Below are positions 1 to 64,000 of a stretch of DNA of 64,000 bases, piece after piece (within the stretch, counting starts at the first letter, position 1; each line of letters opens with the position of its first letter). The stretch covers positions 4,962,501-5,026,500 of the forward strand of contig NC_092317.1 in the NCBI RefSeq assembly GCF_036785885.1. The letters run 5' to 3'. A program made the position numbers and the translations under genes. Below the pieces are notes generated by a model. That model saw only the letters and a list, made by a program, of their open reading frames with translations. It ran no database searches and had not been told where the DNA came from. Source of the DNA: Coffea arabica (Eukaryota > Streptophyta > Magnoliopsida > Gentianales > Rubiaceae).

Positions 1-1
1 C

Positions 2-55
2 CTTCAGATTGTCGATGATGATCTCTACAACAAGTTACTCTCAATAGGTAATTGA
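2..55 (+). CDS. possible C-terminal end of an upstream gene (partial)
   Basis: A short open stretch runs from the window edge to a TGA at 53-55 and would encode 17 residues ending in LYNKLLSIGN. It is followed by AATAAA-like sequence (about 58-70), as expected just after a plant stop codon. I do not recognise the protein. The stretch is short enough to be open by chance, so this is a weak call that needs the sequence to the left. Confidence 0.25.
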   Translation, partial: LQIVDDDLYNKLLSIGN

Positions 56-3000
56 ATATAAATAAATAAACCCGGTCCTACTGTTACATTATTTTGCTAT
101 CTATTTCTTCAGATTTTTGTTTTGAGAAATGATAACCGGATTGATATAAAGGTTGACATTGATATCTATTACTATATTGAAAGTATGATGAGTGTTGACA
201 TTATAAGTTGTAAGCACTTTTTAATTTTAGCTTTTGTTATGATCATATTACCTTCAATTAGAGTATTTTAGTATACGAAGTTGTAAGCACTTTTTTTCAA
301 TTTTTTTTTTTTTTGTGAATTTGAATTGAACTTTAGTGAAACATAACCGCATTAAGAATTTTTTATCAAAATTGAATCCATAATTTAACAAAAAGTTCAA
401 AATAAATTAAAAAAGAGAAAGCTCCAAAATAAATTTAAAAATCACTAAATCAAAGAGTTCGTATTCAAATAGTCTTTGTAACAATAATTGGTTAAAAAAA
501 TTGGAAATATAAAATATTCTATTATCAGGTAAACAATCAAATTTCACCAAAAAAAAAATTATATCTAAGAAATATATGCTATATTTGAATTAATATAATT
601 ACGTGCAAAAAAAATGTACTATTACTAGTAGCATTAAAGAGCGCCTCCTTCTTTTTTAGACCGAAACACATAATAATTATGGCCACAAACTACTGAACTG
701 GTTTTTTTATTACCCAATCAACTATACATAAGGTGTAATTCTGGTCGGCAATTAATGTTCTATCCGTCTATGGATTGTGGAGAATTAAGCCAACTAAATT
801 CATGATCATTGACCATGGGACAAGAAAGGCTCTCAGCTACCCACTGTCCCCTGTCTATAATCTATATGGGGAAAAATGTTTCTATTCTTTCTTGGTGAAA
901 TACCTTCATTCGTGTGAATCGAATAACTCAAAGTTAGAATCTTTTATTCACAAGGGATTCCGTGGTCAGATATTTAGGTAGCTTAAAGTAAAAATGTAGT
1001 TAAACTTTTGTCTCCATCTCGTCTTCGATAATGACTTGATTACCATTCATGGTGGGTGGAAAAGCAAGCTATAAAATCTACTTAGATGTGGTTTTTTGCT
1101 AAGAAGATTGCTGGGATCATAGAATAATCTGATTAGTAAGTGGTAAAACAAGCACCCGTCCGTCTTGAAGCCTAAATGACTATTGATTGATGTGACATAT
1201 GCTTAGTTGATGGCATCTTCTAATATTATGTCTTTTTTCATTGTGCATGAATGAAGTTGACAAAACCAGATTCCTAATTTGACACTCTTAACTAGCTAGT
1301 AACAACAACTTAAGACAAATGAGAGGATATTGGGATCATAAAAACACCACTTAAGTTTTTATGCAGTATTCTGCCCACTAAAGTAAAATTTTGGAGGTCT
1401 CTCCCCACTCATCATCAACTCTCACTTGGCGGCACAGCAATTTATCATTTGGTTTTAGTTTTGGAATGTGTTTAGTAAAACACATAATTAATTCAAGTGC
1501 AATGGTGGAAACTGCCATTTACCATCTAAACTTTGCTTGTCCAGCCATCTTGCAATTTTGGGTTAACATGAATCAATCTGTAGATGAACAATTGGAGGGT
1601 TAGTTGCCCTTTTCTTGATCTCACCAGCCATGTAAAAATTCCAATTGCAAGGCAAGATGAAAGTTGATTATATACACCAGATCATGATATGTGCAACGAA
1701 TATTATTATTTCTCCTTCAGGGATGGAGGAATTCTCAATGTTTGAAATTTTGAGCTTTTACCTTGTGAAGAAAAAGTTTAACCATGCCCACCCTATATGG
1801 TTGGTGTAATTTTATTTTTTTTTTAAAGTAAAAGTTTAACCACTTGCATAAGCAGAGATATGTTACATTATTTTACTATACGTTCTGTCATTATACTTTT
1901 TTTTGGTGTTAAGAATAATATGGCATTATTGTCATAGGCCACATTTTATTTTTTACAATAGCTTTTGTTAAAGTGACAAATTACCGTTATAAGTCCAAAT
2001 TGCATTGGACTTGAGGAGGACAAACTTGGCATCTTGTGCAAATATTGATATAGAAATAAAATCTGAGCTGTGGCACTGACAGTAGTATAAGAATATTAAA
2101 GAACAAACACAATACAACGATCAGAGCAATACGAAAATATATGGACAATACCAACTAATAATCATCTATCTATCTATATCTAAATTCCTTATAAAAGTAT
2201 GGTAGATCTAGAAAGAATAGTGTGGAAGCAGGATATGTCTTGGTTTTACATTATGCCAAGAACTCCCTTCTCCCTAATAATTGGATTTATTGTGTACTAA
2301 TAATAGTCAATAATTATACCACTTATGAAGGCAAAATACTAAAAACTTAATTAAATTTGAACTATATATGAAGACAATAAACAAAGCAAAACACCCCAAT
2401 CTAATCTGTCTCTTTGCATTCCATGAAAAAGAAAAGAAAAGAAAAGAAAAATCTCAATTATCTGGATAAATGAAATTTCAATTATCAAAAATGAATAGTC
2501 AACATAAAACCTTTATATCTGGTTGATCATTTACACTCCATTAGTAACAAAAATAACACATAAAGGAATGCAAAGAGTAACAAATTTAACTCAGGAATAA
2601 TAAAAAATAATAATGTTAGAGTATGCAAACATTAATATTTATGCAAACAATTATCTTTTGATTAGCAAGTTAAAAAAAGTTCACAATAAATTCAAAGAAA
2701 TACCCCAGAGAAAACATGACAAATCATGAGAGATACCACCAATTAATTTAAATAAAAAATACGCAAATATTAAATTACAATGTTAACAATAGAATTTTAC
2801 CAAAAAATTAGTGTATAAGAAATATCATATATCATGATGCTATAGTCACGTGCAAACCCATAACTAGTTGTTACAATAATCCAAAAATATATGGAATAAG
2901 TTGTTGCCAGAACTTCTCTCTTGACCTTAGCTTAATTTAAAAGGAAAAAAAAAAGAAAGAAGAACAGCCTATACCAACCGTACTTTTATATATGTGAAAA

Positions 3001-4467
3001 TCTGCAATTCAGTTTGCTAAGTTATCCTAATTGTTAGAAAACTTCCTCGTGAAAATTTAACTCTTTGTAGCCGGTGAATGAGAGATGCTCTAAACATTTT
3101 CTAGCCGATTGGACGGTTTGAGTCCTGAATTTTCTTAGCAAAGACGAGGTCACAAGCAAGAAGAGAATATCAATGGCACGATCCAGTTGAGAGGTGAGAA
3201 GAGACCTAAGAGAATTTCAACTCATTAAAAGGATGGAGTCACGAACGACCAAACCCAGTTTGACCTTGTCCTCTACAGTTCCAATCATGTCGATCCCCAA
3301 CAAAAATTACTCTTAAAGTATGGTCAAAGACACACAATTTAAGTGGCAAGAGCTTGATGTGATGACACATTTTGTTTGTTGTTCTATCCCGTGCTAGTCG
3401 GCTGATTAAATTATCATTGTGGAATCTGGATAGGAAAATGTTCGGGGCAAAAGGTTTGAAACCCCTTTTTCCCCCTTTTGCTGATTACGAACTTAATTAG
3501 CCATCAAATGGCACAAGTGAAACCCGAAAAATAAGAGTACAAGCTAATCCAAAAGATTCTAAAAGCAATCAACAGATCTTTAACTTCTTGTAAAGCTTTG
3601 TTATGTTAATAAGTTACATTATTGAATTACGAGGTGCAATTGAATTGATAATTAGTGTCCAAACATGATTAGACAAAAACTTGTTTAATTCAACTTGGAA
3701 ACAATGATCAACATGAACATATATTTCACATTTGTCATAGATCAGACCAAAATCTGGTATCCCAGTTCCAAATAAATTGGAGAAAACATGGGGCAAGACT
3801 TATTTTAGGAGACGTACGTCAATAATGGCAGCAGCTCCAAGTTAGAGATCTTGTTATGCAGGATTGTTCAAGAGTCACCACTTCAACATTATATGCCTTC
3901 TTTACTTCAGGTCTCTCCGTGCACTATAGGGAAAGAAAAAGGAAAAAAAAAAAAAAAAAGTATAGGGAAGGGTTCATTCATTTCCCCAACTCCCATGTTG
4001 AGGAAGCAAATGGAATCTCTAGACACATGTAATGATTCTATATTGGATAAATTAAGAAAACCTGTACTTGTCAAATAATGCCAACTTTTTTGGTTGGTGA
4101 ATCGTGCAAGTTGTAGAACATTTATAAAATTTCTAAAAAATCTTGCTCCACAAAAATCTAAAAAAAAATAAATCTCTAAAATTTAAAATTCAAGCTGCCA
4201 TAAACCATGTTATCTCTATCCACTCCACGAATCAGATAAAAGTAGCCTACTGCATAGTTTGAGGCAAGAAATCGATATTGATGAATAGAAATTGGGAAAT
4301 GTTACTTGCACTCTTTTTTTTTTATCACACTCATTAGCATTTTAATCATATAGTTTTTATTTATTGGACATATATGATAAAACAAATTGTGGGAGCGGAA
4401 AAAAAAAAGAAGAAGAAGCATAAATAACATTTTCTATGAAAAAAATTTGTCCTGGTTTTATTCCTAC
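56..4467. other. intergenic DNA, no gene recognised
   Basis: AT-rich DNA with short A/T runs and a GAAAA-type simple repeat near 2428-2450. The open frames here (for example around 775, 1391, 3614 and 3851) are short, lack family motifs and have no flanking exons. I see no RNA gene or complete mobile element. Confidence 0.6.
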
Positions 4468-4474
4468 ACCAACC
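4468..4474 (+). promoter_or_regulatory. AC-II type MYB element (ACCAACC) upstream of laccase
   Basis: The heptamer ACCAACC matches the AC-II element bound by MYB factors that switch on lignin and secondary-wall genes. It lies about 510 bp upstream of the laccase TATA box in a C-rich stretch. The match is exact but short, so function is inferred from position. Confidence 0.4.
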
Positions 4475-4787
4475 ACCACCCCCTCCCCCACATCAAAAAA
4501 AAAAAAAAAAAAAGATGCCACAGGACCTACAAGAAGTCCACTGGTGCATCAGCTGACAAAAGAGTCAATTGAAGCTGACAAAGTTAAAAGTTTATATTAT
4601 TACAAATTTGTGACTTTTCAGTTTTTCATTGCTGGATTGAACATGCTTGATCCCATAACGTTCTCCCCCAAGTCTCGTTTATTTGGCGGTATAAAAGATG
4701 TGTATACTGTAGCAGCCAAGCTTTGAGACAAATTTCAATGAAGCAGGATAACATAATTTGACATTCTTTTACTTTCTGCAAATCCTT

Positions 4788-4794
4788 ACCTACC
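4788..4794 (+). promoter_or_regulatory. AC-I type MYB element (ACCTACC) upstream of laccase
   Basis: An exact ACCTACC (AC-I consensus) lies 190 bp upstream of the TATA box. With the AC-II site at 4468 it gives the pairing common in phenylpropanoid and monolignol-polymerising gene promoters. Confidence 0.45.
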
Positions 4795-4977
4795 TGTCTA
4801 TGGTTCATGACCCTCGTAATTCGCCCCTTCAAGACAAAATTCCAGAAAATGTAGGAATCTAATTTCCAATATCTCATATATGCCTAGGACAAATTGATGA
4901 CTGTCGTCATCACTAAAGAAAAAAAGAAATGACAAATTTCATGTAGCAACAACTATTTAGTACGAAAGAATTCACAC

Positions 4978-4985
4978 TATAAATA
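4978..4985 (+). promoter_or_regulatory. TATA box of the laccase gene
   Basis: TATAAATA lies 113 bp upstream of the laccase ATG (5091), which would give a transcription start near 5010 and an 80-bp leader. Confidence 0.65.
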
Positions 4986-5090
4986 GGTGTACTAGTATTT
5001 CTTTTGCTCGTGAGTCCAATTAGTTGAGCAAAGAATTCCACCTTAAGGTGCCTGTGATCACTTGTGAGTTGTGAAGGAATCTACATATTA

Positions 5091-8000
5091 ATGGGGAGTT
5101 TTTATCATCAAATTTTTGTTACACTTGTTCTTCTTCTAAGCATATTTCTACCATGTTCATTGTCATCAACCACCAGGCGTTTTGAATTTAATGTAGGTGT
5201 CTTAAACTCTCTTTTACTTCACAAAACACAGGTACAAAACATGAAAACAATTCAAGGTGTTTATTTGTTGATTTGGTTTTATTTCAGGTCAAGTGGAAGA
5301 ATGTAAAGCGTCTGTGCAACACAAGGCCAGTACTTACTGTTAACGGGGAATATCCAGGACCAACCATTAGTGTTCATGAAGGCGATAATGTTGAAGTAAA
5401 GGTTACTAATCGAGTTGATATGAACACCACTCTCCATTGGTAAGTATATTGTAGTACTTCGTTTATTAATGCATTTGGTCTGTCGTGCATACAGGGTGCA
5501 CTTGATAAAATTGAAATTTGAATTGGTTGATTTGTTAAATTGTAAATATCGAAATCTTAACTTTTGAGTGCATTTTGTATTAAGTGATAAGTGAATAATT
5601 TTTTTTTGGAGTGAATTTTGCGTGCACAATTTAGACCCACTTAGTTAATTAAAATGTTCTATTTTTTGTTATCAAGTATATTGTGAACATATTAAGATCT
5701 GATTTCATTAAATTTAAGTGTTAAATTAGATTATCAAACAAGGTGATATTTTGATTAAATATTGTTTACTTCGTACTCAATCGTGGTAGAGTGATTTTGA
5801 CAATGATTGATTCTATGAATTTTTTGGGCTTTGGAATGCAAAATCTAATTTTTATCCATGTATTTACGCAGACAAACATAGGCTTGTTCTCGTTTTAAAT
5901 TTTAAAAATTTTGATTATAAAATTGACTGCTTTTTGGATGATCATAGATTTTAATTTTTTTTAATCATTAAAAAAATCTATAGTCAGAATATAAAAGCAA
6001 TCTCGAACATCACAAAAATTGATTATCTAAAGTTTGAATTTATAATTAGTTAAGTAATCAATCGAAAACCATTTAATATTATGAATTAGTAAGAAGTTAA
6101 TTTATCCCTATTGCAATTGGAAAACAGATTTTCAGAAATCACAATAGAAGTGCTTGATGCCAAACTAGTAAAAAGAAAACTGCGGAGTGAACTTCAACTT
6201 GTAATTGTGCAGGAAAAGAGTTAGACAGTTTTTGTTTTTGGGTTTTTCTACGTCCCGCTTAGTCTGTTAAAATTTCTTTCTAATTAGCTCCCTTCAGATT
6301 AAAACCAATTAAACTTATTTACACATCAGGCCGACTTTAATCAGCAATTGATGTATAGTGATTACCCTAGACAAGAAAAATACTCAGGCATCTCAAACAA
6401 TAACGTTCCACATCTAAGCGAGCCAAAAATAACCCAAACTGCAGGTTCTATAATCGTATATTCCCTTCCATCATATTATCGGACATAATAAACTGCAGTG
6501 CATACACTATCACCGTTTGATTCATGATATATGCGCAAAATTTGAATTTTAAATTCAAATTTTACAGAGTTATCATTCATCTAACGTTGACAGTGTATAC
6601 ACTGTCAGTGTAGGAAATATTAATCCATACATTATTTATCAGAAGATTATTCTATTACACATAATATGTTGTGATGACACTTGATAATCTGTGTTTATCC
6701 ATGCACTAATTTAATCATAATTGTGTCAGGCTTTGACAAATCTTGACCGGATCATCCTAATCTTTTTGTAAATGCTGTTGTCAAGAAGCTTATTTGCAGG
6801 AGATAAATTTAACTACTAAAAAATTTCTTGCTGAATTCACTATTGTAGGCATGGAATAAGGCAATTAAGGACAGGATGGGCAGATGGTCCAGCCTATGTT
6901 ACACAATGCCCAATTGGAACTGGAAAATCTTACACTTACAGGTTCACCGTAGTCAATCAGAGGGGAACTCTTTGGTGGCATGCCCATCTCTCATGGCAAC
7001 GTTCCACTGTTAATGGAGCTTTTATCATCTACCCTCGCATGCCTTATCCTTTCTCAGTTCCAATTCAAGAGGAGATTCCCATAACGTTTGGTAATTTTCT
7101 TCAAAACATTTATAAAATTCATCCTTCTTGCACGTAATTTATTTACAATAGTATATATACAAGAGGGTTTCGGTATCGTTGAAGAACTTACATTTCTAAA
7201 TTGAATCCTTGAAATTTTTTATTACAGGTGAGTGGTTCAATTCAGATGTGATGGCAATAGAAAAGGATATGATGCTAACCGGGGTTGGACCTAATGCTTC
7301 AGATGCTTACACGATCAATGGCTTGCCAGGGCCCTTGTATAATTGCTCTCTTAAAGGTAAACTTGAAAAGAATATTGGTTTTGCTAAAATGTGCTTTTGT
7401 ACACAAAATCCAATTTGACCCTTCCTTTGTTCTTTTTGTTGTATTTAATCTTGGATTTTTGTTGAATTCCTTTTACAAGATCGATAGGAACTCACTTATT
7501 GAAGATGCTGAAATATAATCTATTTCATCGGCAGATTAAAACACACATTTTGGTAAAAGAAAAAAAAATGAAATTACCAGTGTTGAGATTTTTTTAATCC
7601 AATTTTTTGTCACTAAAAATGTCCCATTCGATCATTCCAGTAATACCCGAGAGGGATTTGACTAAAAGGAAATTCTGAATTCAAGTTATTGTTTCCTTTC
7701 GCTGACAACCAAGAATTGAACCCTTCATTTTGTCCCCTTTCAAGGTCTGAGATGCTTGTTAGTTGACACCTCCTAATTGATCATGTTATTTTTTCTGAAC
7801 TTTTGCCAAGAGGGATTTGGAATTGATTTTTGTTACATTAATAATTTACAGATACTTTCATCAAGACAGTCGAACATGGCAAAACATACTTGCTAAGGAT
7901 CATCAATGCCGCCCTCAATGATGAGCTCTTCTTTGCTGTGGCTGACCATACTTTAACAGTCGTAGAAATCGATGCAGTTTACACAAAACCCTTTACAACA

Positions 8001-8960
8001 AAAGCTATCATGATCGCCCCCGGACAGACCACCAATGTGCTGCTCACTGCGAATCAAAAGCCAGATTCCACCGGCATGTTTGTCTTGGCAGCAAGACCTT
8101 ATCTAACTTCAATTTTCCCCTTCGACAATTCCACCACAATTGGTTTCCTGAAGTACAAAACCACAAAGTCAAAAGAAACAGTTGAGCTCCCATTGCCACC
8201 TTACACTTTACCAAGCAACCTCCCTGCATTGCAAGATACTGAATTTGCAACGGAATTCGCCAACAAGCTTCGAAGCCTCGGATCTCCTCAGTACCCTTGT
8301 AAAGTGCCCAAGAAAGTCCATAAGCAAGTGATCACAACCATAGGTCTCAATCTTCAAGACTGCCCTCCTAATAAAACTTGCAAAGGATTTAGAAACCAGA
8401 GGTTCTTAGCATCGATGAACAACCAATCATTCATTCGCCCTCCCATATCCATCCTGGAATGCCATTACAAGAACCTCAGTATGGCTAACCTGTTCTCCAA
8501 TTTCCCCGAAAAGCCACCCGTTCCTTTTAACTACACAGGAGTTAACTCTTTAACTGAAAACATGAATGCTGAATTTGGCAGTAAGCTGGTGGTGGTACCA
8601 TATGGCACGAGGCTAGAAATTGTGCTGCAAGATACCAATTTCTTGAACCCGGAGAACCATCCAATCCATGTTCATGGGCACAACTTTTTCATCGTGGGAT
8701 GCGGATTTGGAAATTTCGATGCTGAAAAAGATCCATTGCATTACAATCTTGTGGATCCTCCGGAGAGGAATACGGTGGCGGTTCCAATAGGAGGATGGGC
8801 AGCAATCAGAATCCATGCAGATAATCCAGGGGTATGGTTCATACATTGCCATCTCGAGGAACATACGACATGGGGTCTAGCCATGGGTCTTGTTGTACAG
8901 GAGGGTAAAAACCCTTCACAATGTTTGATTCCTCCACCTGATGACCTTCCTCCCTGCTGA
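5091..8960 (+). CDS. LAC: laccase (plant multicopper oxidase), complete, 5 exons
   Basis: Secreted blue multicopper oxidase that oxidises monolignols or other phenolics in the cell wall using O2. Exons: 5091-5192, 5288-5439, 6849-7090, 7228-7356, 7852-8960; all introns are GT-AG, phases agree, and the product is 577 aa, the usual laccase length. The ATG at 5091 opens a signal peptide (hydrophobic about residues 8-22); an upstream in-frame alternative start is not an ATG. All four copper motifs are present: HWHG (84-87, split by intron 2), WHAH (128-131), HPIHVHGH (478-485) and HCHLEEH (540-546), with Leu551 at the type-1 axial position. The mature protein ends in the usual DLPPC. The last exon is one 1.1-kb piece, whereas many plant laccases split this part by another intron. 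AC elements and a TATA box precede it. Family certain; subgroup (perhaps LAC14/15-like) not established. Confidence 0.95.
6491..6613. repeat. MITE-like inverted repeat (TGACAGTGTATACACTG family) in laccase intron 2
   Basis: The right end contains TGACAGTGTATACACTGTCA and the left end a degraded inverted copy (GCATACACTATCA). The same end motif occurs around 9769-9900 and 36400-36530, so this is a short dispersed inverted-repeat element of about 120 bp inside the 1.4-kb intron. Confidence 0.5.
7901..7921 (+). promoter_or_regulatory. candidate miR397 target site in laccase exon 5
   Basis: This 21-nt stretch, encoding part of the conserved IINAALND segment, is where plant laccases carry the miR397 site. 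Against the canonical miR397a complement it keeps a perfect match to miRNA positions 1-8. It differs at positions 9 and 12 (mismatches) and 15 (G:U). The mismatch beside the cleavage position weakens the call; a lineage variant of miR397 could pair better. Confidence 0.4.
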
Positions 8961-8999
8961 GTTTTTTCCCGGCTTTATGGAAGATTTTGCAGTTTGCTC

Positions 9000-9768
9000 T
9001 AGCCTTGACCACCTTCCAGAGTTTGTAAAAGATGTAGCATTGCAACTCATCTCAGTCTGTGTGTGTGTTTAAATAAATTTAGAGTTTGGGTTGGGTTGGG
9101 TAGGGAGTTTGAGCTTAATTGGGCTGTCTATGTCCTATAAGTGATTATACAAGAGGTCTTGTCCTAGTGTATAGAGTAATGGATCAAAGGAGTTCAAGCT
9201 TGTCAATCTAATGTATGCAATTTATAGAAACATGGGGGTTTTTGTAGCAATTATTTGTTAGCCTAAGCTATCACAAATTCATCATGGTCTTCCAAGGTGA
9301 TGTTTCGGAGTTAATAGACCAACATACCATGAAGGTGTCCAAAGAATGAAATATTCAATGAGACTAGCATGCAAAATAAAAGAATTCAACAGAAAGGTGG
9401 AATTTGATGCTATTTACAAATTTAAAGGAACTGAAACAAAGTTAAAATTACAAAAAGAAAAAAAAAGATTAAAATGGTTGGAAGCAAAATAAAGTTGTCT
9501 TATAATAATAGGGAGACTATCTGGCCTAGAGTGGAAGAATGAAGGTCATTTTGAATTTTGTTGAATTTTTGGGCCAACAATTCCTTTGAGAACAGCGAAC
9601 TAAGCTGAAATATATTGGGCCATTGTAAATGCAACTGATAATGGAATAACTAGCCCAAATATTGGATCTTGCAATTTGACCCAAGATAGAAGTGACAAAG
9701 AAGGATTGCATATTTCTTCCCCCCGCCATGGAAATTATTGTAGTCTGCGTATTAATTTTTGAGTAAAG
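9000..9768. other. laccase 3' flank and intergenic DNA
   Basis: This stretch probably holds the laccase 3' UTR in its first 200-250 bases. A frame on the minus strand around 9526-9729 has no recognisable motif. Nothing else seen. Confidence 0.5.
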
Positions 9769-9900
9769 TTTATATGCATTGTCAATGTATATATTATTAT
9801 GGTTGGATGAATGACGTATAAGTAAAATTTAATTTTTAAAATTTGTTCATGCATCATATATCTAATGATGATAGTGTATACACTGACAATGTATATAAAA
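9769..9900. repeat. MITE-like element, same family as 6491-6613
   Basis: Inverted ends: TTATATGCATTGTCAATGTA on the left and TATACACTGACAATGTATA on the right, about 130 bp apart, with AT-rich filler and no coding capacity. Confidence 0.5.
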
Positions 9901-10799
9901 TTAATTCTTAATTTTTTTCAATGTAAAAAATATACTTTTATTTGCAACTCCGGTACGATATCACTCTTGGAGGATGCAAATTTATACATGCTTTTAATCT
10001 GGTCATTTTTTCTTCTCAAAATAAAAACCTCGATTTATTACCATGATAATTGCTAAAGCCTAAGTAAAAACTAAAGAACAAGAAAATAGGGAAGTAAGAA
10101 AATAGTTAAGTCCATTAGTCAAGTTTTTCATTTTTTGAGCAAGTCCTTTACACTCAGCTGACCCTCCACATGATGTAAACAGGTCTTACCAGCGGGAGCA
10201 TGCGACCTGAATTTCTGCAAGATCCGATAAAAATTGTGGACCAATTATTTTGGACTATATATTGGACCAATATTTTTGGACTATCACTTTCTACATTTGC
10301 CGATAAAATCATCATCTGCGTTGAAAAATCAGAGGGTTCTTCATTGATGACAACTTCGTTGGATGCATGACTTTCACTATCCTGCTGCATCCCCATCAAA
10401 GAAAACACTAGCCAGCTCTGCACACAACAATCTACTGCCTGAGAAAGATCAAAGATGGGAAGCAATTTATGGCTGCAACAACTTCACATTAACTGCAACT
10501 ACTAATGTTCTGTCATGAAATTCATTCACGGCCATGTACTAGTATTACATAGCAAGAAAAGAAAGAAAGAGGGTCAACCGTCTACATGATTAAAGGGCTT
10601 TTGGCTTTTCATTTGCTCGCAGCTTTAAACAAAGAAAGCGTGCGAACCCTAGGCTCGACTTCCTAAGCATATAGTACTATCATTCTGTGTACCCTTTTTT
10701 AACAGATCATTTGTGTTTTGTCACATACTTATAGCTTGTAAATTGTTAGCACTGCTGCTTAATAATAAGGATGCATGGTTCCATTATCTTATAATGACA
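9901..10799. other. intergenic DNA
   Basis: No gene recognised. A 103-codon minus-strand frame at 10154-10465 has no family features. A short direct repeat based on GGACCAATATTTTTGGACTA lies near 10235-10285. Confidence 0.5.
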
Positions 10800-10961
10800 G
10801 TTTGGATTTCTCTATTTTTCAAAAATAAGTTTTTCAAATACAATGTTATATTGATATACAAACAAAAACAACTAAAAAAAATCTCATACAAAAGTTTTTC
10901 ATATACGCTGCTGATACAGTAAAATTTTTCAAAAAATACATTCAAAAACAGCTAATTCAAA
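10800..10961. repeat. MITE of the GTTTGGATT family
   Basis: Starts GTTTGGATT and ends in an inverted AATTCAAAC. The interior carries TTTTTCAAAAATAAG and a TACAGTAAAA motif shared with the elements at 12761-12924 and 18672-18871. It is about 160 bp with no coding content. Confidence 0.5.
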
Positions 10962-11693
10962 CGGATTATGATAAGAAAATATTGCTGTTGGATATATATA
11001 GATGAATTATATGATGGAGGATTTGAATTGAATATGCATGTGGTTGATATTTGATGTTATCCAATTTTTGGAAGCATTGAGACTCAAGTGGCTGTCCCAT
11101 GAGCAAGCTGTTTGAAAGAGCCTAGTTTTGTGTTCCTCCTGTTCTTGTCACGTTCTCTAGTGTGATTAGGTTTGCACATGCCGTGTCTTATAATATTCAG
11201 TGACATAACAGATTGCCTCTTGTGCATTTGCTGCTTCAATTTGTCGAAAAGCCTTAATCAATCTATTCTTCATGTTCCATCTTTATAGTTTATACTGCCT
11301 GTTAGACTGAACATTGGCCTAACTAGATATGATTAACGGCTTATTAAACAAAAAATAAAAAAACGTTGTCCTAAAAAAAAAAAAAAATCAGTTATAGAAC
11401 ATTCTGACCAGTGTGTGAACGTATTTTCGATCAATCAATTATGATGAAATTTCATTAGTTGCCTTAAAAAATTGTAACAGAATTTTTTTTGTTTTTTAAT
11501 CCAAGCTTCCAACCAAATATTTTATCTAGCTGAGTAGTGAAAAATGTTCCTATCTATGTTTAGATGAATTTGCAGGTGGATAGTAAATTTCTTCTGTTCT
11601 TTTTGGTCGGCAAATGAATATTTAACATTAGTGAAGAAACATTCACCGCTTGAAAAGGGTCAAATTCTGGTTTACTTTGTTGTTTATTTTGTT

Positions 11694-11927
11694 TTTTTTT
11701 TCAGCAACGATACATTTGTATAACCTATACTATCCTAATCTAGGGGGAGGAGAAGGCTAAGGAGGCTGTTGTAGGGGCTAGTGGGTATACAAACCCAACT
11801 AGACCAAGGGAGTGTTATGACACAACCTTTAGATTTTTTTCGCTACAGGTGAGGTTCGGACCCTCACCTACAGCCCAAGAAGGGACTTAAGTCCCTCCCT
11901 GGTGGCCACTGAGCCATTGCCCAATGG
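11694..11927 (-). mobile_element. tRNA-derived SINE with perfect 18-bp target-site duplication
   Basis: Read on the minus strand, the element has a polymerase III box A (TGGCTCAGTGGCC, near 11901-11913) and a box B (GGTCCGAACCT, near 11848-11858) at tRNA-like spacing. A unique body follows, then an A-rich 3' tail seen as a T run at 11691-11701. Identical 18-base copies of TTTGTTGTTTATTTTGTT flank it at 11676-11693 and 11928-11945. Internal promoter, A tail and long target duplication together identify a LINE-mobilised SINE of about 235 bp. The perfect duplication suggests a fairly recent insertion. The named SINE family is not known to me from sequence alone. Confidence 0.8.
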
Positions 11928-11945
11928 TTTGTTGTTTATTTTGTT

Positions 11946-12722
11946 GACAGTATTAATTAAATCAACATTCTTTGGAATCCCTAAACTTCCAGCAGCTTAA
12001 AGGAAAATTCTTGGTGTGGTAGAAGAGATTCTCGATTCCCAACAGCATAACTTATCGTTATCTTCCTTAAAAAACCAAAAAGAGTGGACGATGCGCGAAG
12101 GAATTTACGGCTGTACGAAGTTATGACATCGATAATAAGAAATCTTTAACTAATTAAGAGACTATATGGGACATTGGACACTTCAGTCTCTCCAATATTT
12201 CATGGATCATAAACAACATTTTATTTTGTTTAACTTTTGATTATTCCCATGTCACGTGCTAACTAGATGACAATAGAATTTTCTCATCTTGATTTCATGC
12301 GAATATTTTCTCAGCGAATCCCGAGTGCCATAGCGATGAAACTAATTGCAAACAATCAATATATAAATACATGCAGATGAAGAATGACTTTCCTCCAACA
12401 ACAAAAAAAATGCTAATGGAGCGAGTTCTTGAAATCTAACCTTAAATTTCTGATATAACAGATTAGATTTAAAGTTATGAGTAATTTTTTTTTTTTAAAA
12501 GGCAAGTTATGAGTAATTTTCAACTAAAATTCTTTTATCATCAGGCAAACAAGTTATTAATCTAGAGGTCCCGAGTTCAAGTTAACAAAGGAAAAAGTAG
12601 GAAATCACTATTGATCCTCTTAAAGAAATGGATAATAATTCACTTGTTTTGCGCGTGAAGGTGCTTTCTCCAAATATATATAAAACCTTTAATGTACTGA
12701 ATTTCTATGTAAAACTTTGATT
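11946..12722. other. intergenic DNA
   Basis: AT-rich, with no gene or RNA recognised. A small direct repeat built on AAGTTATGAGTAATTTT lies at about 12473-12520. Confidence 0.5.
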
Positions 12723-13203
12723 GTTGGCATAATATTGACTAAGAAACTATACAAATTGGGTTTGTTTGGATTGGCCTTTATTTTTTCAAATATATTTGCT
12801 TACATCATCATTACAATTTTCAATACACCTTTTTACCTTCTCAATTACCTTTTCATCTCATATACATTACATCACAAAAAGTGCTACAGTAAAAATATCT
12901 CAAATAACTTACAATCCAAACAAAAAATTAAGCAATTACTAATTGTACAAAACATTTATTGTATGCAAAGCAATAAAAAATGAATTGTGCATTCTACAAT
13001 TTTACTCTGAAGATGGAAAATTATCATATTTCAACTAAGTTGTTGGCATAATATTGAATAAGAAACTATATAATGAACAAAATAAAGCAATTGCTAGTTA
13101 TACAAATTGTTTATTATATACAAAACAACTAAAAGTTTGTTGTGCATTCTACGATTACAAAAACTATGAAAATAGAAAATTATCACATCTAAAGTAAGTT
13201 GTT
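12723..13203. repeat. pair of direct repeats, the first split by a MITE
   Basis: Two related units begin GTTGGCATAATATTGA at 12723 and 13042 and share their downstream sequence (AAGAAACTAT, AAGCAATT, TGTGCATTCTAC, AAAATTATCA). The first unit is interrupted by the element at 12761-12924, which the second lacks, so the duplication predates the insertion or the insertion hit one copy. Confidence 0.6.
12761..12924. mobile_element. MITE with perfect 13-bp terminal inverted repeats
   Basis: The ends TTTGTTTGGATTG and CAATCCAAACAAA are exact inverted complements. The 164-bp element contains GTGCTACAGTAAAAATA near its right end, a motif also found in related copies. It is absent from the neighbouring direct-repeat unit at 13042, which gives an internal empty-site comparison. 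Confidence 0.7.
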
Positions 13204-15223
13204 GCATATTTTACTTGGATTGTGATAATAAGAAGAGAAAGTTTTTTATAATGTGCATATAATAAAACCTGAGCAAAATACATGCTAAAACATTCTCATT
13301 CGGATATAACAAAATTTTATTAATTCCAATAGTTGTATACCTTGTCTGTTAGTATTTTTTTTAATAATTATCAATAATTTTTTGGAGTTTTCTTAATCTT
13401 TTAATTTTTATTTACCCTCCCACATCTCTCCACACCTTTCCCATCCCCAAGAATATATTGAATTTAATCAATATAACATAATATGGTGAATTTAATCATC
13501 AATTTAACCATTTGTCTTCTCGTTAATCGTGATTTTCATCTAAACCAATGTGTATATAAAATATAGTTAACCTTAATTATCATTGCATAACAATATAATA
13601 ATTGGAGATAATTTTGACAAATACAATAATTGAAAACGAGGGAAATGATTGGTGAATATAGTTGTAAACGGGCGGTCTTTTATTTTAATTACCAATAATT
13701 TTGAGATATAATTTGTTAAAACTTTTCATTTTTTTTTATTTGTGCCATGATTCAAATGTAATAACTCCAATTAAAAGGCATGAGGGTAATTTAAACATAA
13801 TAAAAACTAAAATCAAAATGCAGTTACACTCCTATTGTCAAAACTCATCATACTTGTTACATATATAGTAATGATAATGAAAACAAAAAAGTGATTAGGC
13901 GTCCTTAAGGTTGCAAAACAAAGTATCCATACAAAGTCATAATATGATGATTAATATATAGCCAGCCAACTAAGTGTTAGTTTCAAGTCCCTTTCGAAGC
14001 ACCAATTCTCTCCGGGAAGTAATGATTTTTTTTTTTTTTTTTCCCTTTGTAGATGTGAACTAGACTCCACTACCGTAAGGTATAAACTAACAATAATGAC
14101 ACCAGGAGGAGTATCTACATACCTAGAAGTTATGTAAATAGTAGTATCTTCCATTTCCTCTAGACTTCATTCAATGGGGAGTCAGAAATGGAAGAGGACG
14201 CAGCAGATATCAATGGGGAGTTGAGCTGAGGAAAATCAAATGAAGTGAAGCAGACATGTTACTGTAAAAGACAGGTCATGCAAGGAAAGGAAGTAACAGC
14301 AAAAAATTTACGATAAAAGTGAACAGATAAAGTGAAGCAACACCAAGAAACAATAGAATATGTCCCCATCACGTCCTTTATCTGCAAAATCAGGCCCAGG
14401 CAACATATATATATGTCCAAATTATGCATGAGAATGCAACTTCAGCAGCTAAATTATTCTGCAGGAATAGCAGAGTGTGTTTTGTCAGAATGCAAGAAGG
14501 GCACATGATGTAATGCAAAATCCAATTCTCTAACATTCTTTACTTAAAAATCATTGGAATGCCACACAAGATTTATGTCAAGAACACCTGTAACTCAGCA
14601 GCTACGTACCCAAAAGGCTATCGCAACATGTACTACAAGCACTCTTCTTGAACCCATTCCATTTTCTGAGCATGAAACTTAAATCCCCATTTTCTCAAGA
14701 TGCTAGTAGCCCTGCACCATGATTTGCTCATCATACCAGTACATGAAAATCCCCATTCTGTTTCAGATTTTTAGGCCCCCAGATATTAGGTTTGGTCAGT
14801 AGTGCCACTCAACCTAAGGGCAGACAAAACTTTCATCGATGATCAAACTCTTTACCCCACGCTATCCTCTGTCTTTATAATAGTCCTTCAGAATCAGCCC
14901 CCCCTTGCTCAATTGCATCTACATTCTCAATACCGCCTTTTTTTTAAATAATAAATAAAGAAAAAGACTAATTAATGATAGAAAAACAAATCAAAGATGT
15001 GTATTTGCAGTACTAGTAAATTCTGATATCATATGATTATTATTAAGATAAAAATAAAAATTGTTTGTGAGTCCTAAACCTTGAAGGTGGGGGGTGGCAG
15101 GGTGGTGGGTTCTTTTAGGCCAACAGTTCTCTCTTCTCATAATTAAAGGCACCCACCCCTTAGTCCTCACTTAAGAAGCAAAGAAAAGCAACGCCCCATT
15201 TGCCCACTACAGCTCTCAAAGCA
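13204..15223. other. intergenic DNA and upstream region of the SPARK gene
   Basis: No gene recognised. A TTATAAT at 14876-14882 could be a TATA box for the gene at 15224, but it would imply a leader of over 300 bp. A pyrimidine- and purine-rich stretch with a GGGGGGTGG run lies at 15088-15110. Confidence 0.4.
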
Positions 15224-18172
15224 ATGTTCCGAAGCTACTTTCTCCTCCTCTTCACATTCCTCTTCTTATCCATCTACCCACCCAAATTCCCCGCTCTGCC
15301 CCAATTACCCAACCCCGACCCGGCTCCTGTCGAAACCCAACCTTTGGCTCTCCCCACCCCATCTCCTCCCGCCACAATTCCCGCCTTCCCGGAAGAGTCC
15401 AACGTCGACGGGTGCCCGTTGGACCTCCCAGACGACCTCTTCTCCGGGGTAAAATCGGCATGCGGATCCGGGGCAAACCACCACCACGGCATGCCCGACC
15501 CGAATTCCTACTCGGGTCAGCTCCACCGTACGAGGTGCTGCCCGGTTCTTGCGGCCTGGCTCTACGCAGCTTACTCCGCAACAGCACTTCAGAGGGCCAC
15601 CGGCATTGACAAGACCACCACCCCTCAAACGGCGTCGGCCCGTGAGGTTGATATGCCACTCCTCCCGGACGACTCAGAAACCTGCGTGGACAGCCTTGAA
15701 AAGGCATTGGGGAACAAAGGGGTAAATTTGGCAAAGCCTAATGAGACCTGCGATTTTGTCTACTGTTATTGTGGAATCAGGCTGCATCCCTTGAGCTGCC
15801 CCGAGGCTTTTTATGTAAATTCGCTTGGGAAGCTAGTTGGTGGTGAAAGTGTGAAGAAGCTGGAAGAAGATTGTTCAAGCAGCAGCAGTCTTAACGGCTA
15901 TGCTGGGATTGCTGGCTGCTCAAAGTGCTTAAACACTCTTTATCTGGTACGCCGTCTAATTTCCCACTCTGCTCCTAGTATGTGTTTTTCAGTGTGTTTC
16001 TTTGAGGGACGATGATTTTTTAGCTTTGCTTTTTTTTTTCATTGCACTGTGGGTTTTCGGAGAAATTGGGAAAGTTTGTTTGTTTGTTTGTTTGGGGGGA
16101 TTTGCTTTTGCTTGCGCATGCCGTTTCCCGAGGACTGTGGTTGAATTTGAATCATGAATCTAGTTGCATTGCATGCATAGAAGCGCTTGTTTTCACGCGC
16201 TTGTGGTGGCCGGAGCCGCCGCTTATCAATTTTAGTACACGATCAGTTTGACTAATTGTTGTACACGACCTATGTGTATATGAACGTCAAGAATGTAATT
16301 CTCATAGGATGTCTTCTCCGATGTAAAGTGGACAAAAGCGGATTACAAAGGTGTTTTTTTTTTTTTTTTTATCAATAGAAGCGGAATTCTTGTTTGGCGT
16401 GAATTTTGTAAAATTTGCATTCATCCGTTAGATTTAGTAGTCTACACTAATTTTCCCTCAATTTCTTTATTAACTTCAGATTACCTTCTAAAGATGGGAG
16501 TTTTATTGTGATCTTGGGTATATGAGCAAATTGCCTTTTGGAATATCTCAAAACTTCAAAAGAGGTTTATTATAACTCAATGGAGGTATCAAGACCAAAA
16601 GCCAAAAAAGTTTAACGTTTGTCCAAAATTTGTGTTGTTCAATGTTCAGAATGGGTGCCTTCTATGGGATGCTGGACTATTTAGCAAAAATTATTTTTCT
16701 GATATTCTAATTTCCTTAATTCTCTTCCTCTTTCTAATTATGGAACTATATAGCGTCAAAATAGTAGTAATTGTTATGATGGTTTGGTTTTAATGTCACT
16801 CTAGCCGCCTATACCTACTCCAATAAGTTCCCTTTGCTAACAAATAATACTACTGCTACTTCAAATTTCTCACCTACCCACTTCTTTAAGAGCCACATAT
16901 TTCCCGAACCCTCATTGTATCCTTAATTATAGTAAGCAATCTATTGAGATTTCCTAACTTGTTACATCTGTAGTAATTATATCCATTTGTATGTTAGTTA
17001 ATTATTGCTCTAGCTATTCTCGCGATAAAGTAATTCATCTGTAGTCTACCAAGTTTTTTAGATGGAAGGGTGTTGACATACTTGAAGCAAATCATCCAAC
17101 CAAACCTAGAAATGTGCATCTTGTCATTCATGATTGGAACAGAGGAAGAATTGTTTTTTTTTTTGTGCCAAGGCAAGTGGGAAGTGAGTAATGCTAAAAT
17201 AGTTCACTGTTTTCTGATGTGTGAGTTTTGGGGACTTGCATTGGTAGCGCCATATGATTTTGTATTGACTTGCATGAAGATCCAATAACTAAGTGATCAA
17301 TGACTCTGATGGCAGAACTATTATATGGATACGAGAGAAATCTCCTCTGAGGAGCGGCTATGGTTTCAGTTCTTGAAAAAATTAGTGCAGATCTTATTCA
17401 TGGGCCACGCACGGTTTGATGAACTGATCTTGGGAGCTATAGATCCCACAAAATTCTGATTGATGAACTTGTATTTGCTCAACGCAATATTAAATTCAAA
17501 AATATCATTTCTCCAAAGTCAATAATGTGTTTGGTTATTGATGGCTTACCAATTGCAAATTGCACCATGTGCTAGTATAAATGTCAACGGCGTACACTGT
17601 GGAATCTGCTTCTGGGTTGTCTTTGTGATGTGCCAAAGTTTTGCTGGTCCTTGACTCGCAGTGTTGTTGCATTACAAAATCTAGTCTTCCTGCTTGAATG
17701 TTTATACAGCTTCTTGAATGCATTGAAGCATATCAAGGGTATCTTGTATTTCTTTATTATCAAGTGTTTACGTGCTGGTTTTTGTACCGACTAATTAGTA
17801 TCATTAAGTGCCTGATTAACTATTATACTGTCTGAATAAGTGCAGCTGAATGAAGACAAAGTCGGAAACGCAAGCACGTTGGAAGACAGGACAAGCAAGA
17901 TGCACAACAAGGATTGCGAGCTTATGGGTCTCACATGGCTTCTCCACAAGAACAGAGCTGCTTACCTCCATACAGTTTCTGCTGTTTTGAGAGCCCTCAT
18001 GTTGAGCACCGAGGGGACTTATCCACAATCCTGCACTCTCAACAGCGATGGCATGCCTCTTGCTGTCGATTCTTCGGAAATCAATGATCAATCTTCGTCG
18101 ACACTTCTGCATAAATCCTTGTGCCTGTACTTCCTTCTGCTCTCTTTGTTATCCATCATGGTTGTTATGTGA
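15224..18172 (+). CDS. SPARK-domain GPI-anchored protein (At4g28100-like), complete, 2 exons
   Basis: A secreted cell-surface protein of unknown biochemical role, from the plant family of uncharacterised GPI-anchored proteins. Exons: 15224-15946 and 17846-18172, joined by a phase-0 GT-AG intron of 1.9 kb; product 349 aa. The ATG at 15224 is chosen because the frame upstream has only a TTG and because a hydrophobic signal peptide (residues 4-16) follows at once. Next comes a proline-rich spacer (about 17-60), then a cysteine-rich SPARK region with motifs CPLDLP, an NHHHG patch, TRCCPVLAAWLYAAYS and CDFVYCYCGIRLHPLSCPEAF. The exon 2 part carries HKNRAAYLHTVSAVLRALM. The C-terminus is a serine run followed by a hydrophobic tail (LCLYFLLLSLLSIMVVM), typical of a GPI-attachment signal. 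The first exon is GC-rich compared with its surroundings. Confidence 0.9.
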
Positions 18173-18299
18173 GTCTCATCACAAAGTATTAGTTAGTCTG
18201 CAGTCGCTGTCTGTACCTAAAATTGTACTCCTCGTTGAGTATATCTTCTGTACCAAATGTGCCAAATTCTTTGTACGGATGAGTGTAGTTTAGTGAAAT

Positions 18300-18671
18300 T
18301 GTAGTTCTCGGGCAGTTTAGCAAATGGTAAATAGGCAATTAAAAGTTGAAGAGATAATTAATCCTCTTTTGACCGTCTCTGGGTTCCTGCTATGGATGTA
18401 CTACTCTGGTTAACCGGAGCAAAATCTCATTTATTTGATCACGTTGTTTTGCAAGCCATGGGATGAAGTTTTCAATGTCTACATCTTGATATCTGAGGGT
18501 AGATTTTCAGTAGACTGATTTTCATCCATGGTAAACGGAAATTCTCCTCATGATCATTCACGTACCTCCATTTTTCGAGGGCAAAAGAAAGACATCAATG
18601 CTCTACTTAAATAAGCATATCTATGAAATAAAATAGGTAGTTGAATGTGTTTTCTAAACACAAATGTTTCC
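18300..18671. other. 3' flank of the SPARK gene
   Basis: Likely the end of the 3' UTR and intergenic DNA; no further feature seen. Confidence 0.5.
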
Positions 18672-18871
18672 GTTTCGATTGGCTTATTTTTCAAAAATAA
18701 TTTTTTCAAATACAGTGTTATAATAATACACAAACAAAAATAACTAAAAAAACATCATATTCATATAATATATCAAATATTTCTAAAACATTCCTAGTAA
18801 AAGTTTTTCGTATACACTGACTGTTACAGTAAAATATTTCAAAAACATCTTAAAAAACAGTTAATCCAAAC
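18672..18871. repeat. MITE of the GTTTGGATT family
   Basis: Ends GTTTCGATTGGCT and an inverted GTTAATCCAAAC. The interior shares TTTTTCAAAAATAA, TTTTTCAAATACAGTGTTAT and TACAGTAAAA with 10800-10961. About 200 bp, no coding capacity. Confidence 0.55.
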
Positions 18872-18999
18872 AAAGAAAACTTTGATCTACTAGAGGCGCG
18901 GACGGAGCATTTCAAATATTAGTTGTGTGTGAAAAAAATGGATATAATGCTTGTTGAAGTACATCGTTATGAACAATTAGGCTCAAATTTTTTTCCGCT

Positions 19000-20240
19000 T
19001 AAGGAAAGCTTTTTATGCATAATCAGCTGGAAATAAAAGGACAACACTTTCTTAAGCGCATAGTAGATAGTACAATTTGGAAAAAAAAAAAAAAAAAAAA
19101 AAACCTGGAAGCCTTTTCACCCGAAGAAGAAAAAGAAAAAGGCTACCACAAGTACATGGGCCCTGAGTTTACATTTTTACACATATTAAGCAAATGATGA
19201 TGGTAAACGCAAGGCCAATTTGTTTGTGGATGAGTAAGCCCAAAGTTGGAATAGTCATTCGGAGCAAGGTGGGCAATTTCACAACCCAACAAAGCTAGCA
19301 ATTTTTCTTGGTCAAACCCAAAAATAAAAAATAAAAAAAATCATTTTCATGTACAAGAAATCGTGATAAGCTATCATTTTGATTTAACTAACTTCAGTTT
19401 ATTTTACTTAAGATTACATTAAATTGTTAATATCTCCTCTCTTTTCTTATTAATTGCGAGAAAAAATTTTGTACAAAAAAATTATTACAACGAGAAACAC
19501 AATGCACGTGCAAGGCACATGCTTCCATACTAGTATAGTAATTTTTCTTGGTCAAACCTTTCCTTAAGCTAGACAATGGCGTCCATATTTTTTATTGATA
19601 AAAATGATCATATCATCGCAACATCGGCATTAATGGCAGAAAGTACATCAAATACAAATATGATATAGATACATATAAATTTGAAAATCAAACCACAAAA
19701 ACATTTGTTGATAATCCTCAGAGGCAGGGGGTCTTCAACTTTTTCCATCGCAACCTGCATGTTGTTTAGGTTGCATTTCTTGGCTAAGCCCTTCTTGCAT
19801 TTTGCAACCTTTCTTCCCATTTATACCTCATTACTGTGCTACGGTGCTTCACTTCTTCCTCACTTCAAAGTCTTGGCTTCTCTTAGAGTTTTTCTCTGGC
19901 CGTTTTCCTCTGATTTTATTAGCTACTCATCCCTTTGATGGCTGCCAACTCTGATCCTCTGGTCGTTGGCCGAGTCATTGGTGATGTGGTTGAGATGTTT
20001 GTGCCATCAGTGAGCATGTCTCTTTGCTTTGATGACCAAAAAAAAAAAAAAAGAATGTCACCAATTGCCACTTTCAGAAGATACATCCAATCCATACAAT
20101 GCTCGAAGGAAACGAAAATCAAGTAGCTAGGTTGATCTGTAGTAATAGTAAGAAATAATTAATTCCCACTGTCGATGGAGATTAAATAAACACAGTAATG
20201 GTATTAAATTCAATATTATAGATTATACATGTTCAAAAAA
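19000..20240. repeat. segmental duplication, copy 1 (CEN-like block)
   Basis: Sequence from about 19000 to 20240 matches 27372-30785 in the same order: upstream flank (GGAAAGCTTTTTATGCATA), shared spacer (TTCACAACCC, TTCTTGGTCAAACCTTTCC), PEBP first exon, and 3' flank (TTTCAGAAGATACATCC, AAATCAAGTAG, GGTATTAAATTCAATATTAT). Copy 1 lacks almost all of the gene body and the elements inserted into copy 2. Confidence 0.8.
19938..20122 (+). pseudogene. CEN/TFL1-like PEBP pseudogene, exon 1 fragment
   Basis: The ATG at 19938 opens the typical CEN/TFL1 start (residues 1-20: MAANSDPLVVGRVIGDVVEM). The reading is good to about residue 34, where a run of A residues (20038-20051) replaces the expected AAG codon. 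A few further bases of exon 1 follow (AAGAATGTCACCAAT). Then the sequence jumps straight to what lies downstream of exon 4 in the second copy (ACTTTCAGAAGATACATCC). Exons 2-4 and all introns are gone, so no PEBP fold can form. Intact relatives repress flowering and keep meristems indeterminate. Confidence 0.8.
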
Positions 20241-21088
20241 CAAAAACAAAAACAAAAACAATCATTGTCTACCAATGGACAGAGTAGATAAATTCAACTA
20301 AGGGCTATTTAATTAGTATGCTTAATATTTTGAACGGGTTATATGAGTTGGATAGGTGCATCACTTTAAAGTGCAAGAACTAACTTGAGAGAATTTTGGG
20401 TCCTAGTCGTGATTTTCGTCTATAATCGTTTGCCAAAGATGGAATGGTGATAAATTGAAAAGGATCGAATAACATTCGCGCAAGCAAAAACAGCTTTAGG
20501 TGAAGGAATAAGGACTAGCAAGAATTTGCTAATTGTCATAGAGTTCACGGCTTCTGCGCAGTCAAGGGCTAATTCCTAAACCAAAATTCAAAATTGTATA
20601 CATGTTTCTACGGATTTCTTAGAAGCATACTTCCGAACCACGATATATTATGGACATCAATTCTAGTAATATAATCCATACCCAAATTAATCCTCGTTTT
20701 GATCTAATAAGCTATAATTCCACGTATTAGTTATTAAATGGAAACAAAGACAGGAAAAGTATGGTGTGCTTAACATGTCCTAATTAATCCTGAAAGCCAA
20801 CGTTTATTTGTATATAATTAATTTCTATGCTCACTCCACGGTGAGCAAGTCAAATATGCACTTGAACAATTTATTGTCCTCATTTAGGATAGGGACGTAC
20901 AATTGAATGTCTCTAGTATTATGGATGGCGTGAATGGATTATGATTATGCAACATTCCTACCAGAAATGGTGCTCAACTTGCGTGGCTCTCTAGTAAAGC
21001 ACAGGATATACTGTTTTGAAGGGGGAAAAAAAATCAGAAGTTCCACTAGAATGCTATTTACAATTACAATATAAGGAAACCTTTATAT

Positions 21089-22346
21089 TATGGGTGTAAT
21101 CGAGTCGAATCGAACTCGAATAGTGCACTACTCGAGCTCGATTCGAGTTAAAAACCTTGGACTCGAATTCGTCAAACTCGAGTTCGAATTCGATTTTATT
21201 TTGCATTACTCAAGTTTGAACTCGATCTCATGCTTATCAAGCCCAATCAAATATAATCGAGCCTAATCGAGTTTAAGAAATATAAGCTTATATTTTATAT
21301 AATTTTAAACAAGGAACAAAATAGACATTTTATATTAAAAAATTAAAAAAAAACATATATATGTGAAGTTCGATTAAACTTGATAAGGTTTCGAACTTCA
21401 CATATTAATCTCGAGCTTGACTCATCAAATAGCTCAAGCAACACGATCTTGATCAATGCGAGTTTGAACTCGAGTTTTGACCAAACAAACTTGTGAGCTA
21501 CTCGATTAAACTCCACTCGTTTGCACCCCTACTTGCTTCAATCTGACCATGCAAAAGGTATCCAAGAGGACAATGTCATAAATTAAACAAAAGATTAACT
21601 TTTTTTCACATTTATTAAAGGAAGCGCCATTTCGCTTCCCATCTTCAGCTCCCTTAAGAAATCCCCTTACTAAACCTCACCCCAAAATTATGACACGATC
21701 TCACTTAAACTACCCAAAGTCTAAAACACTACTCGTCTCTTATCTCGGAGATTACTAAACAACTAACGAGAAATCACATGAAACAAAAATCTATAAATCC
21801 TAAATCGAAAATTATTCCTTCTTAGCATGACTTGTCACAACTAATTATATTATCATTACAAAACTTCACTACAAGTCCAAAATTCCACTTCCAAACTTCT
21901 ACTAATCCTAAATCATTTGTTTGGATATACTATATCACAAACTATAGTAGATTATTGAAGAATCCCTAAAGGAAGTTATTGAAGCATCCCCGAGGAAGAT
22001 AACAAGTAGCATGACCAATAATATGAATACCAATTATATTTACCTTGTACGTTTCATTTTAAAAAAAAAATCCTTAATTGAAATTCTTTACTGAACAGTT
22101 ATGTTCTTGAATTACGTGAAGATTGCTAATCAAAGTAATATACCACTTTTGAATGATAACAAAATGGAAATACATGAAATAAACATGTTTTATTAGTCAA
22201 AAATTTAAAAATTTTGTTAAAGAGAGAATCCATAGCACAATGGCTAAGAGGTAGGAATAGTTGTTGGGGCACGGGATAGGGTAGGGCAAGAGGTGAGAGA
22301 GTATACTCTCGTCCTATCCCCCACCCCGCCATCTATTAAAAAAATC

Positions 22347-22380
<34 letters not shown>

Positions 22381-23106
22381 GTATATATAATTTAATTAAT
22401 TATAAACTTATAATAATGATATTATTAGTTATAAGTATTATATAATGTATATTAGTATATATAATATTATCAATTATACTAATAATTCTACATGCATACT
22501 AATAGAAATTATTAATTAATTATACTGAATTTACTAATACATTTATACATTACTTTTATTAGCCCTCATGGGGGAAGCGAGATGGGATGGGGGGAGTGGG
22601 GTGCAGGGAGCAAGGTGGGGCGGGGGAGGGAGTAATGGGCAGCAAGTCCAGAAAGATACTTGAGTTTGACTCGACATGCAGGAAAGATACTTGAATTCGA
22701 GCTCGATGTATTGCTCACAAAACTCGAGTTCAACTTGCATAAACTCGAGTCAATATGAGTTTTATCGAGTTTGAGTCAGAGAGATTTGCGAATTTCATTT
22801 TTCTTAACAATTTTTTAGCAAAAAAAAATTGTTGCCTTTGAAAATTTTCATATAATCTGAAACATTTCGTAAATTCAATCACTCTTTTGGACACAAAGGT
22901 AATTTCATAATAATAATAATATATTAAAGAATTAAAATTAAAAAACTCAATAAGGCTCGACGAACTTTCAATCCTTACTATTGGATACTCGAACTCGACT
23001 TGCTAGACTTATTGAGTTACTAGAACTCGACTCAAATTCGGTTAACTCGAGTCCGAGTCGAGTTTTTGACCCTGCTCACGAGCAGTTCGATTCAATTACA
23101 ACCCTA
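21089..23106. mobile_element. 2.0-kb non-autonomous hAT-like element with 8-bp target-site duplication
   Basis: Left end TATGGGTGTAATCGAGTCGA and right end (inverted) TAGGGTTGTAATTGAATCGA form imperfect terminal inverted repeats. The 8-mer CTTTATAT lies immediately outside both ends (21081-21088 and 23107-23114), the target size of hAT transposons. Both sub-terminal regions are full of CTCGAGTT/AACTCGAG repeats. A further internal end-like sequence (TTTGCACCCCTA at 21521-21532) suggests an old nested or composite structure. The middle has an AT/GTAT microsatellite (22346-22392) and no transposase. Confidence 0.65.
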
Positions 23107-23285
23107 CTTTATATTCCATATTGCACAAAATTATGACACAATTATAACATCACATATTCAACAAAAAAAAAATTTATTATTTAACTAATCATGTCCCTAA
23201 CGATTTGAGATCAAACTGTTCGTTAAGAACTCGGTTCTTTTACAATCCAAATCATCACAAGCTATCATTTGTCAGAAAGATCTTT

Positions 23286-25514
23286 TTATTTCACTAGCTT
23301 CAGTGGGCGAATCATCTCATTATCTTCATGATCAAGAATCTGCAAAAACAAATACCCAATATCACGAAAGACCCAGGGAAAGAAATTATATTAAACGACC
23401 ATAGAAAAAGCTACTGGTCAAATGATTAAATCATGCTAGTAGATCAAAGTTGATCGCAGACTTACATGGCAATGGTACAGATAATTGGGTTCTACAGTGG
23501 CATCAAAAGGATAAGGTACGTCATTTTCCACCAGATTAAACTTAACCACCACCGTAGTTTGGTAGCCAGGTTCAATCTTGACCACATTTTTCCATGTTTT
23601 CTCATACGCTGGAATATCCAGCAAACTTCCTGTGGCATGGGATGTCACATTGCAGGCAATAGCATCATTTTTCACCTTCATGCATGTTGTAAATCCAGCC
23701 AAATCCACCAATTGCTGTACTTTAATTGCTTGAAACTCAGCCAAATGAAGATGCAGAGGATGATTATCCCCAGTCAAGTTTATCACCTCCCACACCTCAG
23801 TACTTCCAGATTTTGGTGTTTCTGTCGCAGGGTCTACTAATCTCTTGCCATTTATTAATAGGTGTGTAGGGTTCCCTGTGGAGCTCTGGTACTCATACAT
23901 GACTATGTACCTCTTAGTTGTTGCTTCAGTGATTGAACTGGTAGCATAAGTTTTTAGACCTTGTGGAACACTTGATTTATCATAAGGAACTGGAGCCTCT
24001 GGCTTGATAATAAACTTCATAACCTTGCTAGTAAGTTGATCCGGAGAAGTACCGTTGGGATAGGGGTAAGGAGCATCATTAGTCAACATGATTTCGCTAG
24101 CCTTTGCCAATGAAAAGTCAACCACAACATCAAAAATCTCAGCTGGTGCTATGAGAATGTTCGATGAGGTCACAGGAGATGGAAGATATGATGTATCGGA
24201 GCCGACAATGATAAATTCGAGGCCATTTGTCAAGGAGAGACTGAGATATCTGGCATTGGAGGTGTTGATTATCCGAAATCTATACTTTCTCGGTTGTACC
24301 TTGAGGCACGGCCACGCCTTACCATTAACAATCATTGCATCACCAAAGTATTCTGGTTGCCACTGGGGGTGGATTGTAGGATTGTCACCAGTGTAATTCA
24401 TGTACAATGATCCGTCCATGTAGAAGCTACGATCGAAGATCATGAGATGTCGGTCGAATTCAGGGCCGGAAGGAAGGTTTAATTTAGCTTCTAAGGCTGG
24501 ATCCTTGATAACAAAAGGTGCAATTAGGCCGGCTAGGAGGTTAACACGAGTTAAACCAAGGGCATGATCATGGTACCATAAATTTCCAGCATGTTGTACG
24601 TTAGGGTACATGTATGTTGATTGGGTCCATTTGGGTCCGTTCTCGCGAAAATTGGCCGTAAACCATGCTAGAGCGTTGCCGTCGCTTTGCGGTGGGTGGA
24701 TTCCTCCGTGAAGATGGACCACGGTAGGGACACCTCCATTTTTGGGTATGGCAGTCGCGATCGTAGGATCCCAGGGAAGTATGTGATGATCAGGTAGATA
24801 ATTTAGCCAGGTGACATAAGTTGGTACTCCTTGGATGGCCTCTATTTGTGGACCTGGAACCGTTGCTGTTGCTGCCGATGTTCCATAAGCAAAGACAGTT
24901 GTTGGGGGAAAATCACGATGAAATTTCTGCAAAAGGAACCATATAGTATAATATTCGAGCAAGTTATTAAACATATGGTAGAGTTAATTGATGCAACATA
25001 AGAGCACAAAAATATTGTCGTCGACTTTGTTTCCAAATATGGTTTCTTGATAGTTGACCTATTACTCAATTCAAAAGGGTAGTCATTTTTCGAAAAGTTA
25101 CAAACTTTGTGTAAATAGATGGTTGTCGTCTTGGTAAAATACATAGTTATAGACACAAGAAATGCATCTTGAGATTACTATGATGCTTGGTGCGTTAGTG
25201 AATTTATCAAAGACTTGTTTTAATTCTTGAGATGTACTATTAGAGATGAAAAGTTCACGTACCCAAGTGGTTTTGTACATTCCAATAGTCAGTTTTCCTG
25301 GTTTTGGTGCACCGTAACTAGGGGTGCAGCCCAGTAGCTTAGGAATTTGTGGAAGTTCATCCACGTACATTTGCAAAGAAGCAGCTATCTGATGAAGCGT
25401 TGCTTCCGTTACTGGTGGAGGTCGTGCTTCTGCGGCACCGATGATGCTCAAGACCATAAACAAGCTTAATAAACTGATCACTTTTGGAGAAATTAAAACC
25501 TTCGAGGAGCCCAT
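23286..25514 (-). CDS. LPR1: LPR1-like multicopper ferroxidase, complete, 3 coding exons
   Basis: Secreted multicopper oxidase of the LOW PHOSPHATE ROOT / bilirubin-oxidase group. The Arabidopsis members oxidise Fe2+ in the root apoplast during the phosphate-deficiency response. Exons (minus strand): 25514-25263, 24926-23466, 23339-23286; introns GT-AG, phase 0; 588 aa against about 580 for LPR1. The signal peptide spans residues 10-30 (ends AAEA). Copper sites: HLHG (155-158), WYHDH (201-205), HPLHLH (473-478) and HCH (569-571) spliced to ILDHEDNEM, with Met580 as type-1 axial ligand, unlike the laccase Leu. The mature start region (about 31-84) carries the [10 protein letters not shown] sequence of this family. 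A likely 5' UTR intron (25869-25523, GTAAGT...CACAG) precedes the ATG. Two broken relatives lie at 34974-35930. I could not check the acidic iron-binding triad by alignment. Confidence 0.93.
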
Positions 25515-25522
25515 TGAAGATC

Positions 25523-25955
25523 CTGTGACAAATCATGAAATTTCACATATTAGTGAAACAACAGCTTAAAAAAATTCTTAATTACAAGTAGAGAGCCGAC
25601 TATGCCAAAGTTTTTCCTTCACAGAGGGATAAACTTCAAGAAAAAGGCAGTTCTCTTTTACGAAATCACCTTACTTTTCCAACAAATAATGACCAGCTTT
25701 CGCTATTCGAAAACAGCATTAAGTTGAGTGATTAATCAGTCTAAACACAAAGAACCTACACCTTGGATGATAATCGTGTCAGTATATGTGATCATTGTCA
25801 CGACGACAATGGTCAAAAATTTGATCACCATTTCAGACTACAAGAGGGATTTCATCATCATCAACTTACCTCGATGAACAAATAGAAAAAGAGAGAAAAT
25901 GAAGGGTTGATGAAATAAAGAGTGTGGAGAGCACAAGTTCGAATGACTAATTGGT
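25523..25955 (-). promoter_or_regulatory. probable 5' UTR with intron of the LPR1-like gene
   Basis: On the minus strand a strong donor (G|GTAAGT at 25870/25869) and an acceptor (CACAG before 25522) bracket a 347-bp intron ending 8 bases before the ATG. The leader exon would run from about 25955 to 25870. Confidence 0.5.
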
Positions 25956-25981
25956 CTACAAATGCACTCATCATCTTCCCC

Positions 25982-25989
25982 CATATATA
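25982..25989 (-). promoter_or_regulatory. TATA box of the LPR1-like gene
   Basis: TATATATG on the minus strand, about 30 bp upstream of the inferred start of the leader exon. Confidence 0.5.
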
Positions 25990-26814
25990 CACAAGTGAAG
26001 CAAAGGCACAAAGTCCACACACACACGTTAAAAACTTTTTTTTTTTTTAAAAAAAGTTGCTTTGCTCAAAACGCGTTGCATATTGAATCTAAGGAAAATC
26101 GAAATTTGGTTAGTCAAAACCTGGCTATTTCAGCTTTGAGTATTAAAATTAGTTTCTGGTTTTGGAATTAACCCTCCGCAGATATGTCCAATTGTAGGCT
26201 AACTAATCAAGATCACGATCTAAGTTTTGTCTACTTTTTTTTTTTTTTTGATGAGATGGATCACATTAATTCGATTTTAAATATTAGCCAGGATTATGAC
26301 GTCCATTAAGTTGGATGGAACCTTCCATTATTATTGAAAAGGGCTTGTAAATATAGCGACCGGCACTTGGAAAAAGAAAAGAAAGGAAACAAATTTTCCA
26401 AAATTTTTATGTCTAGATTGTGGTTTTTTACAACAAAATTTTTTATATTTTTTGTGAACACATTTTTTAATTATCTTTTTACCTCACTCTATTTAATCGT
26501 TACAGTACATTTTTTTTTTTACAAAACTCCTAAAAATAGCAATTTAATTGGGCAAATATAGTTGACAACGGGGCAACTAAAAAGTAATTGGATTTATAAG
26601 GTTTCAAATATAGTTGACAACAGGGCAAGAAACTTTCTCGACTTCTTTTTTTAAACCATCATGCCTCCATTTTCCTCCAAAAGGTTGACAATTAATCGGA
26701 GACAGAGTCTCATGCCCCTTTTAAGGGGCCACAAGTAGGAAAGACGAGGTCGTCGGAAATACACCGAATCCGGGCAAACCATGGAGTATGTGACAATAAT
26801 TGGCAAACTTTGGT

Positions 26815-27260
26815 CTTTAATGATTTGAAGTTTTACCAAAAAAAAAAAAAGTTTTAAATAATCAACTGGTAAGTTCCAATAGTATACATTATAAATCATT
26901 CAATCATTTTCTTCTATTCTTTTACCAAAGAAATTAGGTATAAAATACAGATGGTGAAAACTTTTCCTTCAGAATAAATGCCCAGATTGATTGATTGACT
27001 GCCTCCAATTTTGATAAGTATTGTAAAAAAAATTGTGAAGGTAGATATAGTACAAGGCAGAAATTGCATCCTTTAATGTGTGACTTGGATTAGAATTATT
27101 TTTGACATCGCATTTTACCCCTTTACTTGTTCTTTTCTTTTTAGTCTATTTTGGTTCACACTTTTTTTTTTTATTTTCTTGTTTGGTTCACGGATGCCAT
27201 CCAACCCATCCCCTTCCCTCCTCCCCAAAGATTATGCATAAAATAGAAGAAAAAGGAAAT
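26815..27260. repeat. direct repeat X, copy 1
   Basis: Matches 30785-31255 closely: GTATACATTATAAATCATTC, GGTGAAAACTTTTCCTTCAG, GAAGGTAGATATAGT and GCATTTTACCCCTTT occur in the same order in both. This is the flank downstream of the CEN-like block and so part of the larger duplication. Non-coding. Confidence 0.75.
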
Positions 27261-27522
27261 AGATTATCTGTTTGTTTCAATGAAAACCATCTTCCTAGAA
27301 AATAATTTCCTTAATTTCCACTGTTTGGTTCCAATTAACCCAAGGAAATTCATTTCCCTTGTAAAATTTCTTCGTTCAAAGAAAGCTTTTATGCATAGTT
27401 AGGTGGAAAATAAAAAGACAGCTCCTTCTTAAGCAAATAGTAGAAAGTACAATTTGAAATAAAAACAGAAGTCTTTTCATTTAACAAAAAAAAAGAAAGA
27501 AAAAGAAAGTCTACCATGGGGG

Positions 27523-27914
27523 TAGGGGTGCAAACGAGCCGAGCTCGAGTCGAGCTTTGGCTAATCGAGCCGAGTTCGAGTTAATTTTGTGAAGCTCGAA
27601 CTAGAGCTTGAGCTCGACGAGCTCAAAATATTAAGTTCGAGCTCGAGCTCGAGCTTAAAAAATAAAAAAATAATTATTATTATTTTATTTTTAAAAAATA
27701 AAAAAATAATTATTTATTTTTAAAAATGAATAAAATAATAATTTTTTTAACAAATAATAAAATATTAGGAATATATATATGTAATTTTACTATTAAAATA
27801 AAAAATAAAAAATAAAAAAAAATATATATAATTGAACTTGCGAGCCAACGGGTTTAATGTTTTTGAGCTCGACTCGAGTCGCTCGCGATCGGCTCGATTC
27901 GCGAAACACCCCTA
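27523..27914. mobile_element. hAT-like MITE with exact 8-bp target-site duplication
   Basis: Begins TAGGGGTGCAAACGAGC and ends with the inverted CACCCCTA. CATGGGGG flanks it on both sides (27515-27522 and 27915-27922). It is 392 bp with CGAGCTCGAG-rich ends and an AT-only centre. Copy 1 of the duplicated block has the unoccupied site, so the insertion came after the duplication. Confidence 0.85.
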
Positions 27915-28192
27915 CATGGGGGTATGGCCCTTGAGAGTTGAGACCACCTTGATAGCCATGTTGAGCAGATGATATTGATAAACATAAGCTCAATTCATTT
28001 GTAGACGAGTAAGCCCAATATTTGAATGCTAATTCGGAGAAAAGTTGGCCATTTCACAACCCAAAAGAGGCGGCAAGTTTTCTTGGTCAAACCTTTCCTT
28101 TAGCTTGACAATGGCGTCCATACTTTTATTATTAAAAAAAATGATTACATCAAACACGAATATGATACAAATACATATAAATTTAAGGGATA

Positions 28193-28720
28193 ATTTCAGA
28201 AACCTCCCCGGAGGTTTTTAATAATTTCATTGAACTCCTCTGAAGTTTGAAAAATTATACTTACATCCCTTGATTTGATAGTTTTAGTAACAAAATCTTA
28301 AAATAATATTGACTTGATCAATTTTTTAAATGAATACCCAAAAATACCCTTGTGTAATAAGTTTTAATTTATTTTCCTATACAATTATAAGATTATCTAG
28401 TATAATTATAAGGAAAAGGTGCCAAATTTTTCATATCCATACCTACTATTTGATAAACAACTATAATAATAATTTTATCATTATGATAGGATACTTTTGA
28501 TGATACTTTATTATGGATTTAGATTTATAAGATAGAAAAGAAAATGTTGAAATAATTCATTTAGAATTTACGAATTTTTCTGGTAGTGGGATTATCATAA
28601 TTTGGTAGTAATTTGGTAGTAGATCCTCCCCAAATGATCTACTTCTTCTACTTCTTACTTTCTTGTTTATATCGTCTTGTAAACAGTCGCAGATATCAGA
28701 GCCAAACCGTGTTAATCTAA
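28193..28720. mobile_element. MULE-type terminus / remnant
   Basis: GGGATAATTTCAGAAACCTC followed by GGAGG and a second GAAGTTTG repeat resembles the plant MULE end seen at 41664 and 50178. The roughly 520 bp from here interrupt the alignment to copy 1 of the CEN block. I could not find a convincing opposite end, so it is either a one-ended remnant or part of a replaced segment. Confidence 0.4.
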
Positions 28721-28860
28721 GCACCTTTTGCATTTTGTAACCTTTCTTCCTCATCACTGTGCTACGGTGCTTCACTACTTCCTCACTTCAAAATTTTGGC
28801 TTTTCTTGAAGTATTTCTCTAGCCATTGTCCTCTGATTTTATTAGCTGATAGTCTCTTTG

Positions 28861-30376
28861 ATGGCTGTCAACTCTGATCCCCTGGTCGTCTTCCGATTCA
28901 TCGGTGATGTGGTTGAGATGTTTGAGCCATCAGTGAGCATGTCTCTTTACTTTGATGACAAGAATGTCACCAATGGCTCTGATGTCAAGCCATCTCTTGC
29001 TGCTTCTGCTCCTCTAGTCACCATCGGTGGAGAACCTGGTAAATTCTACACTTTGGTAAACATCTTCCTTCACTCTATAGCCTTGTCTTTATACTTTGTC
29101 AATATTTTTCTAGGACTTTCGATCATCTGCCTTCTTTATTTTTCTGCTTTTTGTTTGTTTTTTTTTTCTCTTAAGAAACCCTTTTTTGGCGGATGATCCA
29201 TACAAATGCGGGTTTCTTATGTCTAGATCAAATGCATGCTGCTTTTCTTTTGTTGAGATTATTATTAAATCTTCCGTAAATTTTATTGGTCCAGGTGATG
29301 ATAGATCCCGATGACCCTAGTCCAAGCGAGCCAACCCTGAGAGAGTGGGCGCACTGGCAAGTAAAACTTATGGGGGATTTACAAAATTCAATTCTTTTTT
29401 AGCGTTTTGGTTTTTTTCCTGTTTTCCATCTTTTAGCTTTTGATCATTTTGTAATTTATTACTCCTAGCCTAATTTCATCGATTTTGAAAATTTTTTCCA
29501 TCGTACTCTGTGCATCACAGGATTGTAACTGACATCCCAGGCGGCAGTATTGCTTCTCAAGGTGAAACTCTGCAATATCTAGTCTTAGTAGCACAACCTA
29601 TACATGATAAATGCATCTGAACCTGTCAATTAAAAAAGGGAGAAATATCTTTCACCACCCCGTGCGTGCATGCGTACAAGAGATCAATAGCCATAGATTA
29701 TCTTTTGTTGATTTTTCCTAATCTTTTCTTGTTTAATTGGATCACTCTTGATCTAGAGGAAAAATGGCTTTACTGCCACCCTTGATTTCTTGATCATGAT
29801 CATCAGTTTCGCCCATCACGTAACATGTTAGCTAGGGAGCAAAGAAAACATATATACGCACTCGCGCGCGCGCACGTACCATCCCTCTCGTGCATTTCTC
29901 CCAAACCCTAAGAACTGATATGTATATTTCAAAAAGAGCAACGGAGCCAATTGTCACATCCCATTTTGCATAGACGTAACAAAACTTCTGAAACAGGAAC
30001 CGAAACCTTTTACTGAACCCTTAGCGATCACTAATTAAATTTTTAGGATTTTGTGTACATCTTGATTTTGTAAATCACCCAAGTACATGAACGGATTTGG
30101 AAAACAAGGAAATTAAGGTGAAGAAAGAAGCTTTGAAAGTGCAGTTGCATTTCATGTATTCCTAAGCGACACTATATAGTGACCCTGTATCGGCAGGAGG
30201 CACCACTAGGTTTTCTGGCACCGCCAACCACCCGTTCATGCTTCTCAACCAGTGTGTTTGTCCAGAGCAACAATCTCGGGCCGCCGGCCGGTTTCAATAG
30301 TTTACTTCAATGCCCTCCGGCAGGAAGCGTTCACGGAATCAGTGAAATTAATGTTAGAACTTGTATGCGCGTTTGA
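28861..30376 (+). pseudogene. CEN/TFL1-like PEBP pseudogene, exons 1-3 intact, exon 4 broken
   Basis: Exon 1 (28861-29055, 65 codons), exon 2 (29295-29356, 62 bp) and exon 3 (29521-29561, 41 bp) have the exact exon sizes of the TFL1/CEN/FT family and read continuously (DPDDPSPSEPTLREWAHW|IVTDIPGGS). Exon 2 ends TG|GCAAGT, a GC donor. The fourth exon is recognisable only from about 30180 (LYRQ, PPTTRSCFST, NNLGPP, then VYFNALRQEAF in another frame). Its first part, which should hold the G-x-H-R ligand-pocket motif, is missing, and there is a frameshift near 30290. Unusual changes in the conserved part include FRFIGD for GRVIGD and DPDD for DPDA. It is probably non-functional unless a different 3' exon is used. 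Confidence 0.82.
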
Positions 30377-30784
30377 AAGCTAGCCCTCCCTCTGAGAGAG
30401 GGTTTTCGTCCTTTGGTCCTTGATGATGTCGTGTTAATTTGAACTGTGTCAGTTGAACTTTTTCTTGGTTTGCATGCGCCTTTGTGGCTTCTCGGTTATG
30501 TAAAATAATATTTTCTTTTCTATTTTTTGCTTGTGAATTATGGGTTTTATCCGTTGATATATTTATGCTGTTATTAGCATCATTTGAACATTTTACCTCG
30601 TTGCCTCTTTCAGAAGATACATCCTTATCGTTCTCGAAGGAAATGAAAATCAAGTAGGTTAATCTGTAGAGCTAAGTACGAAATAATTTCCACTGTCATT
30701 AGTGGAGATCAAATAAATATTGTAGTGGTATTAAATTCAATATTATAGATTAAATACACATTCAAAAACTAAAATGTTTTAGTA

Positions 30785-30975
30785 TTTAATGATCTGAAGT
30801 TTCAAATAATCGGCCTGTAAGTTCCAAGAGTATACATTATAAATCATTCAATCATTTTCTTCTACTATTTTATCAAAGAGATTAGGTATAAAACACAGAT
30901 GGTGAAAACTTTTCCTTCAGAATTAATCCTCAGATTGATTGATTGATTGACTGACATTTTTGTAAGCATTGTTAA

Positions 30976-31008
<33 letters not shown>

Positions 31009-31255
31009 AAGGTAGATATAGTGATATGAAGAAACTGCATCCTTAAATGTGTAACCGAGATTAGAACTATTTGTGACATTGCATTTTACCCCTTTTCTTT
31101 TTCTTTACTTTTTAGTTTATTTTGGTTCACACACTCTTTTTTCCCTTATTCTTCTTTTTTTAAAGAAGATCAATAGTGATTTAATTTCTTGTCTTGTTCA
31201 GAGACATAACTAAGATATATAATGCACAAAATGGAAGAAAAAAGAAGTAGATTAA
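30785..31255. repeat. direct repeat X, copy 2
   Basis: Second copy of the 26815-27260 sequence, directly after the CEN-like block copy 2. It carries an (AT)n(GT)n microsatellite at about 30977-31008 that copy 1 lacks. Confidence 0.75.
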
Positions 31256-32404
31256 GCTTGAAATGGATTGTCAAAACCTACCACCATTTGCGTTGTCGGT
31301 GGTTGTACATCGAAAGATACATGGGATAACTAGATCAAAGGACATGAAGCAGCATAAAACTAAAGGAACCCGAAAACTTAGAAACTATAAAATGAATTAA
31401 ATGGAGAAGTAGATACATCAGTCAAGTGTCCAGCTACGTGCATGCATACAATAATGTGTGTGTGTGTATATATAGTTTATATGCACGTAACCATACATGT
31501 AAAATCCAGCTTTTTGGTTTTCTTTATTGTTTCGATTTTAACGTATATACTTTTTTAATTCGGTGGTGCTTAGGAATCGAAGCTTCCTTTTCTTGTCTCC
31601 CATGGCGTTTACAATTTCATATCAACTTGTACCATGGATTTACATTTTGGTGATCTAGAACATTTTTTTAAACTACAAAACCATAGTCGATTGGATGTGG
31701 TTATGGCCCATCAATTAATTGCATGTCCTTTTATTTTTCTTTTTTCTGGTAATGAAATAGAGACGTTGCAAAGCCAATATCTAAGAAAACTGGCAAACAT
31801 TATTGGGCTCACTTATTTTCATTCAAGACCTAATCCTTCTATATAATTTGATATCCCTTTATGTTCCTAGGAAAATGATGGCAAATCTTTATGTGCAAGT
31901 GAATCGATTGCTTAGTAGATCCTCAACTTTTCTCTGTAGGTTTCTAGTAATCTCTAAAAGTAAAGAATGGTAGATCACATCAAGCATATGTTTCAAAAGC
32001 TTAATACGTTTCTTAGATGACTGCAAATCGATGGAAAAGCATTGCAGAGCAAAGAAACCGTAATAATATTTGTAAATCGGTGGATAGTAGATTATTTGAG
32101 ATAATTTTGTGAAGAAAATACTGTAGCACTTTTTTGATGTGATGTATGTGAGATAAAAAAGTGATTGAAAAATGTGTTGATAATGCAAGTAAATCAGTGA
32201 AACAAATTGTTTCAACATGGATATGAAAAAGTGGATTCACTATTAAAACACTTCCCCTATAATTAAGAAGTCCTCATTTCTAGTCATCAAAGAGATAAGT
32301 AAGGAATCACTATTAATTCTCTTAAAAAGAAAAATAAAAATATATAAATTAATGATTCATCTTTTATATATCTAGTACCTTGGCTTATATTTTAGAGAAT
32401 ATAT
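31256..32404. other. intergenic DNA with a MITE fragment
   Basis: No gene recognised. About 32075-32185 contains, on the minus strand, the TCTCACATACATCACATC / GTGCTACAGTA motifs of the element at 12761-12924, so it is a decayed member of that family. Confidence 0.45.
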
Positions 32405-32614
32405 GGCTCCATTTGGCAAATGAGTTTTTTGAGTGTTTGTCTAAAACTTTACTGTAACTTGCTGTAAAAATTGTTTTGAAGTGTGTAAATTTTTGGATAT
32501 TTTGAAATATATAATTTAAAAGCCTTGAGAAATTTTTGAGGCTACTACAGTTAAAGTTGTTAAAAAATTTGTAGCAAACAAACTTTGCCAAAAACTTGTT
32601 TGCCAAACAGACCC
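32405..32614. repeat. MITE-like element with 25-bp imperfect inverted ends
   Basis: Left end GGCTCCATTTGGCAAATGAG and right end (inverted) GGGTCTGTTTGGCAAACAAG pair over about 25 bases, both running on into a T stretch. The element is 210 bp and non-coding. Target duplication not clear in the AT-rich flanks. Confidence 0.55.
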
Positions 32615-33655
32615 TATATTTCAAGGTGCTTGTGAAACAAGATACCCTAGGTTGGTCCAAAAGCTAAATATTAGCAATACTACTGTTTTGGCAATTGATC
32701 GATGTAAATCAGTCCAACTGGATCAAATTGAAGTTCAACTTGTGACTATTCACTTTATATATTTTTCATTTCTTAAAACAGCTAAATAAAATATTTTGAG
32801 ACTATTCTTGATTACATGTTAATAAAAAAAAATTAATAGCTTCATACAAATTCACTCTCAAATAATTTAATAGTGACCCTTATGTGAAGAAGTAAAAACA
32901 ATACTAGAGCACATGAAAGCAAAAATCCTAGGTACTTTAATTTCCTTACCATAGTGTAATTCATATCAACATGTTCACTATCTTTATTTAAAAAAAAAAA
33001 AAAAAAAGGGGGGGGGGGAACATGTACACTAACTGGCCCGCCGAGTATTATTAAAGGAATTGAACAAGTCTCTTGTTTTATCAGTGTCCACTATCTATCT
33101 GCTTGTTTTCGGCCTACCTACATTTCTTCCTAATTTCACATTTCAAATTCAAAATCTTCCATTATACTCCAAAGTTCTTTTTTTTTTTTTTTTGACTTTA
33201 GAAAAAGGAATGGTTGTAGATGGCCAAGAACACTAAGTATACTTGGAAAAGTATTGCAGAATGTACATTTCCACGACCCTTCTGTCAAAAACTGGCGAAC
33301 TCTTTGATGTACGTACCAGAAGAATGGAGTACCAATGACTCTTCCATTAGGTTTAAATCATTGAATGCTGGAAAATTACAAGAGATTAGAACTCACGTCA
33401 TATATATATAGAGAGAGAGAGAGAGATCAATACTCGATCTATTTTTCATATTCTGTGGAATTGAAAGTCAACCCGGCTAGCTCCAAAATTCATATATGAG
33501 CATACAAAAAGTATTCTTTAGCATATCGACAGATAAATAACGTTGGAAGTTAGGATATCAATTCAATCTACACCACTATAGCCAACAAGTTTTGTGAATC
33601 AGCTTCCTATATATTATGGTACTACAACGTGATATAATATATAAGTTTCTTCAAA

Positions 33656-33695
<40 letters not shown>

Positions 33696-34973
33696 GAAGT
33701 CAAATATTCACTCGTTCAATTATACGGTTCTTATTCTAATAAGACTGAGGGGCTGCTAGGGGATGAATGTTAGATACACCCATAGAATCTTTGACTTTTT
33801 TTTTTGTAGCTTCGCCTTAATTTCTCGAAGAAGATATAAATAGAGAAATGTTAATATAAAGGAAAATTACGTAAAACCCTTGAATTAGAATCTAACTCGT
33901 TAAAGTATACAAATTTTGCAAAGATAAACTTCCAAAGCTTTTCATGTATATATGCTCCTATGTACAAGAAAGATATCTGTATACATAAGCAGCTAGGTAG
34001 ATAATAATAATTTTTTTTTAACATAATAACTGGTGGCCTGATAAATTATTGTCTAGTTAGTTCCGATCTCTGATGGACGTGACTAAAATATAATTAGCAA
34101 AAAAACATAGACTGTGCTTAATTTCTTCATCACGGGCCTTTGATGAAAACGAGGATTACGTGTTAGGCAATCCAACACAGATGAGTTTGGGTAAAGGATT
34201 ATATTCGATTCATGAATGCTAGTAATAATGATTATCTAATGGAATTTAGTTTTTGTGTACGTACTCAACTAACTTATGAAAATTGTCAACGGTAGATTTC
34301 CTTTCTATGAGATAGGAATTAGCCATATCCACGTAAGTTAATTAAAAGGCAAGAAAAAAATGTCTGTACAAATTGAGTTTGATTGTGGTTTCTTTCCACT
34401 TGAGCTGGTAAAATTAATTTCCTACTCATGTGTAGTTTGAATGGTTGAACAAGTAATTAAGATCTCCAACTCTGCCGTCTAACCTGTGTTGCTTGTAAGG
34501 AAGAGTTGTTAATTAGGTGTTTCTTTAAGCCAAGATTAACAAATGAGGAGCTTTTGATAGAGCACATTTTGATGATTATCTTGAGCACTTTAATTAATTC
34601 CCCATATCAAAAGAGACACATTTTGTCATTATTCTTGTGTTGGTTATATTGCTTTTATTGCCACTTTTACCAGTGTTAAAATTAAATTTAACCGTGAGTT
34701 ATAGTAACTTGAGCTTGAAGGATCACCGATTTTTTCCTTGCCAGTAGAAGAACCAATTAATTTTGTTGCTTTCATATTAAAATTGATCTCTCTGCAAACA
34801 TTACACTTTGAAGTTGGTATCATCAGCAATATGGTACGACAAGTTAATGAAAATATATAACCCAAACAATTTGAGTATTGGATAGATCGAGACACTAAAA
34901 ATCATATAACCCAACCATGCATATATATATATTGTAGTCAATGAATGCATCTTCCCATGCAACAAGCTTCAAA
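32615..34973. other. intergenic DNA
   Basis: No gene recognised. Simple repeats: an A run next to a G run (32991-33019), (GA)n near 33411-33425, and (AT)n near 33663-33692. Short open frames lack family features. Confidence 0.5.
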
Positions 34974-35392
34974 TTAAGGCCGAACCACAACATTGTCTTC
35001 ATGATCCAATACCTGCGAGGGAAAACATGGAAAAGATTCACAAACTTGAGCTCATAAATGGCATGAACAGATGAACTAGGAACTTAGCCTCGCACTCGAT
35101 CGCAATCATTAACCCTGTAAACTCAAACCCTAAATTTAAAATGAAAGAATCTGATCGTTCCAGAAACCTTTTAAGTTTCTCAAAGGCTTAAATATTTACT
35201 TACATGGCGGCAATGGTAGACGTAGCCGCGTTCTTCTGTAGCATCAAATGGATAAGAAGCATTATTCTCCACCAAATTAAACTTAACCACTATTGTTGTA
35301 ACGTGACCAGGGACCATTTTTACGACATTTTTCCATGTTTAATTTTCTCGTATGCTGGTACGGGAATGAGCATTTTAGTTGCATGACCGCTC
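34974..35392 (-). pseudogene. LPR1-like pseudogene, 3' fragment A
   Basis: On the minus strand it matches the last part of LPR1 exon 2 (HATKMLIPVPAYEK, then [26 protein letters not shown]), the last intron, and exon 3 (VLDHEDN). Breaks: extra bases between the PAYEK and WKNVV parts shift the frame near 35340. The HCH copper motif reads HCRH because of one inserted codon (about 35205-35213). Exon 3 reads HEDNVVVRP and then a stop (34974-34976), losing the axial methionine and the last residues. The copper centre could not form. Confidence 0.8.
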
Positions 35393-35541
35393 TTTTTTTT
35401 TCTTTCAATTGAGTCATATTTTGTGCCTCATTGCACAAAATTTTGACACAATTATAACATCACATATTTAACCTGAAAAAAAAAAAATCATTTTCACGTA
35501 CAAAGAATCATGGTAAGCTATCATTTGCCCAGGTGATCTTT

Positions 35542-35930
35542 TTATTTAACTAAGTTCTTCAGCGAGCGAATCATCTCGTTTTCTTTATGGTCCAGAATCT
35601 GCAAAAACAAATACTCAATAGCACGTATGACATAGAAGAAAAAAAAAATTAAAATATATTACAGGACCATAAGAAAAAAGTTACCAGTCATGTGATTAAA
35701 TCATGCTAGTAGATCAAATTTGATCATAGACTTACATGGCAATGGTACACAAAATCGGGTTCAATAGTTGCATCAAAAGGATAAGGTGCATCATTTTCCA
35801 CCAGATTAAATTTAACCACCACAGTACTTTGGTATCCCGGTTCAATCTTGATTCTTGACCACAATTTTTCCAAGTCTCTTCTTTTGCGTTGGATTATCTA
35901 GCAAACTTCCAGTGCCATGGGTAATCACAC
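35542..35930 (-). pseudogene. LPR1-like pseudogene, 3' fragment B
   Basis: A second, independent copy of the LPR1 3' end. It has exon 3 (ILDHKENEMIRSLK, stop at 35542-35544), the last intron, and about 170 bp of exon 2 ([13 protein letters not shown]). Its 3' flank (35420-35530) also matches the flank of the intact gene (GACACAATTATAACATCACA). Homology stops abruptly near 35930, and small insertions disrupt the frame around 35860-35890. It is a truncated duplicate, not a gene. Confidence 0.8.
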
Positions 35931-36946
35931 GCTTCTTTATAATACACTAGATGAGGTATGAAAACTGAACCTTGATATGGACTGTCACGTTGACAGTGCT
36001 TCTTTGTAAAACATTAGGTAAAATTTGAACTCTGACTTAGCGTATGAGAGAATTCTAAGGGACTCTTCCTAACCATTGAAACCTTTTCATTGAAACCTCT
36101 TCTGTTAGATGACTGTGCATCGACACGTTTGAGTTTCATGTTTAACTTGTATTGCATGGTTCACGAAAGCTTTAGCCTAGTACATCGTGGGTATAGGGCG
36201 GCTGAAAGAGTTGATAGGGCAAGTTTTAATTTTTGGGGTTCATACAAAAAGAATATGCAGAATTTTACTATAAAAACTATATGGTTTGGGAATATTAAAT
36301 GAGAGACAAATTGGTTTGTAAAAGAGTTGATTGTTTTCTTTTCAAAAATGAATAAAATTGTCAACTTTACAGAAAGGTGGTACCTAAACAAAAAATAATT
36401 TTCTTACACTGTCAGTGTAAACGTATTGGATGAATACCACATCATCTGAATTTGAATTTAGACATCAAATTTTGTATATATGACTGCATTTAAACCCGCT
36501 AATGTATACACTGTCAGTATATAAAAGGTTTATCAAAAAAAAAACCCCTCCATTTTGCTGAATGTTGACGCAGGCGGCCTCAGGCTTTGCTTGCAAGAGT
36601 TAACCAGGGAGGTGTGGTTTAGTTCATGCATTTGTTAGTAAATTGAACTGCCTTGAAGCCCAGCAAAGGCCTGCAACAGAAATCGTCAATGAAGCAAGCC
36701 TCAGAACAGCTGCAACTGGAATAACAGGTGGCTCCTACGCTTTCCTCTTCTTCAAGTTTAGTCAAGGCCTAAACTTCATGGCGGGATCAAATGAAGGTTC
36801 ACAATGACTCCAAGTCCATCAACATCAGCAGCCAAAATCTGATTAAAGTAGGCCATCTAAATTTACAAAAACCAATTTACCAACACAAATGAAATATATG
36901 CTATACCAATAAGATATAATTGCGTTTAAATTTCGCAAAACCCATC
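35931..36946. other. intergenic DNA with one MITE
   Basis: Contains a third copy of the TACACTGTCAGTGTA inverted-repeat element at about 36400-36530 (ends CTTACACTGTCAGTGTA and TATACACTGTCAGTATA). Nothing else recognised. Confidence 0.5.
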
Positions 36947-38640
36947 TTTTTTTTTTCAACAAACGTTAATATCATTGTATATATTAACACTTGATAATAT
37001 AAGGGTTAATCACAAAAAGAGGCCTCAGCCCTCCAATCATTGTTGGCTGCTTCTGTTAGCCAAGTTGGGAAGTTGTTTTCCCAATCAATGTCATTAACTA
37101 GTTGTGTTGCAAAATATGCTAGCCTATGACCTCTTACATTAGCTGATCTAGGTACAAAAGAGACTTTGCATTGTTCAAAACCTTTAACTAGGTCCTCAAT
37201 GTCTTCCAGAATAGTTGCTATATGATCATCCTGCACATTGTTGCTTTTGATCATGTCGATTGCCGTTTTGCAGTCTGACAACACTTCTATTTTCCCCCAA
37301 CCTGCTTGTCTTGCCATTTGGAGTGCCATCCTAATGGTTAAGGTTTCTTCCATTAGTGCCTCTCCCTTTTTTGTCTCCATTACTCCTCTTGCTCTAATGA
37401 TATTTTTTGCCCAATTCCTTACTATTATTCCTTTTCCTGTTCTGATTATTTCTCTTGCTTCTCCTTTTTGTTGTTCGAACTCTAACCTGTTCCCTGCTTT
37501 CCATATCTGCCATAATATGTTTGCTGTTAGAGTGATTCGTTCCTTTCCCTTTGCCATTGTCCCAGTTTGAACTACTGCTTCCCACCATTTCCACAGGTTG
37601 TTTTGAAGATCATGTAATCCTTCCCATCTCACTGGTGCTATGCTCCATACTATTTGAGCGATTAGACATTGAAAGAAAAAGAGTTCCATCATTTCTACTT
37701 CCTCCCCACACACACTGCAAATTTTGTCTCCTTTGTCTGTTCTGTTGTGGATTGTTTCTTTGATAGCTAAGCTATTCTGCAAGCACCTCCAAATGAAATG
37801 TTTCAATTCGTGCTTCAAGTTCAGCTTTCAGAGTTGTTTCCAAATGCTATGCTTTTTGATCTCCCAACTTGTTTCCTCTCCTATGCTTTCTCTTCTTCTT
37901 TCGTTTCTCCTTTCTTGCACAGCATTTGCATAGCTTGTCTTCACTGTGTACACCTCAGACTTTGAAAAGCTCCAGAAGAACCTATCTTTTCTTTTGAAGC
38001 AACTCAGTGGCATGTTGATTATATGCATTCTATCCTCTGGATTGAAAATTTGTTGCAGGATTTATGTGTTCCATCTTCCTTCTTTTATTAGCTGGTTCAC
38101 AGTTTCGATCTGACAGTTTGGAGGGCATCTTGTGGTTATTTTCCCTGATTTCGATCCCATTAACCATCTGTCCTTCCATATGTTCACCTGGCATCCTTTT
38201 CCTTCTCTTTTCCACAGACCTCTTTGTATCAATCTCCACGCACTATGTATGCTTTTCCATGTCCATGAAGCTGATTCAGGAGGGATGGTTTCAAAAGCAT
38301 TTGGGTCCTTTAGATACTTTGCTTTGATCACTTTACTCATTAGCAAATTTAGGGAAGTGATAATTCGCCAAAGTTGCTTAGCAAGTAAAGCTTCATTCAA
38401 AGCTTCTAAATCTTTGAATTCCTTTGACTTTAGACAATTTCTTCCAACTTATCCAATGCATTTTCCAGTCCTGCTGGCCACTTCCCTACCAGAAGTTCAC
38501 TATACACTTGCATATATCCTTGCAAAGTCTTTTAGGCAACTTAAAGCAAGTCATGGCATAATTTAGCATTGCTAGAATCGCTGACTTGATCAGGACTTTC
38601 TTCCCAGCTTAAAATCCATCTACCAGCAAAAGAAAATAAA
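36947..38640 (-). mobile_element. LINE (plant L1-type) remnant, minus strand, 5'-truncated
   Basis: On the minus strand, in order: end of the reverse transcriptase (AGKKVLIKSAILAMLNYAMT, about 38620-38540) and the linker typical of plant LINEs (LLAKQLWRIIT, SWTWKSIHSAW, 38400-38062). A zinc-knuckle-like region with CSVCGEEVEMMELFFFQC (37730-37650) and the second half of an RNase H domain (LSDCKTAIDMI, VPRSANVRGHRLAYFA) follow. The T run at 36947-36956 is the inverted poly(A) tail. Frames shift several times, and the N-terminal RNase H part with the first catalytic Asp is deleted between NWAKNIIRARG and the following MEETLTIRMAL. Inactive. Confidence 0.85.
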
Positions 38641-38789
38641 CTAGAAATATATAGGTTTATAGTGGTGTACCACAGCAACAATAAGACATAATTGCTTGCT
38701 TGAGAAATGTATGTTAGCAATTCAATATTGGATGTTACCGCTGTTTCATTGATAAACCAACGTTGAGTTAATGGAGATTGAATTCCACA

Positions 38790-41653
38790 ACAAGCTTGGT
38801 TCACGCACCCAGGATATGAAAAGGTAGTTGCAGAAGCCTGGAAAGATGGCGAGGAGAATTTAGAAGGCAAACTTCAAATGCTAAGAATGAGGCTTAAGGA
38901 ATGGAATCTATTAGTTTTTGAAAATATTTTTCACAGGAAAAGGAGATGCAAAGCGAGATTGGAAGGAATTCAAAAGATACTATGCAGTCAGTATTCGAGA
39001 AAGTTGGAAAAGTTAGAGGTGAAGCTAGTGGATGAGTACAATAAAATATTGGAGCAGGAGGAGATTTTCTGGCGGCAAAAGTTAAGGATAGAATGGCTGC
39101 AGTGGGGGGACAAAAATACTAAGTTTTTCCATACGTCAACAATAATTAGGAGAAGAAAGAACCAAATTACGAGCCTACGGGATGATGGTGGTAAGTGGCA
39201 TGATGATCCAGAGATCCTAAGGAGTATGGTACGGGATTATTTTTGTGATTTGTATCAAGAAAATGAGGAGGGAGAGGCTGGAGGATGTCCTACATTTGAT
39301 ATGTTCCCAAAATTGGATAGTAGGAGACTGGAAGCTTCGGGGAGACAGGTATGTGAGTATGAGATCAAGCAAGCTTTATTCAAAATGAATCCAAACAAGT
39401 CACCAGGGCCGAATGGAGTAAATGCGGGTTTTTATCAAGAGCACTGGGAGTTAGTAAGGCCCCAAATGGTCAGTTTTGTGAAAAAGGTATTTGAAGAGAG
39501 GATAATGCCGGATCATGTTAATAGCACACTTATCTCTTTAATACCAAAAGTGGAGTTTCCAGAAATGGTTTCTCAGTTCAGACCCATTTCGCTATGCAAT
39601 GTTTCCTATAAGGTGGTAACGAAGATTATAGTGGAAAGAATTCGGCCAATGATTCCTGAGCTAGTCAAGCAGAATCAATGCAGTTTTATTCCGAGCAGAC
39701 AAACAGTAGACAATATAATTATAGCTTAGGAGATTTTACACACTATGAGCAAGTGGAGGGGAAAGAAGGGCGGAATGGCAATTAAAGTAGATTTGGAAAA
39801 AGCGTATGATAGATTAAGATGGAGCTTTATACATCAGACTCTCAGGTTGGTAGGCTTCCCGGTAGGGCTAATTGAGCTAATCATGAACTGTGTCCAGGCG
39901 AGTGCCATGCAAGTCTTATGGAATGGAAAGAAAACTACACCATTTAAGCCAACTAGAGGGATACGGCAAGGCGACCCGCTATCACCGTATTTGTTTGCAT
40001 TATGTATGGAAAGGTTAGACCATATGATTAAAGAAGCAGTAGCACTGAAGGAGTGGAGACCAATTAAAGTATCTCGGAATGGCCCAGGTGTAGCTTATCT
40101 AAGCTTTGCAGATGATTTAATGTTGTTTGCAGAGGCAAGTATGGGACAAGTTGAGGTGATAGGGGATATCCTGGGTAATTTTTGCAAGCTGTCGGGGCAA
40201 AAGATAAATGTCAGCAAATCACAGATTTTCTACTCATTAAACGTACCCTGAAGTGCGAAAATGCAGATAAAAGGGAGATTTGGAATAGAGATCACGGTTG
40301 ACTTGGGAAAATACTTGGGTGTGCCTCTAATACATGGGAGGGTAACGAAAAGTACCTTTCGACCAGTTGTGGAGAAAGTCAAAAAATGACTAGTAGGCTG
40401 GCAAAAGCAAATACTGTCATTTGCAGGAAGGGCAACTCTGGTAAAGTCAGTGCTAGCTGCAACTCCATTATATATCATGCAAACGGCTATGTTGCCATGT
40501 TCAGTTCTAGATGAAATAGAGAGATGTGCAAGGGATTTTTTATGGGGGACCTCAATAGAGTACAGGAAAATCCATCATGTGAAATGGAGTACTGTGACAA
40601 GGGACAAAGAGGAAGGAGGACTTGGGATACGAAAAATGAGGGAGACCAATAGAGCAATTCTTGCTAAGTTGAACTGGAGAGCTCTGCAACACAAGGAGTC
40701 GTTATGGGTAAGGGTTCTTCGAAACAAATATAAAGAACCGGGAAGGAATGGGAGAAAATCCTTTGTTTGGAGGAGTATGGAGGAGGGGCAGAAGGTTTTG
40801 AGCAAAGAAGTAAGGTGGAAAGTGGGAAATGGGATGGATGTTAGATTTTGGAAGGACATATGGTTAGTAGAAAAGCCGTTAGTGGAAATGAGCGAAAGAG
40901 AAATTCCACAAGGAGAGATGCATAAGAGGGTCAGGGACTATTGGGTACTTGGGGAGGGTTGGAGTATGGATGAATTGGAGCTCTTCTTACCTATCCGAAT
41001 GTTAAGTAGGCTCGGGGAAGTATATTTACAAGAAGAGGGGACTAACAGGGATTTGCCAGTTTGGACTCTGGAACCCGGGGGAGTGTTTTCAACTAGAACT
41101 GCGTATAATCTGGAAAGCAATGAAGAAGCAGTCCCGGATCAAAAAGGTTGGGATCAAATTTGGAAGCAAAGAGGACCGGGCAGATTGCAGTTCGTAATGT
41201 GGTTGGCTAGACACCAAAGACTCTTAACTAATGCAGAAAAGAAGAGAAGACATCTCCAGAAATGTAGTTATTGCAAGATATGTGGGCAGGACCCGGAAAC
41301 GCAGCTCCATGCTTTAAGAGACTGTCCTTGGGCTAGAAAGATATGGTACACTCTAGTTCATCCAAAATTTTGGGAGGAATTTAACAGCAAGAGTGGAGAA
41401 GACTGGAACCTGAAGAGAGGTAATAAAGGCAAATGGGATCACTTCGACAGGCAGGCAGTTTTCCAACAGGTGGTGTACTCAATATGGGGGGGCAGGAATA
41501 ATTTTTGCATTAATATGGACAGCAGTAAGCTTGATAATCTAGATAAAATGATAGTGACACTGTTGGAATCTAATCAAAGAATGTTAGACAGGGAAGCTAG
41601 GAGCAGGGAAAGACAAACTATAAATATCGAATGGACTAAACCGGAGAGAGGTT
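38790..41653 (+). pseudogene. LINE reverse transcriptase, left piece
   Basis: Reads from WFTHPGYEKVVAEAWK through the linker (FFHTSTIIRRRKNQI) into a full reverse transcriptase: NKSPGPNG, FRPISLCNVSYK, KVDLEKAYDR, RQGDPLSPYLF and the catalytic FADD (about 40108-40119). The connection domain and a zinc knuckle (CSYCKICGQ...HALRDC) follow. Three nonsense codons break it: TAG at 39727-39729, TGA at 40249-40251 and TGA at 40387-40389. In each case a single C-to-T change from CAG or CGA would explain the stop. The piece ends at the MULE junction before the RNase H domain. Confidence 0.88.
40237..41653 (+). repeat. 1.4-kb LINE segment duplicated on the two sides of the MULE, left copy
   Basis: Aligned with 50183-51600 without gaps, I count about 13 substitutions. 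Both copies share the TGA stops corresponding to 40249 and 40387, so they derive from one already-decayed sequence. Confidence 0.9.
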
Positions 41654-41663
41654 TGACCAACTA

Positions 41664-41733
41664 TAATTACATTTACCTCCCCTGAGGTTTGACCAAATAA
41701 CGAATCGATCCCTGAGATTTGACCAAATAACAG
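41664..41733 (+). repeat. MULE left terminal inverted repeat
   Basis: Begins TAATTACATTTACCTCCC and contains GAGGTTTGACCAAATAAC and GAGATTTGACCAAATAAC about 28 bases apart. A 13-base copy of its inner part (GAGGTTTGACCAA) also lies across the junction with the LINE at 41648-41660. Confidence 0.9.
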
Positions 41734-42726
41734 ATTCCTCCCTCACACTAACTTCTGTCACTTATAAGTAACAGAAATAGCCAAAAGTCTGAATAACCCT
41801 TATTAATTTTCATCAAACTTTTAAGACATAAAAATAGAAATATGTACTTACAATTTTACCCTTTAGGCGGGAAACAAGACAGATAGCGACTTTATCACTT
41901 CAACCCCTACAATCCCAACATCAGATTATCATACTACACTCTCACTTTTCTTGTACTCTCTTTCCATGAAACCCTATGTTTCTATCGTTGCTTAATCCTT
42001 AAATCACTAAAATAAAACTCAAAAACTACAGTGCGTTGTCTACATATCAACATATTGTGGCTGGAGAAATTTTTCACAACAAAGGTTGTAGGTTCGGAAA
42101 GCTATTGGAGGCCTAAGCATAGTACTATCTTTAACTGATCATTTCTTGCATGGGTATTATATACTATTTGAACCAAAAAAATGAGTTCTGCATGCACGGA
42201 TCTAATATTTATATACATTAGATCCTTCTTAGTTTGATTTCTAGGACACAAATATGCTTCAAATTTAGGGGTTTTTGATTGTGATGCATCAATACAACAT
42301 TGCCAGCATTTTTGGTTGCTACTGCATGTATAATAGTTATATGGGTGGTGAACGTAGTCATAAATAACAAGAAATCCAGATTTAATAATGTAAATCTGGA
42401 GTTTTTGTGAAATTTTTTAATATATCACTTTTTTCTACATTGGCAAAATACATATGTAATTTTTAGTTGTTTGAACCACAATAAGGTTGTATTAGTCGTT
42501 TATCAAAATAGTTTTACAATTTAGGGTTTAATAGGAAATCTTTATTTATTTCCTGTTATGTCAGATTCCACGTTGATTCATATCTTCAAACTTAGTTGCA
42601 TGCAAATCAGTTTTTTCTCATCATATTAATGCTATTTGTTAATGAAGCACATGATAAACTTTGTTGTTTTCGTGGTTTTAGGCTGGACTTGCAAGTGTCT
42701 ACGACATTACTCTTCATTGTGAAAGC

Positions 42727-45700
42727 ATGAAGTTTGAACTAAGGAATATTGATCCCGATCGCTATTCTTACATTGACTTGTTATCTGATGTTTGTGAGAA
42801 TGTTTTGAATCGTATTTCTAGTCGACAAAATATCATGATTGCTTTATGTTGTGATATCCCTGGTACTGTGGAAACAATGAACATTGAAACTGATTCGGAT
42901 GTGCTGGAAATGGTTGGTTTACATAGGAGGAATGGACGTATCAATGTTTATGTTAGGCAGGTTTGTGATGATGTTCAAGAGAACTTGAATGAAAATGCTG
43001 GTAATGGGAACAATATTGATGGAAATGGAAATATTATGGGGCTGAATTTTAATAATATTAGTGCCAATGTTAATAATGATAATGAAAATAACACGGGAAT
43101 AGATGGTAGCAATGTTGATATTGCTATGAACTTTGAAGTGGTGGGTGTAAACTTCCATGGGACAGAGAGTAGCAATACCAAAAGGGCTGGTAAGAAGAAT
43201 TCAAAAGGTTGGGCAGAAGGAAATGCTAGACAAAATACTATAACTAGCAAAAGGTTGGGTAAAAGAAAGGAATTCGAAAATGTTTTGAATGGTGTTGATG
43301 CAGGGATCCAGGATGAAGTGGAAACTGATGATGAGCTATATGTTTATAGTGACAATGATGAGATAAGTGTTGACTTAGATGATGAACTATTTAGTACATT
43401 TGTACAAGAGGGATTGGAAAATGAGTTAGATTCTGGTGGAGACTTGTCTGATTATGAGTCCAATGATGAAGTTGAAGCTGAAAATGAGTCCGACAGTGAC
43501 TTGGAGGATGATTTAATGGGTGCATGCCTAAATATTGCTGAGTTTTCCATGCCTGAGGGAGAGAAATTTAGGCTCTTAAAGGGAATGATATTTGCAAATG
43601 TTGATACTTTTAGAAGGGTGCTATATGAATATAAAATTCAGTGGGGTTTTCCTCTAATTTTTTATAAAAATGAAAAGTCTAGAGTTACGGCGCATTGTGG
43701 CAATCAAGGTTGTGATTGGAGAGTACATGCTTCTCCAGCACCTGATAAGATGACATATATGGTAAAAACATGCACACCTGATCATACTTGTGTCATGAGT
43801 GAAAAAATTGTTGCTTCTGCCAAGTGGATTGCAAGAAAAATAATTGACCTATTGAGGGCAGATTCCACTGTTAAACCTGAGCTATTAAGGCATGAATTGG
43901 CTAAGTATGGTGTTTTTCCTACTGATATGCAGCTTTATAGAGCAAAGCAAAAGGCACAGGACATTATTGATGGTAGCCATGGTGATAGCTATAGCTTGCT
44001 GCCAAAGTATTGTGTCATGATTATGAATACAAATCCTGGTAGTATAGCTAAGATTCAATTTGAAATGACTTTGGCATCGGCTGTTCCTTCAGTTAAAGGA
44101 ATGTTTGTGGGGTTAGATGCACTAAAGAAAGGATTTTTTGATGGCTGCCTTCCTTTCATAGGATTTGATGGATGTCACTTGAAAGGGCCGTATGGAGGGG
44201 TTTTACTTTCTGCAATTGGTCTAGATGGAAATAATGGATTGTATCCTATTGCTTATGCCATTGTTGAGAGTAAGAATAAAGAAAGCTGGATGTTTTTCTT
44301 TGAATGGTTAGCTGCAATGCTTGATGACTTTCCAAGGGATAGGCCTTGGACTTTCATGACTGATAGGCAAAAAGTAAGATCTTAACAACTCATTCAATTA
44401 ATCAATCACTGATTTTGGGATTTTAACACATGTATTTTTTGACGTTTGTAGGGACTGATTGAAGCCATTAACTCTAAGGTACCATGGGCAGTGAACAGAA
44501 AGTGTTGCAGGCATATATATAGCAATTTTAGAGGCCGTTTTCCAGGAGTTATGCTTAGGCAATTATTTTGGCAAGCTTCAAGGGCTTACACTGAAGTAAA
44601 CTTTAAGGAGGCTATGGCCAAAATTAAGGATTTAAAACCTGCAGCCCACGAGTGGCTGGAGAAAATTCCTTATCACTTGTGGTCTAGGCATGCTTTCCTC
44701 ACAGATTTGAAGAATGATCACATCACAAACAACATTGCTGAATCTTTCAATCATTGGATAGGAGATCTAAGGGGTAAGAATGTGTTAACATTGCTGGACA
44801 ATATTCGATCTAAGTTGATGAGTAGGCTGCTAAAAAGATTTGAAAAAGGCTGTCTTTATAAGAATAATGTGGTTTCAAATGTGAAAAACAGACTTAATGT
44901 ACTTGCTAATGAATGTAGAAAGTGCACTATACTGCTTGCAAGTGGTAACGAATTCCAAGTGAAGGATTGTAATGTTTCTTACATTGTGAACATCAATGAG
45001 AGAACATGTGATTGCAAGGTATGGAACTTGTCTGGAATACCATGCAAGCAAGCAACAGCTGTTCTTATTAACAAGAGAGCAGATTTGGAAAGTTATTGTG
45101 ATTTTAGCAAGACAAAAGAATTTTACATCAGAGCATACAATGAAGTCATTCATCCAATCCCAGATGTAAAGTTTTGGCCACCTATTGAAGTGAATCCTTC
45201 AAAAGTACTACCACCAGTACTTAGAAGAAAAGCTGGCAGGCCAAGAAAGGCCCGGAGAAGGGAGCAAGGAGAAGCACCAGCTGTAGGCCAAGGAAAAAGA
45301 TCATCCACGCTGAAGTGTAGTTTGTGTCAACAATTTGGGCACAATAAAAGAGCTTGTGAAGGTGGTCCAAAGAGGGATAGAAAAGGCAATTTCAAGAGAA
45401 GAAATGTGGAGTGCACTATTCAAACTCTTACATTCTTACGTACCATGGACTGTAATCTTAAGCATTTTCTAACCTTGTTTTCATTCTTACTGAAGTTACT
45501 TGGTCAGACCAGTGGAATGGAACCTCGTGTATCTACTGGAACTAGCAGACCAACATCTACTTATTGTCCCACACAAGAATCAGTTACTCTACCTGCTGGA
45601 AGTACACAACCTCCCATTGAAGTCTCTCAGGTGACTTCTAATGTCATGTACTCAAATTCTCATATTTGTAGATTTTGCTAACTATAAACATGCATGAAAT

Positions 45701-45951
45701 TGTAGGGAGAAAGCAATACTAGACATGTTGCTTTATCTCAAACACATGAAGAAATGTTTGGGAGTTCAAGAGCTTCAAATCTACTGGGCAAAAATCTTGC
45801 TGCTATGGTCATTGGAAGAAGATCAGTTGCTGGCAACAACAATGGAGGGTCAATATCAGGATCTATTCCTACTTCAGCACAACCAGGGCCTACATCAACA
45901 TTGCCAGCAACTTCTGAAAAAAATTCTCAATCTAAATATGCAATGTTCTAG
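42727..45951 (+). CDS. MULE (MuDR-type) transposase, 3 exons, about 1,023 aa
   Basis: Cut-and-paste transposase of the Mutator superfamily. Exons: 42727-44373, 44452-45630, 45706-45951, all phase 0 with GT-AG introns. Domains: N-terminal region with a basic patch (about 155-185) and a long acidic stretch (about 200-260). A MuDR DNA-binding domain with C-x4-C and H-x-C residues (AHCGNQGCDWRVHA, CTPDHTC) follows, then the DDE core: Asp481 in FIGFDGCHLKG, Asp546 in FMTD, Glu646 in NNIAESFNHW. A SWIM zinc finger (CDC...GIPCKQA) comes next, but its expected His is Gln. A CCHC zinc knuckle (CSLCQQFGHNKRAC) and a Ser/Thr-rich tail end the protein. An alternative extra intron (about 45402-45507) would remove a hydrophobic stretch. 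No nonsense codon or frameshift interrupts the chosen exons, so the element may be or recently was autonomous. An upstream exon is possible. Confidence 0.88.
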
Positions 45952-46619
45952 CCTTCAGGCTTTGTTTACATATGCTTTTTGTTGACATGGTTGCAAATGA
46001 AGATAATTAGGATTCTCAGTCTATTGTGCTTGTACTTATTAGACTTTATGGCCATGTTATGGTCTTGTTGTTCTGTTGACGGTTCATAGCACATATGTGG
46101 TGCTGATACTGATAAAACTCTGTGACCAGTGTATGGTCTTTTTGTTCTTTTGATGATTCATAGCACAATGGAACTAAGTTTTGCTTGTTTCTCTGTTTGT
46201 TTTCACTAGCTCTTTTCAAGTGCTTGGTATGAGATATTTTAGATTTTATGCAAACTGTTGAGTGCAGCTGAGTGGTCACATATTGCATGATTTTCCAGCC
46301 GGATTAGATACAATTTGGGTTACCATTGAAATAGGAGAAATATTTTAGGAGAAAGCCAGAGTGAGTCGAGAGGCAGCAGCCAGGGTTATGCGGAAGAGAC
46401 TCAGGTTATTTTGCTGAAATGGAGTACGGTCTTGTGGGGCTTGTTATTAGCTTATGATAACATAAAGAAGAAAATAAAACATAAACGTCACTTTATAAAG
46501 GCAAGTGGTACTTGCTGTCTGTGTATATACCACAGTCTCATTTGGATTCCGTCCTCCTTCTCAACCTAAATTCTCAGCTTAGATTTTTATTCCAAACCCC
46601 TCAATTTTCTGATCTACGG

Positions 46620-46860
46620 CATCCAAACCAAGCCCCTCAAGATAACCCGACTCATGTCTTCAAGCCCCTCAAGCCCTTCAAGTCCCTCAAGCCCCTCAAG
46701 TTTCTGATCAGATATTGCTAGTGTTAACCCGACCCACGTCTTCAATGCCGCCGGCGTCACGGGTTGTCCCAACGTCGACTCACAGGTTGTCCCACAAAGT
46801 TGAGACGATCCGGACAAGTCTTCAATGCCGCCGGCGTCACGGATGGAACCAACGTCGACT
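46620..46860. repeat. short tandem and direct repeats inside the MULE
   Basis: Tandem CCCCTCAAG-type 9-mers at 46638-46700. Two copies of a 26-base unit starting GTCTTCAATGCCGCCGGCGT (46738 and 46818) each lead to CCAACGTCGACT. The local GC content is far above the rest of the MULE, which suggests acquired sequence, but I do not recognise the source. Confidence 0.5.
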
Positions 46861-47799
46861 GGTGCGGGTGAATTTTTGAGTATGATGCGGGTCGTCCACT
46901 CGGGTCGGGTGTTGGATTCAAGGAGAAGGAAAAACCTGCAACTTTTTGGATCTTTCTATTCCAAGATCAAAGCCATGGTGGGTTCTCTTTCCTTTTATCT
47001 TTTCATTCATTTTTGGTTTCCTATCTGAAATTCTAATAATTTATGTTTTAATTTTTTTATTTTTGGAAATTGTGATTAACTGAACTCAAGTTGTTATTTG
47101 GGTGTTTTCTTTTCTTTATATGGGATATTATTAATCTGTTTCATTAGATAGTGGATAGGCTGAATGGTTGTCAAGAACAGCATGCAATATGGTTTAATCC
47201 GAAAATGAGAAAGAATTGCGAATTGTGAATTTGTTAAGCTGGTGCCAATTTGATTATTGAAGAATTGTGAAGAATTGTGGTTTAATCTGTATCATTTGAT
47301 TATTGAAGTTTGAGTTTGGAACTGAAAGATGAGACTGGGAAGAATGTATTTCTGTATCCGAAAATGTTTTTTGTCACTTTTTTTGTCACTTTTTCTTTAA
47401 GAATTTCCGGGATTGAAATTTACTCTTCTTGTACCTTTGGTGATAGACATTCAAGTCATCTGAGGCTTTTAGTCTTCTATATTTCAGATGTGGTCTACTG
47501 TGCTCTCAATATAGTGCTTGATTATGTTGATTATGTTGATTAGTGGCGCTTGCTACTGCTTAGATATACCTTTTCTTGGAGCAATAGGCACTGATTTAGA
47601 AAGAATCTAGTCCTGCTGCATATCTCTGCAGGACATGAGGAAACTGATTCCAGCTATGTAGTTGTTTTCTTTAGAGGATGTGTGCTTGTTTTCTCCTTGA
47701 TTTAGTGGGAACAAGAGTATCTAAGTAGCTATCCTACAAGTCATTAATATGTACCATTCTCCCTAAATTGTATTTTGGTTTTCAGGTTGGGAAGCAAAT

Positions 47800-47885
47800 G
47801 CTGCTAAAAAGACTACTAGGGTAAAAAGACTACTGGGGTAACTATGGCTCCAGTAGGAGTGGTAAAAAGACTACTGGGGTAACTT
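47800..47885. repeat. AAAAAGACTACTGGGGTAAC repeats inside the MULE
   Basis: Three copies of a 15-20-base unit (about 47804, 47822 and 47864), the first with AGGG for GGGG, lie directly before the captured exon. Confidence 0.6.
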
Positions 47886-47918
47886 TGCTTGTTATAGACG
47901 TCCTGATCTCGTTTGCAG

Positions 47919-48245
47919 TGGTTGCTGGGATTTCTGAACTTCTGGCATAAAGGAGAGGTGCGAACCACAAGGGTGAGAGTCTTGCCATGGCATGTCTTTC
48001 TTGGCCACTACACATATGCTTTGGCAGTGGTAACAGCTGAGACAGGGCTTCTGGAAAAATTGACATTCTTGCAAACCAGAGGAGATGTATTGAGACGTTG
48101 CACCGAGTCAATGGTTGTGAACGGTTTAGGACTTGGATTGGCCCTTCTGAGTGGTATTGTAATATTAGCAGCAGTTTTACCAAAGCATGAAGCTCCACAC
48201 TTTAAGATGATGTACACAAACAACAAATGCTTGTCTTCTCAGTAA
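47919..48245 (+). pseudogene. captured last exon of a cytochrome b561 (transmembrane ascorbate ferrireductase)
   Basis: After an intact acceptor (TTTGCAG, ending 47918) the frame reads the C-terminal part of a plant cytochrome b561: WLLGFLNFWHKGEVRTTRVR, LPWHVFLGHYTYALAVVTAE, TGLLEKLTFLQ, ESMVVNGLGLGLALLSGIVI, ending in a TAA at 48243. It holds two predicted membrane helices and one conserved haem-region His (LPWH). Intact proteins pass electrons from ascorbate across a membrane to Fe3+ or monodehydroascorbate. Here no preceding exon for the other helices is visible; the fragment lies between transposase and terminal repeat, so it is host gene sequence carried by the transposon. The open frame is fully preserved. 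Confidence 0.85.
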
Positions 48246-50108
48246 CAATTATCCAAGTCTTTGTTATGAATAATTATTTTAATTGTTTGCATGAAATGAA
48301 GTAGACTATAAACAACTCGAAACAACCAAACGTTATACCACTGAAATAACACTAGAGGTTCCATTTCATCCAAGAACATTTACAACAAATCTTTGTAGCA
48401 TTTTAAACTAGACACAAAAGACATTTCCATCAGCTAACACATATGAGCCGTGAAAATCTAGAAAGCCAGAGATATTTCATTTGCGAAGCAGAGAGATATT
48501 TCCGAAAACTTCACTCTCTACTCAAGATGTTTACATTTCATCATTCCCTTATGAATGAATTACTATCTCATCATATATTAGCCAATTTTCATGGCAATCG
48601 ATGTTGTACCAGCTTATTCACAGACCCAAATGCAAGCTTCTCTAACTTGTCTAATCTCATTTTCTCAAATTTCCTTTGAAAGATAGTTCATTGCTTTCCA
48701 TTTTCCTCCTGCCACCAAATGGTCAGGATCAACTGATGTAACCCAAGCAGCGGATAAACTCTTGCAGCAATCTGGGCCAAGAAGGTTGTATTAAGAACAT
48801 TGATCTGAGGATTTATTTAAGTTCCTTGCACAAAACAGGAGTGGATACACACCAGGAAACCTAGCTTTCCTTTTAGCTGCCGTAGTAAACATCTCTCTTC
48901 ATATGTGAGATCACAAGAAGAAAGAGTGCTGAAGGAGCTGGTCCATCATTTAAAGATTCTCTCCCTTTCAAGAGAATAATGAGTAAAGAGAATCTGCAGT
49001 TGAAGCAGCTGATTTGCTGTCATTTGAAATTGGAAGTAAAATCAAATACTACAGTGGTAAATTACATACCGACGCTAGGCAACAATAATAGCAGGCGCAA
49101 AAACAGGTTCCCCTAAGTCTTATTCTAACAATTGCACAATAAATGCTTGGAAAAGTTGGAATCCAAAATCTATTGTACGTTAGATGCTTTGAGTGATTCT
49201 GGCGCTTTACTCTGGAAGACAGAATTTCCAACGTGTAAGAAATGGTTGAATGAAAAATCTCCAGAAAGCTTACCAAGAATGATACGAGTAACCATAACTC
49301 CTCTCAGACAGTAGGATCACCCCATCAACAGGCCATAATTCTGCTCAGCACCAAGGCTCTATAGACGACTTCTGTTGTGGGTGATGCTGCAGTAGTTGCA
49401 GTAAGTAAGTTGCTCTGTACCTAAAAGATAACAAGCACAGTAGACACAATGCATATTTGGTAGATGCAACAATCTGAGAATTTGCCCCTTTTTTTTTCAT
49501 TTACCACTCAGATTTCCACATAATGAAGTAATAGGCTTAAATATCAACGCAAGTTAACTCTGAGATCTGAGAATTCTATGCTGTCCAATCTGTAAACTAT
49601 GCAAGTAACATTGCAACATGTCTCGTGCTCAACCATTTTGTGCCAGTTCAAATGCAAGTAATCCAGATATATAACATCGCCAGGTCACGTTTCTACTTAT
49701 GTTAACTCACCATTACATTATGATTCGGAACCAGCACATGCTTACCTGATGTAGCGGCAAGTTGATTTTTACGCAAGTAGCTTGATTCTCTCCAAGTTTT
49801 GTTGTTGTTGTTCTCTTGAAGTTTTTGCTCGTTAAACTTGGGGAAAATGGGCTCTCTTTTTGTCCAGATAAAGGTAGGCAATGGGGATGTGTTTTTCTTC
49901 TCAAGTCAAACGTGATTGGGATGTAAATTATATATTTTTAATGAAAAGGGTATTTTCGGAACTATAATTAATCTTCATGACAGCTGGATACAATAAATGG
50001 CAATTTCGTCATTCCAAGTTTTCTTTTTCCTGATGTCAAGTACAATGACTAACGTCTCTTAACAGTAGGCGGGTGATTGTTAAATGTCTGTTTATTCAAA
50101 GGGGTGAA
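48246..50108. other. 3' part of the MULE, mostly non-coding
   Basis: No complete gene. A minus-strand piece at about 48687-48777 follows an acceptor-like TGGCCCAG and reads IAARVYPLLGLHQLILTIWW and a few more residues to a stop. It may be a second captured exon, but I cannot name it. Confidence 0.4.
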
Positions 50109-50178
50109 CTGTTATTTGGTCAAATCTCAGGGATCAATTCGTTATTTGGTCAAACCTCAAGGGAGGTAAATGTAATTA
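50109..50178 (-). repeat. MULE right terminal inverted repeat
   Basis: Inverse of 41664-41733 with two substitutions. The element's outermost bases AACCC end at 50182, and LINE sequence (TTAAACGTACCC, equal to 40237 onward) follows directly. Confidence 0.9.
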
Positions 50179-50182
50179 ACCC

Positions 50183-51600
50183 TTAAACGTACCCTGAAGT
50201 GCGAAAATGCAGATAAAAGGGAGATTTGGAATAGAGATCACGGTTGACTTGGGAAAATACTTGGGTGTGCCTCTAATACATGGGAGGGTAACGAAAAGTA
50301 CCTTTCGACCAGTTGTGGAGAAAGTCAAAAAATGACTAGTAGGCTGGCAAAAGCAAATACTGTCATTTGCAGGAAGGGCAACTCTGGTAAAGTCAGTGCT
50401 AGCTGCAACTCCATTATATATCATGCAAACGGCTATGTTGCCATGTTCAGTTCTAGATGAAATAGAGAGATGTGCAAGGGATTTTTTATGGGGGACCTCA
50501 ATAGAGTACAGGAAAATTCATCATGTGAAATGGAGTACTGTGACAAGGGACAAAGAGGAAGGAGGACTTGGGATACGAAAAATGAGGGAGACCAATAGAG
50601 CAATTCTTGCTAAGTTGAACTGGAGAGCTCTGCAACACAAGGAGTCGTTGTGGGTAAGGGTTCTTCGAAACAAATATAAAGAACCGGGAAGGAATGGGAG
50701 AAAATCCTTTGTTTGGAGGAGTATGGAGGAGGGGCAGAAGGTTTTGAGCAAAGAAGTAAGGTGGAAAGTGGGAAATGGGGTGGATGTTAGATTTTGGAAG
50801 GACATATGGTTAGTAGAAAAGCCGTTAGTGGAAATGAGCGAAAGGGAAATTCCACCAGGAGAGATGCATAAGAGGGTCAGGGACTATTGGGTACTTGGGG
50901 AGGGTTGGAGTATGGATGAATTGGAGCTCTTCTTACCTATCCGAATGTTAAGTAGGCTCAGGGACGTACATTTAGAAGAAGAGGGGACCAACAGGGATTT
51001 GCCAGTTTGGACTCTGGAACCCGGGGGAGTGTTTTCAACTAGAACTGCGTATAATCTGGAAAGCAATGAAGAAGCAGTCCCGGATCAAAAAGGTTGGGAT
51101 CAAATTTGGAAGCAAAGAGGACCGGGCAGATTGCAGTTCGTAATGTGGTTGGCTAGACACCAAAGACTCTTAACTAATGCAGAAAAGAAGAGAAGACATC
51201 TCCAGAAATGTAGTTATTGCAAGATATGTGGGCAGGACCCGGAAACGCAGCTCCATGCTTTAAGAGACTGTCCTTGGGCTAGAAAGATATGGTACACTCT
51301 AGTTCATCCAAAATTTTGGGCGGAATTTAACAGCAATAGTGGAGAAGACTGGAACCTGAAGAGAGGTAATAAAGGCAAATGGGATCACTTCGACAGGCAG
51401 GCAGTTTTCCAACAGGTGGTGTACTCAATATGGGGGGGCAGGAATAATTTTTGCATTAATATGGACAGCAGTAAGCTTGATAATCTAGATAAAATGATAG
51501 TGACACTGTTGGAATCTAATCAAAGAATGTTAGACAGGGAAGCTAGGAGCAGGGAAAGACAAACTATAAATATCGGATGGACTAAACCGGAGAGAGGTTG
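50183..51600 (+). repeat. 1.4-kb LINE segment duplicated on the two sides of the MULE, right copy
   Basis: Matches 40237-41653 at about 99%, including the two shared nonsense codons. Unlike the left copy it continues into the RNase H region and the LINE 3' end. Confidence 0.9.
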
Positions 51601-52084
51601 GATAAAGGTTAATGTAGATGGGGCGTATAGTTCCAGGAGTGGTGTTGCAGGGGCTGGCGGGCTCTTAAGAGATGAGTACGGAACATGGATTGGTGGTTTT
51701 TGGGCAAATCTGGGCCAGAGGACCAGTATTGGAGCTGAACTGTGGGCTATCTGGTTTAGAATGAAGACAGCCTGGGACAAGGGGTATAAGAAAGTAATCA
51801 TTGAAACGGATTCTAAAGTTAGTTTAAAGCTTATTGACCGGGAGCCAAATGAGAGCCCGCTCTTGGAGCAGATCAACCAGATTAGAGGGTTAAAGGGGCG
51901 ACGATGGGAATGTGAGGTAATACACCAATGGAGGGAGGGTAATCTGTGTGCGGATTGGTTAGCCAAGAGAAGCTTGAGTCTAGAGCCAGGAATTCAGGAG
52001 ATTGCGTCCCCACCTGAGGAGTTGAGGAAGTGGTTAGCATATGATGTAGTAGGTGTTACTATGCCTAGATTAGTTACCTTGTAA
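50183..52084 (+). pseudogene. LINE, right piece: end of RT, zinc knuckle and RNase H
   Basis: After the two inherited stops near 50193 and 50331 the frame is open from about 50396 to the TAA at 52082-52084. It covers the RT connection region, the zinc knuckle (CSYCKICGQ...HALRDC, about residues 272-300 of the open part) and a type-1 RNase H domain with its acidic residues in VNVDGAY, GAELWAI, IIETDSK and CADWLAK. The RNase H domain is intact here but absent from the left piece. A short 3' UTR and poly(A) tail follow at 52085-52124. Confidence 0.88.
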
Positions 52085-52134
52085 TGGGTCTAAAGCCCTC
52101 CTATCTAACCAAAAAAAAAAAAAAGAATTCCACA

Positions 52135-53477
52135 GACCTCTTTTTGAATTCAAAATCTCTCATTTATGGTTTTGAATTCAAAAATTTCCACTTACACTAA
52201 AAAAAATAAAATCCATAGAATATCCTCGAGACATCAAAATTAACTATCACATTGAAAAGACGCATTCAAGCGCTGCTCCATCCCACCATAGTATGCATAT
52301 ATCAAGTTTAATTAAAACTGTGAGAAGCTGATGGATACAAGTGAAGCTTCAAATATCAAGTACAAAATGTGAATATCATTTTATATACCATCGTTTAAAT
52401 TGCTTAAACACTCTAAATTATGGACCTTGATCAATTATGAAACCAACATACGAGCTTAAAAACTTATTCTGTAAAATGAAATGTCTTATGCAATAAACCG
52501 GTTAATAATTATTTTAAAAAATGCTACTAGAAGAGAATTGGCAATGGCCAATAGGCAGTAAAATCCTTGCATGTTATTGGATAAATATGTCTTCAACATT
52601 TTGTGAATCCTTAGTTGTTCTACATCGGATAGAAGAATCAGAAACATGGTCCTTTGAGAATAGATCGGTAGGAAAGTATTCAAAATTGCATCATAAATTT
52701 CCGGTTTTGAATTTTGTTATTGTGGTTAATTGTGTTCTTGAGATGACTAGCCATTGATTAGAAATATAGAGTACATCAATTCATCGTGCACTCACTCACA
52801 GTGACGAGGACTAGATTTCTCTTCATTGTATTCTTTATAATACAATTCAATGAAATTAGTTTAAAAATTATTTTCGAAAATCAACATCATTCATAATATA
52901 TTTCATCACATGTATTAGTCACGTACAAAGTTTTGTATGAAATTGACTAAGTTTTACCATCCAATTAATCATTACTAATTTTATTATATTATCAGTTCAT
53001 TTTTCATCATTCAAATGCTCTGTATAATTGATTGTCAAAATATTTTTTAAAAATGTGAATTTTTAGTATGTTAATTTAGAGATCAAAAGAAAAGTAATAG
53101 GAGTAACATAATTGGATGATTTCATAAAATTATAATAATTTAGACATAAATAAATAGAGAGGTTTCTAACGGAGAAGAACAATAGGAAAGTACCACCATT
53201 TCAATCCAAAAAGGCCAAAAAAAAAAGAGAGAAAATTATAAAGAATAAATGTTTTGCAATAATTGCAAGTTAATCAAACGTAATAATTGCAACATCAACC
53301 CCTACACTAAGCACATGTATTGGTCCACGTGGCAATTCCTCAAAGCGAAAGAGAAAGTTAAAAAAAAAAAAAAAAAAAAAATTTGGTGGGGTTCTCAACA
53401 TTCCCCTTTTCCCAGCTCAAATCTTCCTCAGACAGACTTTTCAGTTTTCACCATCCCAAACAAAAGCCAGGAAAAAG
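52135..53477. other. intergenic DNA upstream of AIP1
   Basis: AT-rich, no gene recognised. A long A run (53358-53379) lies about 100 bp before the AIP1 start, in what is likely promoter or leader. A pyrimidine-rich leader-like stretch follows (53400-53460). Confidence 0.5.
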
Positions 53478-56400
53478 ATGGCAGCTCAGCTCACCGAAAC
53501 GTATGCATGCGTACCCTCAACAGAAAGGGGTCGGGGCATCCTAATATCGGGTGACCCGAAATCCAATTCCATCCTTTACACAAACGGCCGATCCGTTATT
53601 ATCCGGTACCTTGACCGCCCGCTTGAAGTCGCCGTTTATGTCGAGCACGCTTATCCGGCTACCGTCGCTCGGTACTCCCCCAATGGCGAATGGATCGCCT
53701 CTGCTGATGTTTCGGGTGTGGTTCGGATCTGGGGGACCCATAACGACTTCGTCCTTAGAAATGAGTTCCGGGTTCTTTCGGGTCGGATTGATGATCTTCA
53801 ATGGTCACCTGATGGGTTAAGGATCGTTGCCTCTGGCGAAGGCAAAGGAAAATCTTTTGTTCGAGCTTTTATGTAAGTGGGTTTTCGAAAAAGTTCTAAT
53901 TTTTTTTTGGTCGTTTGAGCTTTGTTGATGGAAATTTGCCAAAGCTCTTTTGTCATTTATGCGAAATGTTTAATCTTTTGCACTCTTTCTTAATGTACTG
54001 TGGCATATACTTGTACCAGTTTTCTTGCATTGCTAAATTTGATAAAGAAGAAAGCTACTCTTGCAAAACTTTGTAGGAAATCGGTTAACGGATCATGTAT
54101 TTTGATATATTTAGCAGGACCCTGAAATTTAATCCCAAACATAGTTGCTGGTTTCGCTCATGCGTTCAAGTCAGTGCCTTTGTTTGTATCTTATTTTTAT
54201 GGTGTTTGTGAAGGTGGTCTCGAATATGTATGTGTTAAGTTGTAGTAATAAACGCTGAACTGACTTGTGCAGGTGGGATTCTGGAACTAATGTTGGAGAA
54301 TTTGATGGTCATTCAAGGAGGGTTTTGAGTTGTGATTTTAAGCCAACAAGACCATTCCGCATTGCAACCTGTGGAGAGGACTTCTTGGTGAACTTTTATG
54401 AAGGACCACCATTTAAATTCAAGCTATCGCACAGGTTCTTATCATTACTGTTATTAAGTGTTAGAATCAGTGAACGGCTCTAGCCTTCTAGATAACTTTA
54501 GAAATGATTGGGGGCATTGTTACTGCTACATGATGCATCTGATCAGGTGATATCCGCTAATCTGGGACAAGAGGAATTTGCAATCATTTTGGTACAGACA
54601 TTGAGGTTATACATGTAATAGCTCAACACTGAGGTAGGCACATAGAAGGGTGTAGAAGCAGGTCCCTCCTGTGCAGGAGGCCATAGTGAAACAGAAGTTT
54701 GATGCTAACTAGGGGTCCATACTAGAGTTGACCACAAATAAAGGCAAGGGGGAAATCAAATCATCTTAACTTTTTTGAAACAAAGCCATTTGATAAAGAG
54801 CTTTTGTGCTGAAATTAATGAACTTGTATCCATTACAAAATTTGTGAAGTTCAACATTTAGGATTCTCACATACCACTCTGGCAAAAATCTCCAACACAG
54901 AAGCCTGTAGGTGTGTATTATGTTTCTGACTGATGAAGACCTTTTGCTAATGCATTTTAGCATATAACGTGCTTGAGCATTTCATCAAATAGCTCTTGGT
55001 GGTACCACAAAAATGAGTATGCTTTTCATGTATTGGTCATCTTCCTAACCTGCAGGGATCATTCAAATTTTGTCAACTGTATAAGGTTTTCTCCAGATGG
55101 CAGCAAATTAATTAGTGTCAGCTCTGACAAGAAGGGCATACTCTATGATGCCAAAACTGGGGACATTTTAGGAGAGCTGTCATCTGAGGATGGTCATAAA
55201 GGTAGTATATATGCTGTAAGCTGGAGTCCTGATAGTAAGCAGGTAAACCTTTTCTCCATTTTCAATTGCTTTATCTTGCCTGTTGAAACTACAGCAGTCC
55301 CCCCGTGAACATTGGGAAGACAAAAAGATACAGGGATTATTAGTTTCAACTTAAAATGAAGCTCACTAACATCCTAAAATATTTTAGGTTTTTCAATATT
55401 AGTTTCCAAAATTAAATCTTGGAGCAAAATACTTGCTATTTCTTTGCACTCCACCACTCTCCCCCCTTAAAAAAAAACCAAAAAAAGGTCCCTTTCTCCA
55501 GGACTTCCCAGATTTAATCCTGGAGAAGGGTAGAAAATGTGGAAATTGATGGTTCTGCTGCCCAGTTAATTGGTCTTTGATGCTTGCATCAGCTTCCATC
55601 ATGGAAGACTATGGCATGAACTTGATCTATCAGGTACTTCGTCATGTGGATTGACAGGCAATTTATTTGGAAGAGGGTAGTTTAGAGTCAAGGGTCAATA
55701 ATTCGTACATCATTGAACTGCTCCCATTAGTGTTTTATGTTCTTATCAAGGATGTTGGACAAATATGCTTTTCTGATGAAACAAATCCACAATTGACTTG
55801 AGCTACTCCTTCATGCCTTTTCTTTTCAAAATATTTTGGTTTATAAAATGGTTGTCAGGAAATACAGACTTTTAAGAGAGTCTAAGGTTCTTGCATTAGT
55901 AAAATTTTGCAGTTTTTCTATTCTAAATTTAATTTTTCTTTCATTCTTTCGATGTACTAACTGATCTTGCTTGCATTTCAGGTACTAACTGTGTCTGCTG
56001 ACAAGACTGCCAAAGTATGGGAGATTTCTGATGGTGGTAATGGCAAGGTGAAGACGACGTTGACTTCTCCTGGATCTGGTGGAGTTGAGGACATGCTAGT
56101 TGGATGTCTATGGCAGAATGATCATATTGTCACTGTTTCTCTTGGGGGGACCATTTCTCTGTTCTCAGCTAGTGATCTTGATAAAACTCCAGTCTCATTT
56201 TCTGGACACATGAAGAATGTCAATTCATTAGCTGTGGTTAAGAACAACAAAATCATATTGTCTAGCAGCTATGATGGTTTAATAGTTAAATGGGTTCAAG
56301 GCATTGGATATTGTGGTAAATTAGAGAGGAAAGTGAATGCTCAGATAAAATGTTTTGCAGCAGTTGAAGAACAAATTGTTACATCATCATTTGACAACAA

Positions 56401-58489
56401 GGCAATCTCTCTCTCTCTCTCTCTCTCGCTATTCCTTCTGTCTTAATATGGCCCTATTTTGCGTTTGGATGTTTTTCTGCGTTACTGTTTTTGCTTTTTT
56501 GGGCATGGAGCAGGGGAAGTGTGTTTGTACAAGTAGTAATAGGCCCAAATTTAAGGTTTGCCTGCACTCTAAAAAGGCTTTCCAAATGTTTTAAGCGGAC
56601 ACTTTTTTTTTTCCAAAGAAATTATTTCCTGTCACGTCAAGAAATTACTTTTTTGATCATCAGGCATATTGTATGGCTTTACTTGTTGATTTAACAGGTT
56701 CATTTATTCTGGTAGCATCCTGTCATTCTTTTGATGAGTTACTACTAATAATGGTACAAAAAAAAATCTTTTAATATTCCTCCACAATTTCGAAAATCAA
56801 GTATCATACTTGTTGGCGACATATCTGCTTACATGTGTCATAAATTCAAATTTCTATCCCCGTGTTCTCTCACTTGTGCTATTGTTACTTCTTTAGATTG
56901 ATTTTTCGACGTATTTCATGCACACTTTGAGTTTTCATCTTTCTAGTCAATTGTTTAGAGAGCTGAGCTGAATATGAGGACGAAATAGACTAGCATCTCA
57001 CTTAAGAGATCAAATCTTGACCCTATTTCCTTTTTCTACATTAGTATTGTTCAACAACATATATTCTAAACCCTTCCATTTCTGCCTTCTGAAGTTAATA
57101 TTCTGGTAAACTTTGATTACAGACTTTCTTGATTGTTCAAAAAATATAGTTTAAAAAACTGGAACCTTGATTGTTGTAATCTATGATTTGACTACTGGGA
57201 AGAAAGTCAGGCATCTTTGTGATTAAATTAAACGAATTAGTGATGTTAGAGGGCATATAGGTTCTTAATGCTTACTATTCTACTTTCTGGTGTAGATTTG
57301 GAGAGTTCCTTTACTCGAAGATCAGTGCGGAGATGGAGATTGTATTGATGTTGGCAGTCAACCGAAGGACTTGAGCATTGCCCATCTATCTCCTGAAGTG
57401 GCCTTGGTCTCAATTGATACAGGAGTAGTCCTCCTTCATGGTACGCAGGTGGTGTCAACTGTTAATCTTGGGTTTCCTGTAACAGCCTGTGCAATATCAC
57501 CTGATGGTACTGAAGCCATTGTGGGTGGTCAAGATGGTAAGCTGCACTTGTATTCTGTAAATGGCGATAGTCTTGCAGAAGAGGCTGTTCTTGAAAAGCA
57601 TCGGGGGGCTATTACTGTCATTCGTTACTCTCCAGATGTTTCCATGTTTGCTTCAGCTGATGTTAATCGAGAAGCTGTTGTGTGGGATCGTGCTTCCCGT
57701 GAGGTACTAAATTGGGATCTTTTTCATCAGTACATAGTTTGCTAAGCATGATCTAATTATTGCAGGATCTTAGCAACTTTGAGTTGAAGTTAGAGCTCTG
57801 ATATTTTTGTTATTAACTTCAGGTCAAAGAAAACATCTTGAATGCTTGAGCTTTTTCTAATGATAATTCACTGAGGCTAGTATCTGAAAATGATTTAATT
57901 ACATCTTCATTTAGGTTCATTTTGATGCCTTGAGTTTCATGCTCTGCTAATTTAGGCATTGGATAGCAACTAATGTTGAGTGTGAAAGTTTAGAGAGTGA
58001 AGACATATTTAGTGTAGAGAGATTTTTTCTAATAAGTTGCTATTGTTCATGCTTGATACTGGTTGAAACATAAGCTGTTAGCTCCTGACTAACCAAATAA
58101 TTTGTTTCATATGTCTTTGTGTCATTTGAGATATCCAAATTTTTCATTCACGGAATCATCTTAAATTTACAAAATTTCTTATTGTATCGAATATCTGATG
58201 TGAATGCTATTGGGCTTTCTATTTTTTACAGGTAAAGCTTAAGAATATGTTGTATCACACTGCCCGTATAAACTGCTTGGCATGGTCCCCTGATAGCAGC
58301 GTGGTTGCTACTGGATCACTTGATACCTGTGTTATTGTATATGATATAAACAAGCCAGCATCGAGCAGGATAACCATAAAGGGAGCTCATTTGGGTGGTG
58401 TGTATGGATTAGCATTCACAGATGAACGGACTGTGGTTAGTTCTGGAGAGGATGCATGTGTTCGCATGTGGAGGATAACTCCACAGTAA
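53478..58489 (+). CDS. AIP1: actin-interacting protein 1 (AIP1/WDR1), complete, 6 exons
   Basis: Cytosolic WD40 protein that works with ADF/cofilin to sever and disassemble actin filaments. Exons: 53478-53872, 54273-54434, 55056-55242, 55982-56401, 57296-57703, 58232-58489. Phases agree throughout and give 609 aa, the normal AIP1 length, which folds as two seven-bladed propellers. Characteristic segments in order: [20 protein letters not shown] at the start, [91 protein letters not shown], and [13 protein letters not shown] at the end. Five of the structures are simple, but intron 4 begins GC rather than GT (AAG|GCAATC) and is followed at once by a CT microsatellite. No other donor keeps the family sequence FDNK-IWR. 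No sign of damage. Confidence 0.95.
56402..57295 (+). other. GC-AG intron 4 of AIP1
   Basis: Donor AAG|GCAATC, acceptor TGTAG. GC-AG introns are a minor but normal class, usually with strong matches around the donor, as here. (CT)n begins five bases in (56406-56428). Confidence 0.75.
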
Positions 58490-60398
58490 TCGACATGGTT
58501 TAGAAGTTATACAGATGCCAAAGTAGCAGACGGTGTTCAGTGTGCCGCTTTCTATTTTCCTTCTGGGTTTTCTCTAGATGCTTGGCTTTGTGGTCAAAGA
58601 AAATTGAAATTGGAAATCCAACTGGGCCGAAGGTTTGATATAGCATGCTACTTCAGTTGTTTCATGCTCTATTAACAGCCTTTATAGTGATACAATTGTT
58701 TGCTTGAGGTGTGCCACGTTTGCTGCGTGAAGATGGGGAAGATTTCGGTACCATTTGAAATCAATCTCGCAGGTGAAGATTTTGGACACAGACAGAAAAA
58801 TTGCTGAGTTAATGGCTTGCAGAGATGTTAGAGGTGCAGCACTAAAACCAGTTGCATGATACCTTCGATGAAATGGACTTCAGGTTGAACAATGTAGAAC
58901 CTCTGGTGATGCAAGGATTTGTATTTCTTCATTTGCTTTTGCATTTCCTTGGGAGCTGCCTCTCAAAATCTCTAGGATTCTGAATTCAAGTTTTCTGGCG
59001 TGATTTTGCTTCTTTCGGTCAATTTGTAACTAGCTTCTGGAAAATTGTTGGTAGCGTAATCAAGTATGATCATAGAGTCGTTGCTTAATGCTCAAGTGGA
59101 TTTCTGGTGCTCCTCGTATCTGAGGCGATCTTGTGTAGTTATGGTTTCTCTTTGGTTTCTTGAAATTTTGATTGAAACTTGCCGATAATCGCAGCCAAAT
59201 TTTATGGGTTGTTATTTGCAAACTCACCATTTGTTATATCATATAGTCTAATAAATGAAAATTATATAATAAAAATTACAGTGGGAGTGCAAATAAGAAA
59301 AGTGTATGTGGTGAAAATTCAAGTACATATCTGGTGGTTGATTTCTATCTTCATCCGTCTGACAAAGGATACTAATTTGCAGAAGAACCTCTCTAAATTT
59401 AGAGTACCATCCACCATTCAATGTTGGTGATGGTACAATGTCTTATCTATCTCTGGCCAGCTCTAAAACTTATCTATAATGCTCACTTTCCAGATTAAGT
59501 GAAATTTTCATTGTATAAAACAAAAACTACTAATTCAGAAATTCCTTGCCTATTTTTCTGAAGACTGTTTCTGGGTTTATTTTATTTGGTGATTTCTTGA
59601 AATCATGAATTGGGATCAGAACTTGCAGCAAATGCAGACCCTGAGTCCCGTCCCGGGCCCCACTCTTCTCCTTTTGAGGCTCTCAAATCTTACCAAAACG
59701 GGTTGCAGCATATCTGCCAAGAGGCTTCTAACATGGACAAAAATCCTGTTCATGAATGGACCAATCCAAGCTGCATTATTGCATCTACGCCTAGAGATGA
59801 TAGAAGGACCATGATCACGAGACCACCACTTTTCGTCCCCTGTCCAAAGCCAGGACCAATTTGTACTCATTCTTCCTATGGTCGAGTCCAGAAGAGTTCA
59901 TCATTAAATACTGCAAGCTTAAAGTCTTCCCCGGGCTTGACTTTATTTCTTTTTCTTCTTCTTCTTCTTCTTTTTTTGGGTTAATTTGACCTTTACAAGA
60001 GCAGAAAGAGGTTTTATTAGGTTTTAATTCTCAAACTTCTTTTAACATGGGATGAGAATTCGATCACCAAACTATGAATACCAATTGACAAATAATTCCA
60101 TTGTTACCACTTCCCAAGCAAACTCAAGGTCACAAATGCCACACCGCCAAACAGGTTTTTCTACTTGTGTGTTTCATTTTCTAAGAGCAAATGTAACTGA
60201 GTGAATCATCCCATCTCTCTAGAATGAAGTGGAACTGAACTACAACATGCTAAACATCACTTGTATATAAATATCTGTTATGATTTCTATTAATATATTT
60301 CTTCTATTTTGTGCCCTTAAACCACCAGATAGATAGATAAGCACACACACACAAAAAATGATACCGTTCTTATTTGGTGTCCTTTAAACCATTACAAG
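58490..60398. other. AIP1 3' flank and intergenic DNA
   Basis: The first several hundred bases probably include the AIP1 3' UTR. A GC-richer stretch at 59610-59940 has overlapping open frames on both strands but no recognisable domain; I do not call a gene. Confidence 0.5.
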
Positions 60399-60677
60399 CA
60401 TGGTTCAAAGTCGTGGTCATGGTCCGGACCGTTCCACATCGGTATTGGTATATCAGTCGCGATCTTAGTAAGACGCAAATTTTGAAATATTTAATATTCT
60501 AAAAATTGTGAATAATATAAAAAATTATGATAAGCAAAAATAATTAAAATTTAGTAAAAATAATAAAAATTCGAGTTGATTCGAAATGATTTGGAATGAC
60601 TCGATCGTTTCTATCTATCTATCTAAGACATGTCTCGGCCGTGTTCCCAATAACTCAATCGAGTTCTTTGAACCATG
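60399..60677. mobile_element. hAT-like MITE with CATGGTTCAAAG inverted ends
   Basis: CATGGTTCAAAG at 60399-60410 and its exact inverse CTTTGAACCATG at 60666-60677 bound a 279-bp element. The flanking 8-mers ATTACAAG (60391-60398) and ATTACAGG (60678-60685) differ at one base, fitting an aged hAT target duplication. No coding capacity. Confidence 0.75.
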
Positions 60678-62571
60678 ATTACAGGAGCACTAAATGGACA
60701 AACCCTTTCTATTTTTATCCAATCTACATGTTTTTGAGGGGAGGCAAGAAACAAGATTGCTCCTACCCTCTACTAGTTCCAAACTCAAAGTTGTTGGGAT
60801 CAACAAAGCGTTACCCCATAATTGCCTTCGTTTTCTTATGACCAGACAATTATTTCACGTATCCTCAATCAGCTGACTCAAGTCAGTTGGATCATCTATC
60901 GGTCAAAAAATGAGGGCCGTTATGCTTATGCACCCCCTTTTTCCTTTGTCGTCCAAAAAAAAAAAAAAAAAAAGGAAGAAGAAGAATAGCGAAAAGCTAA
61001 TCACCAGAACGACTTTTGCATCAGAGTGAAAATCAAGCTGTTGTCATTATTATTGTTTGTTTTCTTGGGTGGTAAAAGCCATCAACCCAAGTTGGCTAAG
61101 CTGATGCTTCTTGTCCTCAAGAATCTCATGACTTCTGTTAGAGACTGAGACGATTGCTACTGGCGGAGGCAGACCATGGCCATGGACAACCCCGCAAAAC
61201 CGGGCCTAGCCACCAAGTTGCAGAGTTTTACAGGACCAAATGACGGCCGATAAAGTGGAGGACTCAAGATTGATGATGTAGGTGCGGTGCAACGTTAACG
61301 AACATGATCATCCATTAGGCCGAAATTGGATAAGCTCAGTAGTACATTGTGATGTGAGACTGCGACTTAGCATTGGCAGTTAAAGGCATTATTCATTCAT
61401 GCTACTGCGAATTGATGTCATTCTTGAATGCTAAATCTAAATGCATAAACAAGATTTTTTTTTTTTTTAAAAAAAAAACTTAAACACAATAGTCTATTTT
61501 TTTTCTGGTGAGCCTCACACATATTACAGTATTAGAATGGATGTACATTTCGTAATCCGAGCCATGCGTGTGTGTATGTATATATATATATATATATATC
61601 GTAATCCGAGCCATGCGTGTGTGTATGTATATATATATATATCAACTCAAGGTCATAAACCTTTCAGAAATTATTATTGCTACTATAGTAGTTCTTGATC
61701 CAAATTTACTACGTACCAGTACCAGATAAGATTAGATTAGATTATCTTTTTTGATTAAGACTTCCTAAATTTTCCTTTATTTTTTTAAGACATATATTTT
61801 GAAGAAAATAATCTGTGTACGTACATATATTTGCAGGTCGCTATACTTTTGGTGTTTTCTAATTAATTATTTTCCTGATAACAGCAGGTTCAGTTAATTA
61901 TCTAGTCCTTTTCTTTTATTGTTATTTTCTGCGTTTCAACGTTGCTAGGGTCGAATGAATATTGACCTTTGGCAGCTTCCCTACGAGTTTTTGTCCGTTT
62001 TCATCAAAGAATATAATGCACAGACAATGAAGTTTGTGAGGAATTATGATCTTTCCTCAACTCTTTCCTCCAAGATTTTACCCAAATATTCAAATAAGTG
62101 TATTGACAAATTGTAGAAAAATTTGTCTTTCTAGATGTTTTTGTTTGGATCGTGAATTATTTGTCAAAATTTATCTATTTGCATCGTCAATACATTTTTT
62201 TTTAAATCTTACATATATCGTATCAAAAAAATATTATAATATTTTTTCAAAAAAATTATTTCAAACAATCTACTATTCAAAAATGCATGAAACCAAAATC
62301 TAATACATGCACATACTTCGTCACATTACCTTTAATTGCCTTTTCAATTAAAACACTTTTACTAAGGGAGGGAGTATTTTTTTAATAAAAACCAAATCTG
62401 TAGTGTTAATTTTATTCCAATTTTGAACTTAAGAGACAAAAATCTTTATGTGCTTATCCATGTCTTGTACTATTTTCTTACCCAAAAGAAAAGGAGAAAA
62501 AAAAAAAAAAAAAAAAAGGCTATCTTTTTTTAAGGCAAATGCAAGTTGCCCGCTCTGTCATCATCATCATC
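60678..62571. other. intergenic DNA upstream of the beta-glucosidase gene
   Basis: Contains an A run (60955-60973), a duplicated microsatellite unit (61551-61642) and, near 62143-62282, a decayed TTTGTTTGGAT-family MITE. No gene recognised. Confidence 0.5.
61551..61642. repeat. tandem duplication of a microsatellite-bearing unit
   Basis: Two adjacent units start CGTAATCCGAGCCATGCGTG at 61551 and 61600. Each runs into GTGTGTATGTATAT repeats and they differ only in the number of AT units. Confidence 0.85.
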
Positions 62572-62579
62572 TATAAATA
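62572..62579 (+). promoter_or_regulatory. TATA box of the beta-glucosidase gene
   Basis: TATAAATA lies 65-72 bp upstream of the ATG at 62644, predicting a transcription start near 62603 and a leader of about 40 bp. Confidence 0.65.
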
Positions 62580-62580
62580 A

Positions 62581-63927
<1,347 letters not shown>

Positions 63928-64000
63928 GTAACTTTTACTTCTTATAATTCTGCAATTTGAGGGATTTAATTTGTTTGCATTTGGTATGATATTTCTGACA

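Follow-up and report, generated by a model that had tools for sequence, protein, structure and literature searches.

The window analyzed here, i.e., the whole stretch of Coffea arabica DNA examined (64,000 bases), contains no N and lies within a 48.75-Mb contig. It holds a LINE interrupted by a MULE, and a segment of the LINE is found on both sides of the MULE. The order at the locus is LINE, copy 1, MULE, copy 2, LINE, without a 9-bp duplication at the left join. The features are as follows (positions in the window):

38780–38789, +, LINE target site duplication (TSD), left copy GAATTCCACA (exact 10-bp match to 52125–52134; homology to the C5 LINE from 38789)
38790–40236, +, 5′-truncated LINE left of the duplication, reverse transcriptase region (Pfam RVT_1; ORFs 38782–39729 and 39730–40251; C5 LINE alignment)
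40237–41653, +, left copy of the duplicated LINE segment, presumably the newly copied one
40237–40245, +, presumed original 9-bp MULE target duplication TTAAACGTA (adjoined by the clean right MULE end; the family duplicates 9 bp; present in both copies regardless)
41654–41663, +, 10-nt filler TGACCAACTA at the left join (siblings, TIR alignment)
41664–50182, +, MULE, 8519 bp as preserved (TIR alignment, sibling comparison; outer GGGT absent left, complete right)
41664–41743, +, left TIR, eroded by 4 nt (self-BLAST, TIR alignment, siblings)
42682–45681, +, MULE transposase, two open stretches (42682–44385 and 44452–45681) with a putative GT-AG intron between them (Pfam; sequence 44360–44465)
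50100–50182, −, right TIR with its outer end complete (minus-strand sequence GGGTTAATTACATTTACC; self-BLAST, TIR alignment, siblings)
50183–51599, +, right copy of the duplicated LINE segment, presumably the original (self-BLAST, base list, alignment)
51600–52124, +, LINE right of the duplication (RNase H-like end; Pfam zf-RVT and RVT_3, ORF 50336–52084) with a 14-nt poly-A at 52111–52124
52125–52134, +, LINE target site duplication, right copy, directly after the poly-A

The duplicated LINE segment

Self-BLAST of the window matched 40237–41656 to 50183–51602 in direct orientation (1420 bp, 14 mismatches, 0 gaps, E = 0). The last three columns of this match are already junction, and the duplication was trimmed to 1417 bp. 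By the base-by-base list and the alignment, 40237–41653 corresponds to 50183–51599, ungapped and with 13 differences. The initial annotation, which called for this alignment, had described a repeat of about 1.4 kb with about 13 differences, and this stands except for its right edge, placed at 51600 and thus one base too far. A duplicate arising by chance is excluded because of its length and identity. The duplication starts at 40237, exactly at the clean MULE end.

The LINE was inserted once. A single poly-A and a single target duplication bracket the whole (GAATTCCACA at 38780 and 52125), and the LINE flanks, when joined without the insert, align to the C5 LINE as one collinear piece of 3402 alignment columns that starts at the 10-bp direct repeat. 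Both copies of the segment carry the two nonsense codons annotated earlier, TGA at 40249/50195 and at 40387/50333. At the first site, the closest relative (L003) has TAG, four copies (L004, L006, L007, and L008) have TGG, and L005 has a gap; at the second, L003 has CGA, the same four copies have AGA, and L005 again has a gap. These exact two codons, which might have been common to all copies of the LINE, are therefore absent from the six other copies compared. The bracketing 10-bp duplication, the collinear flanks, and the private stops bear out the earlier view of one decayed LINE rather than two insertions.

No paralogous donor of the extra copy and no third near-identical copy were found among the 25 matches to the segment reported in the assembly, where the next best LINE copy has 90–91% identity. 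The divergent patch 40980–41080 occurs only in the two window copies and, at 84%, on C5. A paralogous template in the assembly was rejected on these two grounds. With every other copy found in the assembly at about 91% identity or less, the template was probably the same locus, i.e., allelic (sister or homologue), as proposed initially.

The MULE and its family

On its sequence features (transposase, TIRs, and siblings), the element is still classed as a MULE; its lack of a TSD is precisely the observation at issue. The MULE/MuDR transposase has Pfam matches to DBD_Tnp_Mut (8.4e-13), MULE (1.4e-9), and SWIM (2.3e-6). The TIRs are about 80 bp long and 93.75% identical, the left one lacking its outer 4 nt. 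The right MULE end is clean against LINE 40237, in agreement with the initial annotation. At the left end, the siblings C18, C11, C70, and C21 (98–99%) have GGGT directly before TAATTACATTT, where the window element has TGACCAACTA. GGGT is likewise present in C10 and C1, which confirms the loss noted earlier. The interior of the window MULE toward its right end differs from the siblings.

The 9-bp TSD is absent from the window copy (GACCAACTA on the left versus TTAAACGTA on the right, 3/9 matches). In the family, a TSD was found in 28 of the 35 members surveyed, when 8/9 or 9/9 matches were accepted and a boundary shift of one base was allowed (5 of the 28 lie in simple A, T, or AT runs); the duplication of about 9 bp assumed at the outset is thus the family habit. 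Long flank duplications were present in 2/35, the window MULE and a doubtful mirror-image relative (C20), both among the seven members without a TSD. The other five of these seven also have no long flank duplication, and TSD loss therefore has other causes too.

The relative C20 has a flank duplication of about 610 bp, a clean left end, and an eroded right end. Its flank is a dispersed repeat (nine further copies at 94–97% among the matches listed), and its two copies differ at 13/601 positions from each other versus 13/601 and 14/601 from copy L071, with one shared private site. Because the flank is dispersed and its copies are no closer to each other than to L071, C20 is regarded as a doubtful case, a candidate only. 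The sibling C11 was rejected as a second case: when its flanks are joined, the 35-bp flank match turns out to belong to a pre-existing pair of 118-bp repeats, and the element was inserted inside the second repeat with its 9-bp TSD intact.

The left join

The initial annotation had joined the left MULE end to LINE 41653. GGGT is indeed lost there, but the 10-nt filler in between was missed. Together with the GAGGTT of the LINE, the filler gives GAGGTTTGACCAA, which spans the join and is identical to a stretch inside the MULE's own TIR. The match is 13 nt long (GAGGTT, a 6-nt microhomology, plus TGACCAA of the filler), a length reached by 0 of 20,000 random fillers. This partial TIR copy points to templated end joining. 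A MULE end was evidently present when the left join was made, as the filler in part reproduces TIR sequence of this MULE.

Divergence and age

The two LINE copies differ by 0.92%, i.e., 0.46% per lineage. The private changes of the window MULE amount to 12/2137 (0.56%), and the 95% intervals overlap; counts from the right end were left out, as the interior of the element differs from the siblings there. Because the two values match, the duplication and the MULE insertion are, by this estimate, of similar age. Nine of the 12 polarized changes are on the left copy and three on the right. The excess is not significant (P = 0.15), and error-prone synthesis in the left copy was rejected.

Origin of the duplication

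The locus is likely the scar of a break repaired at one MULE end, with a MULE-free copy of the same locus as the template and end joining as the last step. The duplication starts at the proposed break, and the extra copy appears to come from the same locus, as synthesis-dependent strand annealing (SDSA) followed by theta-type end joining would produce. The right MULE end was joined to LINE 40237, as its clean state shows. The chromosome would then have been open at the left MULE end, where either the second end never integrated or the transposase cut later. The left LINE end may have invaded a MULE-free copy of the locus on the sister chromatid or homologue, and about 1.4 kb of LINE beyond the insertion point would have been copied. 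The extended strand would have faced MULE DNA across the break and could not have annealed as in normal SDSA, a likely reason for this outcome that the initial annotation had missed. Instead, it would have been end-joined to the left MULE end, presumably by a Pol-theta-type enzyme: GAGGTT paired with the TIR, the seven nucleotides now seen in the filler were copied from it, and the outer GGGT was lost. The initial annotation had proposed insertion and then left-end repair on a MULE-free copy, and each checkable step of that reading survived. Some observations fit less well, among them the five TSD-less relatives with no long flank duplication. Only seven of the ten filler nucleotides are templated, and CTA (41661–41663) has no explanation, which counts against the break-repair model; in addition, 5 of the 13 differences crowd into 30 bp (P about 0.0009 if placement were uniform), for which the model gives no account.

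Alternative transposition (hybrid element insertion or sister-chromatid transposition) is an unlikely origin. The left MULE end would insert at about LINE 41653 of the sister or homologue while the right end stays at 40237, with a duplication and a reciprocal deletion as the outcome. The same topology would result, and PMC3744419 records the process for maize with reversed Ac ends, where an 8-bp target duplication lies at the breakpoints. However, a clean event should keep both ends intact with a breakpoint target duplication, and here the left end has lost GGGT and carries partly templated filler, which largely refutes the clean form; this end would have had to undergo a further, repair-like event. 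Improbable too is the cross-joining of a break at the left MULE end with an independent break of the sister or homologue at LINE 41653. Such an unequal exchange would yield an identical product and the same type of join without 1.4 kb of repair synthesis, but it requires a coincident second break 1.4 kb away, and no break-site mark was seen at 41653.

An assembly artefact, two haplotypes stitched in tandem, is very unlikely, even though alleles may well differ by 1%. The partly TIR-matching filler, which is absent from the sibling left ends compared, is not something that an overlap assembler would create, and the window has neither an N nor a third near-identical partner among the assembly matches. 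Filler-bearing tandem duplications are known in plants (e.g., as described in PMC3014980), and the LINE could have been duplicated first and the MULE inserted at the seam later. The MULE would then have had to strike the seam to the base, and the 3/9 TSD match and the TIR-derived filler led us to reject this order of events as highly unlikely, barring a later rearrangement of the left end. Two independent insertions of one LINE subfamily, conceivable for a dispersed element, are refuted by the 99.1% identity of the copies (versus at most about 91% to any other copy found), the private stops, the single TSD, and the flanks collinear with the C5 LINE.

The preferred break-repair reading is made of known ingredients in an unusual configuration. 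Possibly, though this is tentative, the route is recurrent and built in: whenever a MULE-end break is repaired on a MULE-free template, the copied strand would fail to anneal to the element, be end-joined to it, and leave a "giant target duplication" with one clean and one eroded end. If so, C20 would be a mirror-image second case, making two among the 35 elements surveyed.

Comparison with known systems

Kamp et al. (2021, PMC8654963) account for tandem duplications in Caenorhabditis elegans helq-1 by failed SDSA intermediates whose ends were joined by polymerase theta. The sizes reported there run from about 100 bp to 10 kb (median about 1 kb), and the joins show microhomology and sometimes templated insertions; plants are described as lacking HELQ and as having frequent patchwork templated insertions. 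The coffee locus shares the direct duplication on the 1-kb scale, the microhomology with templated insertion, and the same-locus template. In the C. elegans cases, however, the copies meet, whereas here an 8.5-kb transposon lies between them with the break at its end, and the enzyme is a presumption.

In the maize p1 alleles P1-rw1077 and P1-rr, MULE-associated breaks were repaired with filler DNA copied from nearby, according to PMC3014980 and PMC2686159. These sources attribute a 1,269-bp tandem duplication in P1-rr, which includes MULE fragments, to unequal crossover at 8 bp, and suggest a MULE at a duplication junction as the trigger of the p gene duplication. MULE-linked repair with filler and a MULE-associated tandem duplication are common to both, but MULE fragments remain in maize, whereas the MULE here is whole and lies between two copies of its target.

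Reversed-ends transposition of maize Ac/Ds with re-replication gives direct duplications with transposon ends at the breakpoints, some with non-homologous or microhomology joins after aborted replication; the re-replicated segments given in PMC3744419 and PMC4270019 are 4.8–18.9 kb long, and at least 36 kb in one allele. The likeness is the direct duplication with a transposon end at the breakpoint. In contrast to the coffee locus, two Ac/Ds elements contribute ends, and target duplications of 8 bp remain. Preston, Sved and Engels reportedly described hybrid element insertion of the Drosophila P element with flanking duplications in 1996. Its transposon, said to be flanked by a direct duplication of neighboring DNA as here, is also said to keep its ends intact, whereas one end here is eroded and filled. 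Finally, Pack-TIR gap filling (FoSTeST), as presented in PMC8277862, repairs breaks in TIR elements by microhomology template switching. Both involve a break in a TIR element and microhomology-guided repair, but the copied DNA lies inside the element there and here is flanking target DNA outside it.

If the break-repair reading is right, the locus freezes an intermediate repair choice, in which homologous copying was begun, was blocked by the transposon at the other end, and was closed by end joining. Such loci would be recognizable by anatomy alone (directly duplicated flanks, erosion of one end but not the other, element-derived filler, and no short target duplication) and could be counted across genomes. 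Their copy lengths would provide a measure of repair-synthesis tracts, and DNA transposons would be able to duplicate adjacent DNA without a second element.

Structure of the duplicated segment

The assembly searched, presumably a plant's judging by the genes and repeats present, comprised 1.198 Gb in 131 contigs, with the window at C8:4962501-5026500. A direct LINE repeat of about 1.4 kb with about 13 differences had been described around the MULE in the initial annotation, and alignment bore this out: 40237-41653 (left copy) and 50183-51599 (right copy) match in direct orientation over 1417 bp, with 13 substitutions and zero gaps (the BLAST match extends three junction bases further, to 41656/51602, with 14 mismatches). 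The LINE runs on leftwards from the left copy and rightwards from the right copy. The features of the region are:

37006-38448, minus strand: remnants of a second LINE that lies upstream of the younger element (zf-RVT and RVT_3 within 37006-37827; a further open frame at 38062-38448)
38780-38789 and 52125-52134: GAATTCCACA, 10 bp, the second copy immediately behind a 14-nt poly-A
41664-50182: MULE between both LINE copies, with terminal inverted repeats (TIRs) of ~80 bp and Mutator transposase domains
53274-57745: downstream gene with WD40 repeats (Pfam WD40 hit within 53274-53876; further open frames), which resembles plant actin-interacting protein 1

A 16-bp exact match, TTCCACAGACCTCTTT, between 38210-38225 (coding part of the older minus-strand LINE) and 52128-52143 (just past the poly-A of the younger one) is unexplained.

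By its sequence, the host element is one LINE only, not two insertions. Homology to the closest genomic LINE (L070, contig C5) starts at 38789, and with the insert omitted the two align as a single piece of 3402 columns (91.4% identity via the right copy, 91.3% via the left). The window copies are 99.1% identical over 1417 bp; against L003, which ranks next among the at least 25 matches listed, each reaches only ~91%. Both copies had been assigned to the same decayed LINE from two common nonsense codons; the exact TGAs, at 40249 and 40387, were found only in the window pair among the LINE copies compared. L003 carries TAG at the first position and CGA at the second, L004, L006, L007 and L008 are stop-free at both, and L005 is gapped at both.

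Junctions

The right MULE end is entire (...AATTAACCC) and adjoins LINE 40237, as initially reported. The left end has lost its outer GGGT, which is retained (GGGT/TAATTAC) in the sibling copies on C18, C11, C70, C21, C10 and C1; the family match begins at window 41664 in five of these six, and the reported C1 match begins further in. The left join reads ...GAGAGAGGTT/TGACCAACTA/TAATTACATTT and consists of microhomology GAGGTT (6 nt), templated TGACCAA (7 nt) and an unexplained CTA (3 nt), with a MULE loss of 4 nt. GAGGTTTGACCAA, spanning the border between the LINE and the 10-nt filler (41654-41663), equals TIR sequence within the left end and within the right end; not one of 20,000 random 10-nt fillers matched the left 100 bp over 13 nt. 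Since the filler matches a MULE TIR, a MULE end was most likely present at the time of joining.

Template and age of the duplication

No further copy of the duplicated segment above ~91% was found in the assembly (among the at least 25 matches listed), and a divergent patch at 40980-41080 had just one other match (84%). The template was therefore most likely, judging from sequence, the same locus, MULE-free, on a sister or homologous chromosome.

The LINE copies are 0.92% apart (95% interval 0.49-1.57%), or 0.46% per lineage. In comparison with the six siblings (one aligned across 1608 columns), 12 changes in 2137 bp are private to the window MULE, or 0.56% (0.29-0.98%), an upper limit on post-insertion changes, as some may be older than the insertion. 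Because the two values agree, duplication and insertion are, by these counts, about equal in age, and the alleles need not have differed greatly beforehand. A failed second-end integration would be slightly favoured over a much later break, as a MULE-free sister would naturally be at hand right after insertion.

When the 13 differences were polarised with L003-L008 as outgroups, nine derived changes fell in the left copy and three in the right (P = 0.15), and one was ambiguous (41043). Five of the 13 lie inside 30 bp (41014-41043/50960-50989; P ~0.0009 under uniform placement), with derived states in both copies; this cluster is unexplained.

Proposed repair mechanism

Break repair in two modes is the most economical account. 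Copying would have started on the MULE-free template and continued 1.4 kb beyond the insertion point. SDSA is ordinarily completed when the newly extended strand anneals across the break. At this locus the opposite side would have been MULE DNA, leaving the extended strand without an annealing partner, and its end would then have been linked to that of the MULE through a polymerase-theta-like end joining, templated and primed by microhomology. The initial proposal of a left-end break repaired on a MULE-free sister or homologue is supported, and sharpened by the partly templated filler and the proposed failed-annealing step.

In the sections of Kamp et al. consulted (PMC8654963), tandem duplications ranging in size from ~100 bp to 10 kb (median ~1 kb), which show microhomology and, in some cases, templated insertions, are attributed to failed SDSA intermediates joined by polymerase theta; HELQ is stated to be absent from plants, where patchwork templated insertions are very frequent. 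The size and join of the window duplication fit this pattern, with a putative theta-type enzyme.

Family survey

Thirty-five elements with both ends placeable, a non-random sample drawn from searches with the window MULE's ends, were examined in two batches (25 with flanks of ~1.5 kb, 10 with 1.3 kb). A 9-bp target site duplication (TSD) was present at 8/9 or 9/9 positions in 28 of 35 (boundaries free to shift by one base), five of which (C70, C1, C15a, C12, C14) sit in A, T or AT tracts, where matches arise easily. A TSD was lacking in the window element, C20, C19, C22, C21, C10c and C1b. Direct flank matches >100 bp reaching the element ends occurred in 2/35, the window element (1417 bp) and C20 (~610 bp, 97%), although a long duplication could escape notice in C20b, C21, C20c and C11b, with one flank of just 169-299 bp. 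Five of the seven TSD-less elements thus show no such long flank match. Short or displaced matches were seen in C11a (35 bp), C15a (89 bp), C15d and C5 (24 bp) and C14b (67 bp at 70%).

The architecture of C20 mirrors the window case: its left end is clean (GGGTTCATTAC), with the left flank copy stopping there, and its right end is eroded past GGGAGGT, with the right copy starting ~610 bp upstream of where the element inserted. The flank, however, consists of a dispersed repeat, and six of seven further copies fetched continue upstream beyond the join, so the right copy starts within the repeat and not at its natural end. As the flank copies are no closer to one another than to the repeat copy L071, a paralogue may have served as template, the event may lie far back in time, or some other route may have brought two repeat copies together. 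C20 is only a candidate for a second case of the window type.

The window MULE also contains a cytochrome b561 gene fragment (47907-48245; Pfam Cytochrom_B561, 6.2e-13). Its segment 48011-48469 is common to the C11 sibling at 99%, so the capture, Pack-MULE-like, is probably older than their split; 46431-48010 and 48470-49694 had no BLASTN match (E 1e-5) to that sibling, and the matching parts are 98-99% identical. Five matches to the MULE left region on C15 (L030-L034), all at 91% identity, have a steady ~34.9-kb spacing, which suggests a large tandem array bearing a MULE piece. Several members among L058-L067 (C14, C7, C2, C15, C5) have two tandem TIR units at one end, resembling the MULEs with multiple long TIRs reported in PMC3310237.

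Comparison with known systems

Among the sources consulted in excerpt, 8-bp target duplications mark the breakpoints of reversed-ends transposition (PMC3744419); the window locus lacks them. Re-replicated segments closed by joins via several repair routes (PMC4270019, excerpt) differ in using two element ends and in being longer. The nearest plant precedents found, again from excerpts, are maize p1 alleles, with MULE-linked breaks, filler copied from nearby and a 1,269-bp duplication that takes in MULE fragments (PMC2686159, PMC3014980). A fixed-term search of the open literature found no title or abstract on a whole MULE between two long target copies with one end eroded and filled; absence in print is not claimed. 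The repair chemistry is ordinary, and the configuration instructive and seemingly rarely documented.
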